A stretch of DNA of 53,417 nt from a virus. Where the stretch lies: positions 1 through 53,417 of the IMG/VR virus record IMGVR_UViG_3300032278_000010, one strand, 5' to 3'. Shown piece by piece: positions 1 through 53,417 of the stretch. The notes below the pieces were generated by a model that was not told where the DNA came from, did not search any database, and was given only the letters and a program-made list of their open reading frames with translations. The stretch's first letter is position 1. Each line of letters starts with the position of its first letter. The translations under genes and the position numbers were made by a program.

Positions 1-2
1 TT

Positions 3-3000
3 TCAAAGCCTATTCCAGATGGTAATTTTAGTATAGAACCATTAGAACCGCATCAAATTAGATTTGCTCTACCTACGCATAAAGCTAAACAAGTAATTAG
101 AGAGGCTGCTAGTAGAGGAAGAGAATATACAGATGAGAATTTTGATACACTTGCAGGTTTATTAGGAAAAGTACCAAAAAGTTTACCTGTAATGAAAAAC
201 GGAAAGAAAACTGGCAAATGGTATCAAGTATTTGAAACAAATGAAAACGTAGCTGCTGAACAAGAAGAGTCTTTAGAAGATGTTGAAATAATCGTTATTG
301 ATGAAGCTTCAATGGTAAATGAAAGCCAAACAAAAGAATTAATTTCAATGGCAAAAAGACTAAATATACGTTTATTGTTTATGGGAGACAATGTTCAATT
401 ACCTCCTATAGAAAAGGGCGGTCAAGGGACTGTAGATGTAGCTCGAGTATTCGACACTGTAATGGAAATTAACCAAAAAGAACGAGTCCCTATAAATATT
501 AAAGCCCATTACGCCATACTTAATCAACGTATGAGACAGGATGAAGGTAATCCTATTTTAGGTATTACTGATATTCTTGCTAACGTTGCAGAGTGGATTC
601 ATGAACGACATGAAAATTATAAAAAACTCTGGAATAATTCAGATCTAAATTTCATATTACCAAATATCAATAATGAAAATGTTAAATATGAAAAAACTGA
701 AGTTACAAGAATTAAAGGAATGAAGAGTTTACAGGCATTCCCGACAGATTCAACAATTGAAAGTTTTGCTAACGAATATAAAGAAGCTAAAGATAACAAT
801 AATGAAAAGAATGTTAAATTCATTCAGTACAATAATGCAGATCATCCAAGAACTAAACAGCTTCGTGCAAAAATTCGTGAAAAACTTTTTGATGATTTCT
901 TTGCTGGGGATGTAGAAACAAAGCCTTTTCTTGTAGGTGAACGAGTAGTATTAGATGATGCTATAGCTATACTTGACGGAAGTACTATTAAATTTACTAA
1001 AGATTTACATAATGGAGATGAAGTAACTGTAGTAGCTGAGCTGAAAAAAGAAACTAATACTAGTTACAAGGACGGAATATTAGACAATTCTCCTACTTAC
1101 GAAGGGATTCCTGTAAATATTTTAAAAGTTAAAACAGATAAAGGTAAACCATACAGCATAGTATTAGAACATCCTACCTCTAAAAACGCTATAAAACAGG
1201 CGATGAAAAAGGGCAAGATCTATGAAGAAGGAAGTGGAGAAGAAAATAGAATAGCTCAAGAAATGTTTACAGAGGGTATAGGTGCAGCATATTTAATTAA
1301 TGCACATAAAGCACAAGGTAGTACTTACGATACTGTATATGTTGATTACGAAAATATTATGCGTAGTGCACAAGATAGTACAGACACAAAAACAGGAGAA
1401 ATTAAAAGATGGGGTCCTGATTTTCTAACTAGAGTAAAGGCATTATATGTTGCTACTTCCCGGCCAAGAAACAGACTTGTACTAGTTGGCTCAGGTGATC
1501 TGTCATTTGGAACAGGCGAACAACTACAAGAAAATATAAAAATAAAAGAAGATATCGAAGATCTTCAAGATCCTCCATTGCAAGATAACATTAATGACGC
1601 AGCAAAAGATGATCTTAAATCAATGGATGATTTACCAAAAGTTCCAACTAAAAATCCAGAGGATCTTGGGGGCATTGAAGAAGGTAACTTCAAGAGATTA
1701 TTTAACAAATTTAAAGGATTTTCGGCGCAATACTATGCTAATGCTCAGGAAATGCTTGGGCATACTGAAACCTTGGAGACAGTTTTAGATATTTTAGGTG
1801 AGGGAATTACTGAGATAGGCGGGATTAAATTAACCTTACAGGAAGTTAACGGAATTACTCAAGGTGAATATGACATAGCTAATAAAGCTATGATAGTAAA
1901 TCTGAGTAACGGTGCACCATTTAACGTTAATCAATCCCCGCAGGAAGTTTATGTTCATGAATTACTGCATGCTACTACAGCTCTCGCTATAAGAGAAAAT
2001 CCTTTAATTGCTGATCGTGTACATAGAGTTTATCTCCAAACTAAAAGAGCTTTGAGTGCAGATCCTAAGTTTAAAGGCGAGCCGTGGAGAGTATTCTTAA
2101 CAGGAATTGATACTCCTTCTAAGAATGATGAAGCTATGGCTAAGAAGCAATACGATTATGTATTTGCGGGTAAAGAGAAGAATAGACTACATGAATTTTT
2201 AGCTTATGCTGCAACTAACCGACAAATAATTGAGTATCTCAAGACTCAGCCTAAACCTGTAAGAGAAGGAATTCTAGATAAGATACTAGGTATTATTACC
2301 TCTATAATGAATTTCTTGAAATCTTCCTTCGGTAGCAGAACTTACGTAGCTAAGAGTGAAAATGCATTTGCAGAAATACTTGCTGCTACTGAGCATCTAG
2401 TAGCTACTCAAGCTAAACATGAAAGTATGTTAGACAGGTTAAGTGCGTACACTTACAATAATGCAGATGCTGCAGATAAATTTATTAAACGAACTGGGGA
2501 GAATGTACTTCTTAAGATTAAAGGCAAGGAGGGCGAAAACGTAGGTGTTCTTAGACAAGCTGCTACTATTGTCGGTGGCGGAATTTACGGCATTATGAAC
2601 ACTAATGACGCAACTATAGCTCTTAGACAGAAAATAGATCAAGGATTAAGTAAAACAATGAGAGGTATCGCCAGTGAAATTGGAGACGGTGCTCTCACCA
2701 AAGAAATGATTGAACAACTACTCTATGTAAAAGTTAATATATCCAAAGCTCGTCAGCAAGCAGAGACATTTACAATGAGTTGGTTTAATGGAAATAAGGA
2801 AGAAGAAATAGAGGGTATCTGGAAATCAGTTAAAGAAGGTGACAAGCATGGAATAGACGCCAAAACGAAAGTAGCCTTAACTAGGGTACTATTTCAAACT
2901 GATCTATCTGTTCTTTTAAATGAAGGTAATGAGTGGGCCATGACCCCTGCTGAGATTGTGGATCTTATAGGCCATACTGGTAAAGCCAGAAGAGATACAC

Positions 3001-5156
3001 TAAAAGCTAGAATAGCTGCGGAGCTTAAACTTTCTCATAGCTCAGATCCTCTTAGTTACGCAAAGGAATTAGGATATTGGATTGCTACAGGAAATACTAG
3101 ACTAGATGATTCTCATACTAATGTACGTACTATCGCAGCAGAGTATTTCACCAATCCTACTACTGCCGAAATAAATCTATTAGATATGTATTCCACGTTA
3201 TCTGCTTTAGATTATACAGATACTACCCATAATAAAGCCGTTTTAAAGCTAGCTAAAGCCGAATTTGAGGCTGATTTTGATCGTAATGGCATAAGTGATC
3301 TTCTCAAGAGTCATCATACATATAAACAGAATGTACACGCGGAGAACTTTGAAGAGAATGAAATGCAGCTAGTTAAAGGCTATATCGTAGAACGTGTAGA
3401 TAATTTTACTCATATTAGAATGGGTAGAGCTGACCAGAAAAAGGAAATGAAACAATTAGGTTATTCTGAAAGCTACCCAGTAAAGAAGATAGATGGTAGA
3501 CAAACCATTGATACAATGTATGTTACGCGTACTACACCAGAAGTTACGGATGTATCAGGTGTAATGTCTACAACTAACCAGAGAAACATGGGTACCACGT
3601 TAACTGAGATATTAGTTAGAGATCCTGCATTCTGGCATAAAAAAGGTCCTAATGAAGGCAAACCAGACTTCTATCTAATACAAGCTAGAGTCCAGAAGTT
3701 TATTAAAGAAAAGAGTAGAGACGCTAAAGCTAATAAAAACAAAGTATGGAATGACGAATTAACCATGCGTCCTCTTAGAGACCAAGCCGGGAATATTACT
3801 GATTATCGGGTAATGATGAATCATGCAGATGTAGAGCAGATTATTCGTCCAGATTTAGAAATTGACCATGTTTTTGCTCACATGAGGTCTTCAGCTGTGG
3901 ATCGTAAAGAAACCATTGAGAGTGATAAGAAGACTGTAGAGCTTCTAGTATATGAACAAATGGATATGATGAGAGCTAATCCAGACCTACATTGGATTGA
4001 TATTATGGATCCTGACTCTCCATACATAGATCGTTATAGAAAGCTTCCTAAAGCCGTCAGAGACCATATGAACGAGTATGCAGTAGGTGGGCAGTTCTTT
4101 ATTAGGGAAGATATTATTGATAAGGTATTTGGCTATAAAGCCTTTGATCTATCTGAATTAAAGATGCTTCAAGAGGAGGATACCAGTCCTAAACGTATTG
4201 CCAAAAGAGTTGCAGGAATAACTCATCATGCAATTAAACAAACTGTTGGGTACGGTAAAAACAGAGTAGTTATTGCTATGCCTAAAGTAGTCATAGGCAA
4301 TATGATGTCTAATATCTACCAGCTTATGATGAGGAAGATCCCATTAGATTATATCTTCCATAAAATCTATGAGGGTATACATGAATATAACAAATACCGT
4401 AAAGATACGGAAAGACGTACAACGCTTAAACACGAAATTGAATCACAAAACTTAGACACTGTTACAAGTCCAGAAGCTATTGAGGTGAGTCAATTAGATG
4501 ATCGTATTCAAGGTAATCTAATTCATAGAATGAGTAAGGCTGGATTAAATTCTCTTATTGTTGAGGATATTAATGATGCTCAGACGGATGGATGGTTGAA
4601 TAAATTACAGAAGACTATTCCATATTCTTTCCCGAAAGCGCAGAAGTTTATAGATAAGATGCCTTCTGAATTAGGAGATGTGGCAAGATTTGTATTTATG
4701 ACTAAAGGCAGTAAGCCTTATCAATATGCTCGTCATGTAGTGCAGCTAACGGATTTCTTAGCTCGGTACGTAATGATTGAGCATGGTACTAAAGTAAAAG
4801 GACGACCTTTTAATGATGTAATGCACGAATCTTTAGATGGATTTGTAGTATTTGATGAAGCTCTTGTCCCAGCATTAGAAGCATTAGAAGCTGTAGGAGC
4901 CACGTCATTCCTTTCTTACTATCTTCGTAATGCCAGAGCATCTAGGAAGTTAGCTGCATCTAGTCCTACAGGAGTAGCACTAGCAGCTGCAGTTCAGCAT
5001 ACTACTGGTATATCTGTATTAGGAAATGTAAATAGTTCCTGGTTAGCAGGCAGATTTACTCCAAATCTGCTTCAAACAGATGACCTATTTGACGAAGCTA
5101 ACAATGTTACCTTGTTTGATATAGTAAAAAATGAAGGCAGAGATTTATTTAATTGA
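3..5156 (+). CDS. Giant polyvalent protein: SF1 helicase + zinc metallopeptidase (5' partial)
   Basis: The frame is open from base 3, so the start lies outside the window; at least 1,717 residues are present. Numbering from the first in-window Met (192), the N-terminal part is an SF1B (RecD/Dda-type) helicase lacking its Walker A, which must lie upstream. A THKA motif precedes that Met, DEAS (Walker B) is at 37-40, GDNVQLPP at 65-72, AHKAQG at 371-376 and YVATSR near 419-424. A gluzincin-like metallopeptidase follows: HELLH at 589-593, with a possible third ligand E668 in HEF. About 950 further residues resemble no family I can name; one hydrophobic stretch lies in the last third. Helicase plus peptidase in one chain is typical of phage polyvalent proteins thought to enter the host with the DNA (inference). 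It ends tail-to-tail with the - strand block, overlapping it by 12 bp. Confidence 0.8.
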   Translation, partial: SKPIPDGNFSIEPLEPHQIRFALPTHKAKQVIREAASRGREYTDENFDTLAGLLGKVPKSLPVMKNGKKTGKWYQVFETNENVAAEQEESLEDVEIIVIDEASMVNESQTKELISMAKRLNIRLLFMGDNVQLPPIEKGGQGTVDVARVFDTVMEINQKERVPINIKAHYAILNQRMRQDEGNPILGITDILANVAEWIHERHENYKKLWNNSDLNFILPNINNENVKYEKTEVTRIKGMKSLQAFPTDSTIESFANEYKEAKDNNNEKNVKFIQYNNADHPRTKQLRAKIREKLFDDFFAGDVETKPFLVGERVVLDDAIAILDGSTIKFTKDLHNGDEVTVVAELKKETNTSYKDGILDNSPTYEGIPVNILKVKTDKGKPYSIVLEHPTSKNAIKQAMKKGKIYEEGSGEENRIAQEMFTEGIGAAYLINAHKAQGSTYDTVYVDYENIMRSAQDSTDTKTGEIKRWGPDFLTRVKALYVATSRPRNRLVLVGSGDLSFGTGEQLQENIKIKEDIEDLQDPPLQDNINDAAKDDLKSMDDLPKVPTKNPEDLGGIEEGNFKRLFNKFKGFSAQYYANAQEMLGHTETLETVLDILGEGITEIGGIKLTLQEVNGITQGEYDIANKAMIVNLSNGAPFNVNQSPQEVYVHELLHATTALAIRENPLIADRVHRVYLQTKRALSADPKFKGEPWRVFLTGIDTPSKNDEAMAKKQYDYVFAGKEKNRLHEFLAYAATNRQIIEYLKTQPKPVREGILDKILGIITSIMNFLKSSFGSRTYVAKSENAFAEILAATEHLVATQAKHESMLDRLSAYTYNNADAADKFIKRTGENVLLKIKGKEGENVGVLRQAATIVGGGIYGIMNTNDATIALRQKIDQGLSKTMRGIASEIGDGALTKEMIEQLLYVKVNISKARQQAETFTMSWFNGNKEEEIEGIWKSVKEGDKHGIDAKTKVALTRVLFQTDLSVLLNEGNEWAMTPAEIVDLIGHTGKARRDTLKARIAAELKLSHSSDPLSYAKELGYWIATGNTRLDDSHTNVRTIAAEYFTNPTTAEINLLDMYSTLSALDYTDTTHNKAVLKLAKAEFEADFDRNGISDLLKSHHTYKQNVHAENFEENEMQLVKGYIVERVDNFTHIRMGRADQKKEMKQLGYSESYPVKKIDGRQTIDTMYVTRTTPEVTDVSGVMSTTNQRNMGTTLTEILVRDPAFWHKKGPNEGKPDFYLIQARVQKFIKEKSRDAKANKNKVWNDELTMRPLRDQAGNITDYRVMMNHADVEQIIRPDLEIDHVFAHMRSSAVDRKETIESDKKTVELLVYEQMDMMRANPDLHWIDIMDPDSPYIDRYRKLPKAVRDHMNEYAVGGQFFIREDIIDKVFGYKAFDLSELKMLQEEDTSPKRIAKRVAGITHHAIKQTVGYGKNRVVIAMPKVVIGNMMSNIYQLMMRKIPLDYIFHKIYEGIHEYNKYRKDTERRTTLKHEIESQNLDTVTSPEAIEVSQLDDRIQGNLIHRMSKAGLNSLIVEDINDAQTDGWLNKLQKTIPYSFPKAQKFIDKMPSELGDVARFVFMTKGSKPYQYARHVVQLTDFLARYVMIEHGTKVKGRPFNDVMHESLDGFVVFDEALVPALEALEAVGATSFLSYYLRNARASRKLAASSPTGVALAAAVQHTTGISVLGNVNSSWLAGRFTPNLLQTDDLFDEANNVTLFDIVKNEGRDLFN

Positions 5157-5456
5157 TGTCTTTGCAGCATAAAATAGTAAATAGAATATTACCATAACTA
5201 GTACAGTTGGGATAATTACTACAGAACCTGCTAAAATAATTAAGGCTACTGTTATTACTAAAGCAGCTATTAAGAAAGCCTTAAGTTTTTTTGTAAATGG
5301 TTCTTTTGGACTACTATCTGAACTAGGTAAAGATAATCCTCGTAGTATTTCGTCAGCTTCTTCAGCTTCTCTTTTTTCCTGTTCTTTTTCAGCTTTAAGT
5401 TCTTCAACTATTTTTAAAGTCTTAAAATAGGTTTCTCTACTAAATTGTTCAGTCAT
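5145..5456 (-). CDS. Small membrane protein with charged coiled-coil N-terminus
   Basis: 103 residues. Residues 1-45 are rich in Glu and Lys and look coiled-coil. Residues about 60-95 form one long or two closely spaced transmembrane segments (LIAALVITVALIILAG, then a second hydrophobic run). It is the last gene of the long - strand block; its start overlaps the preceding gene by 8 bp and its end overlaps the giant + strand gene. I do not recognise the family. A membrane-tethered role is all that can be inferred. Confidence 0.6.
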   Translation of the reverse strand: MTEQFSRETYFKTLKIVEELKAEKEQEKREAEEADEILRGLSLPSSDSSPKEPFTKKLKAFLIAALVITVALIILAGSVVIIPTVLVMVIFYLLFYAAKTSIK

Positions 5457-5961
5457 TGGATTTAGTGAATAAAGAAGGGTTAATCATAGGTAAATCGCCA
5501 GTTTTGGGAATTTGGGCCTCGTCAGATGCCGCTGAGTCCGTTATCTCTTCCTCTTTGACCTCTACCCCTTTGGTATTTTGGGCTTCTTCAGCAAGTTCTT
5601 TATTAGCTGCAGCCATACCTTCAGCTGCTATCTTATCTATCCGTGCTTTTTTAATAGCTTCCTCTTTAGCCTCATTTTCAGCCGAGTCGTCCATATGAAG
5701 TTGAGCTTTGATTTCTCCTTTTTCCTCAGGAGTAAGTCTACGTTCAAGTATTTTCTCCTGCTTGTGTAATGCCATTTCTTCCGCGTTACGGCGTGTTTTA
5801 CCTTCGCGTGGGAATTCGTATTCATACTTAGATTCCTCAATTTGAAATACTGCAGGTTTAATGTCTTCTTTGTATTCCTTTACAGCATTGCCAATATTAA
5901 GTTGTTCTCTAATTAGATTACGTATTTCTTCACGTACAATAGCTTCTATATCTATATTCAT
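5449..5961 (-). CDS. Acidic, helical phage protein of unknown function
   Basis: 170 residues, strongly charged, rich in Glu, Lys and Ala, with predicted long helices and no hydrophobic core segment. A GGAGGAAC ribosome site sits just before the ATG. The start overlaps the resolvase stop by 4 bp, so the two are probably translationally coupled. No family recognised; the composition would suit a scaffold-like or DNA-mimic protein, but there is no motif to support either. Confidence 0.6.
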   Translation of the reverse strand: MNIDIEAIVREEIRNLIREQLNIGNAVKEYKEDIKPAVFQIEESKYEYEFPREGKTRRNAEEMALHKQEKILERRLTPEEKGEIKAQLHMDDSAENEAKEEAIKKARIDKIAAEGMAAANKELAEEAQNTKGVEVKEEEITDSAASDEAQIPKTGDLPMINPSLFTKSND

Positions 5962-6431
5962 TGTTCCTCCATATGTTTTAATCCATAATGGGCAATCATT
6001 AAAGCGTCAGATCTTCCATCTAATAAGCCTCCTCGTTTACCGTGTAATTCAGCCGTTGGGTATAAGCCTTGAGCTATTTTAGCCACTTGTTTCTTTATAG
6101 CTTTACCTTTAGCAGTAACACCTATGTATTTTTGCCATACTTTAGGAGTAACTGTTTTAGGTGGAATTCCTTTAAGTAATTCAGTAATAGCTAATATAGT
6201 GCCTAGATTTCTACCAAATCCAAAATTAGATTTAGCTGACATACCATACATAGAATGTATGTCTTCTACCCAGATTTCACCACTTCTAAATCTTAATTGG
6301 CTGTGCAACCAATTATAAATATTATTAATGGTAGTTTTCTTTAAATCTAACAGAGCAACGCTGTCTGGATTCTCTGAATCCAGAACAGCGATTGCTCCAT
6401 TAGCCCCCGGATCAATGCCTGCGATAAACAT
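5958..6431 (-). CDS. RuvC-like Holliday junction resolvase
   Basis: 157 residues with an RNase H-fold resolvase layout: GIDPG at residues 5-9 (first catalytic Asp), a VED acidic pair near residue 56, and a C-terminal LDGRSDALMIAHYG segment carrying the last Asp(s). Length and motif order match phage RuvC-like resolvases. The enzyme would cleave four-way and branched DNA junctions before packaging. It overlaps the SSB-like gene by one base and the next gene by 4 bp, fitting a replication/recombination operon. Confidence 0.85.
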   Translation of the reverse strand: MFIAGIDPGANGAIAVLDSENPDSVALLDLKKTTINNIYNWLHSQLRFRSGEIWVEDIHSMYGMSAKSNFGFGRNLGTILAITELLKGIPPKTVTPKVWQKYIGVTAKGKAIKKQVAKIAQGLYPTAELHGKRGGLLDGRSDALMIAHYGLKHMEEQ

Positions 6432-7183
6432 TAAATAGGAGGTTCTTTATCAAACAAAGAGCCTTGAGCAGGAGGAGAAGTATCACCCATTATGCCTGCA
6501 GCAGAGTCTTGTGTTTTAGCACCTTTAGTGCTTTTATCAATAACTAGGCCTGTATTCTTAGTAGCCCATCTATCCATTGCAGCAGCATCTTTTTTCTTTG
6601 TAATCTCCTCAGCAGTTTTACCAGTATCTATATTACCGAAGAATTGACATTGATTAACAGGTTTAGTGTCACCAGAGGCAACCCAATCTCCCTTGGAGTT
6701 CTGAGTTCGTTTATCCTCAATTACTTGACGAACGGCAACTTTAACTTTCTGATTAATCAAATTAGTAATTACTGGGTATTCAGAAGGCATTTCTTTTCCT
6801 TCTTTAAAATCCCAGACCTTAATTACTTTTTTCTCTACTTTGGTCATATTAGTATCGAAATCTTCTCCGGTTACAGATAAACATAAAGATTTAGCAGTTT
6901 GATACCCGGGTAAAGGTTGCTTCTTACCATCTTTACTTACATAGTAAGTTTTGTTACCTTTTTCGTCACCAGATTTAACACACCACTTGTCTCTGATACG
7001 CCCAAAATTTCCACTAGCTTTTTCAAGTTCTACATTTAAAAAATAAGCACCACCAGCGGTTTGAGTTAAATAGGCTAGTTTAATATTGGTATCATATACT
7101 CCGGATTCCCATAAAAAATTTCCTCCGCCAGCTCCTTCAATAGAAGGTTCTACTACATCATCTGGAAGTTTCCATTCACTCAT
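6431..7183 (-). CDS. Probable single-stranded DNA-binding protein
   Basis: 250 residues. The first ~190 residues read as a beta-rich OB-fold-like domain with many aromatics (NFLWESGVYD, GGAYFLNVELE, WKLPDDVV). The last ~60 are low-complexity and end in a short acidic/hydrophobic tip (SLFDKEPPI), as in SSBs that recruit partners through the C-terminus. Its place between resolvase and Sak4-like ATPase supports the call. No diagnostic catalytic motif exists for SSBs, so this rests on architecture and context. A clear AAGGA ribosome site precedes the ATG. Confidence 0.6.
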   Translation of the reverse strand: MSEWKLPDDVVEPSIEGAGGGNFLWESGVYDTNIKLAYLTQTAGGAYFLNVELEKASGNFGRIRDKWCVKSGDEKGNKTYYVSKDGKKQPLPGYQTAKSLCLSVTGEDFDTNMTKVEKKVIKVWDFKEGKEMPSEYPVITNLINQKVKVAVRQVIEDKRTQNSKGDWVASGDTKPVNQCQFFGNIDTGKTAEEITKKKDAAAMDRWATKNTGLVIDKSTKGAKTQDSAAGIMGDTSPPAQGSLFDKEPPI

Positions 7184-7218
7184 AAGTCTTTCCTTTCATT
7201 TAAATTAATTAGCTAAAA

Positions 7219-7467
7219 CTATTCATTAGTATTAGCTTGGTTGTTTCGCTGTTCTAGGTATTGATCTAGAATTTTCATAAGCTCTTTAACAGTACACCCT
7301 GGTTTTCTTTTAAGGGTTTCTTCTGCAATTTCTTGCACTACTCCAATGCCCATTTTAGTAGCATGATGTACCATCTCATCAATTAATGCATATCGTTTTG
7401 GATCTAGTGGATTAGTTTGACTATCTCGCTTAATATCTATAATTTCATCGTTACCTGGATGGCTCAT
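7219..7467 (-). CDS. Small conserved-looking protein, unknown function
   Basis: 82 residues, mixed helical, no transmembrane segment. It lies 9 bp after the Sak4-like gene with a reasonable AGGAG ribosome site. Not recognised; its position in the recombination cluster suggests an accessory factor. Confidence 0.55.
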   Translation of the reverse strand: MSHPGNDEIIDIKRDSQTNPLDPKRYALIDEMVHHATKMGIGVVQEIAEETLKRKPGCTVKELMKILDQYLEQRNNQANTNE

Positions 7468-7475
7468 AAATCTCC

Positions 7476-8207
7476 TTATTTATAATATTCATGAAGTCGA
7501 TTAATTACATGTCGTAAATCATTATCAATATATGTTTCTGTTGCTTTCCACATATCCATAGGAGCTCGCATACGTTCATGTATAGTGTCTTTAGTTATCC
7601 TAGTCTGAAATACATATTTAAATCCTAAATCTTTTTCTTCAGGTGTAACATTATATAATTTAGATTTGGCATTCTTATCGTTTAGTTTCTCTAAAGACAT
7701 TTTCTTAGTAGAGATAACAGTACTAAAGAAACTTTCTATGCCTACATTCTTTAAGGCACCTTTAACTTTAACTATAGTTTCGTTAATCATTTCAGATTCG
7801 TTTAAAACGTCTGCAGTATGAGCTAGAAAAACTACATTTTTAGTAGACTTAGCTACTATCTGTGACATTAATCGTCTCATATATTGACCGTATTCTTGCC
7901 AAGCTGCTCTAGAATCAGTAGCAGTTAGTACTCTAGTACTTTCAAACATATCCATTAAATATGTAAGACTATCTATTACTATGGTATGTACATCTTTGTG
8001 TTCAGGTTTTTCTGCTTCGGCAAATGCTTGATATACTTGGTTAGTATCTGTAACTACTAATTCTTTAAATTTTGTTTTAAAAGGTAATTTCTTACCATTT
8101 TCACAATTTAAATACATAACTCCTTCAGGTTTATCAAGAGCTCTTAAACTAGCACTTTTACCTGAAGCAGATTTACCTGATACTAATACTAGATGGTCGT
8201 TAATCAT
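7476..8207 (-). CDS. Sak4-like RecA-fold ATPase (AAA_24 type)
   Basis: 243 residues, a minimal RecA core. Walker A is GKSASGKS at residues 11-18; Walker B is a hydrophobic run ending in IDS within VHTIVIDSLTYLMD. It lacks the extra N- and C-domains of bacterial RecA. Phage Sak4-like proteins act as single-strand annealing or strand-exchange recombinases together with SSB, and an SSB-like gene lies downstream. The start overlaps the primase-helicase stop by 4 bp. Alternative: a generic phage AAA_24 NTP-binding protein. Confidence 0.75.
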   Translation of the reverse strand: MINDHLVLVSGKSASGKSASLRALDKPEGVMYLNCENGKKLPFKTKFKELVVTDTNQVYQAFAEAEKPEHKDVHTIVIDSLTYLMDMFESTRVLTATDSRAAWQEYGQYMRRLMSQIVAKSTKNVVFLAHTADVLNESEMINETIVKVKGALKNVGIESFFSTVISTKKMSLEKLNDKNAKSKLYNVTPEEKDLGFKYVFQTRITKDTIHERMRAPMDMWKATETYIDNDLRHVINRLHEYYK

Positions 8208-10369
8208 GTGATGTTTTCTCCTCGTTTAGTTAGTTCTTTACTAATAGACTTAACAGTACTATTTCTAAATTGATCCTCAGGTAATGGAGTTTCCAGTTTA
8301 CTGTTAAAATTTTCTAATTTTTCTACAATTTCTCCTAAACCTAAGCCAGCATCTATTAATACCATCCCATATCTGTAGAGATGATTAGCTCGATTACCTG
8401 TTGTAGTATGGTTTATAAACCAACGCTCAATATTACCAACGCCAGTAGCTGTAAGCTTAGCTTTGATTTCATCGGATTTCTTAGTTTCTGGTATAAATAG
8501 TGTCGCGTCTAATACATTCCCCTGGTTATATTCGTATTTACCAGGATGTGAAGCCCACTTTCTAGAGATATCTTTAGCTGCTTCGTCTACAGGAAATGGT
8601 AACCAATCAAGTATATTACGCATGAATCTAGAATAATCATGAGTACCTAGTTTAAGTCTATGTGATAAAGGCAATATTAATCTAAATCGATTTACCTCTT
8701 CAGTATGTCTTTTAGTGGTAGACATTAAAAAAGTATAGTCTTCCAGCAATACTTTAACTGTACTCATCTTAACGTCACCATCACAATCTAATATAAGTAG
8801 ATCGAATCCAGGAATAATATTTTCACTTTTACGATGGCCATTTATAAATGAATGGGCAGTATAGTGATAACCATCAGCTGTAGTAAGTTTATAAAATTGG
8901 TCGAAAGGCGGGTGATCAATTTGATAATCGTAAGCTATGTCTTTACTAATAGCTACGGTTAAACTATTTAAATCTGTTTCAATTAAAGTTTCACCTTTAA
9001 AAAATTCTATATTGTCTATCTCTCGTTTTTTAATAATTATATTATTACGATAGCCAAAAGACATAGCTAAGCTCATTAATTCTGCTCGTTGAACTTCACT
9101 TCCTTTATAAAATTGTAATTCTTCCATTAGTTCATGTTGAGTTACTTCAGTATCCATGTCAGCTAAATAATGAGCTAAACGTTCATAAGAGCCCTGTTTT
9201 CTCATAAGCTTATGAAAAGCTTCTCCTGAATCTTCGACTACACTAATTGCGTAATCTAGATGATCTGTAGTAATTTCTGTTTCATTGTCTACAAAAGCGT
9301 AGGCTCCTGCTAATTTTAATGCTTTATAGTGACGATGATTTAATTCATTTTTTTGAATAGTCATATGATCTTTCATATCGTCTGCTGCTTCTTCAGATCT
9401 CATTTGATATTCAAGTAAATGAATATGGTTTTCTTTTGACATTTGAAGAATTGAATTAACTGGTCTTTTTGCAAAGCTTGCGAATGTTTCTTGGATATCT
9501 TCCATTTCATTAGCTATATCTGGATCAGTCATCTGTTGATAACGTTCTTCTGCTGATGCATATTTAGTTCTATGAGTCTCTGTCGTATATCCAAATAACA
9601 ATCTACGAGCATATCCTATGTCCAACCATTCTTTAAATTCTTCTTCTATCTTTCCACCATCTAATAACTTAGTTGGTGTACCAAACATCATTAAATTAGT
9701 GGGAGTACTACCAGGTAGTTCTTCTGATCGAATACTTTCTTGAGTATTCTTAATAAGTTTCTGCTTAATTAAGCCTACATCGTATAATTCTAGAAATGCA
9801 TTAAGTACGTCTGTATTCGCGGATAGGTTAGAACCTACTTCATCTAGTTCTAGATTCATAGAACCTGCTGCAGCTAATAGAAGTTTCTCTCGCATTTGTT
9901 TAACTGCGGGAGCTGTACCACTGTCGAAGCTAAAAGCTAATTCTCCTAATTTATCAAAAGTTTTTTGAAGTTCTTCTAATTGATAATCACATTCTTCTGG
10001 GAGAGTTCTTTGAGTTTGGCCAATATTAACTCGCCAAGAGGCTTTCTCTTGAGCTAGAAACTGTAAATTTTTATCTGCTTCTTTAGGAAATACATTATTA
10101 AGAAAATCTTTTTTAAAGAAAGCTACGAATTCTCTTTCTAGAATATTAGTAGAGTGTCCTTTACCTGTACCTGATACCATCAAATTGAGTACATAAGTAT
10201 TAACTGGAATTATATCTCTATCATTTGTCTGAATTCTGCATCGCATCATTGAAGCGATTTTAGATAGATAATAACAGGTTAAAATTCTAAAGAAATGTCG
10301 ATTGTCGCTGTTAACTTTCTTAGTTAAAATATCGACTATTCTTTCTGAAAATGGATGGTATTTTTTCAT
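8204..10369 (-). CDS. Primase-helicase: N-terminal DUF3987-like ATPase, C-terminal AEP-like primase
   Basis: 721 residues. The N-terminal ATPase has Walker A SGTGKGHST (66-74) and a Walker B-like LDEVG (175-179), followed by a TPTNLMMFGTPT segment, as in DUF3987-type helicases. The C-terminal part has motifs of archaeo-eukaryotic primases: LDCDGD (527-532, metal-binding Asp pair), STTKRH (550-555) and FRLILPL (562-568). This predicts one protein that unwinds DNA and lays primers for the family A polymerase. Size and context resemble the ~720-aa primase of N4-like phages (family knowledge, not tested). Fusion order and motif III assignment are inference. Confidence 0.65.
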   Translation of the reverse strand: MKKYHPFSERIVDILTKKVNSDNRHFFRILTCYYLSKIASMMRCRIQTNDRDIIPVNTYVLNLMVSGTGKGHSTNILEREFVAFFKKDFLNNVFPKEADKNLQFLAQEKASWRVNIGQTQRTLPEECDYQLEELQKTFDKLGELAFSFDSGTAPAVKQMREKLLLAAAGSMNLELDEVGSNLSANTDVLNAFLELYDVGLIKQKLIKNTQESIRSEELPGSTPTNLMMFGTPTKLLDGGKIEEEFKEWLDIGYARRLLFGYTTETHRTKYASAEERYQQMTDPDIANEMEDIQETFASFAKRPVNSILQMSKENHIHLLEYQMRSEEAADDMKDHMTIQKNELNHRHYKALKLAGAYAFVDNETEITTDHLDYAISVVEDSGEAFHKLMRKQGSYERLAHYLADMDTEVTQHELMEELQFYKGSEVQRAELMSLAMSFGYRNNIIIKKREIDNIEFFKGETLIETDLNSLTVAISKDIAYDYQIDHPPFDQFYKLTTADGYHYTAHSFINGHRKSENIIPGFDLLILDCDGDVKMSTVKVLLEDYTFLMSTTKRHTEEVNRFRLILPLSHRLKLGTHDYSRFMRNILDWLPFPVDEAAKDISRKWASHPGKYEYNQGNVLDATLFIPETKKSDEIKAKLTATGVGNIERWFINHTTTGNRANHLYRYGMVLIDAGLGLGEIVEKLENFNSKLETPLPEDQFRNSTVKSISKELTKRGENIT

Positions 10370-10372
10370 GTA

Positions 10373-10657
10373 TTATTGACCTTTCTTTTCTTCAGTACAT
10401 TGATGTGCAATTGTGAGATAGTTTCTTCCATCTTTATAATTGTCTTCAATCTTTGGGTTCCATGCGGATCTTACAATTTTTAATAAATTCATTTTTAGAG
10501 CATACAAATGTGCAGGATTTATATTGCCTGATTCTTTAGCATATTGATTAAGTGTTTCACACATAGTTGCCCATGTTTCAAAACAACGTTTAGCTGGACC
10601 ATATTTATTAGCTCTATCTTTTATGATTTCTTCATCTGTCATTTCATTATCAGTCAT
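10373..10657 (-). CDS. DUF6378-like phage protein
   Basis: 94 residues from the ATG at 10657, which has a CCAGGAAG ribosome site; an in-frame upstream ATG at 10726 would overlap the preceding gene. The pattern DRANKYGPAKRCFETWA ... ALKMNLLKIVRSAWNPK ... DNYKDGRNYLTIA matches the short helical DUF6378 family common in phages, whose function is unknown. It precedes the primase-helicase by 3 bp. Confidence 0.6.
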   Translation of the reverse strand: MTDNEMTDEEIIKDRANKYGPAKRCFETWATMCETLNQYAKESGNINPAHLYALKMNLLKIVRSAWNPKIEDNYKDGRNYLTIAHQCTEEKKGQ

Positions 10658-10658
10658 A

Positions 10659-10868
10659 TTATCTTCCTGGTGACATGTATCTACTTGCAATCCATAAGCC
10701 AGCATAAAACATGGATATAGCGACAATACAATAAAGTGTGAATATTCCCAGCATTTCGTACCATGCTGGTAAGTTAGAAACTGAATATGTAGTTGATTGT
10801 GTTCCTTGTCGTATATTTAACAGGAGAGTTAATTTATCGCTACTATCACAAGAGTTAAGTACCTTCAT
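10659..10868 (-). CDS. Small single-pass membrane protein
   Basis: 69 residues with one transmembrane helix (about 38-60, MLGIFTLYCIVAISMFYAGL) and a short basic C-terminus. Its start overlaps the upstream small gene by 14 bp. No family recognised; similar small membrane proteins are scattered through this block. Confidence 0.5.
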   Translation of the reverse strand: MKVLNSCDSSDKLTLLLNIRQGTQSTTYSVSNLPAWYEMLGIFTLYCIVAISMFYAGLWIASRYMSPGR

Positions 10869-11013
10869 CTAAACTCCCTTCTTTTATGTCATTAACAAAT
10901 TCAAGAGCTACTTCGATTAGAATTGAATCTTCTTTACTATCTACAGAACCATTCTGAACTTCTTCTAATATTTGTTCTATGTATTCTAGTTTTTTCTGTT
11001 TATTCAGAGCCAT
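10855..11013 (-). CDS. Small acidic protein
   Basis: 52 residues (MALNKQKKLEYIEQILEE...), helical and acidic, overlapping both neighbours slightly (14 bp each). It is read from the sequence because the ORF is short; the tight overlaps and coding-like composition support it. Function unknown. Confidence 0.45.
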   Translation of the reverse strand: MALNKQKKLEYIEQILEEVQNGSVDSKEDSILIEVALEFVNDIKEGSLDEGT

Positions 11014-11464
11014 CTTCCTCCTCCTCTTCCTCCTCTACTTCAATATTTTCAGTAACTAGTTTGATGTAACCATTAGTAGGTACGAGATCTACAATAGCTT
11101 TCTGACTAGCTTGACCTAAAGTAGAGATCCATACTGGAGCGTTAATTTGCATAACATGATCTTTGTAGAATTCATCAAAATGATCTGCAGTTATAAATGA
11201 TTTTCCTACGGCGTCTTCACATTCCTTAAGGAATTCAGCAACAGTAACTGGTTCTTCAACTGGTTCAAATGCTAAATCAGTATGATACCCAAAGTAACTA
11301 TGAGATTTACCTGGGTAATGCTTATCAGTTATTTTTACAAGTAGCCCAACGCGTTCTCTCTGTAACGCTTTTATTAGACCACTTAGAGACATTTGATATT
11401 TTGCACGATGTTTATATCTAGGTATGCTTTTTTTTATTTCGTCCATTATTTTTTTAGAATCCAT
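11000..11464 (-). CDS. Conserved phage protein with acidic tail
   Basis: 154 residues. The middle (GLLVKITDKHYPGKSHSYFG, then TVAEFLKECEDAVGKSF and APVWISTLG) resembles a widespread uncharacterised phage family with an EFL..C/..A.G pattern. The last 13 residues are almost all Glu and Asp. Such tails often mimic DNA or mediate interactions, but no role can be assigned. The ATG overlaps the preceding small gene by 11 bp. Confidence 0.6.
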   Translation of the reverse strand: MDSKKIMDEIKKSIPRYKHRAKYQMSLSGLIKALQRERVGLLVKITDKHYPGKSHSYFGYHTDLAFEPVEEPVTVAEFLKECEDAVGKSFITADHFDEFYKDHVMQINAPVWISTLGQASQKAIVDLVPTNGYIKLVTENIEVEEEEEEEDGSE

Positions 11465-11621
11465 ATTTTTTCTCCTTTTTAGCTTTATTTATTGATTTCC
11501 CCCAAACTGTCTTTGCAATACTTTTAGCTATTTGTTCATACTTGGCGTCCATCGTCTTCTGTCCATTAATGACATTAGTCAATTCGCCTTTTGAATTAAA
11601 TACTCTAATATCATGAATCAT
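11454..11621 (-). CDS. Small basic protein
   Basis: 55 residues with a basic C-terminus (KSINKAKKEKK), starting inside the stop of the previous ORF (ATGA overlap) and ending 11 bp into the next gene. The AAGGAG upstream is a good ribosome site. Function unknown. Confidence 0.5.
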   Translation of the reverse strand: MIHDIRVFNSKGELTNVINGQKTMDAKYEQIAKSIAKTVWGKSINKAKKEKKYGF

Positions 11622-11764
11622 AATTTCTCCTTTTTAGATTGAAAATGCTTATATTCTTTTATCATTTCTGCTACTAGATCGAAAATTTCATCTAAGTCCT
11701 TTGGGTCTTGTTCTTCTAGTAATTTAGTTAATTCCTCAATTAGAGTATTCTTATGTTTACGCAT
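11618..11764 (-). CDS. Small helical protein
   Basis: 48 residues (MRKHKNTLIEELTKLLEEQD...), an amphipathic helical peptide. It begins 7 bp downstream of the tRNA-like gene on the same strand and is coupled to the next gene by an ATGA overlap. Function unknown. Confidence 0.45.
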   Translation of the reverse strand: MRKHKNTLIEELTKLLEEQDPKDLDEIFDLVAEMIKEYKHFQSKKEKL

Positions 11765-11770
11765 ATAGTG

Positions 11771-11855
11771 TGCCCTTGGGTGGCCTCGAACCACCGACTT
11801 ACCGTTTCTTCTCCTCAGAAGAATACAGTTGCTTTACCAGCTAAGCTACAAGGGC
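11771..11855 (-). tRNA. tRNA with expanded anticodon loop (best reading: Arg, TCT)
   Basis: 85 nt. The acceptor stem GCCCTTG/CAAGGGC is a perfect 7 bp with discriminator A. The D arm is GCTT AGCTGGTA AAGC and the T arm is GGTGG TTCGAGG CCACC (5 bp, canonical TTCGA). The anticodon stem ACTGT/ACGGT closes a 19-nt loop instead of 7 nt. Removing 12 nt leaves ATTCTAA (anticodon TCT). The extra bases can form their own TTCTTCT/AGAAGAA hairpin. CCA is not encoded. The length could suggest a class II tRNA, but no 17-nt anticodon arm plus variable arm fits. It may be intron-bearing, a decayed gene, or a tRNA-like decoy. Confidence 0.75.
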
Positions 11856-11860
11856 ATTAA

Positions 11861-12094
11861 TTATTTGTTTGATTCGTACCCTTGACTTTTTCTTATTCGT
11901 TCAAGTCCTGCTTCGGGAATTCGTCTTTCTTGAGGTTCTAATTTATCGGGGCATTCAAGATAGTCTTGAAATATATCTTTGAATATACTATTAATCATTT
12001 CTTTATAATCATTTTGACCATAATGCTTAATTGTTATTTCACTAACTACTTCCTGACATCTAAGGATGTCCTGTGCTAATTTAAGTACATTCAT
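11861..12094 (-). CDS. Small helical protein upstream of the tRNA
   Basis: 77 residues from the ATG at 12094, chosen over the upstream in-frame codon at 12193 because AAAGGAGAATAT lies directly before it and the upstream part is in the non-coding leader. The sequence is mostly helical and charged (MNVLKLAQDILRCQEV...), with no recognised family. It ends 6 bp before the tRNA. Confidence 0.55.
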   Translation of the reverse strand: MNVLKLAQDILRCQEVVSEITIKHYGQNDYKEMINSIFKDIFQDYLECPDKLEPQERRIPEAGLERIRKSQGYESNK

Positions 12095-12109
12095 ATATTC
12101 TCCTTTTAA

Positions 12110-12431
12110 ATGAATGGCGGATAGTGAGCTACGCAAATGTATCGCTACCGCTTTAATGACCCATAAAACTAGTATTAGCTCCTGGCCAACCAATTAGTAA
12201 GAGGAGTAGCAATGCATATCCTAGTGTCGACTAGCGTCTATGTACAGACCACGTTGGCCAGAATACACACCGCTCAACAATCTTAAGAATCTACCGCCTC
12301 CACTTTCGGCTTCGCAGGCCATAAACCCTTTACTTCCAGAGTATCAGTTTTACAGGGTACGGAGCGACCGCAACTCCCAACTCCTACGGGCTAAGCTTCT
12401 AAGGCTCCTCATTAAGACTATTGTCCCCCTA
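12110..12431 (-). ncRNA. Structured non-coding leader/RNA
   Basis: About 320 nt without a convincing ORF; frames crossing it give Arg/Pro-rich shadow peptides. Read on the - strand it starts at TAGGGGGACA and contains an 8-bp long-range complement (CTGGCCAA with TTGGCCAG), a CTAG-TCGACA-CTAG hairpin and several shorter stems, ending at the ribosome site of the 77-aa gene. It could be a long structured 5' leader or a separate RNA. No match to a known RNA class could be tested. Confidence 0.45.
12422..12431 (-). promoter_or_regulatory. TAGGGGGACA element, copy 1
   Basis: TAGGGGGACA on the - strand, immediately after the stop of the nuclease gene and at the 5' end of a non-coding leader. The same 10-mer recurs at 21879-21888 in an equivalent position. 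T7-type promoters often end in TA followed by G-rich initiation sequence, so a promoter for middle transcription or an RNA-processing site is possible. Only two copies exist in the window. Confidence 0.35.
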
Positions 12432-12434
12432 ATT

Positions 12435-13460
12435 TTATAAATCTAACCTTCCTTCTATTAACATACTTGCAGCTTGTGAACAGATAGGCTGAACTGAGCA
12501 GTATTTACATCGTATAGCCATAGCTGGAAAGTGTTTAACTATTCCAGTTCCTTTTTCAGCTAGATGTACCTGAGCCTCAGTTTCTGGATGTTCATATTTA
12601 TCATATCCAAACACTTTACTGGCTCTATCTGTTTTAGCTGGATTAGCATAATATTTATATTTTTCAGTATTTCTTCTAATCCAAAGATCTTCATTAGTAC
12701 ATTCTGGTAATGATTCTTGAGGTAATGCTATTGCATTAGTAATAGCCTGCAATCTTTGTTTAATAAAATTTTCAGTTTCTTCAATACTCCATAATGGATA
12801 AGATTTAGTTGCTACTTTTAAAGAGGGGTAGTCTTCTTTATTATAGCTTTCTTTTTTAAATTTGCGTTTCTCTGCAATACTCCAGTCTGTAAATAAATAA
12901 TGAATTTGTATATAATCATTAGTAATTTTATCTGGATTTAACCATCTATAAATACTTCCTTGTTTAATATAGTCTTCTTTATTACTTTGATTAACATAAG
13001 CCCATGTGCTTGTAGATTTATAGTCATGAACAGTTCCTTCCATAACTAGATCGTATTTACCAGAAATGATAAATCCGTCGAGTTCTTTTTCAGCTCGTTG
13101 TTCTATATAAATTGGTATTTCCCCGGGGTTTACTTCTTCTGGGTTAACTCTGAGAGTATCTATAACATTGTCAGAAGCCCCAAATAATTCCAAAGCTTTT
13201 ACTACGTTATTTCGATTTGACCATGCAGCTTCACATGCTGAATGTAAAGCATTACCCATAGTTGAGGCTATTAAGTCTGAGACTTCTACAGTTTTCTGTG
13301 ACTCAGGATTTTGCTTTCGTAATACTATTTCACGTAAGGGTTTAAGTAAACCTGTAGCGCTGATTGAATTAGATCTATTATCATAGTCATAATTGTCATG
13401 CATTAGAAATACAGCTAATGGTAATGACACATTATTCTTATTTGTAAATTCAAATGCCAT
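12435..13460 (-). CDS. PD-(D/E)XK nuclease, Cas4/RecB-like
   Basis: 341 residues. Nuclease motifs run in order: GNALHSACEAAW (~69-80), then GKYDLVMEGTVHDYKST (~134-150), which supplies the Asp and the D-x-K catalytic pair. A C-terminal CKYCSVQPIC cluster recalls the iron-sulfur cysteines of Cas4/AddB-type nucleases, though only three C-terminal cysteines are clear. Predicted role: exonuclease in replication or host DNA breakdown, alongside the helicase and DNA polymerase just upstream on the same strand. The start overlaps the 86-aa gene by 11 bp. Confidence 0.7.
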   Translation of the reverse strand: MAFEFTNKNNVSLPLAVFLMHDNYDYDNRSNSISATGLLKPLREIVLRKQNPESQKTVEVSDLIASTMGNALHSACEAAWSNRNNVVKALELFGASDNVIDTLRVNPEEVNPGEIPIYIEQRAEKELDGFIISGKYDLVMEGTVHDYKSTSTWAYVNQSNKEDYIKQGSIYRWLNPDKITNDYIQIHYLFTDWSIAEKRKFKKESYNKEDYPSLKVATKSYPLWSIEETENFIKQRLQAITNAIALPQESLPECTNEDLWIRRNTEKYKYYANPAKTDRASKVFGYDKYEHPETEAQVHLAEKGTGIVKHFPAMAIRCKYCSVQPICSQAASMLIEGRLDL

Positions 13461-13710
13461 ATATTAACCTTTCTGTTTTAAGGATATTTAAATGTTGTTT
13501 ATAATTAGTACCTTTAGGCAGATCTGTTAATAACATTACGCAGTCTGCTTCAGCTGCTTTTTTCCAATCTTTTATTGTACCGCTAGAATCCACCCAATCT
13601 CTTCTGAATAAACATTCGTCAAATGGTATATCGTACCATCTAGGAAGCCATTGATCTTTTATATTAGGATTAATGATTCCACCTATACATAAATACTTAT
13701 ATTTTTTCAT
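13450..13710 (-). CDS. Small protein with a Rossmann-like C-terminal pattern
   Basis: 86 residues. IGGIINPNI near the N-terminus and AADCVMLLTDLPKGTNYKQ (~54-72) recall the DUF4406/deoxyribosyltransferase-like fold (ADAVVLL..W..S.GA), but the conserved Glu is not obvious, so this is weak. It overlaps the helicase stop by 4 bp. Confidence 0.45.
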   Translation of the reverse strand: MKKYKYLCIGGIINPNIKDQWLPRWYDIPFDECLFRRDWVDSSGTIKDWKKAAEADCVMLLTDLPKGTNYKQHLNILKTERLIYGI

Positions 13711-15011
13711 GAGTTTATATACACGTTTTCGCTGGCTCTAGTTAAAGCAACATAGAATAGCCGTGCTTTAGTAATTTTATCTCTACATTTATCTATATTT
13801 GTTTTGTCAATAAATACAGCTGGGAATGTTCCACCTTGAGCTTTATGAGTCGTACCTGCAAAAGGTGGGCGTAAATCTGCTAAAGCATTTTTAATATCAT
13901 AATAGTGTACCCAATGTGATTTATCTTTTTCTTTGATAGCTTGTTTCTTATATTCAGCTAAAACTTTATTAGCGGCTGTAGGCGTGATAGGTGAGAATAC
14001 TTTTTTAACATCAGTTTTAAGATACTCACAAAAGTCTCCTCGTACTGTTACTAAATAGCCAGGAATACCCATATATTCTGCATCTTCATATTGCATAACG
14101 CGGATTGTTTCATTATTAGTTAATATTATTTTTTCGGATTCCATCACTACGCTATTAGCAATTAGTATTTCCCCGGGATAAAAAGGTTGCACTACATCTT
14201 CTAAAAAATATGAAGCTTTACGAATCATAGCATTATAATTAATTGCGGATTCGTTAGTATATGTACATAGAGGCACATCCACATAAGTTCCTACAGTATA
14301 GTTCATATATTTACTAACAAATTTCGATACAAAATCTGTATGTGGTAATACATGAATACCGTTTCCATTATTATTAACTAAGCTTTCCAGTGTAGGTTCG
14401 ACACTAATATTTCCTTTTATATATTCACGAAATTCGGTAGCTTTAGCTAGAATTGGATTATCTTTAAGTTGTCTGTGAATTGTAGTAAGGGTAAAGGTAG
14501 GTAATGAACCATCGAAGATACAACATTTATCTTTTGGAGGAGGAAGTTGATAGTTATCTCCTACAAATAGTAATTTTAAATTCTTTTTCTTAACTATATC
14601 TACGATAGCTTTTAAAAATGAATTACCAATCATAGAAGCTTCGTCAATAATAACTAAAGATCCTGGTTTAATTTTACAACTGCCAGAAGATGTAATTAAT
14701 TCTTTACCTGAAGCACTAACAGTAGGACGTAGTTTAAATAATTTATGCGCAGTGGTAGTTTGGTCCTTTCCAATTAATACTATAGTATCGGCTAGTACAC
14801 GAGCTGCTCTATGAGTGCTTGCACACAAAGCTACTGGGATCATATCGTTAATATCTTTAGCTCGTTCTATAATTTCTCCTATTACGGTAGTCTTACCAGT
14901 ACCCGCCGATCCGGTAAGAACAGCTATTTTATGCGTATAAGATATTAGGTGAAGTTGTAACGTGTCACATATACCACTTATCGCATCAAGCTGATCTTGT
15001 GAAAAGTTCAT
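13707..15011 (-). CDS. SF1B DNA helicase, Dda/RecD2-like
   Basis: 434 residues, the length of T4 Dda. Motif I GSAGTGKTT is near residue 34; Ia is ASTHRAA; II is IIDEAS; III is VGDNYQLPP; V is THKAQGGTF; VI is FYVALTRA at the C-terminus. It would translocate 5'-3' on single strands and assist replication or recombination. The start overlaps the DNA polymerase stop by 26 bp, so the two are probably co-translated. All key motifs are intact. Confidence 0.88.
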   Translation of the reverse strand: MNFSQDQLDAISGICDTLQLHLISYTHKIAVLTGSAGTGKTTVIGEIIERAKDINDMIPVALCASTHRAARVLADTIVLIGKDQTTTAHKLFKLRPTVSASGKELITSSGSCKIKPGSLVIIDEASMIGNSFLKAIVDIVKKKNLKLLFVGDNYQLPPPKDKCCIFDGSLPTFTLTTIHRQLKDNPILAKATEFREYIKGNISVEPTLESLVNNNGNGIHVLPHTDFVSKFVSKYMNYTVGTYVDVPLCTYTNESAINYNAMIRKASYFLEDVVQPFYPGEILIANSVVMESEKIILTNNETIRVMQYEDAEYMGIPGYLVTVRGDFCEYLKTDVKKVFSPITPTAANKVLAEYKKQAIKEKDKSHWVHYYDIKNALADLRPPFAGTTHKAQGGTFPAVFIDKTNIDKCRDKITKARLFYVALTRASENVYINS

Positions 15012-17436
15012 AAATCTCCTTTAGTGTTGCATTATTATTTAATGGAACTAATGTATCCCAAGATTTACCTATTTCTAGCGTAGCTTTCATAGGAACATCT
15101 ACAGATTTAATCACTTTATGATCGTTCCATTCCATTTCTTCGATAAGTATATCGTTTAAAAATTTAATATAATGTGGGTCATTTCTAACTATGAAATAAC
15201 CAGCATCGTGGATCATATTACATGGAAGAATATCCTGGCTATGGCCAGCTTCTTCTATACGCCGGTTAGTTGCATTCATAGCTCTATTAAGTAGCATCCC
15301 CCAGGATTGAGTTATTGCATTATTAGCACTACGAGCTTCTTTATCTGCTTCGTGTGGTGTTCTAGAATTGCCTAGAATACACTGCGATATTATTGGAGTC
15401 CTTAGTTTTAAACCAAATGCGCACTCTACGTATCCATGTTCTTCCATAAATTGTGTATTCTTTTTATTGAATTCTTTAGATACTTTATATAATTCATGAA
15501 ATGCTTTCTCAATTTTAGTAGCTTGATTCATCGGAAATCCGGTTCTCTTATGAAGAGTATAAGCTGTGCCCATATATTGTAGAGCAAAGGTAGGTCCTTT
15601 AGATCTACGTCTTAGTTCTGGGTATTTATTTTGAATAGAATTGATACTATCTACATCTGTTGGATCTATATCAGGCATTTGATCTGCGAAATATGTTTGA
15701 GCTCTTAGTGAATGCCCATCATAGCCGTCGGTGTATACCTTAATTCGATTGGGGTCCTTACTTAGAATAGCTCCTATACGTTCTTCTAGAGCTGAGAAAT
15801 CTGCACCTGCAAACAACCAACCATCTGGGGCTACTATACAACTTTTAATAAGTTTTCCCATAGAGCCATGGGCTGGAAGGTTTGTTAGATTAGGAGAATT
15901 ACTGGATAGTCTTCCTGATTGAGTTCCTCCTAATTTTAGATTGCCATGAAGGACATCAGTTTCTTTCATAAAAGCTTTAATAAATGTCCCATCAATTTTG
16001 TCTACTTCAGATAATTCCTGAATAAATTCTAATAAATCTAGAATATCCTGGTCTGTAGTATGATTTGCTAAATCTTTAAGTGTCTGTCCTCCTGTAGCAG
16101 GTGCTCCGGATTTAGTTTTATCTAATATTGGTAATTTTAAATGACCAAATAATAAAAGAGCTAATTGTTGATGACTACTTGGATTAAACTGAACGTCATA
16201 AAATTCTTTTATAGTTTTAACTAATTTCTTTAATTTAGAATTAGCTGTTGTACACGCTACTCTTTGTAAAGTTTTAGTGAATTTTTTAACATGTTTGTTT
16301 TCTTGAATTTGTTCATGTAGTACTTTATTTTTAGCTTCCAAAATATTATGAACATCCATTACTCGTTCTGAGCTCATTGGTAATCCAATCAGCATCATCT
16401 TGGTTAAAGTATATAAACTAGGTTTAAATATTTCTAGATAAGCTTCAGAAGATAATTGTTCTATATAAGTTTCGTAGGCATAGAAAGTAGCTAATGCGTC
16501 AATTAAATTATATTGTAGTATTTCTTTTTTTGTATGTTTGGTGATATCGGTGAGTTCGATAGCGTAATTGCCTACGTACTCTAATGCTATCTCTTTTAAT
16601 CCTAAGGATATTGGAGTAGTAGCATTTTTAGCTAAATAAGCTAGTATCATGGTGTCGTCAAAAGTTTTGAAATTATGCAATCCCCGCATCATCCCTTCAT
16701 AATCTTTATCATGTTCCATCCATAAACTATGAACTAACATTTTTACGTCAAATAAACCATTATGGAATATGAGTTGGCCTCTGTATTTTTCAAAGAAATC
16801 CTTAAGCCAATAGATACCAGTAATTGAAATATCAATTGCTGCACCATCATGCTTAGTCCATGCAAATGCAATAGATATTAAATTGTCATGTAAATCCAAT
16901 CCTGTAGTTTCAATATCTACTGTGAGTACTTGGTGTTGGTACAGATGATCCAAAATATCTCTGTCAGATCCATGAGCAAAACCATATTCAGCAGAATTTA
17001 TGAGTTGAGTATTACCATTAGAAGTGATTGCTTTAATACCTGCATCAATTAATCGAATATTTTCTGGTTGTTTAAATAAAGATTTATAATTTGGAATATA
17101 TACACAGCTGTATTTTTCATAACCGGGATAAGCGCCATTAAGCACTGCACCGTAATAGTCAGAAACTTTAGCTTTTTTAGTAATAACCTTAAAGTAATTA
17201 CTATCAGCTATAATCATGTTAGTAACTGTTTCAGGAATCTTTATGATAAGCTTATCTAAGTAAGCTTTAGCAGTTTTGGCTACTATCTTTGTATCTGTAT
17301 TATATATAAGCGGTAAAGGCAGGACGTCTCCTTTACTTATACCTGCTGCTTCTAATTTGTCTAAATATTGTGATGAGATTTCTGCATAGTTATCTAATGC
17401 ATTTTCTTTACACAGTAGGACAGTAGTGATCGACAT
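14986..17436 (-). CDS. Family A DNA polymerase with 3'-5' exonuclease (first of two)
   Basis: 816 residues. A DEDD exonuclease starts at D174/E176 (VLTVDIETTGLD). Polymerase motif A is ADFSALEER (D546); motif B is RRRSKGPTFALQYMG (R609-G623), with Lys613 and Phe617 at the position of E. coli Phe762; motif C is IHDAGY (H743, D744), with Ala in place of the usual Glu. Phe at position 762 is associated with virulent phages in published PolA surveys (family knowledge). This should be the main replicative polymerase of the - strand block. It overlaps the VWA gene upstream and the helicase downstream. Confidence 0.92.
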   Translation of the reverse strand: MSITTVLLCKENALDNYAEISSQYLDKLEAAGISKGDVLPLPLIYNTDTKIVAKTAKAYLDKLIIKIPETVTNMIIADSNYFKVITKKAKVSDYYGAVLNGAYPGYEKYSCVYIPNYKSLFKQPENIRLIDAGIKAITSNGNTQLINSAEYGFAHGSDRDILDHLYQHQVLTVDIETTGLDLHDNLISIAFAWTKHDGAAIDISITGIYWLKDFFEKYRGQLIFHNGLFDVKMLVHSLWMEHDKDYEGMMRGLHNFKTFDDTMILAYLAKNATTPISLGLKEIALEYVGNYAIELTDITKHTKKEILQYNLIDALATFYAYETYIEQLSSEAYLEIFKPSLYTLTKMMLIGLPMSSERVMDVHNILEAKNKVLHEQIQENKHVKKFTKTLQRVACTTANSKLKKLVKTIKEFYDVQFNPSSHQQLALLLFGHLKLPILDKTKSGAPATGGQTLKDLANHTTDQDILDLLEFIQELSEVDKIDGTFIKAFMKETDVLHGNLKLGGTQSGRLSSNSPNLTNLPAHGSMGKLIKSCIVAPDGWLFAGADFSALEERIGAILSKDPNRIKVYTDGYDGHSLRAQTYFADQMPDIDPTDVDSINSIQNKYPELRRRSKGPTFALQYMGTAYTLHKRTGFPMNQATKIEKAFHELYKVSKEFNKKNTQFMEEHGYVECAFGLKLRTPIISQCILGNSRTPHEADKEARSANNAITQSWGMLLNRAMNATNRRIEEAGHSQDILPCNMIHDAGYFIVRNDPHYIKFLNDILIEEMEWNDHKVIKSVDVPMKATLEIGKSWDTLVPLNNNATLKEIYELFTRSA

Positions 17437-18523
17437 AAACAGTTTCCCCTATAGTAGCCGGTGGATGATCAGAATTGCATATCCATAAAACAGGATAATC
17501 TACAGGATCCATCTCTTCTTCTCCATATAAATCAGTAAAGTAAATAAGTGCATGAGTAGGATGCTTATCTACATAATTTAATACAGGTAGAAATGATGTA
17601 CCTCCCCCTCCATGAAAATCTAAATCTAAAATATCCATTCCCTGAGTTACTTCATATACTTCATGGATTTCAGCATCACAATCAATAATCCGCATACTTT
17701 CTGGATTAAATGTTTGTTGTATTCCTTTAATTTCACTTAACATTTCTTGCAGCTCTTCTTCTGAAACACTTGAACTAGTATCAATAGCAAAAGTTAAATT
17801 TCCTAAACCATGACTATGTAGACTAGGCATGTAGGCACTATGGTATCTTCTATTTTTACGTGCCCAGGAATATTCTTCTTTAACTCTTGTATCTAGAAAT
17901 TTATGCAGGATAACCTGCCAAGGTAATTTCGGATTTAGTAGCTCATCAATAGTCCTTAATATTTCATCTGGGATATCTCCCTTAATATTTTTCCCTGATG
18001 CTAAAGATTGTGTTCTAGCTCTAACAATAATGTTAGTAATTTCAGAATCTATAGATAATTTTTGGTCTTCTTGTCCACTGTCATTTAGATCTAGCATTAT
18101 ATTGCTATAATCTTGTTTATCTTTCATGAGATCTTCGTAAACTGTATCAGTGGTCCATTCTTCATCGTATTTAGGATCTATTAATCCTCCTTTAGGGATT
18201 TCAAATCCTGCTTTAGTAAGCATAAAATTAATAACGTAATCGGCAGCTGCATTCCAAACTAGTGGATCCCTGTTTCCTCTACGAGCAAGATGTTGAAATG
18301 CTACATGCCAACATTCGTGGGCCATAAGTCCAGCAAATTGTATTACTGATTGTTTTTCTAGAAATGTAGGATTGTATCGAATAGTAGTTCCACAAACGTC
18401 AGCTGTAGTGCACTTGTCAGTGATAATATGACGTAAGCTTAATGCTATTGTAGAAATGAAAGGAGACCTAGACATTAGCTCTATCTTAGCTTTAAGTAAT
18501 TTACCTTCTAGATCCGTTGTCAT
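17408..18523 (-). CDS. VWA-like metallopeptidase (DUF2201-type), MoxR partner
   Basis: 371 residues. The N-terminal half holds a zinc-peptidase motif HECWH (near residue 90) followed by an NAAADY segment. The C-terminal half holds a VWA-like metal site, FAIDTSSSVSEEE, and a DFHGGGGTSFLP segment. This layout matches the DUF2201 + VWA-like family, usually paired with a MoxR AAA+ ATPase; one lies at 19.9-21.0 kb. N4-like phages carry the same pair (gp24/gp25). Function is unknown but probably chaperone-like remodelling. It shares 4 bp with the 105-aa gene. Confidence 0.8.
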   Translation of the reverse strand: MTTDLEGKLLKAKIELMSRSPFISTIALSLRHIITDKCTTADVCGTTIRYNPTFLEKQSVIQFAGLMAHECWHVAFQHLARRGNRDPLVWNAAADYVINFMLTKAGFEIPKGGLIDPKYDEEWTTDTVYEDLMKDKQDYSNIMLDLNDSGQEDQKLSIDSEITNIIVRARTQSLASGKNIKGDIPDEILRTIDELLNPKLPWQVILHKFLDTRVKEEYSWARKNRRYHSAYMPSLHSHGLGNLTFAIDTSSSVSEEELQEMLSEIKGIQQTFNPESMRIIDCDAEIHEVYEVTQGMDILDLDFHGGGGTSFLPVLNYVDKHPTHALIYFTDLYGEEEMDPVDYPVLWICNSDHPPATIGETVYVDHYCPTV

Positions 18524-18837
18524 ACTTTCTCCTTTTTATAGTCTACTCTTGCTCCTCTGTTCACTGCTGCGGCTACCTTATTCCATGTTGCTTTAGATCC
18601 TTCACCGTTAGTTTTAGCAAGTTGTAGATTGCGTGTTCTTTTGTCCCATTTAGTCTTGTACTTGCGAGTAGCACCAATAGGACGTGCCATAAGATCATCG
18701 GGAGAAACAGTTTCTATAAGATTTCCATCACCATCATATCTTTTAACTTTAAAAAATAATTTAGCTCCATAGTTAGCTCGCTTACTGTTATCTCGTCTAC
18801 GTGATCCTTTTCTCCTTTTAGCATCATGTTGTGTCAT
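18520..18837 (-). CDS. Basic protein of unknown function
   Basis: 105 residues, very basic N-terminus (AKRRKGSRRRDNSKR) and lysine/arginine throughout, suggesting nucleic-acid binding. It lies between the ligase and the VWA gene with 4-bp coupling to the latter. Family not recognised. Confidence 0.55.
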   Translation of the reverse strand: MTQHDAKRRKGSRRRDNSKRANYGAKLFFKVKRYDGDGNLIETVSPDDLMARPIGATRKYKTKWDKRTRNLQLAKTNGEGSKATWNKVAAAVNRGARVDYKKEKV

Positions 18838-18846
18838 AATAATCTC

Positions 18847-19764
18847 CTAAGACATATCAGAATCATCCCGCATACCCAGATATACTGGATGTCTTGGTGC
18901 ATCTTTAACACCAATTTTAAATGATTTATACTTAACGGTTTGACCTATTAAACCATTTTTGTATTTCCATAATTGATTTCTTGTAGCATCATCAAAACCT
19001 GTACCAATATTAAATTGAATACCAGTGGTTCTGTCTTTGCACACAAGAGCGCCTAATGTTCCCTTAGGAGTTTTGTTTTCCTTATGAGAAGATCGTTGGC
19101 CTCTTCCAAGTTCGTTAACTTTCTTTTCGTTATTGTTTTTCATTTGCTCTTCCATACCAAGTATCGTAGCTTCAGAGTCTTCAAATCGTTTTACTTTTAT
19201 TAATCCACCTTCTTTTGCTGTAGATCTGCCATGTTTATACGCACCATTAGGATCACGAAGAATTACCCCCTCGTATCCTTGACCTAAACAGTATTGTTCA
19301 TATGCTTGTAGTTCTTCCATATTAAAAATACTTACTGATTTAAGAATTTTAATATTAGGGTGTATGCCTGTGGGGTCAATATGATATAGTTCATGTTGTC
19401 TGCCCATGTAAGAATAAGGATGTAAGAAATTATCAAACACCCAAAATGTAAATTCAGGAGTACCTGTTTCTCTCATTACGTTACCGTTAGTAATACGATA
19501 AACATCATGAGCTGTAGGATCTCCTGAAATTATTTCTCCGTCCAATCCATTAAATTCTTCTCGTCCCAAAATATATTGAATATGTTTATTACGTATTGGT
19601 TTTAGAGATCTAGATAATGCTATTCCATCCTGGATCATACAACGTATGCCATCTAATTTAGGAGATGCGTACATTTCACCAAACTTATTACTAATTGTTC
19701 TGTTAAATAATTTAGAAATTTGTTCATCTGTAGCTTTACCAGCTAGCATAGGTTTTAAATGCAT
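18847..19764 (-). CDS. ATP-dependent DNA ligase
   Basis: 305 residues, a minimal phage-size ligase. Motif I is PKLDGIR, with the adenylated Lys at residue 36; a hydrophobic motif IIIa (TFWVFD) follows; motif IV is YEGVILRDP; motif V is LIKVKRF. The C-terminal ~80 residues form the OB-fold region. It seals nicks during replication and repair. It sits between the MoxR and VWA genes, interrupting that pair. Confidence 0.9.
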   Translation of the reverse strand: MHLKPMLAGKATDEQISKLFNRTISNKFGEMYASPKLDGIRCMIQDGIALSRSLKPIRNKHIQYILGREEFNGLDGEIISGDPTAHDVYRITNGNVMRETGTPEFTFWVFDNFLHPYSYMGRQHELYHIDPTGIHPNIKILKSVSIFNMEELQAYEQYCLGQGYEGVILRDPNGAYKHGRSTAKEGGLIKVKRFEDSEATILGMEEQMKNNNEKKVNELGRGQRSSHKENKTPKGTLGALVCKDRTTGIQFNIGTGFDDATRNQLWKYKNGLIGQTVKYKSFKIGVKDAPRHPVYLGMRDDSDMS

Positions 19765-19766
19765 AT

Positions 19767-19919
19767 TTACTCCTCCTTTTTAGATGGAACTTCTAATTCG
19801 TCTAACCAAAATTTGACATGTATAAAGCTGCCTTGCATTGAAGAAATAGTACATTTAAATGGGCAGCTCTTTAACCATGTTAAAAATGTTTCAATTATTT
19901 TCACTTGATTTAGTGACAT
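19767..19919 (-). CDS. Small protein
   Basis: 50 residues (MSLNQVKIIETFLTWLKSC...), with two cysteines and a mixed amphipathic sequence. The ribosome site AAGGAG precedes the ATG and its stop lies 3 bp before the ligase start. Function unknown. Confidence 0.4.
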   Translation of the reverse strand: MSLNQVKIIETFLTWLKSCPFKCTISSMQGSFIHVKFWLDELEVPSKKEE

Positions 19920-19930
19920 AATTCTCCTTA

Positions 19931-20956
19931 TTAATTTCCAAAGAAATTAGCTGCATTTTTAGCAATCCAATCTTTAATTAAGGGATGATCGCGTAATTCA
20001 GGACGTCTTCTATATACGTCCTTGAGAGTTATAGGTTGGAATTCTTTTGGAAGTCTGCCATTTGCAATTAGGATTTCTTCAAGAATTTGTTCGGTACAAT
20101 TGTGAGCTAGCATTGTAGTTACTGCATACCTTTCGCTAGGTTCTTTAGGCACTTTCCATCCAGTTTTAGGATTCTTAAGTATTTCTTCAATAGTCGGTAG
20201 GCTTTGGTAGATATCACAATAAGTAGCTAATTCTACGGCTGCGCCTTCACCTACGGTTCCGGCTAGCCTAATTTTTGTTACATGATCTACATTATCTTTA
20301 CCTACTAGAATCTTTGAAGCAAACTCCCATGTACGAGGACAAGGGAATGTTAGCTCATTAGTTTGAGGATCGAATTTATGTAGAATTTCTGGTTTAAATT
20401 TAATTAATGAAATAATTCTATGATCGATATTATGTTCATTAGCCCAGCCAATCCATACCTTATGGTCTACCTGCATTCGATAGTGAGTTAGCCTGGATGT
20501 AGTAGCTGTGCTTTGAGTATTTACAATTGCTCTATCTGTAGTTAAATTTCCAGCAGCTGCTATTAAACATCTGTCATGTAGCTTATATTTATATACTTCT
20601 CTATCTAAAATTAGCTTATAAGCTGCAGCTTCAGTTTGTTTATTTCCTGAATTAAATTCGTCAAGAAATAGTAACCAACCGTCTCTTCCCTCAGGAATTG
20701 GATCTCCTTCAATTGGGAAATATTCTGGTATATGGAAAGTCATTCTTCCATCAACTACTCCTGGGTAGCCTTGCATATCCACAGGTTCACATTGGGATAC
20801 CCTGAAATCTATAACCTTAAGGTTAAATTCTTTAGCTATAGATCGAATAATATCTGATTTGCCCATACCTGGGCTAGAAGCTACCATCGGAGTAAGACCT
20901 ACTTTAAGGTCTTCGATAAGGCATGTTTTAAGTTGATCTGCGTTTACTTCAAACAT
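19931..20956 (-). CDS. MoxR-like AAA+ ATPase
   Basis: 341 residues. Walker A SSPGMGKSD is at 27-35, Walker B LLFLDEFN near residue 96, a sensor-1-type AAAGN follows, and then TSRLTHY. This is a MoxR-family ATPase, which normally works with a VWA partner to remodel protein complexes; the partner is encoded 1.4 kb downstream. N4-like phages encode a comparable AAA ATPase (gp24). It shares one base with the next gene upstream. Confidence 0.82.
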   Translation of the reverse strand: MFEVNADQLKTCLIEDLKVGLTPMVASSPGMGKSDIIRSIAKEFNLKVIDFRVSQCEPVDMQGYPGVVDGRMTFHIPEYFPIEGDPIPEGRDGWLLFLDEFNSGNKQTEAAAYKLILDREVYKYKLHDRCLIAAAGNLTTDRAIVNTQSTATTSRLTHYRMQVDHKVWIGWANEHNIDHRIISLIKFKPEILHKFDPQTNELTFPCPRTWEFASKILVGKDNVDHVTKIRLAGTVGEGAAVELATYCDIYQSLPTIEEILKNPKTGWKVPKEPSERYAVTTMLAHNCTEQILEEILIANGRLPKEFQPITLKDVYRRRPELRDHPLIKDWIAKNAANFFGN

Positions 20957-21621
20957 TAGTTATCCTCCAATAAATTAATTGTTTGGCGTTCTCCTAGGAA
21001 ATCTGGGACTTCTACATGTCTTGCTTCTTTTTTAATAGCTTTTCTTTTTACTGTTTCTGCAGGTAGATATCGATGAAAACTGGAAGGAAGTACTTCTCGT
21101 AATTGTTTATGAGTCCTATTTTTAGCAGTTAAATCTTGTAAATAATTTTGCATACGTGATTTTTCTCGTATTAATTTTATTTTTTCTTTACAAAGTTTCT
21201 CAGCATCTTCACGTACATTAGAATGTAATTGTTGAGTTTCTGCTTCTGTATTGCCATAAGTATTAATAGCTAAAGGATTAACTGTTGGTGTAGAAAATGT
21301 AACTTGCCATTTTTCTTGTATATAATCTAGATTTTCCCAAGTATTATCAGCAAATCTTGGTACTTGCGAAGTTTGTAGATCTTCTTTGTTAAATGTTCTG
21401 TCCCAGGGATATTGAATATTTACATGATAACTTGGGTATTTAGCAATTAATGAATCTGGTAATTGATTTAATAGAGGCTCATATGGGCTAAGCCAACATT
21501 GTCGAGAATTTTTAGCTATTTCTACGGCTCTATCTGCTAACCTTTTTTCTGTAGCTGTATATAAATCTTTTAGTATTTCTTGTCTCATTTGCATTAATCT
21601 TCCATCACTGATTCTGCTCAT
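20956..21621 (-). CDS. Nmad5-like protein
   Basis: 221 residues. The N-terminal helical stretch (QEILKDLYTATEKRLADRAVEIA), a central YHVNIQYPW, and a C-terminal coiled segment ending LREVLPSSFHRYLP follow the pattern of the Nmad5 family (nucleotide-modification-associated domain), common in phages with modified bases. I see no modifying enzyme nearby, so the link to DNA modification is only by family. The start overlaps the 69-aa gene by 17 bp. Confidence 0.45.
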   Translation of the reverse strand: MSRISDGRLMQMRQEILKDLYTATEKRLADRAVEIAKNSRQCWLSPYEPLLNQLPDSLIAKYPSYHVNIQYPWDRTFNKEDLQTSQVPRFADNTWENLDYIQEKWQVTFSTPTVNPLAINTYGNTEAETQQLHSNVREDAEKLCKEKIKLIREKSRMQNYLQDLTAKNRTHKQLREVLPSSFHRYLPAETVKRKAIKKEARHVEVPDFLGERQTINLLEDN

Positions 21622-21814
21622 TGTTATCCTCCAGTAGATTTTTTAGACGATATTGATCAATTTGGCGTCTCACTTCACAAATTGAGGAATCATGCATATT
21701 AGCTACATATTGCATATTTTTGGCTATATCGAATCCATGAAGGCTACATTTATTCCCTAATCGCCATTGCTGGCAAGCTTTCATAGGGCAATATTGTACC
21801 ACAAAATTCGACAT
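21605..21814 (-). CDS. Small cysteine-rich protein
   Basis: 69 residues with five cysteines in the first two thirds (YCPMKACQQW, NKCSLHG, SSICEVRR), possibly a small metal-binding fold. It is the first gene after the 21.8-22.1 kb non-coding region and has an AAGGAGAAG ribosome site. Confidence 0.5.
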   Translation of the reverse strand: MSNFVVQYCPMKACQQWRLGNKCSLHGFDIAKNMQYVANMHDSSICEVRRQIDQYRLKNLLEDNNEQNQ

Positions 21815-21878
21815 TAAACTTCTCCTTATTCTTAGTAATATTAAGTAATTTGGGTATTAGAATCTTAAGTATGAGAAC

Positions 21879-21888
21879 TGTCCCCCTA
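21879..21888 (-). promoter_or_regulatory. TAGGGGGACA element, copy 2
   Basis: Second copy of TAGGGGGACA, 65 bp upstream of the first gene of the replication block and just downstream of the terminator that closes the RNA polymerase transcript. If it is a promoter, it would start block-2 (middle) transcription from here. Confidence 0.35.
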
Positions 21889-22140
21889 GCCTCGTTGACG
21901 ACCTCGGACTAGCCAAGTAGTGGTACCATCCAGATAGTTCAAGTAGTTACTTGGGTTGATATAATCAACGTACGGGTATCAAGTATGTCTGATATAGACC
22001 CTCAAGGTATCCATAACCACTGCTTTAAGCATCAAACGATGCCTGATAATTGTGGAATTCGCCTGGTCTCCTTAGGACAATTCCAAATACAAACGGGTTT
22101 ATCTTGACTATTTTTTGACCAACTTAAACCCTTCTTGTAT
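21889..22140 (-). ncRNA. Non-coding region with ordered hairpins
   Basis: No credible ORF. On the - strand it contains GCATC-GTTT-GATGC, GTTGAT-TAT-ATCAAC and AAGTA-AC-TACTT stems and a GGAATT/AATTCC pair, in order. It lies between the RNA polymerase terminator and the TAGGGGGACA element. It may be a small RNA or a leader; nothing identifies a known class. Confidence 0.35.
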
Positions 22141-22150
22141 TTTTTTGGGT

Positions 22151-22191
22151 AAAAAAAAATGGACTCCCCTCCTGACCGTTAAGGGAGTCCA
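22151..22191 (-). terminator. Rho-independent terminator after RNA polymerase gene
   Basis: On the - strand GGACTCCC pairs with GGGAGTCC (8 bp, extended by one pair) followed by ATTTTTTTTT. It lies 35 bp past the stop of the RNA polymerase gene and should end that transcript, separating block 3 from block 2. Confidence 0.85.
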
Positions 22192-22225
22192 CATGTTGCA
22201 CTGTTCGAGAATCTCGAACAATGTA

Positions 22226-23977
22226 CTACGAAAGCATATAGCTACTATTTAATATCTTAGTATCAAGATTGTAAGACATCTTTGTAAACTGCCATGCAGA
22301 ATTTCCAGTAATCTGACGTAAGATATCTTCCATTAGGTCACTACTAGCTATTTCAGCCATTATTTCCCTATAAGTCATTGTAACATGCTGCAAGTGATTA
22401 GGGTTAAACACAAAGCAATCATGAACATGGCTTAATTGGAAATTACAACGTCTAATCATTTCTCTAGCCACATAGCCATCCACTGAATGGATAATATTAG
22501 GGCAAAGAGACCTATAATTGTCAGATTTAGTTTGATGGAGCCACCTCAAAGGTATATCACCGAATTGTTCATCTGAGTATACACCATTAATCGGTTCTAC
22601 AACAGGTACATATACGTGATGATCATCTGGCATAATCCATTCGTGAGATGTTGCTTGTGGGTCCCAACACTCATTAATGGCGTCCATCACTTGTTCAGCT
22701 CCTGGCAGGAATCCGTCAATAACTGTATAGAATACTTTCAGTTCTTCTGCAGATAATAACTTCTTAGGCTCAGCTCTAGAATTATAGAAGTGAGTCATTG
22801 CAACTTGTTTTACGATCTTTCTAGATACAGGCTTAGATAGCTGTAGGTTCATTTCATTAGCTATCGTGTTATACACATCTACTCGTTGATCAGGATCTAC
22901 CATGTTTACTTGAGTAGCTGTAGCTTCGCATCCTGACAATGCAGCCATGACCTGAAGCCCTGAGGAGGTCGCATCTAGGCTCATTACATATCCCGTAGCC
23001 TTACACTCCTCTGTATCTTTAAGTGCTCTAATAGCTTTACGTCCTAGAATAGGCTCCTTCCAGTTAATGGAATCTGGATGCATTGCTTTAGCCCATTTAT
23101 ATCTATCCTGCCAAGTCAGGTTATCCATGCCTGCATGATTAGCAATTGCTATATACAAGTTTGGTAAACCAATTTCAGTGACAACTTCTTTTTTATGCAA
23201 CGATAACAAGGCTTTACCATATTCATTAGTTTGAAGATTAAGATCATAACCAGAAGAATAACTTCTTCCTCTACAATCATATCTCCATACAAAATGAAAA
23301 GGGATCCCTAAGTAGTCTTTAATAACTCTTAAGAATTTCTGTTTGTTCATTGCACGGTTAGTTTGCTTTTCATGCTTATAAGTTTCGGAATCGATTTCCC
23401 ACTCGGTTTCCTGTAATTTATTAATTACATCATAAGCTAAAGGCAAACTATGTTTCTTAAATTTGTTACCTAATACCAGATGTTTTGTTTCAAACAGCCA
23501 TCCGCCATTAGTATTATTTGTCCAAGGAATAGGCAGGGATTTCATAGGCGGTAAATACTGTAGCCTATCAATCTTCTGCTTTATTTTCTTAGTTAATGTG
23601 AGATTAGGATAAACATACCAATCTTCTTCCATTTCTTGGAATTGATACAATCCAGATTCAACACATTCTTTAAGAAGTATTATTCCCCACTCGAAAGCTT
23701 CTGCAGTATCATGAATACCCGCAATATGACCTAATTGAGCTGCTATAGCTTGTATCGGTCTTGCAACCTTATCTTTAAGCATAAGACTAAAGAATTTAAT
23801 AAAGATTTCTTTATTAGGAACTGGCCCTCTATTGAGTTCTGTAATATTATCCAATATAGCTAACTCCATAGAAAATGGAATGTTACCTTGGATAGCCTCC
23901 AATACTATTTCATCAGTAATTCTTGTAGACCACGATGTTTCCATCTGGTATTGCTCCATTTCCTTTTCGTTTTCCAT
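22226..23977 (-). CDS. Short T7-type single-subunit RNA polymerase
   Basis: 583 residues against 883 in T7 RNAP, so most of the N-terminal promoter-binding domain is missing or minimal. The catalytic core is complete: YDCRGRSY (233-240), motif A LDATSSGLQ (D335), motif B R386/K390/M394/Y398 (Asn399 replaces the T7 Gly640) and motif C VHDCF (H519, D520). It would transcribe phage genes from its own promoters. A promoter-like motif at 24049-24063 and an attenuator-like hairpin precede it, and a strong terminator follows. It is the last gene of the early-type block. Confidence 0.9.
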   Translation of the reverse strand: MENEKEMEQYQMETSWSTRITDEIVLEAIQGNIPFSMELAILDNITELNRGPVPNKEIFIKFFSLMLKDKVARPIQAIAAQLGHIAGIHDTAEAFEWGIILLKECVESGLYQFQEMEEDWYVYPNLTLTKKIKQKIDRLQYLPPMKSLPIPWTNNTNGGWLFETKHLVLGNKFKKHSLPLAYDVINKLQETEWEIDSETYKHEKQTNRAMNKQKFLRVIKDYLGIPFHFVWRYDCRGRSYSSGYDLNLQTNEYGKALLSLHKKEVVTEIGLPNLYIAIANHAGMDNLTWQDRYKWAKAMHPDSINWKEPILGRKAIRALKDTEECKATGYVMSLDATSSGLQVMAALSGCEATATQVNMVDPDQRVDVYNTIANEMNLQLSKPVSRKIVKQVAMTHFYNSRAEPKKLLSAEELKVFYTVIDGFLPGAEQVMDAINECWDPQATSHEWIMPDDHHVYVPVVEPINGVYSDEQFGDIPLRWLHQTKSDNYRSLCPNIIHSVDGYVAREMIRRCNFQLSHVHDCFVFNPNHLQHVTMTYREIMAEIASSDLMEDILRQITGNSAWQFTKMSYNLDTKILNSSYMLS

Positions 23978-24004
23978 AGAATACTCCGCGCTAAGAGTGA
24001 ACAG

Positions 24005-24036
24005 AAAAACCCCTTAAACCTGAATAGTCTAAGGGG
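24005..24036 (-). terminator. Terminator-like hairpin in the RNA polymerase leader
   Basis: On the - strand CCCCTTA ... TAAGGGG (7 bp, 13-nt loop) is followed directly by TTTTT. It sits 13 nt downstream of the proposed start site of the 24049-24063 promoter and 27 bp upstream of the RNA polymerase ATG. It could act as an attenuator or stop read-through from upstream small genes. Confidence 0.65.
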
Positions 24037-24048
24037 CGTTTGAAAGAT

Positions 24049-24063
24049 CTAATCGGCGTAGCC
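24049..24063 (-). promoter_or_regulatory. Phage promoter motif, copy a (RNA polymerase gene)
   Basis: GGCTACGCCGATTAG on the - strand, then A. One of seven intergenic copies of GGCTACGCCTAKTAGR. This copy alone extends the GGC-TAC-GCC stem to 5 bp (TCGGC/GCCGA). It lies 72 bp from the RNA polymerase ATG. Confidence 0.65.
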
Positions 24064-24097
24064 GACCTAAAGGAATGTAAGTTTATTAATTTAGTAA

Positions 24098-24196
24098 TTA
24101 GCTAGTTAATGCTACTATAAGATGGCCTCCTATATAAAAGACCGCAAAACAAAGAGTTACTATAGCAAAATAATTTAAATATCTGTCTATTTCCAT
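24098..24196 (-). CDS. Tiny membrane peptide
   Basis: 32 residues, mostly one hydrophobic helix (YFAIVTLCFAVFYIGGHLIV). A good ribosome site, ATAGGAG, precedes the ATG. Function unknown; one of several such peptides in the early-type block. Confidence 0.45.
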   Translation of the reverse strand: MEIDRYLNYFAIVTLCFAVFYIGGHLIVALTS

Positions 24197-24206
24197 TATA
24201 TTTCTC

Positions 24207-24470
24207 CTATAATTCACGGTAACCTGCTTTACCGAGTTTTACCTCAGCTTCAGTACGCAGTTCTTCAGTGATATCTAAGGTTTGTTCTAAATCTTTAATT
24301 TTAAGTCTTAATTTACAGATTTCAGCTTTTTTATCATGTAAAGCATTTTCTTGGTCTTTAATTATTCCTAATAAACCGGAGTCGGATTCATTATTAATCG
24401 GTAAGATGTCTTTAACTAGCGGTACCATTCTCACAACTCTTTCTATGTTACGTAGTGATGGTAATTTCAT
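24207..24470 (-). CDS. Coiled-coil protein
   Basis: 87 residues from the ATG at 24470 (GGAGGAGC just upstream), preferred to the ORF start at 24551. The C-terminal 50 residues are a heptad-like coiled coil (LHDKKAEICKLRLKIKDLEQ). Function unknown. Confidence 0.55.
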   Translation of the reverse strand: MKLPSLRNIERVVRMVPLVKDILPINNESDSGLLGIIKDQENALHDKKAEICKLRLKIKDLEQTLDITEELRTEAEVKLGKAGYREL

Positions 24471-24490
24471 TGCTCCTCCTTTGTTAGTAA

Positions 24491-24685
24491 TCAACAAATA
24501 GTCTCCATTTCGGGTATTGCTCTTATTTCTTCTGGATCCTCCCTGATACATGGCGTTAATTCGTGTTCTTGTATATACTTTTCTGCTTCATGTCGTGAAT
24601 CAAACTTAATAGTGCGTCCTTCTTCATCTCCCATTACTGCTGGAACATAATTAATTGGGATATTTTGAACTAGAACCCATTTCAT
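24491..24685 (-). CDS. Small acidic protein
   Basis: 64 residues; the stretch TIKFDSRHEAEKYIQEHEL resembles short phage or host 'fine-tuning' proteins with a DSRHEAEKYI-type motif, but no family can be named. The AACC-TCC region upstream reads GGAGG on the coding strand. Confidence 0.5.
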   Translation of the reverse strand: MKWVLVQNIPINYVPAVMGDEEGRTIKFDSRHEAEKYIQEHELTPCIREDPEEIRAIPEMETIC

Positions 24686-24699
24686 TAGAACCTCCAGGA

Positions 24700-24921
24700 T
24701 TAAGAATATGTTGGTTTATTTTTAAGAAAATCAGAAATAGGAACGCATCCGAAGGCTGAATAACTAGCACCTACTTCATTAAGTATTTTTATAGCTCTGT
24801 CTCTTTCTTCTATGCATGTTTGTTGTGCATGATACTCTCCAATATTATGGATGTATTCTACACTATAAGGTTGACTAAATACTATCATCAGAAGGATATA
24901 AGCGCTCATGTTAGTTTCCAT
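24700..24921 (-). CDS. Small exported or membrane-anchored protein
   Basis: 73 residues with a hydrophobic N-terminus (AYILLMIVFSQPYS) and two later cysteines that could form a disulfide outside the cytoplasm. It overlaps the 97-aa gene by 11 bp. A signal peptide or N-terminal anchor is plausible; function unknown. Confidence 0.5.
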   Translation of the reverse strand: METNMSAYILLMIVFSQPYSVEYIHNIGEYHAQQTCIEERDRAIKILNEVGASYSAFGCVPISDFLKNKPTYS

Positions 24922-25204
24922 TTCTTGGGGGTTTGTCTAAACTGTCTTTAAATTCTGCGTCTTCTTGAGCTAATCTATCCGCATTTTTTTCTAACCATTC
25001 ATGATAAGCATCAGCTACTTTATGCTTATCTGCCTGAACTTCAATACAATGATTGTATGAAGCTCTTTTTGATATATGTAACATACTTTCAATCAAAGAT
25101 TTTCTAGTATAAGTATCTGTATAATTTGTTGCTTTGTATTTACATTTAAAATACTCTTGTAATAGTAATGCTAATAGCTTATCAAATTCGTTACTAAAGG
25201 TCAT
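24911..25204 (-). CDS. Helical protein of unknown function
   Basis: 97 residues, helical, charged C-terminus, no membrane segment. An AAGGAGG ribosome site lies before the ATG. Family not recognised. Confidence 0.5.
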   Translation of the reverse strand: MTFSNEFDKLLALLLQEYFKCKYKATNYTDTYTRKSLIESMLHISKRASYNHCIEVQADKHKVADAYHEWLEKNADRLAQEDAEFKDSLDKPPRNGN

Positions 25205-25219
25205 CGAATTTTCCTCCTT

Positions 25220-25366
25220 TTAATCATGAACTGAGAAATATTTCTTCTTTGGGTCTCGTTTCTTACCAATCAAAGCTTTTTTAATAGCAATATCACTATT
25301 AGTAGCTTTGACTCTATCTATCTTAATTAGTTCACTTTTTGTAACTTCATAAATAGTATATCGCAT
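25220..25366 (-). CDS. Small basic protein
   Basis: 48 residues (MRYTIYEVTKSELIKIDRV...), with a C-terminal KKRDPKKKYF stretch. The YEVTKSELIKIDRVKATN pattern looks like a small beta-alpha module with DNA- or RNA-binding charge. It follows the hairpin at 25387-25419. Confidence 0.4.
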   Translation of the reverse strand: MRYTIYEVTKSELIKIDRVKATNSDIAIKKALIGKKRDPKKKYFSVHD

Positions 25367-25386
25367 TGGCACTATCCTCGAAAGAC

Positions 25387-25419
25387 GCGCCTTGCTCACC
25401 TAACGGTGAGCGCAGGCGC
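25387..25419 (-). terminator. Nested hairpin without U-tract
   Basis: GCTCACC-TAAC-GGTGAGC (7 bp, 4-nt loop) nested inside a GCGCC/GGCGC pair. It lies 22 bp after the HNH gene stop. No T-run follows, so it may be a processing site or a phage-polymerase terminator rather than a classic Rho-independent one. Confidence 0.4.
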
Positions 25420-25441
25420 TGATTAATATCAGTAATAATAG

Positions 25442-26095
25442 CTATGCTGCCTTTCTTTTCTTTTTAGGTTTATAAAGTTTACCGCCATTCAACTTCTTTG
25501 CTTGGTTACAGTTTGCACATAATAGTTGGTATCTTTTCTTACGATCTGGATCTCTTAGATAATGCCTTAGTTCTATACTACCTAAACTTCCGCCAGATTT
25601 TATAACAGGATTTTCTATATGACCGTCATTGTAAACGTGGTCAATTTGAAAATACATAGGATCATTTTCTCCACAACCTTTGCATTTACCGCCTAACAGT
25701 CTATGCAATTCTTTTTTATTTACTTCTCTTTGGTCTTTGTACTTCTTTGCCATACGGTCAAAGTGTTTTCTCCTATAGTTTTTAGCCATAACTGCTGCTC
25801 GGACTGGGCATTTCTTACAGTACTTTTTAGTCCAAGAACGCATGCTTACTAGCTCATTACATCCTTTTGAAGAACAAACAATATCTGATTTGCTCTTGTT
25901 TGCTTTATTTAAACATTTCATATTACAAAAGTGTGTCTTTCTCTTACCTTTTACTTCCCATGGACATCTTATAAACTGATTACCACACATATTGCATTGT
26001 ATTAACCATTTCACTCGTTTTCTGGTATTTAATACACGAACGAATCCTGTGTAGTCGCCTTTCTTTACAACGTATGGTATAGATTTAATAATCAT
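25442..26095 (-). CDS. HNH endonuclease with zinc fingers
   Basis: 217 residues. The N-terminal half has several CxxC pairs (CNMCG, CNMKC, CSSKGC, KYCKKC) that look like two treble-clef or zinc-finger units. The C-terminal half is an HNH nuclease: CKGCG ... FQIDHV ... LLCANCNQAKK, with the His-Asp-His-type DH pair and the zinc-binding cysteines. It is probably a free-standing homing endonuclease. It stands alone between terminators in the early-type block. Confidence 0.8.
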   Translation of the reverse strand: MIIKSIPYVVKKGDYTGFVRVLNTRKRVKWLIQCNMCGNQFIRCPWEVKGKRKTHFCNMKCLNKANKSKSDIVCSSKGCNELVSMRSWTKKYCKKCPVRAAVMAKNYRRKHFDRMAKKYKDQREVNKKELHRLLGGKCKGCGENDPMYFQIDHVYNDGHIENPVIKSGGSLGSIELRHYLRDPDRKKRYQLLCANCNQAKKLNGGKLYKPKKKRKAA

Positions 26096-26127
26096 TAGAT
26101 CTCCTTTAAAGTTACTATCTTATTCCT

Positions 26128-26162
26128 AAAAAAGGAAACTGGGAGCAGTACCCCCAGTTTCC
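26128..26162 (-). terminator. Rho-independent terminator
   Basis: On the - strand GGAAACTGGG pairs with CCCAGTTTCC (10 bp, 9-nt loop) followed by TTTTTT, 6 bp after the stop of the 124-aa gene. Confidence 0.85.
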
Positions 26163-26168
26163 AAATGA

Positions 26169-26543
26169 TTAGAACTCGGCAATAAGTTCATCACCATTAA
26201 TAGCTCTCTTAACATTACCAGTACGAGCGGCTTCCAATACTTCGTCTACGTCTGAAGAATCCAAACTAAGAGAAGCATCACCTGCAGTTACAAACCCGCA
26301 GAATTTAACTTCGGTATCAGTCTTATACATTACCTTAAGACTTTTACCCTCTGTTTCTAACAACGACATATTGCCATTGCTAAACAGGGACTTAACTTTC
26401 TCAGGCGTTAAGCCTTTAGAAGAGCTAAGATACTGAGCAGGTTCAAAATAACGCTCGGACTCGCCCAAAGTAAACCTAAGCTTAGGAGCTCTAGATTTGT
26501 CTTCGGTTTTAACTTTGTTATAAGTATTAGTTTTAACACTCAT
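26169..26543 (-). CDS. Stand-alone early-type protein, unknown
   Basis: 124 residues from the ATG at 26543 (TTGGAGGAA upstream); the ORF could extend to 26603 but lacks a ribosome site there. The sequence is soluble, alpha/beta, acidic at the C-terminus. It has its own promoter motif (26610-26624) and a strong terminator, which suggests a highly expressed single-gene transcript. Family not recognised. A CCAAA/TTTGG hairpin borders the ribosome site and may tune translation. Confidence 0.6.
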   Translation of the reverse strand: MSVKTNTYNKVKTEDKSRAPKLRFTLGESERYFEPAQYLSSSKGLTPEKVKSLFSNGNMSLLETEGKSLKVMYKTDTEVKFCGFVTAGDASLSLDSSDVDEVLEAARTGNVKRAINGDELIAEF

Positions 26544-26609
26544 AATACTAATTCCTCCAAATGGAATAGAATTTGGATATGCTGTGCCCTTGTTTGGGTT
26601 CACAACAAC

Positions 26610-26624
26610 CTACTAGGCGTAGCC
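26610..26624 (-). promoter_or_regulatory. Phage promoter motif, copy b
   Basis: GGCTACGCCTAGTAG followed by G on the - strand, 66 bp upstream of the 124-aa gene ATG. Confidence 0.65.
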
Positions 26625-26640
26625 AGAACTTAATTAGATG

Positions 26641-26653
26641 TGAGATTAAACAG
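26641..26653 (+). repeat. TGAGATTAAACAG repeat, copy 1
   Basis: Same 13-mer as at 30311 and 30343, here 17 bp upstream of promoter motif b when read on the - strand. It could be an operator; this copy lacks the palindrome seen at 30301-30317. Confidence 0.5.
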
Positions 26654-26684
26654 AAAGCAGGGTTTCATACTAAGGAGGGTTTTA

Positions 26685-26715
26685 GGCAGTAACGGCTCTC
26701 TCAAGCCGTTCTGCC
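26685..26715 (-). terminator. Strong hairpin after 120-aa gene
   Basis: GGCAG-(A)-AACGGCT ... AGCCGTT-(A)-CTGCC type stem, about 12 bp with one internal mismatch, just after the stop at 26722. There is no U-run. Confidence 0.5.
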
Positions 26716-26721
26716 CTGCAT

Positions 26722-27084
26722 TTACCACCAAGAAGAGTAATACACTTTATTACCCTCATTGATATAACCTAGAGCTTTAACACAAAACTCTAAGTCTTGT
26801 AATCTATAATGCTTATCTGCATTACCACCATAGAAGCATCCTGTTGTTTCAGGGAGTTTTCCTTCAATGATAGTACTAGCTAAATCATGAACATCCTGCC
26901 AAGATAGTTCAACAGGTGCACAATTGAATTCTCCTTTCCCGCCTCTCTTTCTCCAGAGAGCTTCCATATAACCTTGGAGGTTCGGGTGTTTCCTCCAAGT
27001 AGCAATATCTACCTGAACTTCCTGCGGTTCTCCATCTATCTCCCCGCCGTTCTCTTTAAAATAAGCAACTTGGTCTAATCCCAT
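26722..27084 (-). CDS. MGLD-type conserved phage protein
   Basis: 120 residues. It begins MGLDQVAYF and ends KVYYSSWW, with WRKHPNLQGYMEALW and LPETTGCFYGG between. This belongs to a widespread phage family of that pattern, sometimes mis-annotated as phosphoglycerate kinase; it has no kinase motif. Function unknown. It has its own promoter motif (copy c) and GGAGG ribosome site. Confidence 0.7.
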   Translation of the reverse strand: MGLDQVAYFKENGGEIDGEPQEVQVDIATWRKHPNLQGYMEALWRKRGGKGEFNCAPVELSWQDVHDLASTIIEGKLPETTGCFYGGNADKHYRLQDLEFCVKALGYINEGNKVYYSSWW

Positions 27085-27116
27085 GATCTATCCTCCATGT
27101 TTAGGGTTTTAATTAT

Positions 27117-27131
27117 CTAATAGGCGTAGCC
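27117..27131 (-). promoter_or_regulatory. Phage promoter motif, copy c
   Basis: GGCTACGCCTATTAG then A on the - strand, 33 bp upstream of the MGLD gene. A hairpin containing the previous gene's stop codon lies immediately upstream. Confidence 0.68.
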
Positions 27132-27137
27132 AACCTA

Positions 27138-27157
27138 ACCTGCCCGTTAAGGCAGGT
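27138..27157 (-). terminator. Stop-codon hairpin upstream of copy c
   Basis: ACCTGCC-TTAACG-GGCAGGT on the - strand. The TAA of the zinc-ribbon gene is in the loop. The same arrangement occurs at 29200-29219. Confidence 0.5.
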
Positions 27158-27305
27158 CAGTATGGTTGTTAGGATCGTCAAAGATGGTGTAATCACAACT
27201 TTGGTCATGTTCGGAGCAACCATTACAAATATCAGGTTCTCCTTTATAACTTTCATACTCGAGCTCTTTACCGCAAGATGAACATTTAAACGTATCAGGA
27301 CTCAT
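27147..27305 (-). CDS. Zinc-ribbon protein
   Basis: 52 residues with two CxxC knuckles (FKCSSCG and ICNGCS) and an acidic tail ending DLP. It is short but has TTAGGAGAA upstream. Probably a small zinc-binding protein; no function can be assigned. Confidence 0.55.
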   Translation of the reverse strand: MSPDTFKCSSCGKELEYESYKGEPDICNGCSEHDQSCDYTIFDDPNNHTDLP

Positions 27306-27307
27306 TG

Positions 27308-27463
27308 TTATTCTCCTAAGTAAGGATCTTTCTTTAATTCAATGATTGTACGCTCAGCTTGTCTAGCTAAGGATTCTATTTTAGCTTTATGCCATTCATA
27401 AACCCAAATGGCTTTAATCTCGTCACAGCCCTCTTTCCAAATCTGTTTAAGTGCATCAAACAT
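27308..27463 (-). CDS. Small helical protein
   Basis: 51 residues (MFDALKQIWKEGCDEIKAIW...), one long amphipathic helix. It has a TAGGAGG ribosome site and sits 2 bp from the zinc-ribbon start. Confidence 0.45.
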   Translation of the reverse strand: MFDALKQIWKEGCDEIKAIWVYEWHKAKIESLARQAERTIIELKKDPYLGE

Positions 27464-27472
27464 AATTACCTC

Positions 27473-27703
27473 CTAAAAGTTTATGTATTCTAGTTTAATT
27501 ATTACAGGATTTTGATAAATGGATAAAGTAATGGGATTGTCTAATGTTGCTGCCGCTTCTTCAGCTGTATTATATTCCCTGGTCGTAAGTACCAGTACTG
27601 GAATTTTTTGGTCTTGTCCGTTTTCATCTGGTCCAAGACTTATAGGTTTGTACATTGGATTGTCATGTTGATAAGCTATTTGGTATTTCCATGTTATAGG
27701 CAT
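27473..27703 (-). CDS. Small protein, unknown
   Basis: 76 residues, beta-rich with an Ala-rich helix (TAEEAAATLDN). GAAGGAGAAACC precedes the ATG. It is the first gene after the large structured RNA and may share its transcript. Confidence 0.5.
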   Translation of the reverse strand: MPITWKYQIAYQHDNPMYKPISLGPDENGQDQKIPVLVLTTREYNTAEEAAATLDNPITLSIYQNPVIIKLEYINF

Positions 27704-27714
27704 GGTTTCTCCTT

Positions 27715-28363
27715 CTAGGTTAAAGTTTATAGGTAATAGAGTAGAGTAAGGTCAGTGGTCGTACGCATCCACCTCACCCTAAAACGGGTGTGTTCCCATT
27801 TACTCTTAAAAGGCACCGCTCGCTAACTACCACTGGCTTGATGCAGTGTTCCGTAAATCTGGGGAGACGCTCACACCTACCTCTATTCAAATTAAGTAGA
27901 GGCAGCACCCGTATCGGAACTAGCCTAGTTGTCCTCTGCAATAGAGCACCTCGACCCTGAACTTGCGGTATACTGCCTCTTATATTAAGTGGTACGAGCT
28001 GCCCATTACATGAAGTCATCGTTAGATTGTTAGGCGTGTATAGCCTCTCTTATCTCGATGTCAACATGGGTCGTTAGTCTCTCTGCCACTTTATAGAATT
28101 TGTTAAGGCAATCAAGCCTACCGCCTTTGATAATGGAGAACGGTCTCCCTTTCACCTCTTGGGCTAGCTATCGGATTCTAGCTAGCTTGCATCACGCAAT
28201 CGGTAAGCCCCATAGTTACAGCACACGTGACCACTGTAACGCTTTAACTGAGGCTAAATTCAATCTTCCATAATAACCAATCTCCTAATTAAAGGGTGGC
28301 TAGAGACTATAGCCGTATGCTCAGGCTTATAGTCTCTAGTCTTGGGGTAAGTTTCTGAATCTC
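27715..28363 (-). ncRNA. Large structured non-coding RNA (~640 nt)
   Basis: No real ORF; the longest frame gives an Arg-rich shadow. It begins just after promoter motif d. In order on the - strand: a perfect 12-bp hairpin (28300-28311 with 28328-28339), GTTACAG/CTGTAAC, GCTAGCTA/TAGCTAGC (8 bp), GGAGA/TCTCC, AGGC/GCCT twice, a long AGAGGCAG/CTGCCTCT pair enclosing CTCT/AGAG and AACTA/TAGTT stems, CACCC/GGGTG, and an outer CCAGTGGT/ACCACTG pair. AGAGTAA and TTACTCT cross this last pair, giving a pseudoknot. This resembles large ornate phage RNAs (ROOL/GOLLD size class); the exact class is untested. Confidence 0.7.
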
Positions 28364-28377
28364 TGCTAGGCGTAGCC
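28363..28377 (-). promoter_or_regulatory. Phage promoter motif, copy d (structured RNA)
   Basis: GGCTACGCCTAGCAG then A on the - strand, directly before the structured RNA. It lies within a CTGCTA ... TAGCAG inverted repeat. Confidence 0.6.
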
Positions 28378-28382
28378 CAGTT

Positions 28383-28532
28383 TTAGCAGTTGTTGTAAAG
28401 ATCACATAACTTACCATAAGGGTAGTTATTAGCTGTTTCCCATTCATTAATACGGTGCGCTACTGTAAACATACTGCTTGTAAAAACAGTCAGAATAATG
28501 ATCCAAATTGCTAAATGTATTAGACTACGCAT
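28383..28532 (-). CDS. Small single-pass membrane protein
   Basis: 49 residues with an N-terminal transmembrane helix (LIHLAIWIIILTVFTSSMF) and a short periplasm-like tail holding two cysteines. It has a GGAGG ribosome site. Confidence 0.5.
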   Translation of the reverse strand: MRSLIHLAIWIIILTVFTSSMFTVAHRINEWETANNYPYGKLCDLYNNC

Positions 28533-28533
28533 G

Positions 28534-28635
28534 TTACCTCCAGTGTTTTAAGAAGATTATGGCTCCTGTTAAGCCAATAGAGGCAATTATTCCTACCAAT
28601 GTATAAATAATTGTCCAAGTAGTTTCTATAGTCAT
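28534..28635 (-). CDS. Tiny membrane peptide
   Basis: 33 residues, nearly all one hydrophobic helix (WTIIYTLVGIIASIGLTGAI). Ribosome site AAGGAG; stop is 1 bp before the next start. Confidence 0.45.
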   Translation of the reverse strand: MTIETTWTIIYTLVGIIASIGLTGAIIFLKHWR

Positions 28636-28658
28636 GATGTCTCCTTCTTTTAAGATTA

Positions 28659-28691
28659 GACCCTACGACCAGCTAGCGCTGGTCTCGGGTC
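28659..28691 (-). terminator. Nested hairpin after 82-aa gene
   Basis: GACCAGC-(4 nt)-GCTGGTC (7 bp) nested in a GACCC/GGGTC pair, 9 bp past the stop at 28700. No U-run. Confidence 0.5.
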
Positions 28692-28699
28692 TTTAAAGA

Positions 28700-28948
28700 T
28701 TAATAATTATTTGCATGTGGATCGTTGATAACTGCGTTTATAGTTGCATGAGGATTCTTAACCTCAGAATCTAATATAAACGCGTATTCAGCATCCGTAG
28801 CATTCAAGCTATAAGACGCAATTTCAGGATGCCCTTCAACGTATCTATGCAGTTCCTGCTTGGATGGTGTTCCAGTAACCCAAGAAGGAACAAAACCTTT
28901 ACTCTTTAACTCAGTTGTTAAATGGATAATGATTTCTTTTAAAGTCAT
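28700..28948 (-). CDS. Small protein with structured leader
   Basis: 82 residues from the ATG at 28948 (ATAGGAGA upstream); the upstream in-frame ATG at 28990 lies in the structured leader. Alpha/beta, soluble; the SWVTGTPSKQELHRYVEGHPE segment is not recognised. Confidence 0.55.
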   Translation of the reverse strand: MTLKEIIIHLTTELKSKGFVPSWVTGTPSKQELHRYVEGHPEIASYSLNATDAEYAFILDSEVKNPHATINAVINDPHANNY

Positions 28949-28959
28949 TAGATATCTCC

Positions 28960-29168
28960 TATAGTTAATTAAGTAAGCAGTTTCACGCATGCTCAGGCGT
29001 TGGGATAACCACTGAACTACTAAGATACCTAACTATGGTCATCCTGTTCGTTAGGTAAATGCAAGGAGTGACCTTGCAGTAATGACCGTGAGTACTACCT
29101 CACAGCCCTAGCAACCACGCTAGTAATAGCTTAGCCCTTTCTAAAGGGGCTAAAGATCAGAATGGTTA
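28960..29168 (-). ncRNA. Structured 5' leader
   Basis: About 200 nt between promoter copy e and the 82-aa gene. Perfect hairpins: TACCTAAC/GTTAGGTA (8 bp), TGCAAGG/CCTTGCA (7 bp), CTAGC/GCTAG and a TAGCCC/GGGGCTA-type stem. It could be a regulatory leader or a separate small RNA. Part of it resembles a tRNA D arm, but there is no T arm. Confidence 0.5.
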
Positions 29169-29176
29169 GATCCGAC

Positions 29177-29191
29177 CTAATAGGCGTAGCC
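29177..29191 (-). promoter_or_regulatory. Phage promoter motif, copy e
   Basis: GGCTACGCCTATTAG then G on the - strand, upstream of the structured leader and 82-aa gene. Confidence 0.68.
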
Positions 29192-29199
29192 CATACCTG

Positions 29200-29219
29200 A
29201 TCTGCCCATTAGGGCAGAT
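29200..29219 (-). terminator. Stop-codon hairpin upstream of copy e
   Basis: ATCTGCCC-TAAT-GGGCAGAT (8 bp, 4-nt loop) with the TAA of the 43-aa gene in the loop, just before promoter motif e. Confidence 0.5.
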
Positions 29220-29340
29220 GATCTTTGTTAACAGGTATAGGCTTCTGGATCATTACCCATACCAACAGTATAAGAACTGATGGTAGGGCAATGATCATGC
29301 CTATAGTCAAACTGAAGTAGTACCCAATTTGTTTAAGCAT
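29209..29340 (-). CDS. Small membrane peptide
   Basis: 43 residues with a long hydrophobic helix (LTIGMIIALPSVLILLVWVM). It overlaps the preceding gene by 8 bp and ends DHLP at the stop-codon hairpin. Confidence 0.48.
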   Translation of the reverse strand: MLKQIGYYFSLTIGMIIALPSVLILLVWVMIQKPIPVNKDHLP

Positions 29341-29506
29341 TTTTCCTCCCAGAGTAAATGACCATATCTCCAACACAACCCATGTATGATGGGCAGCTTT
29401 CTTCTCCTACAACACCATAGCCGTCATCCAATTCCTTGACTTCTTCCTCGGTGATTATTTCTAGATAACCACAAGTATCACACATAATATCCACATACTT
29501 AGTCAT
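29333..29506 (-). CDS. Small cysteine-containing protein
   Basis: 57 residues, acidic, CDTCG knuckle and two further cysteines (ESCPSY, MGCVG), a possible zinc site. It has TTAGGAGAC upstream and promoter motif f 28 bp before the ATG. Confidence 0.52.
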   Translation of the reverse strand: MTKYVDIMCDTCGYLEIITEEEVKELDDGYGVVGEESCPSYMGCVGDMVIYSGRKNA

Positions 29507-29533
29507 GTTAGTCTCCTAAATAAGTTAATAACC

Positions 29534-29548
29534 CTAATAGGCGTAGCT
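29534..29548 (-). promoter_or_regulatory. Phage promoter motif, copy f
   Basis: AGCTACGCCTATTAG then G on the - strand. The first G of the consensus is A here, which breaks the GGC/GCC stem and argues that sequence, not the hairpin, is what is conserved. Confidence 0.65.
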
Positions 29549-29721
29549 AAAGGTTTTTAAGGTTTTAAAGGTCTCTTAACAAACAACAAATCTCTCTGTG
29601 CACTCTCTTATTGTATTATCTTATGTGTGGCTTTTAATTCGCCTTTGACCTTTGTTGGTTTCCAAACGAAACGCTGGAGACCCTGTACGGTCAGGTATTA
29701 GAATCTCCAGTGGCGTTAGGT

Positions 29722-29961
29722 TTAGATTTCCGCGTCTATAGCGGCACATTCAGCAATAGCGATATCTCGGTCGATACCAGATGCGACTGCTTCTTCAACC
29801 GTTCGGTTGGTTTTGATTTTGCACTTAAGCTTTTGAACTTTACGCTCTTCGATTATGGTATCGGTAAGCATGGAAGTTCCGTGGTATGTACCTTTGAATA
29901 CCACTGTTACGGTTTTACAACCTGTTTCTACTGCTGTTGAAGCTGCGTCAAGTACTTGCAT
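29722..29961 (-). CDS. Small early-type protein, unknown
   Basis: 79 residues (MQVLDAASTAVETGCKTVT...), alpha/beta. The - strand is preferred to the + strand frame because it has AAGGAGAATCA at the right distance and promoter motif g 35 bp upstream. A CTGGAGA/TCTCCAG hairpin follows. Family not recognised. Confidence 0.55.
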   Translation of the reverse strand: MQVLDAASTAVETGCKTVTVVFKGTYHGTSMLTDTIIEERKVQKLKCKIKTNRTVEEAVASGIDRDIAIAECAAIDAEI

Positions 29962-29995
29962 TTGATTCTCCTTATTATAAGGGTTAGTTTGACGT

Positions 29996-30010
29996 CTACT
30001 AGGCGTAGCC
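29996..30010 (-). promoter_or_regulatory. Phage promoter motif, copy g
   Basis: GGCTACGCCTAGTAG then A on the - strand, the rightmost copy, upstream of the 79-aa gene and facing away from the + strand block. Confidence 0.66.
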
Positions 30011-30310
30011 CTTCGCCTTGTGTAAAAAGATCGTTTTTTACCTTATGCGGGGGGGTTGACTCTGTCTGGTCTTTGCCAGCCAGTTAGTATTGCATCCGTA
30101 CCTAAAAATAAAAAATTTCACGCGGGCTGAGACCATCTTAATGGTTACGTCCCACCACACTGCGACCAAAGCGAGAACGCGCCTGTGGCGCGGGCGAAGC
30201 TTTGGGAGTCTAATAATATTTATATAATAAGAGCAGCGCTGTGCTTCTTATTCTTAGAGGTGGATTACTCTTTTAGTTAGAGGGACTTACAGGATCTACA
30301 ATCTCATATC

Positions 30311-30323
30311 TGAGATTAAACAG
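30311..30323 (+). repeat. TGAGATTAAACAG repeat, copy 2
   Basis: Part of a perfect palindrome AATCTCA-TATC-TGAGATT starting at 30299. It lies 32 bp (three helical turns) from copy 3, so the pair looks like an operator. Confidence 0.55.
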
Positions 30324-30342
30324 GGCAGTTAACTCTCACATC

Positions 30343-30355
30343 TGAGATTAAACAG
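30343..30355 (+). repeat. TGAGATTAAACAG repeat, copy 3
   Basis: Second tandem copy, again with an inverted partner (TCTCA-CATC-TGAGA). It lies about 50 bp upstream of the first + strand gene. Confidence 0.55.
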
Positions 30356-30403
30356 AAGTTAAGTGTTGCATTATGTAGTTTTTTAGGTATTATCGTGCTT
30401 GCT

Positions 30404-30616
30404 ATGAGGAGGTATACGGAGGTGCACAAACACAGAAATTACTTGTACACAATCGAGAAGAAAGAAAAAAATAAATGGATACTGGATTGGGACTGCGGAG
30501 CATACATAAGTTATGATGTTGCAGAGCAGATCATGCAGGATTTTGAAAAATATAATAAACATCCTGGTAAATACAGGATTGTCATGTATATCAGTGAAAA
30601 GCCCCACGACGAGTAG
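30404..30616 (+). CDS. Small protein at start of + strand block
   Basis: 70 residues from ATG 30404. A GTG at 30422 has a better ribosome site (AGGAGG 9 nt upstream), so the true start is uncertain. Sequence: basic N-terminus, then KWILDWDCGAYISYDVAEQIMQ, then a beta strand. The opposite-strand frame here gives a hydrophobic shadow. Function unknown. Confidence 0.5.
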   Translation: MRRYTEVHKHRNYLYTIEKKEKNKWILDWDCGAYISYDVAEQIMQDFEKYNKHPGKYRIVMYISEKPHDE

Positions 30617-30619
30617 CAG

Positions 30620-30769
30620 ATGCTTATTGTCCTTTTTATGATCTTCGTATTTAGTATTTATTGTTTGACATTTTATTATAGCGAACTTGCTGAATGTGAG
30701 GAAGAAAGACAGGTATTAATAGCAAGTATCGAAAAACTGAAAACAAAGAAAAAACCTGCACACCCCTAA
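30620..30769 (+). CDS. Small membrane-anchored coiled protein
   Basis: 49 residues: an N-terminal transmembrane helix (LIVLFMIFVFSIYCLTFYY), then a charged helix (ELAECEEERQVLIASIEKLK). It overlaps a terminator-like hairpin at its 3' end. Confidence 0.45.
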   Translation: MLIVLFMIFVFSIYCLTFYYSELAECEEERQVLIASIEKLKTKKKPAHP

Positions 30770-30780
30770 GGATGCACAGG
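30749..30780 (-). terminator. Hairpin with U-tract on the - strand
   Basis: On the - strand, CCTGTGCATCC pairs with GGGGTGTGCAGG (with G-U pairs) and TTTTTT follows. On the + strand the stem has mismatches but TTTCCTTTTT follows. It may stop leftward transcription coming from the packaging block. Confidence 0.45.
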
Positions 30781-30850
30781 CTTTCCTTTTTCAACAAGGT
30801 TAAACAGTTTTCCGACAATAGAAGTATATTAAGAAAGGAAATAATAGTCA

Positions 30851-31204
30851 ATGTTTAATAAATTTCAACTGGGCACGGCGCCCGCTACACTTTTAGCTAA
30901 TAATAAATTGTCAAGTGATGCTGCACTGGTATTACTGAAAATCATGTATAAGATCAATAGGGTAAATATGGTTATAGGGACCCCGGCTACGATATCAGAA
31001 TCCGCCGGGATAACCCTGCATGATTTCCATCGTGGGCTGAGGGCCCTGAAGAAGTGCGATTTTATCAGAAAATTTACTAAGAAAGAATATATGCTGAATC
31101 CTGATATTATGTTTAATGGCAATGATCGTCAGTATTTCATAGTTAAGCATATGTGGGATACCCAGACTAGCCGAGGTTTACGTAAGCATATATTATTCAG
31201 ATGA
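30851..31204 (+). CDS. Winged-helix (RepL-like) protein 1
   Basis: 117 residues. A helical N-terminal region with a helix-turn-helix pattern (TPATISESAGITLHDFHRGLRALKKC), then a wing-like strand YMLNPDIMFNGND. This resembles RepL-type plasmid/phage initiators and related regulators. It could be a replication initiator or a transcription regulator; its place beside the control region suits either. ATG has AAAGGAAAT upstream. It couples to the next gene by ATGA. Confidence 0.5.
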   Translation: MFNKFQLGTAPATLLANNKLSSDAALVLLKIMYKINRVNMVIGTPATISESAGITLHDFHRGLRALKKCDFIRKFTKKEYMLNPDIMFNGNDRQYFIVKHMWDTQTSRGLRKHILFR

Positions 31205-31515
31205 ATAAAAATATAAACTTGGAAATAGCAGGAAATAATACCTTATCGCGTACGGCGTGTGCTTTATTACTCCCACTTACTTTATTATCTAATAAAAACA
31301 ATGAGATAGATAAAGAGGAGTTTATGAATTCCGTTAGTTGGATTAAGGATTATCGAACCTGGGATAAATATTGGAGTGAATTGGAGGAGAATAACGTTTT
31401 AGTTCAATTAGATACAAAAAAATGGATGGTTTGCCCTCATGTATGTTACTCCGATGGGGCATCCCATAATGAATTAATTACTAAATGGAACGAGGTTTCT
31501 AATGCAATTAACTAA
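31201..31515 (+). CDS. Winged-helix-like protein 2
   Basis: 104 residues. The C-terminal pattern KKWMVCPHVCYSDGASHNEL aligns in layout with YMLNPDIMFNGNDRQYFIV of the preceding protein, so the two may be distant paralogues. N-terminal helices carry RTWDKYWSELEENN, a possible recognition helix. Function unknown. Confidence 0.45.
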   Translation: MNKNINLEIAGNNTLSRTACALLLPLTLLSNKNNEIDKEEFMNSVSWIKDYRTWDKYWSELEENNVLVQLDTKKWMVCPHVCYSDGASHNELITKWNEVSNAIN

Positions 31516-32260
31516 TTTACCTGATCTTAATACTGATATTGAAACTACTGACCACTTGACTAAAGATCAGTTGGCGGGCGCCTTACCGGATAAACGGTTT
31601 AGAAGGCATTTAACAGATGAGATCGTGGATATGATTAATTCTGAGCCGGATTCGGAGTTACGAAGAGTATTCCGCGATAACACGTTAACATATAGTTCTG
31701 TTTTAGCTACCGGAAGATACTCGTTAGCTGCATATATACATGCCATTAAGTTCACTTCTCTGAAGCTAATGGGAGATAAGGCTTCTACTGCTTATAGTAA
31801 GGTCTTTCCGGACCGTTATCAGAACTTAATCGATAAAGGGGCTTCTTCTAGCTATATTGCCAGCTTTGCAGACAACTATGGGAATAACGCTTTAGTTACG
31901 AAGATTATGGAGCAGACTCTTGTACCCACGCATATATTGAATGCCGGTGTGTACCAAGAAGCTATTAATACTCAAGCAGAATTGATGCGTACAGCTAAGT
32001 CCGAAATGGTTAGGCAAAAAGCAGCTGAAAGCTTGATTACTAATCTAACAGCTCCGACCGCTGCAAAATTAGAAATTGACATTGGTTATAGTAATGATCT
32101 AGTAGATGACCTACGTGCAACTACTAAAGCTCTTGCTCAGCAACAATTAAAGATGATCCTAAATGGCCAGTCAAGTGCTAAAGAGATAGCGCACAGTGAA
32201 ATACTTGCTAGAAAAGTTGAGCCAGTAGAAACAACTTACGAGGTAATTGATGAAAAATAA
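31502..32260 (+). CDS. Probable terminase small subunit
   Basis: 252 residues. The central RYSLAAYIHAIKFTSLKLMG...AYSKVFPDRY and the later VYQEAINTQAELMRTAKSEMVRQKAAESL match the pattern of small terminases found beside N4-like and related marine-phage large terminases. It would recognise phage DNA for packaging. It overlaps the gene before by 14 bp and FabZ by 11 bp; the large subunit is 0.5 kb downstream. Confidence 0.6.
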   Translation: MQLTNLPDLNTDIETTDHLTKDQLAGALPDKRFRRHLTDEIVDMINSEPDSELRRVFRDNTLTYSSVLATGRYSLAAYIHAIKFTSLKLMGDKASTAYSKVFPDRYQNLIDKGASSSYIASFADNYGNNALVTKIMEQTLVPTHILNAGVYQEAINTQAELMRTAKSEMVRQKAAESLITNLTAPTAAKLEIDIGYSNDLVDDLRATTKALAQQQLKMILNGQSSAKEIAHSEILARKVEPVETTYEVIDEK

Positions 32261-32687
32261 CGTTTCAGATATACTTAAGGTACTTCCGCACAAATACCCG
32301 TTTCTTATGGTGGATAAGGTTATAAGTAAAACTGACACGAATATAATTACTTTAAAAAATGTATCACATAACGAGCCTTATTTTAGCGGGCATTTCCCCG
32401 ATTTTCCTATTATGCCAGGAGTACTTATACTAGAGGGGATGTTTCAATCTGGAGGGCTGCTATTTGGTTGTGCTGGTTTAGCTAAAGGACAATTAGCTTA
32501 TGTAACTACAATAGATAAGGTTAAATTCATTAAACCTGCACTTCCTGGGGATCAAATAAAATTTGATACAAACATCACTACTAACTTATCTAAATATGCT
32601 AAATTTTCTGGTAAAGCATATGTCGATGATGCATTAATAGCTCAAGGTATATGGACATCCTTAATAATAAATAACACAAAGGAGTAA
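32250..32687 (+). CDS. fabZ: FabZ-like 3-hydroxyacyl-ACP dehydratase
   Basis: 145 residues from ATG 32250 (GAGG upstream). Full hot-dog fold signature: LPHKYPFLMVDKV (12-24), NEPYFSGHFPDFPIMPGVL (41-59), catalytic His48 and Glu62 (spaced as in E. coli His54/Glu68), then EGMFQSGG. The length is that of bacterial FabZ. It dehydrates 3-hydroxyacyl-ACP in fatty-acid synthesis. It lies inside the packaging operon between the two terminase subunits with overlapping ends, so it is transcribed with late genes. An auxiliary metabolic gene of host origin is the likely explanation. Confidence 0.92.
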   Translation: MKNNVSDILKVLPHKYPFLMVDKVISKTDTNIITLKNVSHNEPYFSGHFPDFPIMPGVLILEGMFQSGGLLFGCAGLAKGQLAYVTTIDKVKFIKPALPGDQIKFDTNITTNLSKYAKFSGKAYVDDALIAQGIWTSLIINNTKE

Positions 32688-32688
32688 T

Positions 32689-32826
32689 ATGAAAAAAGAA
32701 GGAATACGTATAGCGGTCCCCATGATTTTCTATTGGCTAGTTTTTGTGTTATGCATAAATTCAATAGCATTAATACTTAATAATTATTTAATGTTTGCGT
32801 TGCTAGGATGGACAGGGCCAGAATAG
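32689..32826 (+). CDS. Small membrane peptide
   Basis: 45 residues with a hydrophobic segment (MIFYWLVFVLCINSIALIL). GGAG ribosome site directly follows FabZ. The stop overlaps the large terminase start region by 19 bp. Confidence 0.45.
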   Translation: MKKEGIRIAVPMIFYWLVFVLCINSIALILNNYLMFALLGWTGPE

Positions 32827-34430
32827 ATATGACTTTAGTTAAAAAAACAGTAGATGAATGGCTCAATGATATCGATTACGACGATGATCCTACTTACGCG
32901 CCCAGTGAGTTTGCTCTGGAATTTATTTCGTTTATCAAGTTAGTTAATGGTGAAAAAGGAGAAGAAAACAAGACTCCTATAATCCATTATAAAATGCTCG
33001 ATAAAATCGCGGGTAAGAACCAGAATACTGCTAACATGTGTGCTCGTGGATTAGCTAAAACTACTATTTTTGCTGAGTATTTATTCCTGTATCTAGCTGT
33101 TTATGGGTCGATTCCGGGATTTGGGAAAGTAGACTATGCTTTATACCTTTCAGATAGTATTGAAAATGGTGTAAAGAAAATGAGGCTTCGTATAGAAAGA
33201 CGCTGTGATAATAGCGAATTTTTAAAAAAATATATTAGTGAAACTAGATTTACTGATATCAGGTGGTACTTTAAAAATGCTGAAGGTAAGGAATTTGTTG
33301 TTACTGGTCATGGTGCAAAAACAGGTGTTCGTGGTACAGTTGAATTAAATACAAGACCGCACCTTGCAGTGCTGGACGATTTACTAGGAGATGAAGATGC
33401 TAGGTCTGCGACGATTATTGAAAACGTGGAAAATACTGTCTACTCGGCCATTGACTATGCGTTACATCCTAATAAGAGGAAAGTTATTTGGTCTGGAACT
33501 CCGTTTAATGCTAAAGACCCTTTATACAAAGCGATTGAGTCGGGCGTGTGGTATGTTAATGTATACCCGGTTTGTGAGGCGTTTCCGTGCTCTCGTAAAG
33601 AGTTTAAGGGTGCTTGGGAGGATAGGTTTGGTTATGACTATGTAAATAATCAATACCTTAAAGCAAAGGGTGCCGGGCAATTAGATTCCTTTAACCAGGA
33701 GTTAATGTTACGTATTACATCAGAAGAAGATAGATTAATTCAGGATTCAGATCTAATCTGGTATAAACGCAGCAATGTTTTGAAAAATAAGGGTGCTTAT
33801 AATTTTTATGTAACTACTGATTTTGCAACCAGTGATAGAGAACATGCTGATTTTAGCGTAATTAACGTATGGGCATATAACAACAATGGCGATTGGCTTT
33901 GGGTAGATGGGTTTTGTAAGCGAGCCCTAATGAATGACACCATTGATAACTTATTTCGTTTAGTTCAGGAATATAGTCCTCAGGAAGTAGGGATTGAGGT
34001 AACAGGACAACAAGGAGGTTTTATCAGTTGGATTCAAAATGAAATGGGTCAACGTAATATTTATTTTACTTTGTCTAAAGGAAAAAATAGTAATACAATA
34101 GGAATCAGGCCAACTAAAGATAAGATGAGCAGATTTCAACAGAATGCGGTTCCTTTATTTAAATCTAAAAAAATATGGTTACCGGAAGAATTAAAAAATA
34201 GTGAAGAACTTACGGAGTTGCTTTTTGAGTTATCTTTAGCTACTCTAAAAGGGTTTAAAAGCAAACATGATGATCACATAGATACGATCACTATGTTGGC
34301 AGAATTAAATGCATGGAAACCGAGTGAAGTAGCTACTCAAAAAGATGACGAAGAAGAATTAAGAGATTCAATTATGTGGGGTGATGATGGCAGTACCAAG
34401 AAAGCAGGAGATAGTTCCTATTTTGTTTAA
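32808..34430 (+). CDS. Terminase large subunit
   Basis: 540 residues (or 533 if the start is ATG 32829). The ATPase has a Walker A-like ARGLAKTT (near residue 83) and Walker B LAVLDD, followed by the motor residues GDEDARS. The nuclease domain has a catalytic Asp in VTTDFATSD, then EVTG and the C-terminal KHDDHIDT. It packages DNA into the prohead. All catalytic positions are present. A strong hairpin follows its stop. Confidence 0.88.
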   Translation: MDRARIDMTLVKKTVDEWLNDIDYDDDPTYAPSEFALEFISFIKLVNGEKGEENKTPIIHYKMLDKIAGKNQNTANMCARGLAKTTIFAEYLFLYLAVYGSIPGFGKVDYALYLSDSIENGVKKMRLRIERRCDNSEFLKKYISETRFTDIRWYFKNAEGKEFVVTGHGAKTGVRGTVELNTRPHLAVLDDLLGDEDARSATIIENVENTVYSAIDYALHPNKRKVIWSGTPFNAKDPLYKAIESGVWYVNVYPVCEAFPCSRKEFKGAWEDRFGYDYVNNQYLKAKGAGQLDSFNQELMLRITSEEDRLIQDSDLIWYKRSNVLKNKGAYNFYVTTDFATSDREHADFSVINVWAYNNNGDWLWVDGFCKRALMNDTIDNLFRLVQEYSPQEVGIEVTGQQGGFISWIQNEMGQRNIYFTLSKGKNSNTIGIRPTKDKMSRFQQNAVPLFKSKKIWLPEELKNSEELTELLFELSLATLKGFKSKHDDHIDTITMLAELNAWKPSEVATQKDDEEELRDSIMWGDDGSTKKAGDSSYFV

Positions 34431-34466
34431 CTCAACTCGTCTTCTCAACGAGTTGGGCTCCTCCCC

Positions 34467-34499
34467 GGATAGGTAGGGGCCAAAAGCCCCTACCTATCC
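34467..34499 (+). terminator. Perfect 14-bp hairpin after terminase
   Basis: GGATAGGTAGGGGC-CAAAA-GCCCCTACCTATCC. The downstream GCCTTCTTT is a weak U-tract. It could be a terminator or an RNase III processing site between terminase and adaptor mRNAs. Confidence 0.6.
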
Positions 34500-34518
34500 G
34501 CCTTCTTTAAGGAATGAT

Positions 34519-35199
34519 ATGAAAGTTTCTGAATATATTGATTACTTAACTACCGGAGAATGCAGCAAACTTGCTATTGCTAGTGTTGGAGATATGGGCG
34601 CTAATCCGGATATAGTTCCAACTGCAGTACAAGTAACTAATCAAAATAAATTTATCAATTATGTAAATTTAGCTAATTTAGCATTGCATAAACGATTTAA
34701 TTTACTGGTAAAAACATATGAAATGGATAGTCCATTAGATGGAGAAGAATATACTTTACCTTCTAATTTTCTTGTTCCTATTTATGCATACTATGCTTCA
34801 GATTTTGTACAAGTACCTATTAAAGATGATTCGGTAAAATTAGTATCTGATGTTGATCAACATGTGTCTATTCTTATACCTGAACCGTTCAAAGCAGTTA
34901 TTAAAGGTACTGATGCAGAAGATCCTAAACGTACTCAAATTCTCTTAAAATACGCAGCAGCTCCTAACAAAGCTAAAACAACTTATGCAGATTTAAAAAT
35001 TAATGAGGTATACACAGAAGCATTGCTAAATTACTCCGCGTATAAAGCACATGTTACTACTAGTGGTGGAATGCAGGATGAAAACAATACATATTACATG
35101 AGATATGAAGCTTCTTGTAAACAACTTATTAATTCCGGTATGTGGGGGAATAATGAAATTGAAATTAATACTAAATTAGAGGATAACGGATTTGTATAA
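34519..35199 (+). CDS. Head-tail adaptor-like protein
   Basis: 226 residues beginning MKVSEYIDYLTTGECSKL, with NKFINYVNLANLALHKRFNL (~44-63). The pattern is that of phage head-completion/adaptor proteins such as the DUF6682 type in podoviruses. Virion role inferred from family pattern and position after the terminase. AAGGAATGAT is a weak ribosome site. Confidence 0.5.
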   Translation: MKVSEYIDYLTTGECSKLAIASVGDMGANPDIVPTAVQVTNQNKFINYVNLANLALHKRFNLLVKTYEMDSPLDGEEYTLPSNFLVPIYAYYASDFVQVPIKDDSVKLVSDVDQHVSILIPEPFKAVIKGTDAEDPKRTQILLKYAAAPNKAKTTYADLKINEVYTEALLNYSAYKAHVTTSGGMQDENNTYYMRYEASCKQLINSGMWGNNEIEINTKLEDNGFV

Positions 35200-35204
35200 T
35201 TAAT

Positions 35205-35232
35205 TTGACATCTTAAAATATTGTATTATTCT
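35205..35232 (+). promoter_or_regulatory. Sigma-70-like promoter candidate
   Basis: TTGACA (perfect -35) with a weak -10 TATTCT 16 bp later, 50 bp upstream of the next structural gene. No repeat or phage motif nearby. Confidence 0.35.
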
Positions 35233-35282
35233 ATACCCGCAACCATTGCCAATGCTGAGAACAACCTCCTTAGGAGTTAATA

Positions 35283-35660
35283 ATGGCATATTATCCAGAT
35301 ATTAATCTCGTGGCTAATGATACAAAGCCAGAGATTAACCTAACATTAAAAGATAACAATACCGCCGCAGCTGGTCTTACTCTAGACCCTGATGATTCAT
35401 CTACCTGGGCTTTAATTGATATTTCTGATCCCACCATTGTAGTAAAATTCCGTGCCTTAGGTACCTCAACTATTTTAGATACGCTGACTTGTACGAAAGT
35501 TGGTCCATATACAAATGGGGCTTGTTTTATGACATGGAACGCTGATACGTTAGCTGTTAGCGCTGGTACTTATGAAGGTGAGATTGAATTAACTTATAGT
35601 GATGGAGGAATTTTAACTTTATTTGACAGACTTAAGTTTAAAGTAAGGGATGATTTTTAA
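35283..35660 (+). CDS. Ig-like tail/baseplate protein
   Basis: 125 residues, beta-rich. The order IVVKFRALG, TCTKVGPYTNGACFMTWNAD, TYEGEIELTYSDGG matches small phage baseplate-type beta proteins (BppU-like N-terminal pattern) common in marine phages. TAGGAG precedes the ATG. Confidence 0.55.
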   Translation: MAYYPDINLVANDTKPEINLTLKDNNTAAAGLTLDPDDSSTWALIDISDPTIVVKFRALGTSTILDTLTCTKVGPYTNGACFMTWNADTLAVSAGTYEGEIELTYSDGGILTLFDRLKFKVRDDF

Positions 35661-36163
35661 TGATTACTGCGGATGTTAATCATGTTGATGCTGATGTAGT
35701 AATTGTAACAGACTATAACAGTAAGAATAAATTACTTACTGAGACTGTAACAACTAGTGATGTTATTTCAACTACTACAATTTACAGTAGAACATTTACT
35801 GATAGTGTAACAGTTGTTGATACACCAGAGATCGGGCAGATACATAAAGAAAATCCTGCTCATTCAGTTAGTATCGGAGATGAATTAGCAATACAATTTA
35901 ATTTGTCACTTACTGATTCTATCTCTAGCAGCGAAACATTTACTTGGACTGTTAGTAAAAACGTTACAGAATCTATTAGTACGGGCGATACACCAAGTAT
36001 TGGAGACATACACCGTGTTAGTCCAACAGATAGTATAAGCGCCTCTGATCTACTGACAACTTATCATGACGGCATGCTTAATACTAACATGTTGAATACA
36101 CGTCTGATATCTACAGGTGACTTAGAAGTACTTGTTTCGGATATTAGCGTTACATTATCGTAA
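35660..36163 (+). CDS. Repeat-containing virion protein
   Basis: 167 residues, Thr/Ser-rich. Internal repeats of the type TDSVTVVDTPEIGQIH and TESISTGDTPSIGDIH, each followed by a similar PxHS(V/I)S segment. The pattern looks like a short stack of beta modules. Function unknown; probably a tail appendage. It overlaps the previous stop by one base. Confidence 0.5.
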   Translation: MITADVNHVDADVVIVTDYNSKNKLLTETVTTSDVISTTTIYSRTFTDSVTVVDTPEIGQIHKENPAHSVSIGDELAIQFNLSLTDSISSSETFTWTVSKNVTESISTGDTPSIGDIHRVSPTDSISASDLLTTYHDGMLNTNMLNTRLISTGDLEVLVSDISVTLS

Positions 36164-36179
36164 TTAAAAGGGGTTTATT

Positions 36180-36617
36180 ATGACTACACAAGATGGAATT
36201 GCTCTTACAGGCAAATTAATAATTTCTCTCAATGATGAGGTTGTACAAGAAGCTGATAATCTTGTTGTTACTGCTGGTAAAGCATGGGTAGCTCAAAGAA
36301 TGGAAGGTGTTACTCTTGGGGTTATGACTCATATGGGTATTGGTACTAGTAGTACTGCAGCAGCTGCGGGACAAACTGATCTAGTAGCAGTTACTGGCGC
36401 TCGACTTGCTTTGTCTGATTCTGGGGGTATAGTAGCAGGCGCTGTTATTACATTTGCAGCTACTTTCCCTGCAGGTGCCCATACAGCCGCAATAACAGAA
36501 GCAGGTATCTTTACTGCTAGTACATCAGGTACTATGTTAGCTCGAACGGTATTTACTGTTGTTAACAAAGGTGCACTTGATAGTATGACAATTAGTTGGG
36601 CAGTAACTATTTCTTAG
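36180..36617 (+). CDS. Tail appendage protein
   Basis: 145 residues, beta-rich, Ala/Thr-rich. DNLVVTAGKAWVAQRM and MGIGTSSTAAAAGQTDL are typical of phage tail-fibre-associated proteins seen in environmental phages. GGGG upstream of the ATG serves as ribosome site. Confidence 0.5.
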   Translation: MTTQDGIALTGKLIISLNDEVVQEADNLVVTAGKAWVAQRMEGVTLGVMTHMGIGTSSTAAAAGQTDLVAVTGARLALSDSGGIVAGAVITFAATFPAGAHTAAITEAGIFTASTSGTMLARTVFTVVNKGALDSMTISWAVTIS

Positions 36618-36627
36618 GAGAAGACTC

Positions 36628-37122
36628 GTGGGAGTTAAATTTTCAAATAATGCTTTTTCAACATTAAGTGCTGGTATTAATGACAGCCAAACGACTTTTG
36701 ATGTAGCTAGTGTAGCCCTATTTCCTGATGTTAGTGGTGGTAGTGACTACATGTATTTGAGTATAATCGGTGGTAGCTATACTGAAATTGTTAAAGTAAC
36801 TGGCGTATCAGGCACTACACTCACATGCGTACGCGACCAGGATGGTACAACAGGAACCGCTGCTGATGGTGGAGATCGTGTTGAATTAAGAGTTACGACA
36901 GCAATGATAACGGATGCAATTGCTGATTCAAATGTTGATGTATTTAAAACTATAGTAATAGCCGGTCAAACAGACGTAGTAGCAGACTCTGGTACTGATA
37001 CACTTACATTAGTTGCTACTGGAGGAACTACACTTACTACAACTGCAGATCAAATTACTATTGATACACCAACTGCGGGAGTATCAGCAGGGTTTTCAAT
37101 AGCAATGGCAATTGCGCTATGA
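36628..37122 (+). CDS. Tail fibre-associated protein
   Basis: 164 residues; starts at GTG (TAGGAG just upstream). N-terminal pattern FSNNAFSTLSAGINDSQTTF, then TEIVKVTGVSGTTLTCVRDQ, is common at the start of environmental phage fibre proteins. The C-terminus is a hydrophobic Ala-rich run. Confidence 0.55.
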   Translation: MGVKFSNNAFSTLSAGINDSQTTFDVASVALFPDVSGGSDYMYLSIIGGSYTEIVKVTGVSGTTLTCVRDQDGTTGTAADGGDRVELRVTTAMITDAIADSNVDVFKTIVIAGQTDVVADSGTDTLTLVATGGTTLTTTADQITIDTPTAGVSAGFSIAMAIAL

Positions 37123-37188
37123 ATTTTAGGTTAATTTGTTATATAGTTTTAGTTTTATTAGGATGTTATTTAATATGGGAGATTTGAA
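37120..37188 (+). CDS. Tiny lipoprotein-like peptide (doubtful)
   Basis: 22 residues, hydrophobic with LVLLGC (lipobox-like). ATGA overlap with the preceding stop. Too short to be sure. Confidence 0.2.
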
Positions 37189-37518
37189 ATGGCACAGGAT
37201 TTTGAACGACATATAGATCGTAATACTGGAACTGGTGCGGTGACGGCCGTTGCAGCCGCAAATTCAGATGATGCGATTGTTGGAATTCGATGTGCCAACG
37301 TACACGCATCAAGTCCAATTAGTGTTGATGTTTATATAGTTAATGGTGGGAATAATTACTACATCATTAAGGGAGCTCCAATACCAGTTGGCAGTAGCCT
37401 GGAATTGATAGATGGGGGAAGTAAAATAGTACTGCAATCAGGTGATGCGATAGCAGTTAAGTCTAGTGTTGCTAGTTCACTGGATACTGTTATTAGTCTC
37501 GTTGATGCAATTAGTTAA
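37189..37518 (+). CDS. Virion decoration-type protein
   Basis: 109 residues, beta-rich. ISVDVYIVNGGNNYYIIKGAPIPVGSSLELI and SGDAIAVKSS match a common family of small virion/tail proteins in marine phages. A relative lies at 40832-41161. AATGGC start with GGGAG upstream. Confidence 0.55.
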   Translation: MAQDFERHIDRNTGTGAVTAVAAANSDDAIVGIRCANVHASSPISVDVYIVNGGNNYYIIKGAPIPVGSSLELIDGGSKIVLQSGDAIAVKSSVASSLDTVISLVDAIS

Positions 37519-37530
37519 TAAGGAGTAAAA

Positions 37531-39078
37531 ATGGCTTACATAGGAAACACGCCAGCTGAGAAATATATCAGTTTATCAACACAGCATTTTTCTGTCAGTG
37601 CTACAGCTAGTTATACATTAACTAGTTCAGTAACAAATGAAGATGAAATAGCTCTGTTTATTAATAATGTCAGACAGGAACCTGGATCAAGCTACGCCTA
37701 TACTGCAACTGGTACCGCGTTAACCCTGAGTGCAGCTACGGCAGGTACTGATACCATGTACTGCGTGTATTTAGGTAAAGCGAGAGAAACTGTAACACCA
37801 CCTGCTGATTCTGTAGACGGAACCAAGATTACAGATAATGCAATTAATTCGGAACATTATGTGGATGGAAGTATTGATTTAGTTCATCTTCAAACAGGAA
37901 CAGATGGTGAGTTAATTACTTGGGATGCAAGTGGTGATCCTGCTGCTGTTGCAGTAGGCGCAGCAACTCACGTTTTAACCAGTAACGGCGCAGGGGCAGC
38001 ACCTACTTTTCAAGCAGCTAGTGGTGGTGATGTACGGAACTTCATCATAGACGGTGGCATGACCCAGAGTCCAGAGGGGAACAAAACAGCTAATGCTCAC
38101 GGAGCATATACAGCCGCCGCTTTATGGGAATTAAATGAAACTGGTGGTGATGTTGTGGTAGATACTAAATTGACCGCTGATGCCCCTACTATTGCTGAGT
38201 CTGGTTACTCAGGAACTAATTGCTTGCATGTTGATGTTACTACAGCAGAATCAGCAGTAGGAGCGGCAGAAAGTTTAGGAGTGCAATATTTTATGACAGG
38301 GTCAGATTTTGCACACTTACACCAACAACAAATAACTATATCATTTTGGCATAAACATACTAAGACAGGGATTTATTGTGTTGCTTTTGCTAATAATGCT
38401 TTTGATAGGCATTACATATTTGAGTACACACAATCATCAACAAATACTTGGGAGAAGCACACAGAAACAGTCACTATGGACAGTAGTGGTACTTGGTTGC
38501 TGACTGAGGCAGACATTGGACTTAAATTGTATTTTACTATCTTTGCTGGAACAGACAGACACGCTACAGCAGACACTTGGGCGGCGGGAGCAGATTGGGC
38601 TACATCTAGTCAGGTTGCTGGTGCTGACAGTACTAGCAATGACTTTAAGATAACACAAGTAATGCTTACACTTGGCTCTTCCGCACCAACAGCTTTCTTG
38701 GGTGAGCCTATTAGTACGGTAAGAGATCAAGTTTTATATTATGTAGAGATGCTCCCTGGCGATGTTGGTGATACAACCAACAGTGGATTTTTTGCAAATG
38801 GTCATTGTGACAGTGCTAATGTTTTACGGGCAATGATTATCTATCGACCCAAGCGTGTAGTACCTAGTCTTTCTTCTGTTTCAGCTACAACTGGCGATTA
38901 TAGTGTAAGAACAGCTGGGGCAGCCGATGCAGTAACACAAGTACCAGAATATTCAACCACAATGAAATCTAACAGCAGAGCAAATTTTACTTCAACTGGT
39001 AATTTTACTGCTGGACAAGGTGGATATGGGTATGCGTCTGCTGAAACAGGTTTAATCTTAATAGATGCGAGGCATTAA
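37531..39078 (+). CDS. Tail fibre / adhesin with carbohydrate-binding-like domain
   Basis: 515 residues. The N-terminus MAYIGNTPAEKYISLSTQHF is the attachment module of many environmental phage fibres, then a KITDNAINSEHYVDGSIDLVH linker and a QTGTDGELITWDASG repeat. The C-terminal ~340 residues include a beta-sandwich with SFWHKHTKTGIYCVAFAN, as in CBM-like tail lectins. It should bind a surface receptor. AAGGAG precedes the ATG. It is the first of a series of adhesin cassettes. Confidence 0.7.
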   Translation: MAYIGNTPAEKYISLSTQHFSVSATASYTLTSSVTNEDEIALFINNVRQEPGSSYAYTATGTALTLSAATAGTDTMYCVYLGKARETVTPPADSVDGTKITDNAINSEHYVDGSIDLVHLQTGTDGELITWDASGDPAAVAVGAATHVLTSNGAGAAPTFQAASGGDVRNFIIDGGMTQSPEGNKTANAHGAYTAAALWELNETGGDVVVDTKLTADAPTIAESGYSGTNCLHVDVTTAESAVGAAESLGVQYFMTGSDFAHLHQQQITISFWHKHTKTGIYCVAFANNAFDRHYIFEYTQSSTNTWEKHTETVTMDSSGTWLLTEADIGLKLYFTIFAGTDRHATADTWAAGADWATSSQVAGADSTSNDFKITQVMLTLGSSAPTAFLGEPISTVRDQVLYYVEMLPGDVGDTTNSGFFANGHCDSANVLRAMIIYRPKRVVPSLSSVSATTGDYSVRTAGAADAVTQVPEYSTTMKSNSRANFTSTGNFTAGQGGYGYASAETGLILIDARH

Positions 39079-39079
39079 T

Positions 39080-39256
39080 ATGTTCAAATATGTTGTTAAA
39101 CAAACCGAAGATGGTGAATTTGCCGCTTATAAATGTACTACAGAAGATGAGAGGGTTTTGTGGGTTCCTGATGATATGGGCAATAGTGATCGTCAAGTAA
39201 TAGACCAGTTCGTAGCAGACGGTGGAACAATCACAGAAGAGGAAATGGGAAAATGA
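39080..39256 (+). CDS. Small fibre-linked protein
   Basis: 58 residues from ATG 39080, with YVVKQTEDGEFAAYKC and a WVPDDMGNSDRQVIDQFVADGG segment. This pattern occurs in short proteins beside phage fibres. An assembly factor is possible. Confidence 0.5.
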   Translation: MFKYVVKQTEDGEFAAYKCTTEDERVLWVPDDMGNSDRQVIDQFVADGGTITEEEMGK

Positions 39257-39294
39257 GTGTTACTAAAGTAAAATCAGATATACCAAAGGAATAA
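39253..39294 (+). pseudogene. Recombination scar: MSVTKVKSDIPKE mini-ORF
   Basis: A 13-codon ORF that begins like the adhesin at 42795 (MSITKV) and ends with the PKE-stop of the assembly proteins. It looks like a fusion left by deletion of an intervening adhesin/chaperone gene. Confidence 0.5.
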
Positions 39295-39300
39295 ACTATG
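39283..39300 (+). repeat. Cassette seam repeat, copy 1
   Basis: CCAAAGGAATAAACTATG: codes PKE-stop, the ribosome site and the next ATG. Identical to copy 2 at 40400-40417. Confidence 0.7.
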
Positions 39301-40062
39301 GCACTTAGTAAAATAAAATCAAGTATGTTAGACGGTGCATTACCAGCTGTTGATGGATCAGCAATAACAGGTATAACTCATACACCAGCAAATAATTCAG
39401 TTGATGAAACAAAAGTAAAGGATGCTTTCGTAGCGGATTTCACGGAAGTTACAGTTGCTACTGGAGACAGTATTCTTTTGGGAGATGCAACTGATAGTGG
39501 TAATACAAAGAGAGATACAGTACAGGGAATTTTAGATTTAGCAGGTGGAGGTGAAGATGGTTTAACCAATAACTCCAATACAACTTGGATGGAAGTTAGT
39601 GCTGATGAAGAAGTTACTACTCCGTTGCAACCATCTTTTTCAGCATATTTAACAAGTAATGGTACTGGTGTTATTGGCGGTGCAACTACTTATCATATAA
39701 CTCAGGCGTTTACAGAACACTTTGATATTGGTAGTAATTTTGATGCTTCTAGTGGCACATTTACTGCACCAGTTACAGGAAAATATTTATTAGCTACTTG
39801 GATACATGCAAGCGGTATTGATGCCGCACATAGTTATTATGAAGCGATGTTTACTACTTCAAATTTTCAATATAGATTCGATCATAATGAATTAGATAGT
39901 GGATTCGCAGGGACATGGTATGCAAAAGGAACAATTGTAGCTGATATGGATGCGAGTGATACAGCTTATTTGACTTATAGATTATCTGGTGGATCAACAG
40001 GAACAGCAAACATATCAGGTGGTACTACTGGAGTTTGGTTTAGTGGAATGTTAATAGGATAA
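39298..40062 (+). CDS. C1q-like adhesin
   Basis: 254 residues. N-terminal MALSKIKSSMLDGALPAV attachment module, a TKRDTVQGILDLAGG linker, then a C-terminal C1q/TNF-like domain (PSFSAYLTSNG, FDASSGTFTAPVTGKYLLATW ...). Such trimeric domains cap phage fibres. It is followed by its own assembly protein. Confidence 0.65.
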   Translation: MALSKIKSSMLDGALPAVDGSAITGITHTPANNSVDETKVKDAFVADFTEVTVATGDSILLGDATDSGNTKRDTVQGILDLAGGGEDGLTNNSNTTWMEVSADEEVTTPLQPSFSAYLTSNGTGVIGGATTYHITQAFTEHFDIGSNFDASSGTFTAPVTGKYLLATWIHASGIDAAHSYYEAMFTTSNFQYRFDHNELDSGFAGTWYAKGTIVADMDASDTAYLTYRLSGGSTGTANISGGTTGVWFSGMLIG

Positions 40063-40066
40063 AAAA

Positions 40067-40411
40067 ATGCAATTAACAAAAAAACAATTAGCAGTTTTAA
40101 ATCATGTAGTAATAGATGGTCAGTTGTGGGCTGATAATGCAACAGAAGAACATATGTTAGCAAAAGTTGCAAGATGGGAAGTTGATTATGAAACAGCGTT
40201 AGCTAAAGGTGATTATAAAACTCGTAAACAAAGAGATGATGTTGATGTGCAGAGAGTACAAGACGAACGTGATAATGTTTCATATGCTGTTAAACGAAAG
40301 CGTGAATACCCATCTGAAGGCGATCAACTAGACAAAATTTACCACGATGGTATAGATGCGTGGAAAGCCGATATGATTAAACCAGTTAAAGATAAATATC
40401 CAAAGGAATAA
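40067..40411 (+). CDS. Tail fibre assembly protein-like (paralogue 1)
   Basis: 114 residues. The C-terminal YAVKRKREYPSEGDQLDKIY...DAWKADMIKPVKDKYPKE pattern is the YP..xDQLDxIYH..xDAWK..VKxKYPK signature seen next to environmental phage adhesins. Nearly identical C-terminus at 42354-42791. Confidence 0.6.
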   Translation: MQLTKKQLAVLNHVVIDGQLWADNATEEHMLAKVARWEVDYETALAKGDYKTRKQRDDVDVQRVQDERDNVSYAVKRKREYPSEGDQLDKIYHDGIDAWKADMIKPVKDKYPKE

Positions 40412-40417
40412 ACTATG
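40400..40417 (+). repeat. Cassette seam repeat, copy 2
   Basis: CCAAAGGAATAAACTATG, identical to copy 1; 1,117 bp separate the two. Confidence 0.7.
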
Positions 40418-40819
40418 CCCTATATAGGAAGATCAGTAAATTATGGTAATGCCGTTACGGAACAATTCGTCGGAGATGGCTCAGCTGATTATACATTAGC
40501 TTATGAAACTATAACTGACGGAGTTGTTGTAAGCCTGGATGGTGTAGTACAGGTAAATGGTACTGACTTTAATATTTTAGGGACTGTAATTACGTTTACG
40601 AGTGTTGTTGCTTCTCCAATCGATATTAATATCATCTATCTCGGTTTAACAATTTCAATAGGAACACCTTCAGATAGTTCTATAACTCTTGCTAAAATGG
40701 CTGCTAATAGTGTGGATTCTGACCAGTATGTAGATGGAAGTATAGATGGTGAACATTTGACGGCTGTTATGAACCCCTCATTAACCAGTACAGGCAAGGC
40801 ATTAGTTCTTGGATTTTAA
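40415..40819 (+). CDS. Short tail fibre N-terminal module
   Basis: 134 residues. N-terminus MPYIGRSVNYGNAVTEQFV and a C-terminal KMAANSVDSDQYVDGSIDGEHL, like the first ~130 residues of the 515-aa fibre. It ends after the linker, so it is either a truncated fibre or an adaptor for another adhesin. Confidence 0.55.
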   Translation: MPYIGRSVNYGNAVTEQFVGDGSADYTLAYETITDGVVVSLDGVVQVNGTDFNILGTVITFTSVVASPIDINIIYLGLTISIGTPSDSSITLAKMAANSVDSDQYVDGSIDGEHLTAVMNPSLTSTGKALVLGF

Positions 40820-40831
40820 CGGAGATCAATT

Positions 40832-41161
40832 ATGGCAAGTGAAGTTTTAGGAGTTAAATTAGAGGCGACATTATCAAATGTTGAAAGAGTCCTTATCAAC
40901 GGTGTGAGCGGTCACACCTATACCATTTTATCCATTACATTTTGCGAAGAGGCAGCGGCGGCTGAAACATTCGATCTTTACATAGACGATGATGGTGGAG
41001 GAACTGACTACTATATTTACAAGGCTCAAGCAATAGGAGCAAACCAGACCTTTGAACATACAGGAAGAATTGTTCTTGTGGACGAGGATCATCTTTGTGC
41101 AATACTTACAGGTACAGGCAATGTTGATGTGGTGGTTAGCTATCTCGATCAGACTAGATAG
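40832..41161 (+). CDS. Virion decoration-type protein, paralogue
   Basis: 109 residues, resembles 37189-37518 in length and pattern (FDLYIDDDGGGTDYYIYKAQAIGANQTF). It probably packs in a beta fold on the virion or tail. Confidence 0.5.
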   Translation: MASEVLGVKLEATLSNVERVLINGVSGHTYTILSITFCEEAAAAETFDLYIDDDGGGTDYYIYKAQAIGANQTFEHTGRIVLVDEDHLCAILTGTGNVDVVVSYLDQTR

Positions 41162-41173
41162 GAGATATAAATT

Positions 41174-41692
41174 ATGAGTGGAATTGTAGGTGGTAAAAAC
41201 CATAGAGGATCTGGACTGATTGCGGACTTAGGTACTGATGGTCAAATCCTAACAAGTGCCGGGGCTGGAGTGCGCCAGATATTTGAAGCTGCTGCTGGTG
41301 GAACAGGTAAGTCTTACTACACACGTATCCAATATGATGCTACTGCTTCTACAGCAACAACCGCTTATACTGGCTTTGGTTTTGCTCCTAAAAGTCTAGT
41401 AGCTTTTAACGGTAATTATCCGATAGATGAAGCTTACTCCCTAGGATTCGCTGAAAAAACAGACGGCAATGGTGGTGGAAAAGAAACAGGTAATTGCTGG
41501 CATGCTAATGTGCATGGTGACGCTGACGATGCTCGATCCAACGATAACACCAGATTTCTTGTGCATTCACAAGATGATGGCCAATCCTATGCTAATATTG
41601 CGGCTTGGGGTACAGATGGAATAACAATAACAACTACTAAAGTTAGCTCACCAACTGGAACTGTTATTATGGATATTCAATTTTACGGATAA
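41174..41692 (+). CDS. Adhesin with glycine-rich linker
   Basis: 172 residues. SGLIADLGTDGQILTSAGAGVRQIFEAAAGG linker, then a C-terminal domain (YTGFGFAPKSLVAFNGNYP) shared with 42795-43523. AGGAGAT ribosome site. Probably a tail tip adhesin. Confidence 0.58.
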   Translation: MSGIVGGKNHRGSGLIADLGTDGQILTSAGAGVRQIFEAAAGGTGKSYYTRIQYDATASTATTAYTGFGFAPKSLVAFNGNYPIDEAYSLGFAEKTDGNGGGKETGNCWHANVHGDADDARSNDNTRFLVHSQDDGQSYANIAAWGTDGITITTTKVSSPTGTVIMDIQFYG

Positions 41693-41719
41693 GATAAAGA
41701 ATGAAAATAATATAAAAAA

Positions 41720-42349
41720 ATGCCTTATATTCAACATAATTGGGGGCCATATGTACTCGAATTTGTGGTAGATGATGACCTGATAAAAATCTTGTTGGAT
41801 GAAGGTGCTAAGAGTCGGAAGAATAATCTTGATTACAGAAATCAACTGGCTGGGCAGATTGAAGAGGAGTTTTACTATAAGGATTATGATTGGTTTCTAT
41901 CTGGCTTTCAGCGGTATCTAACCGATTATATGAACGGACTTGAACAATATGCCAAGACTACTCATATTGAGCATTGGCAACATCCATATAATTCTTGGAC
42001 GCTAGGAAACCTGTGGATTAATTACCAGAAAGCAAATGAATATAATCCTCCACATAAACACTCAGGTGATTTGTCGTTTGTAATTTATTTACAAGTACCT
42101 GATGAAATAAAACGGGAACATTCTGAAAGGCTTGATCAACATCGCAATGAAGGGCCGGGAATGATTCTCTTTGACTATGGTATGGATATGCCTTTTTCAA
42201 GAAGCAGAATCAGACACATGCCAAAAACTGGTGATGCGTTTATATTTCCTGCATGGCTGGTTCATCATGTTCATGCTTTTAAATCAGATGTTGAAAGAAT
42301 CTCTGTCTCTGGAAATATTATTTTAAATAAGAAAGCAACGAAGGAGTAA
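41720..42349 (+). CDS. 2OG-Fe(II) oxygenase-like protein
   Basis: 209 residues. Double-stranded beta-helix pattern: NPPHKHSGDLSFVIYLQVPD (HxH metal site), GMILFDYG, and a distal FPAWLVHHVHAF ... ERISVSGNI (distal His and the 2OG-binding Arg). This fits the 2OG-FeII_Oxy_5 family common in marine phages. It sits between an adhesin and an assembly protein, so it may modify an adhesin residue (inference). ATG has no strong ribosome site. Confidence 0.65.
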   Translation: MPYIQHNWGPYVLEFVVDDDLIKILLDEGAKSRKNNLDYRNQLAGQIEEEFYYKDYDWFLSGFQRYLTDYMNGLEQYAKTTHIEHWQHPYNSWTLGNLWINYQKANEYNPPHKHSGDLSFVIYLQVPDEIKREHSERLDQHRNEGPGMILFDYGMDMPFSRSRIRHMPKTGDAFIFPAWLVHHVHAFKSDVERISVSGNIILNKKATKE

Positions 42350-42353
42350 AATT

Positions 42354-42791
42354 ATGGATAGAGTATGTCGTTTTGTTGGAGAGTCACATATTAGGTATAA
42401 CAAAGGTGATATTATTTCTATTCAATCAGGGGGTGATACTGAAAATTTCAGAAAACAATATAAGGCTCACCTTACAGATGATGAATGGGAGGAATATAAA
42501 GCCTCTATTCTTGATACGCTCAAACAAAACGCTTTACAAATTAGTTATAACGATAAAAATCTAACCGAAGCAGAGATTCAGGTTCAGTGGGAAGATGCTG
42601 ATGGTACACATTGGGCAGATTTGGATGCACAAGGTAAAACTTACGAAAATTCAAAAATAACTTATGATATGAAACGAAAAAAAGCATACCCTAAAGTTAG
42701 GGATCAACTTGACAAGATTTATCACGAAGGCATAGATGCGTGGAAGGCCGATATGGTTAAACCAGTGAAAGATAAATACCCAAAGGAATAA
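42354..42791 (+). CDS. Tail fibre assembly protein-like (paralogue 2)
   Basis: 145 residues. The C-terminal RDQLDKIYHEGIDAWKADMV ... PKE is almost the same as that of 40067-40411 at the DNA level. The N-terminal ~90 residues differ, indicating domain swapping. AAGGAG start. Confidence 0.6.
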   Translation: MDRVCRFVGESHIRYNKGDIISIQSGGDTENFRKQYKAHLTDDEWEEYKASILDTLKQNALQISYNDKNLTEAEIQVQWEDADGTHWADLDAQGKTYENSKITYDMKRKKAYPKVRDQLDKIYHEGIDAWKADMVKPVKDKYPKE

Positions 42792-42797
42792 ATTATG
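42780..42797 (+). repeat. Cassette seam repeat, copy 3
   Basis: CCAAAGGAATAAATTATG, one base different from copies 1 and 2. Confidence 0.65.
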
Positions 42798-43523
42798 AGT
42801 ATAACCAAAGTAACAGGAATGATGCAAACAGGTACAAAAGGTGGTGACATACCATCTGCCGGTACTATGGTTATTGATACAGACGGTGATTATTTTGATA
42901 TTACTGGTACTACTGGGATTACTGGTATGACCGTAGCAGCAGGAAGACGATTCACTCTACAGTTTGATGGGGCAGTAACAATAACAGACAACGCTGCTAT
43001 TACCTTATCTGGAGCCGCTAACTTTACAACTGCTGCAGGGGATATTCTGTCATTTATTGCTGTAGCAGCTAACACAGTTGTACAGACAGGCTACTCATTA
43101 GTGGATGGCGGTAGTCCAGTAGCTCCTAGTGGTGGTGATACAGTTACTCAATTCGCAAGGAAAATATATATCCACGATCTTACTGCCGCAACTGGAACAG
43201 TAGCTCTTACTGGTGTTGGATTTGTCCCACAGTTAATTATGTTTATTTGTAATAAAGATCAAGAACTGGCAGGTGGTATTGGTTTTTCAACTGGTTCAGG
43301 GGCAAATAACTGGGGTTGGTACTTTGAAGATGATTCTACAGAAACTTCTGGTAACGCTAATAGTTATTTTAGTTATTATTGGAGCAATACTGGTGGGCAT
43401 TACAAAAGTTTTGCGGTCAATTCTCTTGATGCGGATGGTTTTACTGTTGGGTGGGCTAAAACAGGCACAACTACTGGTAGTTATTATATTGAGGCGTTAT
43501 GCTTTAGATTCATCGCTGATTGA
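42795..43523 (+). CDS. Adhesin with two beta domains
   Basis: 242 residues. N-terminal MSITKVTGMMQTGT module, a beta-helix-like ITGMTVAAGRRFTLQFDG segment, and a C-terminal domain related to 41174-41692 (LTGVGFVPQLIMFICN). Probably another swappable receptor-binding protein. Confidence 0.6.
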   Translation: MSITKVTGMMQTGTKGGDIPSAGTMVIDTDGDYFDITGTTGITGMTVAAGRRFTLQFDGAVTITDNAAITLSGAANFTTAAGDILSFIAVAANTVVQTGYSLVDGGSPVAPSGGDTVTQFARKIYIHDLTAATGTVALTGVGFVPQLIMFICNKDQELAGGIGFSTGSGANNWGWYFEDDSTETSGNANSYFSYYWSNTGGHYKSFAVNSLDADGFTVGWAKTGTTTGSYYIEALCFRFIAD

Positions 43524-43536
43524 TAAAGGATAATTT

Positions 43537-43869
43537 ATGAGATATGTAAAACAAAAATCAACAGGCAGATACTTACACGCTGAGAGTGGTGGTGATCCTA
43601 GTAAGCCTGAACATTTGCAGATTATGTTGGATGATGTTTCTCGTAACAGGAGCATTGATCTGTCTGATTTGGAGGCTGGGTATGGTGATGATGTTGAAAT
43701 AGTAGCAGAATATCAGGCACAAGATTTAGCAGTCAAAACTTACGCAGAAAAGAGAAGGATGGAATATCCATCAATTCTTGAACTGACGGTAGCCCTCTAC
43801 GACACAGACGATAAGGCAGCCATCGAGAAACGCAGGGCAGATGTGAAGGCGAAGTATCCTAAACCGTAA
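43537..43869 (+). CDS. Tail fibre assembly protein-like (paralogue 3)
   Basis: 110 residues. It ends EKRRMEYPSILELTVALYD...ADVKAKYPKP, a more distant version of the YP..L..VK.KYPK signature. Confidence 0.52.
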   Translation: MRYVKQKSTGRYLHAESGGDPSKPEHLQIMLDDVSRNRSIDLSDLEAGYGDDVEIVAEYQAQDLAVKTYAEKRRMEYPSILELTVALYDTDDKAAIEKRRADVKAKYPKP

Positions 43870-43961
43870 TGAAAATATTTCTCTGGATTTTAGGTGGTGC
43901 TACAGTTGTTGGAGTTGGTTTGTTTATAGCTTATGTAATTGCAATGTCGAGAATACACTAA
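43869..43961 (+). CDS. Tiny membrane peptide
   Basis: 30 residues, one hydrophobic helix (IFLWILGGATVVGVGLFIAY). It overlaps the assembly protein stop (TAATG). First of a chain of small membrane ORFs, likely a lysis cassette. Confidence 0.42.
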   Translation: MKIFLWILGGATVVGVGLFIAYVIAMSRIH

Positions 43962-44075
43962 ATGGAAGTTCTAGATATATGGAATGACTTAGGGTACATA
44001 GAGGGGTTTTTGTTTTCATTATGGATAGGACTTATGTATTACGGCAAGTGTTGGGTGGATTCTAAATTTAAATGA
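43962..44075 (+). CDS. Small membrane peptide
   Basis: 37 residues with FLFSLWIGLMYYGKCWV, directly after the previous stop. Confidence 0.4.
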   Translation: MEVLDIWNDLGYIEGFLFSLWIGLMYYGKCWVDSKFK

Positions 44076-44134
44076 GATTATTATTTGGCATTATAATTAT
44101 TCTAGTTGTGGCATATTATTTATCCGGTTTCTAA
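44072..44134 (+). CDS. Tiny membrane peptide
   Basis: 20 residues, hydrophobic (LLFGIIIILVVAYYLSG), in ATGA overlap with the previous ORF. Could be a toxin-like or holin-like peptide. Confidence 0.35.
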   Translation: MRLLFGIIIILVVAYYLSGF

Positions 44135-44232
44135 TGAAAGAGAGAATCTATTTCGTGTTAGTAATGGTATTAATTCAGATGGTACTTGGCTACGGCTTCG
44201 GTGGTGGGAGCTTTTGTTATGCCGCCATCTAA
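44134..44232 (+). CDS. Tiny membrane peptide
   Basis: 32 residues, hydrophobic N-terminal helix, overlapping both neighbours (TAATG and a 14-bp overlap). Confidence 0.35.
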   Translation: MKERIYFVLVMVLIQMVLGYGFGGGSFCYAAI

Positions 44233-44491
44233 TAAAGCAATACATGAACTAAAAGAATTTATAGAAGATAAATTTAAAAGCCATGAAGATCTGGAAGCAT
44301 TAAGATTCAAGAGAATAGACGAATTAATTAATAGTTTTGGCAAGGAAATAGACTCGAATGAAGAAACAGTAAAAAGAATTCATACTCGCGTAGATAGAAT
44401 AGAACAAAGTATAAAAGTAGTTAAGGGTATGGGAACAGCCGTAGCGACTGTTTTAGGCGCGGCTGCTGCTTGGTTGGGAATGCAGAAATAA
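44219..44491 (+). CDS. XhlA-like coiled-coil membrane protein
   Basis: 90 residues from ATG 44219. A long coiled coil (IHELKEFIEDKFKSHEDLEA ... VKRIHTRVDRIEQS) ends in one C-terminal transmembrane segment (MGTAVATVLGAAAAWLGM). This layout is that of haemolysin XhlA-type phage lysis helpers. Confidence 0.55.
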   Translation: MPPSNKAIHELKEFIEDKFKSHEDLEALRFKRIDELINSFGKEIDSNEETVKRIHTRVDRIEQSIKVVKGMGTAVATVLGAAAAWLGMQK

Positions 44492-44492
44492 C

Positions 44493-44669
44493 ATGAAAAA
44501 TAACTTTTTCTTCTTCTTCTTCTTTTTGTTAATATATATACAAGTAGGAGGTTGTGTTTTTATCAGCACAACAGCCGGAAGTTTTATAGGACATCTCGGA
44601 GCAGAGATTGTGGCAGAAGAACTGGAACATAACACGAAATGTGATAAAATAACTAAAAAGGAGCCGTAA
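44493..44669 (+). CDS. Lipoprotein, possible outer-membrane spanin
   Basis: 58 residues. Signal sequence with seven consecutive Phe, lipobox VGGC, then a short exported tail with one more Cys. o-spanin (Rz1-like) is a reasonable guess from size and place. The TTC-rich tract (44505-44525) is low complexity. Confidence 0.5.
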   Translation: MKNNFFFFFFFLLIYIQVGGCVFISTTAGSFIGHLGAEIVAEELEHNTKCDKITKKEP

Positions 44670-44761
44670 TGGGTGACAATTTTTTTACCAAACATATGGA
44701 TAAATTCATATGGTTCATGGTCGGGTGGGCTATATCGGTCATGTTTTATAAAATGATATAA
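44669..44761 (+). CDS. Tiny membrane peptide
   Basis: 30 residues (MGDNFFTKHMDKFIWFMVGWAI...), one hydrophobic helix. AAGGAGCC upstream. Confidence 0.42.
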   Translation: MGDNFFTKHMDKFIWFMVGWAISVMFYKMI

Positions 44762-44774
44762 AAAGGAGATAGTG

Positions 44775-44978
44775 ATGGATTGGTTAATGAGCCAACCATG
44801 GTTTTTCCACTTGGCGACGATAGTGCTATGCGCCAACGTTGTAACCATGATCCTGAAGGACAGGTACGCCGAAGATTTGCCCATCGTGGGGAAACTCTGG
44901 CCTATTTTGAACTGGTTTTCATTTAATGTTTTCAACAACGCGAACGCCCCGGACGGGATGGACGGCAAAAAGAAGTAG
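44775..44978 (+). CDS. Small membrane protein
   Basis: 67 residues with a hydrophobic segment (FFHLATIVLCANVVTMIL) and a basic end (DGKKK). AAAGGAGAT upstream. GC content is clearly higher than in preceding genes, so it may belong to the right-hand module. Confidence 0.5.
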   Translation: MDWLMSQPWFFHLATIVLCANVVTMILKDRYAEDLPIVGKLWPILNWFSFNVFNNANAPDGMDGKKK

Positions 44979-45146
44979 AAAAATCTTGACTTGAAACCGC
45001 CCTTCCTGTACGCTTGGTTTAGAGAATACGTGAAAACGCGAAACCGAGATGACAGGAATGATCAAGGCGAAACAGAATATAATCGAGAAGGGAACGGTGT
45101 TTACGGGTAACGCCTTGCCCTTCCTGACATCCGCTTGCCCTTCATT

Positions 45147-45180
45147 GCCACGCGTGGATTCGTCCTCGCGTGGCTTTTTT
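45147..45180 (+). terminator. Rho-independent terminator
   Basis: GCCACGCG pairs with CGCGTGGC (8 bp) followed by TTTTTT. It ends the tail/lysis transcript. The 170 bp before it are non-coding. Confidence 0.85.
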
Positions 45181-45232
45181 AATGGGGTTTTAATGTTGCG
45201 TTAATCTAATTTTAATGTTGGGATGATATACT
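45179..45232 (+). promoter_or_regulatory. Phased TTAA-repeat promoter, copy 1
   Basis: TTAA occurs at 45179, 45190, 45201 and 45212, exactly 11 bp apart (TTAATGTT at 45190 and 45212). TATACT (-10, with TGA before it) starts 15 bp after the last TTAA. 11-bp direct repeats that replace the -35 element are the design of Pho boxes and other OmpR/PhoB-family sites. The first gene begins close to the expected start site. Confidence 0.65.
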
Positions 45233-45239
45233 GGGTATA

Positions 45240-45539
45240 ATGAAAAAGTTAATGCGTTCAAAAATAAAAGCTTTGAAACCCGGGGAACCAGTAGTCGTGG
45301 AGTGGATGGACGCGGGGTTTGATGATAATGATCCGATCTCGTGGTCTAATATGAAACAAATATCGGATCTCAAGGAAATAATGATCAAGTCCGTGGGGTT
45401 TTTTATAAAATCAACCCAGAACACCTTATTCTTCTGCATGAGTATGGACGAGGCGGGAAAAGATGAAACCAATATAGCCAACAAGGGGCAAATCCCAATG
45501 GGCTGTATAAAAACTGTTAAAAGATGGGGGGACGAATGA
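45240..45539 (+). CDS. First gene of the right-hand module, unknown
   Basis: 99 residues. PGEPVVVEWMDAGFDDNDP near the start is a pattern seen in small phage proteins. No SD before ATG 45240; transcription should start within a few bases, so a leaderless or later start (45252) is possible. Its stop overlaps the amidase ATG. Confidence 0.5.
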   Translation: MKKLMRSKIKALKPGEPVVVEWMDAGFDDNDPISWSNMKQISDLKEIMIKSVGFFIKSTQNTLFFCMSMDEAGKDETNIANKGQIPMGCIKTVKRWGDE

Positions 45540-45997
45540 ACGAGATAAAGAAAATAATCATCCATTGTTCAGATTCTGACTTCGGGTCCGCCAGTATTAT
45601 TGATGAGTGGCATAAAGCCCGTGGGTGGGATGGAATCGGTTATCATTATGTGATTACCAATGGAGTACAGGAATCGTGTCGCAAGTATAAGGGGAGCGAC
45701 GATGGCATAATCCAAGAAGGACGCAATCTGGAGAAAAAAGGCGCCCATGTAAGGGGCCATAATTCGGACAGCATAGGCGTCTGCCTGATAGGAAAACATC
45801 ATTTTACAGGCAAACAAATGTTCGACGCTTTACCGACCTTATTGAGCCTTTTACTTTCCGCTTATAAACTGACCCCAGATAACATATTCGGGCATAATGA
45901 ATTCAACCCGGAAAAAACGTGTCCTAATTTTAACGTGAACGATTTGAGAAATCTCTTGAAAGGAACAACTTATGTTACACCCGGTCAAAGTGTTTGA
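45536..45997 (+). CDS. N-acetylmuramoyl-L-alanine amidase (T7 lysozyme-like)
   Basis: 153 residues from ATG 45536 (GGGGGACG upstream, ATGA overlap); an ORF start at 45524 is less likely. Amidase_2 fold: IIIHCSDS (first Zn His), WHKARGWDGIGYHYVI, SDSIGVCLIG, GHNEFNPEKTCPN (second His and Cys ligands). It would cut peptidoglycan for release. T7 lysozyme also inhibits RNA polymerase, but nothing shows this here. Confidence 0.88.
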   Translation: MNEIKKIIIHCSDSDFGSASIIDEWHKARGWDGIGYHYVITNGVQESCRKYKGSDDGIIQEGRNLEKKGAHVRGHNSDSIGVCLIGKHHFTGKQMFDALPTLLSLLLSAYKLTPDNIFGHNEFNPEKTCPNFNVNDLRNLLKGTTYVTPGQSV

Positions 45998-46190
45998 CAG
46001 CAACGGGAACTTGAAGAAAATAATTTCTACCGAAGAATTAGAAGAGCGTTTTTGGAACCCCGGGTTTCATAAACTTATTTCAAAAAAAGGCAACTCAAAC
46101 AGTCGTTTCTTTACACCCAAGGGGAAAACGCTGAAAAACGAATCTGAGAATAGTTTGAGCCATGGCACATTTCATCCGGAAATATCATAA
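45972..46190 (+). CDS. Small basic protein
   Basis: 72 residues, overlapping the amidase end. MLHPVKVFDSNGNLKKIIS is followed by a basic FHKLISKKGNSNSRFF. AAAGGAAC ribosome site. Family not recognised. Confidence 0.5.
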   Translation: MLHPVKVFDSNGNLKKIISTEELEERFWNPGFHKLISKKGNSNSRFFTPKGKTLKNESENSLSHGTFHPEIS

Positions 46191-46407
46191 AATGGGGGTT
46201 TTCATTTTTTTAGCCTTGTTAAACATATGTATGGCAATCCCTATAAAAAAAGCTACCGCACAACCAGAACTGATCGCGTTGCCGGAATTCATGCAGTGTA
46301 CTTGTGATTCAGGAACTTTTTGTTTGACAGATGACGACGTTATGCGGTTACACGCATGGCATGAAAACGTAAAATATTTGGAGAATCGTCGCCTTTTCAT
46401 TCGTTGA
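46162..46407 (+). CDS. Small exported protein
   Basis: 81 residues with a signal-peptide-like hydrophobic stretch (VFIFLALLNICMAIPI, residues 13-28) and two close cysteines (CTCD) plus one more. A start at 46192 (M11) is also possible. A periplasmic or spanin-like role is possible. Confidence 0.45.
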   Translation: MAHFIRKYHKMGVFIFLALLNICMAIPIKKATAQPELIALPEFMQCTCDSGTFCLTDDDVMRLHAWHENVKYLENRRLFIR

Positions 46408-46418
46408 GTGGGCCGACG

Positions 46419-46453
46419 CCGTATCGGGCGACTTAAATACGGTACGGGTTTTT
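46419..46453 (+). terminator. Possible terminator
   Basis: CCGTAT/ATACGG stem (6 bp) followed after six bases by TTTTT. Confidence 0.4.
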
Positions 46454-46462
46454 CGCGGTGAC

Positions 46463-46487
46463 GGAGGGCATCGAGCCTACACCCTCC
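46463..46487 (+). terminator. Possible second terminator
   Basis: GGAGGG/CCCTCC stem followed by TTAACTTTTA, just before the 120-aa gene. Confidence 0.35.
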
Positions 46488-46511
46488 TTAACTTTTAAAT
46501 TGGAGATTAGA

Positions 46512-46874
46512 ATGGCGACAAAAAAGGATAAAAAGGCGGAAGAAGATAGGATAGCAACAGCATTTTTTATGCTTGCCAAAGTCATCGACCAGAACACCGC
46601 CATGTTTAAGGCGTTTATCGACATGATTTCGGCGAAAGAAGAAGAGGAACGAAAAGCCCCGCTCAAACAGGAAACCCCTTCCAGTAACATTTCTAAAGAC
46701 CAGATCAAAGACGTTCTCATCCAGATCAACAAAACTTGCGGAACAGAAAAAGCAAGAAAATTTCTCGACTCGTTTGACGCGAAATCCATCAGCGAAGTCG
46801 CGCCCGCCAGTTATGATATTTTTATGAAAAGTGGAACCTACATGGTGAACCATCATAAAGGGGACGTAATATGA
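46512..46874 (+). CDS. Small helical protein
   Basis: 120 residues from ATG 46512 (TTGGAGATT upstream; upstream in-frame starts lack a ribosome site). Basic N-terminus, coiled middle, then KDVLIQINKTCGTEKARKFL. It overlaps DUF2800 by 4 bp. Possibly a partner of the DNA-processing genes. Confidence 0.55.
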   Translation: MATKKDKKAEEDRIATAFFMLAKVIDQNTAMFKAFIDMISAKEEEERKAPLKQETPSSNISKDQIKDVLIQINKTCGTEKARKFLDSFDAKSISEVAPASYDIFMKSGTYMVNHHKGDVI

Positions 46875-48049
46875 ACGACCACAAAAAACACGCACGGCTT
46901 TCCGCCTCCGGGTCCCAAAGATGGTTGGCTTGCCCCGGATCAATTTTACTGGAAGAGTCATACCCCGAAGATGTCGTTTCCGAATTCGCAGAGTACGGAA
47001 CGGCGGGTCACCAACTGGCACAGTTGTGTCTGGAGAAAGAACGCCCCGCAACTTTGTTTGAAGGTCAGGTGTTCAACAAGTCTGAAAATTTCCCTGAAGG
47101 ATTTAAAGTTGACACGGAAATGGCAGATGCAGTTCAAACTTATCTTGACTATTGCAATTCGTTGGGGGAGGGAGAAACCCATATTGAAAAACGGGTTGAC
47201 TTTTCTTTGTATGTCAATGAAGGGTTTGGAACCGCTGATTTCATAAAAGTAAAAGATAATGAAATTCATGTAGTTGATCTGAAAATGGGCAAAGGTGTCA
47301 AGGTTAACGCTATCAACAATACACAAGGAATGTTATACGCTCTTGGCGTAGTTTGGGATTCAAAACTGGCGGATAACGATATTGTCCACATAGCAATTGT
47401 TCAGCCAAGACTAGACCATATAAGTGAATGGTCTCTAACAGTCAATGCATTATTGACATGGGGAGCCGATTCAGTTCGTCCACGGGCAGAACAAGCTTGG
47501 AATGGAGAACCCATTTTCAACCCCGGGGAAACCCAGTGCCGTTTCTGCAAGGCAAAACCTACTTGCAAGGCGTTGGCGGAACATTCGCTGAAAACGGCGA
47601 TGGATACTTTCACTGATATCCCGACCGAAGAAGATCTAAAAGAAGTTCATACGCTCACCCACGCGGAAATCGGCGCCTTGTTGCCAAGAGTCAATACGCT
47701 TGTCAACTGGGCAAAATCTCTGGAAGCTCACGCTTTCAGTGAACTGGACAAAGGTGAAAAAATACCGGGGTACAAACTGGTCATGGGCAGAAGCGGAAAC
47801 CGGAAATGGACAAACGAAGACGACATAGAAAGAAAACTGACTCAAATGGGGGTAAGGAAATCCGAAATGTTTTCCAAGAAACTTTTAACTCCCGCACAAA
47901 TGTGCAAAATTATAAAGAAGAAAGATCTATCGGTAACACAGATAGAAACCTACTGGAATTCACCAGAAGGTAAACCGACGATAGCAGTGGAATCCGATTC
48001 AAGGGATGAAATATGGCCCTCAACTGATTTTACTGATATCGAAACTTAA
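46871..48049 (+). CDS. DUF2800 PD-(D/E)XK nuclease-like protein
   Basis: 392 residues. ARLSASGSQRWLACPGSILL at the start, GTADFIKVKDNEIHVVDLKMGKG (~119-141) with D-x-K, and a CRFCKAKPTC cysteine cluster. DUF2800 proteins are phage PD-(D/E)XK nucleases always found next to DUF2815 and a family A polymerase, as here. A role in replication/recombination is accepted but not shown. ATGA-type overlap with the preceding gene. Confidence 0.82.
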   Translation: MNDHKKHARLSASGSQRWLACPGSILLEESYPEDVVSEFAEYGTAGHQLAQLCLEKERPATLFEGQVFNKSENFPEGFKVDTEMADAVQTYLDYCNSLGEGETHIEKRVDFSLYVNEGFGTADFIKVKDNEIHVVDLKMGKGVKVNAINNTQGMLYALGVVWDSKLADNDIVHIAIVQPRLDHISEWSLTVNALLTWGADSVRPRAEQAWNGEPIFNPGETQCRFCKAKPTCKALAEHSLKTAMDTFTDIPTEEDLKEVHTLTHAEIGALLPRVNTLVNWAKSLEAHAFSELDKGEKIPGYKLVMGRSGNRKWTNEDDIERKLTQMGVRKSEMFSKKLLTPAQMCKIIKKKDLSVTQIETYWNSPEGKPTIAVESDSRDEIWPSTDFTDIET

Positions 48050-48068
48050 AACCGTAAAGGAGTATAAG

Positions 48069-48695
48069 ATGGTTGCATTAACAAAAGACGAAAAAGATTT
48101 GTTGACCGTTGTAACAGGGGATGAAAACTCCCCGGCTAGAATTTCCTACGCCAAAATTTTCAAACCGGAAAAGAACGATCTTTCGGGAAAAGACGAGTAT
48201 TCCTGCATGATCCTGATTCCGAAATCCGACACCCAAACGGTGACTGCTATAAAGCAAGCCATCAAATTTGCTATCAAGGGAAAATGGGGAGACAAACAAC
48301 CCAACGGTGTGCGGATTCCTCTCCGGGATGGCGACAAAAGTGGCACCGGAAATGGAGGCCCCATAGGAGTCCCTTCCGGCGCCCAAGCGGGACAGGCTCC
48401 ATACGGAGACCACTACTTCCTCAACTGCAAGAATACCCAACGTTTTAAAATTGTCGATCAAAAACGTAGAGAGTTTATGGATGAAGACGGGATCGTGTCG
48501 GGAGATTACGTCCGTGTTTCAATCAACGCTTTTGCTTACGACAACAAAAGCAAAGGAGTTTCTTTCGGGTTGAACGGAGTTCAGCTTGTAAGAAAAGGCG
48601 AACCTCTCGGAAGCTCTTTCAGCGTACAGAACGTGTTTCAAGATATCCCTGAACAGAAAAACGTTGATAATACTGTTGACGATATGCTTGCGTAA
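48069..48695 (+). CDS. DUF2815 ssDNA-binding-like protein
   Basis: 208 residues from ATG 48069 (AAAGGAGTAT upstream). ARISYAKIFKPEKNDLSGKDEYSCMILIPK and GDYVRVSINAFAYDNKSKGVSFGLN form an OB-like pattern, with an acidic tail (NVDNTVDDMLA). DUF2815 proteins are single-strand DNA-binding proteins of this module type. A strong terminator follows. Confidence 0.8.
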   Translation: MVALTKDEKDLLTVVTGDENSPARISYAKIFKPEKNDLSGKDEYSCMILIPKSDTQTVTAIKQAIKFAIKGKWGDKQPNGVRIPLRDGDKSGTGNGGPIGVPSGAQAGQAPYGDHYFLNCKNTQRFKIVDQKRREFMDEDGIVSGDYVRVSINAFAYDNKSKGVSFGLNGVQLVRKGEPLGSSFSVQNVFQDIPEQKNVDNTVDDMLA

Positions 48696-48708
48696 AACAG
48701 GCCATTTT

Positions 48709-48776
48709 CGCCAATACCCTACTATGCCTTTGGTCGAGTTCTGGCATTGTAGGGTATCTGGCGAAGCCTTTTTTTT
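48709..48776 (+). terminator. Long-stem Rho-independent terminator
   Basis: CGCCA..ACCCTAC..ATGCC pairs with GGCAT..GTAGGGT..TGGCG and TTTTTTTT follows. It separates the SSB-like gene from the polymerase gene, so the polymerase needs read-through or its own promoter. Confidence 0.88.
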
Positions 48777-48790
48777 AGGAAAACTTGAAA

Positions 48791-50839
48791 ATGATAAAAA
48801 CATCACTAGATTTCGAAACTTATTCAGAATGCGACATTAGAAAGGCGGGGGCGTGGGCATACGCTACGCACGAATCTACGAGGGTTATATGCATGGCGTA
48901 TGCCTACAGCGAGGACGCCCCGCAACTTTGGCTACCGGATAAACCCCTCCCGGATTTTTTATCCGCCCCAAATCAATATGAAATCCACGCGTGGAATTCA
49001 TTTTTTGAATGGGTTATATGGACCCACGTACTTAAACTTCCTACACCCCCCATTACACAATGGTACGACACGGCGTCTCTTGCTTCCGCAATGGCGTTGC
49101 CAAGGTCTCTTGGAGAATGTGGGTACGTGTTAGGAATGCCGGAAGATAAAATGAAAAACAAACGCGGGTATTACCTGATAAGCAGATTGTCAAAACCACA
49201 TAAAGAAAACGACGACCCGGAACTGTTAAAAGAGATGTACGCGTACTGTAAGCAAGACGTAATAACGGAAAGAGCTATCTCTAAAAAATTGTGTGGTTTA
49301 AACGAGACCGAAAGAAAAATATGGGTGATGGATCAGGATATAAACATTCGGGGTATTAAAGTTGATACACCCATGTTAAAAGACGCTATGTCGGTGTACG
49401 AAACGATCCAAAACCAGTTGGCGGAAAAATTAAAAAAATTGACCGGGTTGGATAACCCGAACAGCCAGAAACAGTTTTTAGGTTGGCTTCTCGATCAAGG
49501 AGTAGTGGTAAACAACATTCAAAAAGCAACCCTAAAAAATATTTTGGAAACCCCGGACAAACACGGTGTCCACGAAGCAGTGAAACTAAAATTATCCTTG
49601 GCAAAAACAGCCCCTAAAAAATACATTTCAATAAAAGAACGTTTGGGGCGCGGAACCCGACTGCATGGAAACATCATGTACCACGGGGCGTCCACAGGCC
49701 GATGGGCTTCAACGGGTGTCAACCTTCAGAACATAGCTCGACCTACTCTGGACCCGGAAATGTGTATTGATATGATCCGTCAAAAAGATCTGGAACTTTT
49801 TAGGATGACGGACACCGACCCCATGGAAGCGTTGAGTAGCGCCGTCCGGGGGACACTCATTCCAAGTGAAGGAAAAAAATTTATAGTCGGGGATTACGCG
49901 TCGATAGAATCCCGCGTCCTCGCATGGTTAGCGGGTCAACAAGACAAGCTTGATATTTTTTCCGGACACGGAAAAATTTATGAACATTCAGCTTCAAAAA
50001 TTTTTAGAAAACCAATAGAAGACATAACAAAAGAGGAACGGTTTCTAGGGAAAATCGCCGAACTGGCTTGCGGGTACGGTGGGGGAGTCAGAGCATTCAG
50101 CGTGATGGCAAAAAATTACGGGGTAGATATCCCCCGCAAACAAGCTGAAAAACTGAAACAGGAATGGAGAAAATCGAATAAAGCTATTGTTGATTTCTGG
50201 TGGGCTTTAGAAGAGGCCGCAAAAGACGCCATATGGAATAACAAGATAACTACAATCACCCGTCAAGGCAAAAAAATACCCGGAGTTATTCCGGCTGAAT
50301 ACGGAGTAACATTGTGGATGCAACACAATTTCCTCTGGTGTCGTTTACCCTCGGGAAGAAACCTCGCCTATTACAGACCGCATTGCGCGATGAAAAAAAT
50401 CCTATGTTATAAAATACCGCCGACAGGGGGCGACCCGGAATTGACGTTTTTATACAACCCCATAGACTATAAATCGAAACAGCACTTTCTCGACGAGGCA
50501 GAAGAAGCAGAAGGTGAGCCGTTTGAATTCGAAGCTATGAACATAACTTTTTTCGGGACGGATTCCATAACCAGAAAATGGTGCAAACGAGATACATTCG
50601 GTGGTAAACTGGCGGAAAATGTAACCCAAGCAGTCGCTCGGGATATCATGGCGGAAGCCATGCTTGTGCTAGAAAAAGAAAGGTACGACATCGTGTTAAC
50701 TGTTCACGACGAAATAATATCGGAGGTCAAAAATGGAGATGTCAAAAGATTTAAAACAATTATGGAGAATGCACCTGAATGGGCAAAAACATTACCAATC
50801 ACCGTCGAAGCTTACGAAGCAACAAGATACCGAAAATAA
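48791..50839 (+). CDS. Family A DNA polymerase with exonuclease (second of two)
   Basis: 682 residues from ATG 48791 (AGGA upstream). The N-terminal DEDD exonuclease begins LDFETYSE (D7, E9). Motif A is GDYASIESRV (D368). Motif B is RFLGKIAELACGYGG, with Leu425 at the position of E. coli Phe762. Motif C is VHDE. Leu at position 762 is associated with temperate or slow phages, unlike the Phe in the polymerase at 15-17.4 kb. It is the kind of polymerase normally found with DUF2800 and DUF2815. Confidence 0.92.
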   Translation: MIKTSLDFETYSECDIRKAGAWAYATHESTRVICMAYAYSEDAPQLWLPDKPLPDFLSAPNQYEIHAWNSFFEWVIWTHVLKLPTPPITQWYDTASLASAMALPRSLGECGYVLGMPEDKMKNKRGYYLISRLSKPHKENDDPELLKEMYAYCKQDVITERAISKKLCGLNETERKIWVMDQDINIRGIKVDTPMLKDAMSVYETIQNQLAEKLKKLTGLDNPNSQKQFLGWLLDQGVVVNNIQKATLKNILETPDKHGVHEAVKLKLSLAKTAPKKYISIKERLGRGTRLHGNIMYHGASTGRWASTGVNLQNIARPTLDPEMCIDMIRQKDLELFRMTDTDPMEALSSAVRGTLIPSEGKKFIVGDYASIESRVLAWLAGQQDKLDIFSGHGKIYEHSASKIFRKPIEDITKEERFLGKIAELACGYGGGVRAFSVMAKNYGVDIPRKQAEKLKQEWRKSNKAIVDFWWALEEAAKDAIWNNKITTITRQGKKIPGVIPAEYGVTLWMQHNFLWCRLPSGRNLAYYRPHCAMKKILCYKIPPTGGDPELTFLYNPIDYKSKQHFLDEAEEAEGEPFEFEAMNITFFGTDSITRKWCKRDTFGGKLAENVTQAVARDIMAEAMLVLEKERYDIVLTVHDEIISEVKNGDVKRFKTIMENAPEWAKTLPITVEAYEATRYRK

Positions 50840-50927
50840 CTGGACGGGTGAAGACGTCGGCCCAACCTACACCCACAGAAAAATTCGTTACCATGATGGT
50901 AAAACAAAAGGGCCAAAACCTAGCTGA
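50733..50927 (+). CDS. Short ORF overlapping the polymerase end (doubtful)
   Basis: 64 residues; 107 bp lie inside the polymerase gene in another frame. GGAGGTC precedes the ATG. The part beyond the polymerase stop (NNWTGEDVGPTYTHRKIRY) looks protein-like. It may be real or an artefact. Confidence 0.3.
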   Translation: MEMSKDLKQLWRMHLNGQKHYQSPSKLTKQQDTENNWTGEDVGPTYTHRKIRYHDGKTKGPKPS

Positions 50928-50930
50928 AAC

Positions 50931-51362
50931 ATGGCAAAAAGAGGGAAAGAAGAAATGCAAAAAATCAGTGAAGCGCAAATCGAAAAGAAAGTCACGGAAC
51001 ACGCGAAAAAAGCGGGGTGGCTGAGTTATAAATGGGTCAGCCCGTCACAACGATGGGTTCCTGACCGCTTGTATTTCAAGAATGGGCAGGTTAAAATGAT
51101 TGAATTTAAAGCTCCCGGGAAGTTTCCCACAAGAGGGCAAGCTATTATTCACAAAATACTCCGAAGAGAGGGATTAACCGTTCACGTGATCGACACCGTT
51201 GAAAAAGGAGTAGCACTATTCGAAATACAAGAAGAGTCAGACCCTTCATTGGAGAACCCGATTTCTTCATTTCCAAAGACGGAGAAATCTATTCCTTGGC
51301 AAGAAAAAACGGGCTATACAGAAGAAAATCAAGTTTCACCAGAGAAGGCTACAAAAAAATAA
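50931..51362 (+). CDS. VRR-NUC nuclease
   Basis: 143 residues (or 135 from ATG 50955, which has GAGGGAAAGAAG upstream). VRR-NUC motifs: EKKVTEHAKKAGW, then WVPDRLYFKNGQVKMIEFKAPG (D and E-x-K), then RGQ. The VRR-NUC fold ends near LFEIQEES; the last ~40 residues are the out-of-frame reading of the HNH gene. A structure-specific endonuclease in the replication module. Confidence 0.82.
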   Translation: MAKRGKEEMQKISEAQIEKKVTEHAKKAGWLSYKWVSPSQRWVPDRLYFKNGQVKMIEFKAPGKFPTRGQAIIHKILRREGLTVHVIDTVEKGVALFEIQEESDPSLENPISSFPKTEKSIPWQEKTGYTEENQVSPEKATKK

Positions 51363-51721
51363 GGCTGAGAAAAGATGGAGAATCGTTTAGAGTTCACAGA
51401 GAAGTTTTAAAAGCGTTTGATAGGCTTCCAGAGCCGGGAGAAATTTGTCGCCATCTGGACGGAAACCCGGCGAACAATAACATAAATAATTTAAAATGGG
51501 GAAATCACAAAGAGAACGCCCAAGACTGTATCCGCCACGGCAGAAACGCATTTTCAAGATTCGGAGAAGACTCCCCAGTTTGTAAATACACGGACAAAGT
51601 AATACAAGATGTAAGACAGATGAAAAAAGACGGCGCAACTCACAGTGAAATCGTGCAGAAATACAAGATGTCAAAATCGCACGTTTCGTATATTGTCAAC
51701 AAGAAAACCAGAACACAATAG
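51296..51721 (+). CDS. HNH homing endonuclease (NUMOD4-type N-terminus, HTH C-terminus)
   Basis: 141 residues from TTG 51296; the same frame is open back to 51203 and reads FFISKDGEIYSLARKNG, which is NUMOD4-like, so the true N-terminus may be longer. HNH core: VHREVLKAF, CRHLDGNPANNNINNLKWG. C-terminal helix-turn-helix (THSEIVQKYKMSKSHVSYIV) for target binding. It probably inserted at the 3' end of the VRR-NUC gene. Confidence 0.75.
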   Translation: MARKNGLYRRKSSFTREGYKKIRLRKDGESFRVHREVLKAFDRLPEPGEICRHLDGNPANNNINNLKWGNHKENAQDCIRHGRNAFSRFGEDSPVCKYTDKVIQDVRQMKKDGATHSEIVQKYKMSKSHVSYIVNKKTRTQ

Positions 51722-51730
51722 GAGAAGAAT

Positions 51731-52129
51731 ATGTTCGGATGGGGCGACGCAGTTAAAGGAGTTACCGATTTAGTAGGTCAGTTTGTCGAAGATAAAGACA
51801 AGGCGAACGAACTTGAAACGGCGATAAAAAATAAACTTGTCAGCCTTGAACAAGAAGTGGTAAAAGCTCAACGGGATATTATAGTTGCCGAAGCAAGCAG
51901 TCAAAGTTTTATCGCAAGCAACTGGCGTCCGATTATGATGCTGACGTTTGTTTTCATCATAGCTAACAACTATATTCTGTTTCCTTATGTCCAGTTGTTT
52001 GGGGGGACGGCATTGGAATTAGAAATCCCGGAAGCTATGTGGGGGCTTCTGAAAATCGGCGTTGGGGGATATGTTGTGGGGCGAAGTGGCGAAAAAATGG
52101 TTGAGTCCTACGCTAAAAACAGGAATTGA
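51731..52129 (+). CDS. GTA-type 3TM holin-like protein
   Basis: 132 residues. SNWRPIMMLTFVFIIANNYILF is the signature of the 3TM phage/GTA holin family, followed by two more hydrophobic segments. N-terminal coiled helix. AGGAG start. It would form the membrane lesion that releases the amidase. Confidence 0.75.
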   Translation: MFGWGDAVKGVTDLVGQFVEDKDKANELETAIKNKLVSLEQEVVKAQRDIIVAEASSQSFIASNWRPIMMLTFVFIIANNYILFPYVQLFGGTALELEIPEAMWGLLKIGVGGYVVGRSGEKMVESYAKNRN

Positions 52130-52131
52130 TT

Positions 52132-52185
52132 TTAATTTGTTTTTAATGTTCGGTTAACATGACGTTAATGTTGGTGCGCTATACT
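52132..52185 (+). promoter_or_regulatory. Phased TTAA-repeat promoter, copy 2
   Basis: TTAA at 52132, 52143, 52154 and 52165 (11 bp apart), and TATACT at 52180, again 15 bp after the last. Same layout as at 45179-45232, including TTAATGTT in repeats 2 and 4. The next gene starts at 52214 with GAGGG. Confidence 0.65.
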
Positions 52186-52213
52186 GGATACAATATAAAT
52201 CGAGGGATAAAAA

Positions 52214-52405
52214 ATGAAATTTCCAAATTGTGAATTATGCGGAAAGAACCATGGGAGACACGTAGGCGAATGTGATGTTCAAGAAAGCAGTACCGATAGA
52301 TATCTCTATCGGAATAAAATATTATGTGATCCTTGTGTATCGGACTTAAATTACGAAGATTACAGAGTTAGGTCGTCGAACCCAACGACTAAAAAGATTT
52401 TCTAG
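52214..52405 (+). CDS. Small zinc-binding protein
   Basis: 63 residues with CELCG near the start and CDPC later, a likely zinc ribbon. First gene after the second phased-repeat promoter. Confidence 0.55.
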   Translation: MKFPNCELCGKNHGRHVGECDVQESSTDRYLYRNKILCDPCVSDLNYEDYRVRSSNPTTKKIF

Positions 52406-52429
52406 GAAAGAATAAAACAGGAATTAACA

Positions 52430-52627
52430 ATGGACTCAGATCGCCCAGACCCTAATTTATGTGTTTTGTGCGAACTGGATTTCAGGTCTTCATGGACAAA
52501 AGAACGGATACAAAAAATAGAAGAAGCGGAACGAATGTTCCCGATGGTAGATATTCATCTTCCAATCTGTTTTAGCTGTTACAACAAACTGGATGCGAGA
52601 CTCCCGTATCGGGCATCAATGAACTAA
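52430..52627 (+). CDS. Small zinc-binding protein 2
   Basis: 65 residues with CVLC and CFSC knuckles separated by a helix; resembles the preceding protein in type. Function unknown. Confidence 0.52.
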   Translation: MDSDRPDPNLCVLCELDFRSSWTKERIQKIEEAERMFPMVDIHLPICFSCYNKLDARLPYRASMN

Positions 52628-52640
52628 CTAGAGGGACAGG

Positions 52641-53417
52641 ATGAAAAGGCGAACGTACAAAGAACTTCACCAGTACCAGTTGGGCATGATCGACTGGATG
52701 CTGAACAATGAGAAGTGCGCTTTATGGGCGGGCGTAGGACTTGGGAAAACCGTTACCGCACTCACCGCTCTGGACAAACTTCTCAAACAGAAACAAATCC
52801 AAAAAATTCTTGTGATCGCTCCGCTCCGGGTCGCAAAATTTGTCTGGCCTAACGAACCCTCTCAATGGGAACATCTAGGCCATATCAAATGCACCGTATT
52901 ACACGGCACCCGGGCAGAACGGGAACGTCTTCTGGAGTCCCCGGTTCCCATCCATGTGGTCAACAAGGAAATGGTGCAGTGGCTGATAAAAACTATGATC
53001 GAACGGAAAACATGGCCTTACGACTGCGTAGTGATCGACGAATCCTCGGCGTTCAAAAATCCCCGCTCCAAACGGATGAAATTCCTCAAGATGGCGAACC
53101 ATAAGATCAACCGCATGATCCAGTTGACGGGAACGCCCGCCTCCAATGGATTACTGGATATCTGGTCACAGATGTACCTTCTGGATAATGGAGACCGATT
53201 GGGACGGACTTTTACCCTGTACAAAGATACTTATTTCGATTCTGACTACATGGGTTATAACTGGACTCCGAAAGAGGGGGCAAAGGAACGGATTTACCAG
53301 AGAATAGCGGATAAGTGCCTGACCCTGAAAAAAGAGGATTATCTGGAACTTCCGAAGTGCAATAAGAATATCATTTATCTGGATATGGAAGGTAGATTTT
53401 TACAGCAATACAGGGAA
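52641..53417 (+). CDS. SNF2-family helicase (3' partial)
   Basis: 259 codons from ATG 52641 (AGGG just upstream) with no stop before the window end. SF2/SNF2 motifs: HQYQLGMIDWML (Q-motif region), GVGLGKTVTALTAL (motif I), LVIAPLRVAKFVW (Ia), VVIDESSAFKNP (II, DESS), LTGTPASNGLLDIWSQMYLLD (III). This is the DEAD/SNF2-type phage helicase that completes the DUF2800-DUF2815-PolA-VRR-NUC module. The C-terminal RecA domain is outside the window. Confidence 0.88.
   Translation, partial: MKRRTYKELHQYQLGMIDWMLNNEKCALWAGVGLGKTVTALTALDKLLKQKQIQKILVIAPLRVAKFVWPNEPSQWEHLGHIKCTVLHGTRAERERLLESPVPIHVVNKEMVQWLIKTMIERKTWPYDCVVIDESSAFKNPRSKRMKFLKMANHKINRMIQLTGTPASNGLLDIWSQMYLLDNGDRLGRTFTLYKDTYFDSDYMGYNWTPKEGAKERIYQRIADKCLTLKKEDYLELPKCNKNIIYLDMEGRFLQQYRE

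Follow-up and report, generated by a model that had tools for sequence, protein, structure and literature searches.

A composite of structured RNA modules behind an early promoter hairpin in an N4-like phage

A virus record of 53,417 bases, the whole of which is referred to here as the window, contains at 27715-28377 a stretch that an initial annotation described as one ornate non-coding RNA of about 640 nt with its own promoter motif. The locus raises the question of whether this is a single large RNA of the kind known from other phages, a folded portion of an early message, or a set of smaller units. The description held in part: the coordinates, the promoter, the helices and the scarcity of coding potential were confirmed, but a pseudoknot and the unity of the 640 nt were not.

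The window comes from an N4-like phage that encodes its own virion RNA polymerase, and cultured N4-like phages have large terminases 58-63% identical to the one found here. Between about 30 kb and 5 kb, early and middle genes are read from the minus strand, and the plus strand carries the late genes (Table 1). The first 440 residues of the virion RNA polymerase frame, 192-5156 (+), also match a Dda-like helicase profile. Two separate frames match phrog_17, a phage DNA polymerase profile, one in the early region at 14986-17436 (-) and one in the late region at 48785-50839 (+).

Table 1. Features of the RNA region and its surroundings in the window. L-numbers denote related viral records.
Feature	Coordinates	Strand	Remarks
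Virion RNA polymerase, C-terminal, frame	192-5156	+	profile E 4.8e-109
DNA polymerase	14986-17436	-	
Single-chain RNAP2	22226-23977	-	
Next downstream gene, 76 aa	27473-27703	-	ORF; own ribosome site AGAAGGAG
D3 module, 153 nt, closed by AATAGAG/CTCTATT	27735-27887	-	L014, L017, L044
Variable linker	27888-27987	-	segment different or absent in L014/L017
D1b module, closing stem AAGTGG/CCACTT	27988-28091	-	core conserved in L014, L017
D1 core, multi-branch: P1 GTTAA/TTAAC, P2, P3, P4, P5, P6	28102-28248	-	homologues, covariation
P4 helix of D1 (8 bp; loop GAATCCGA nearly invariant)	28163-28186	-	
AGGAG ribosome site and putative minigene ATG GAA GAT TGA	28260-28286	-	stop 11 nt before D1
Hairpin H1 (12 bp, bulged A, 3 bp), loop sharing CCTGAGCAT with D2	28300-28339	-	sequence, fold
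Early promoter hairpin copy GGCTACGCCTAGCAG	28363-28377	-	one of 7 early-region copies
D2: hairpin/pseudoknot GGATGACC/GGTTATCC and ACGC-CTGAGCAT-GCGT-GAAAC-TGCTT	28972-29058	-	part of adjacent early transcript

The minus strand of the early region carries seven hairpins resembling GGCTACGCCTAKTAG, one of which does lie where the initial annotation had placed a promoter motif, with the RNA downstream of it on the same strand. The motif is shared by related phages, in some of which the loop is TCC. One of the copies in L011 reads GCC-TAC-GGC, with a compensated stem, and the version in L021 and L040 contains TTGCTTCGC, which is the core of the N4 promoter P1 (PMC12633501). As at the promoters of the N4 virion RNA polymerase, a hairpin with a 3-base loop stands ahead of early genes in a phage that has a virion RNA polymerase gene; the predicted promoter here differs in its stem of just 3 bp (GGC/GCC) and its loop of TAC or TCC. 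Judging from the spacing at N4 P1 (PMC12633501), the RNA would start near 28362, and its transcription from the hairpin is probably carried out by the injected virion RNA polymerase. Another copy of the promoter hairpin, within 24009-24063 (-), has a strong terminator-like hairpin (GCCCCTTA...TAAGGGGTTTTTC) no more than about 30 nt behind it, ahead of the RNAP2 gene; L010, L003/L012 and L011 show a similar arrangement after their equivalent promoter.

The folding energy of the minus strand is better than that of 20 of 20 dinucleotide shuffles (z -2.6). Since the plus strand also beats its shuffles (z -3.8), folding energy cannot choose between strands, and the minus strand was assigned from the direction of the promoter, the neighbouring genes, the ribosome sites and the G-U changes in homologues. 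Three perfect helices that had been read from the letters, of 12, 8 and 7 bp, are borne out and belong to H1, P4 and P2 (GTTACAG/CTGTAAC), respectively. The apparently non-coding character of the region likewise stands. Its 81-aa minus-strand frame was rejected as a gene, as the longest open stretch of 91 codons is within chance length (median of shuffles 61, 95th percentile 99) and indels of 1-2 nt between close homologues break the frame. When both strands were compared by cmscan with 4227 Rfam families, including ribozymes, introns, riboswitches, RNase P and tmRNA, only the sole tRNA of the window, a tRNA-Gln at about 11770-11855 and 16 kb from the RNA region, scored above the gathering threshold. 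Nothing relevant appeared even at E up to 5, which leaves the suggested kinship with ROOL and GOLLD unsupported. Searches of cultured phages by blastn with five query stretches returned no homologue, the one 42-nt match (E 0.07) being at chance level, and no description of these RNAs was found in the open-access literature. These results support a new RNA family, unmatched in Rfam. The earlier idea of a new class survives in that form, although what is new is a composite of separately occurring modules in an early transcript rather than one large RNA.

The best-defined of these modules is D1. A pattern drawn from the window and L002/L010 found further carriers; with the covariance model R1, the window and eight other records then each gave a single confident D1, a looser scan of viral contigs added L040, and a final scan added no lineage. 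D1 is thereby known from ten viral records, at one copy each, with seven distinct sequences (window, L014/L017, L011, L002, L040, L021 and L023=L025=L026), the homologues being few, related and all from uncultured contigs. A scan of GTDB bacterial genomes with the D1 pattern gave no matches. Pairing in helix P4 is kept through two-sided changes at four of its eight pairs, with 95.8% of cells paired, whereas no slid register exceeds 53% paired; the covariation score was reached by none of 500 shuffles. Two pairs of helix P6 change on both sides, owing to the divergence of the close relatives L021 and L023, and two pairs of P2 do so when L002 is compared with L040, in a hand alignment with a register of +1. 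The alignment of P3 was likewise manual, and for P5 no alignment spanning every lineage could be made. The compensatory changes in P4 and P6 identify D1 as a structured RNA family and bear out the expectation that homologous phages would reveal a structured RNA behind its own promoter copy. At the same place and after the same promoter, L002/L010 have a shorter and very different version, in which the hairpin loop AAUCCGA is kept. Two further ideas were set aside: pairing of the P4 loop (CCG) with GGCGGUA (CGG) as a pseudoknot amounts to only three invariant pairs and is not claimed, and the bases required for T-loop mimicry by the P4 loop vary.

Ahead of D1, six of the seven distinct sequences have a strong ribosome site and a start codon soon followed by a stop, which together resemble a minigene of 3-5 codons. 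The predicted peptides are MED, VED (with a GTG start), MHKH, MHKL (L021 and L023) and MYKT. The codons change between lineages and the stops include TGA, TAG and TAA, yet the stop is exactly 11 nt before GTTAAAGCG in every minigene-bearing sequence except L040, in which it abuts D1. As a pattern in few sequences, the minigene is putatively translated.

D1, D1b and D3 follow one another in L014 and L017 as in the window, but elsewhere they come apart. In L011, D1 occurs on its own, flanked by two genes. Most D1 carriers lack D3; L044 has D3 without D1, almost letter for letter, although the early protein that L044 has in common with the window is just 37% identical. The four D3 sequences are near-identical and include one pair with a two-sided change. 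L014 and L017 keep the D1b core but close it with another stem (GCAGG/CCTGC). In L014 an insert of about 245 nt (~6407-6640) lies between D1b and D3; it has no Rfam match and is absent from the otherwise near-identical L017.

The histories of D1 and of the RNAP2 gene disagree. Between the window and L014 or L011, identity is 94-95% in D1 but only 74% in the RNAP2 gene, whereas in the closest relative, L002/L010, the RNAP2 DNA is 94% identical and D1 is strongly different. The modules have therefore been exchanged between phages. The genes flanking D1 also differ by lineage: none of the other D1 lineages has the 76-aa gene of the window downstream, and the gene downstream of D1 in L011 has a homologue upstream in L014. 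D1 is thus not the regulator of one particular gene. Together, the separate occurrence of D1 and D3, their discordant identities and their differing neighbours indicate that the modules move independently of the genes around them.

The leader adjacent to the region contains a further element, D2, which was found in 11 records by matches to the model R2 and whose helices are 100% paired. Pairing in its pseudoknot GATAGCC/GGCTATC survives an AU-to-GC exchange as well as G-U changes, and its hairpin loop CTGAGCAT is able to pair with TGCTC. It is here, in the neighbouring leader, that a covarying pseudoknot lies; the one expected within 27715-28377 found no support in covariation. D2 directly precedes the minigene and D1 in L011, L021 and L023, and the loop of H1 in the window repeats the D2 loop. 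The stretch 28972-29191 (-), after the promoter at 29191, constitutes a second structured leader composed of a hairpin-rich insert and D2 with two pseudoknots. Another module, resembling CACTGCTTCTAAGGCGTTTAGTCCGGGCAGGCATCCTCCTGAACCAC, lies before D2 in L004 (5220-5290) and after it in L013 and L030 (5965-6030 in L030).

We favour, tentatively and at somewhat under an even chance, the reading that the region is a non-coding segment, transcribed early by a phage polymerase, of autonomous structured modules (D1, D1b and D3) passed between N4-like phages as cargo, in much the way that their small early genes are. After initiation by the injected virion RNA polymerase at the predicted start, H1 would shield the 5' end of the RNA, and ribosomes would bind at the AGGAG site, translate three codons and stop 11 nt before D1, which would then fold and act in its own right. 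D1 would most likely present its conserved GAAUCCGA loop and the GGCGGUA joint to a host factor, perhaps one linked to translation, during takeover of the cell, and D3 may be a second such module with a different partner. It is a more speculative step, and one we consider rather unlikely, that these are 'RNA accessory genes' of the N4-like early region, swapped independently of their neighbours, and that as infection begins, within its first minutes, the minigene-fronted D1 targets the translation machinery or some other factor of the host. Several findings count against the cargo reading: no terminator was found between the RNA region and the next gene (27473-27703), in most lineages D1 or D3 has a ribosome site immediately downstream, D1 is known from only seven distinct sequences, and L002 has kept D1 with neither the early stop nor the short minigene. 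The first two of these speak for a cis-acting leader, in which the modules would be 5' or intercistronic elements of an early polycistronic mRNA; with the 5' end occupied by H1 or D2 and a ribosome parked on the minigene, the folded modules would protect the message or tune translation of the next gene. In most lineages the ribosome site close behind D1 or D3 is accompanied by an AU-rich stretch, D2 lies right behind an early promoter in L003, L004 and L013, and a minigene near the 5' end would suit message stabilisation. A general stabiliser, however, need not hold loop sequences so fixed while the stems change, the downstream genes are unrelated, and in L040 D1 stands just before the next promoter-like motif, not before a ribosome site. 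We regard such a leader as a serious possibility, somewhat less probable than autonomous cargo RNA.

Other explanations appear far less probable. The size, the phage origin and the lack of coding would suit a single body of 640 nt of the ROOL or GOLLD type, perhaps forming an oligomer, but this is improbable given that D1 and D3 are found without each other, that the region runs on to the next gene without a terminator, and that Rfam offers no match. To self-cleavage by one or more modules, processing the early transcript, we give similarly little credence: the multi-branched fold and the strongly conserved unpaired segments are as a catalytic RNA might have them, but there is no Rfam ribozyme match, no recognised catalytic core and no evident cleavage site. 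Least probable of all is a structure at the level of DNA, such as a replication or packaging site. The stems could extrude as cruciforms and folding energy does not choose a strand, yet in the covarying helices tested the departures on the sense strand include UA to UG in P4 and AU to GU in D2, and no A-C, and the ribosome site, the minigene and the direction of the promoter are consistent with a minus-strand RNA. As single modules that are shared and swapped behind early promoters, these RNAs offer short testable units (150-170 nt) together with natural variants. If they act in trans, RNA domains that gene-based annotation overlooks would count among the accessory cargo of phages.

No function is, to our knowledge, established for ROOL, GOLLD and similar large structured RNAs of phages. 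The region resembles ROOL as a large structured phage RNA without coding, but differs in having no match to its covariance model (at the gathering threshold or at E<=5, both strands), in its separable modules, and in lacking an adjoining tRNA island. ROOL forms a homo-octameric nanocage (PMC12286853). GOLLD is likewise phage-borne and of similar size range, and a marine example is known (PMC12286853). Its covariance model also gave no match, and its 3' region is universally conserved, unlike D3, which most D1 carriers are missing. GOLLD often lies near tRNA islands, a usual rather than a strict feature; here there is a single, distant tRNA. The putative minigene ahead of D1 recalls the bar minigenes of phage lambda, in which a ribosome site is likewise followed by a very short frame; it differs from them in being coupled to a conserved structured RNA.
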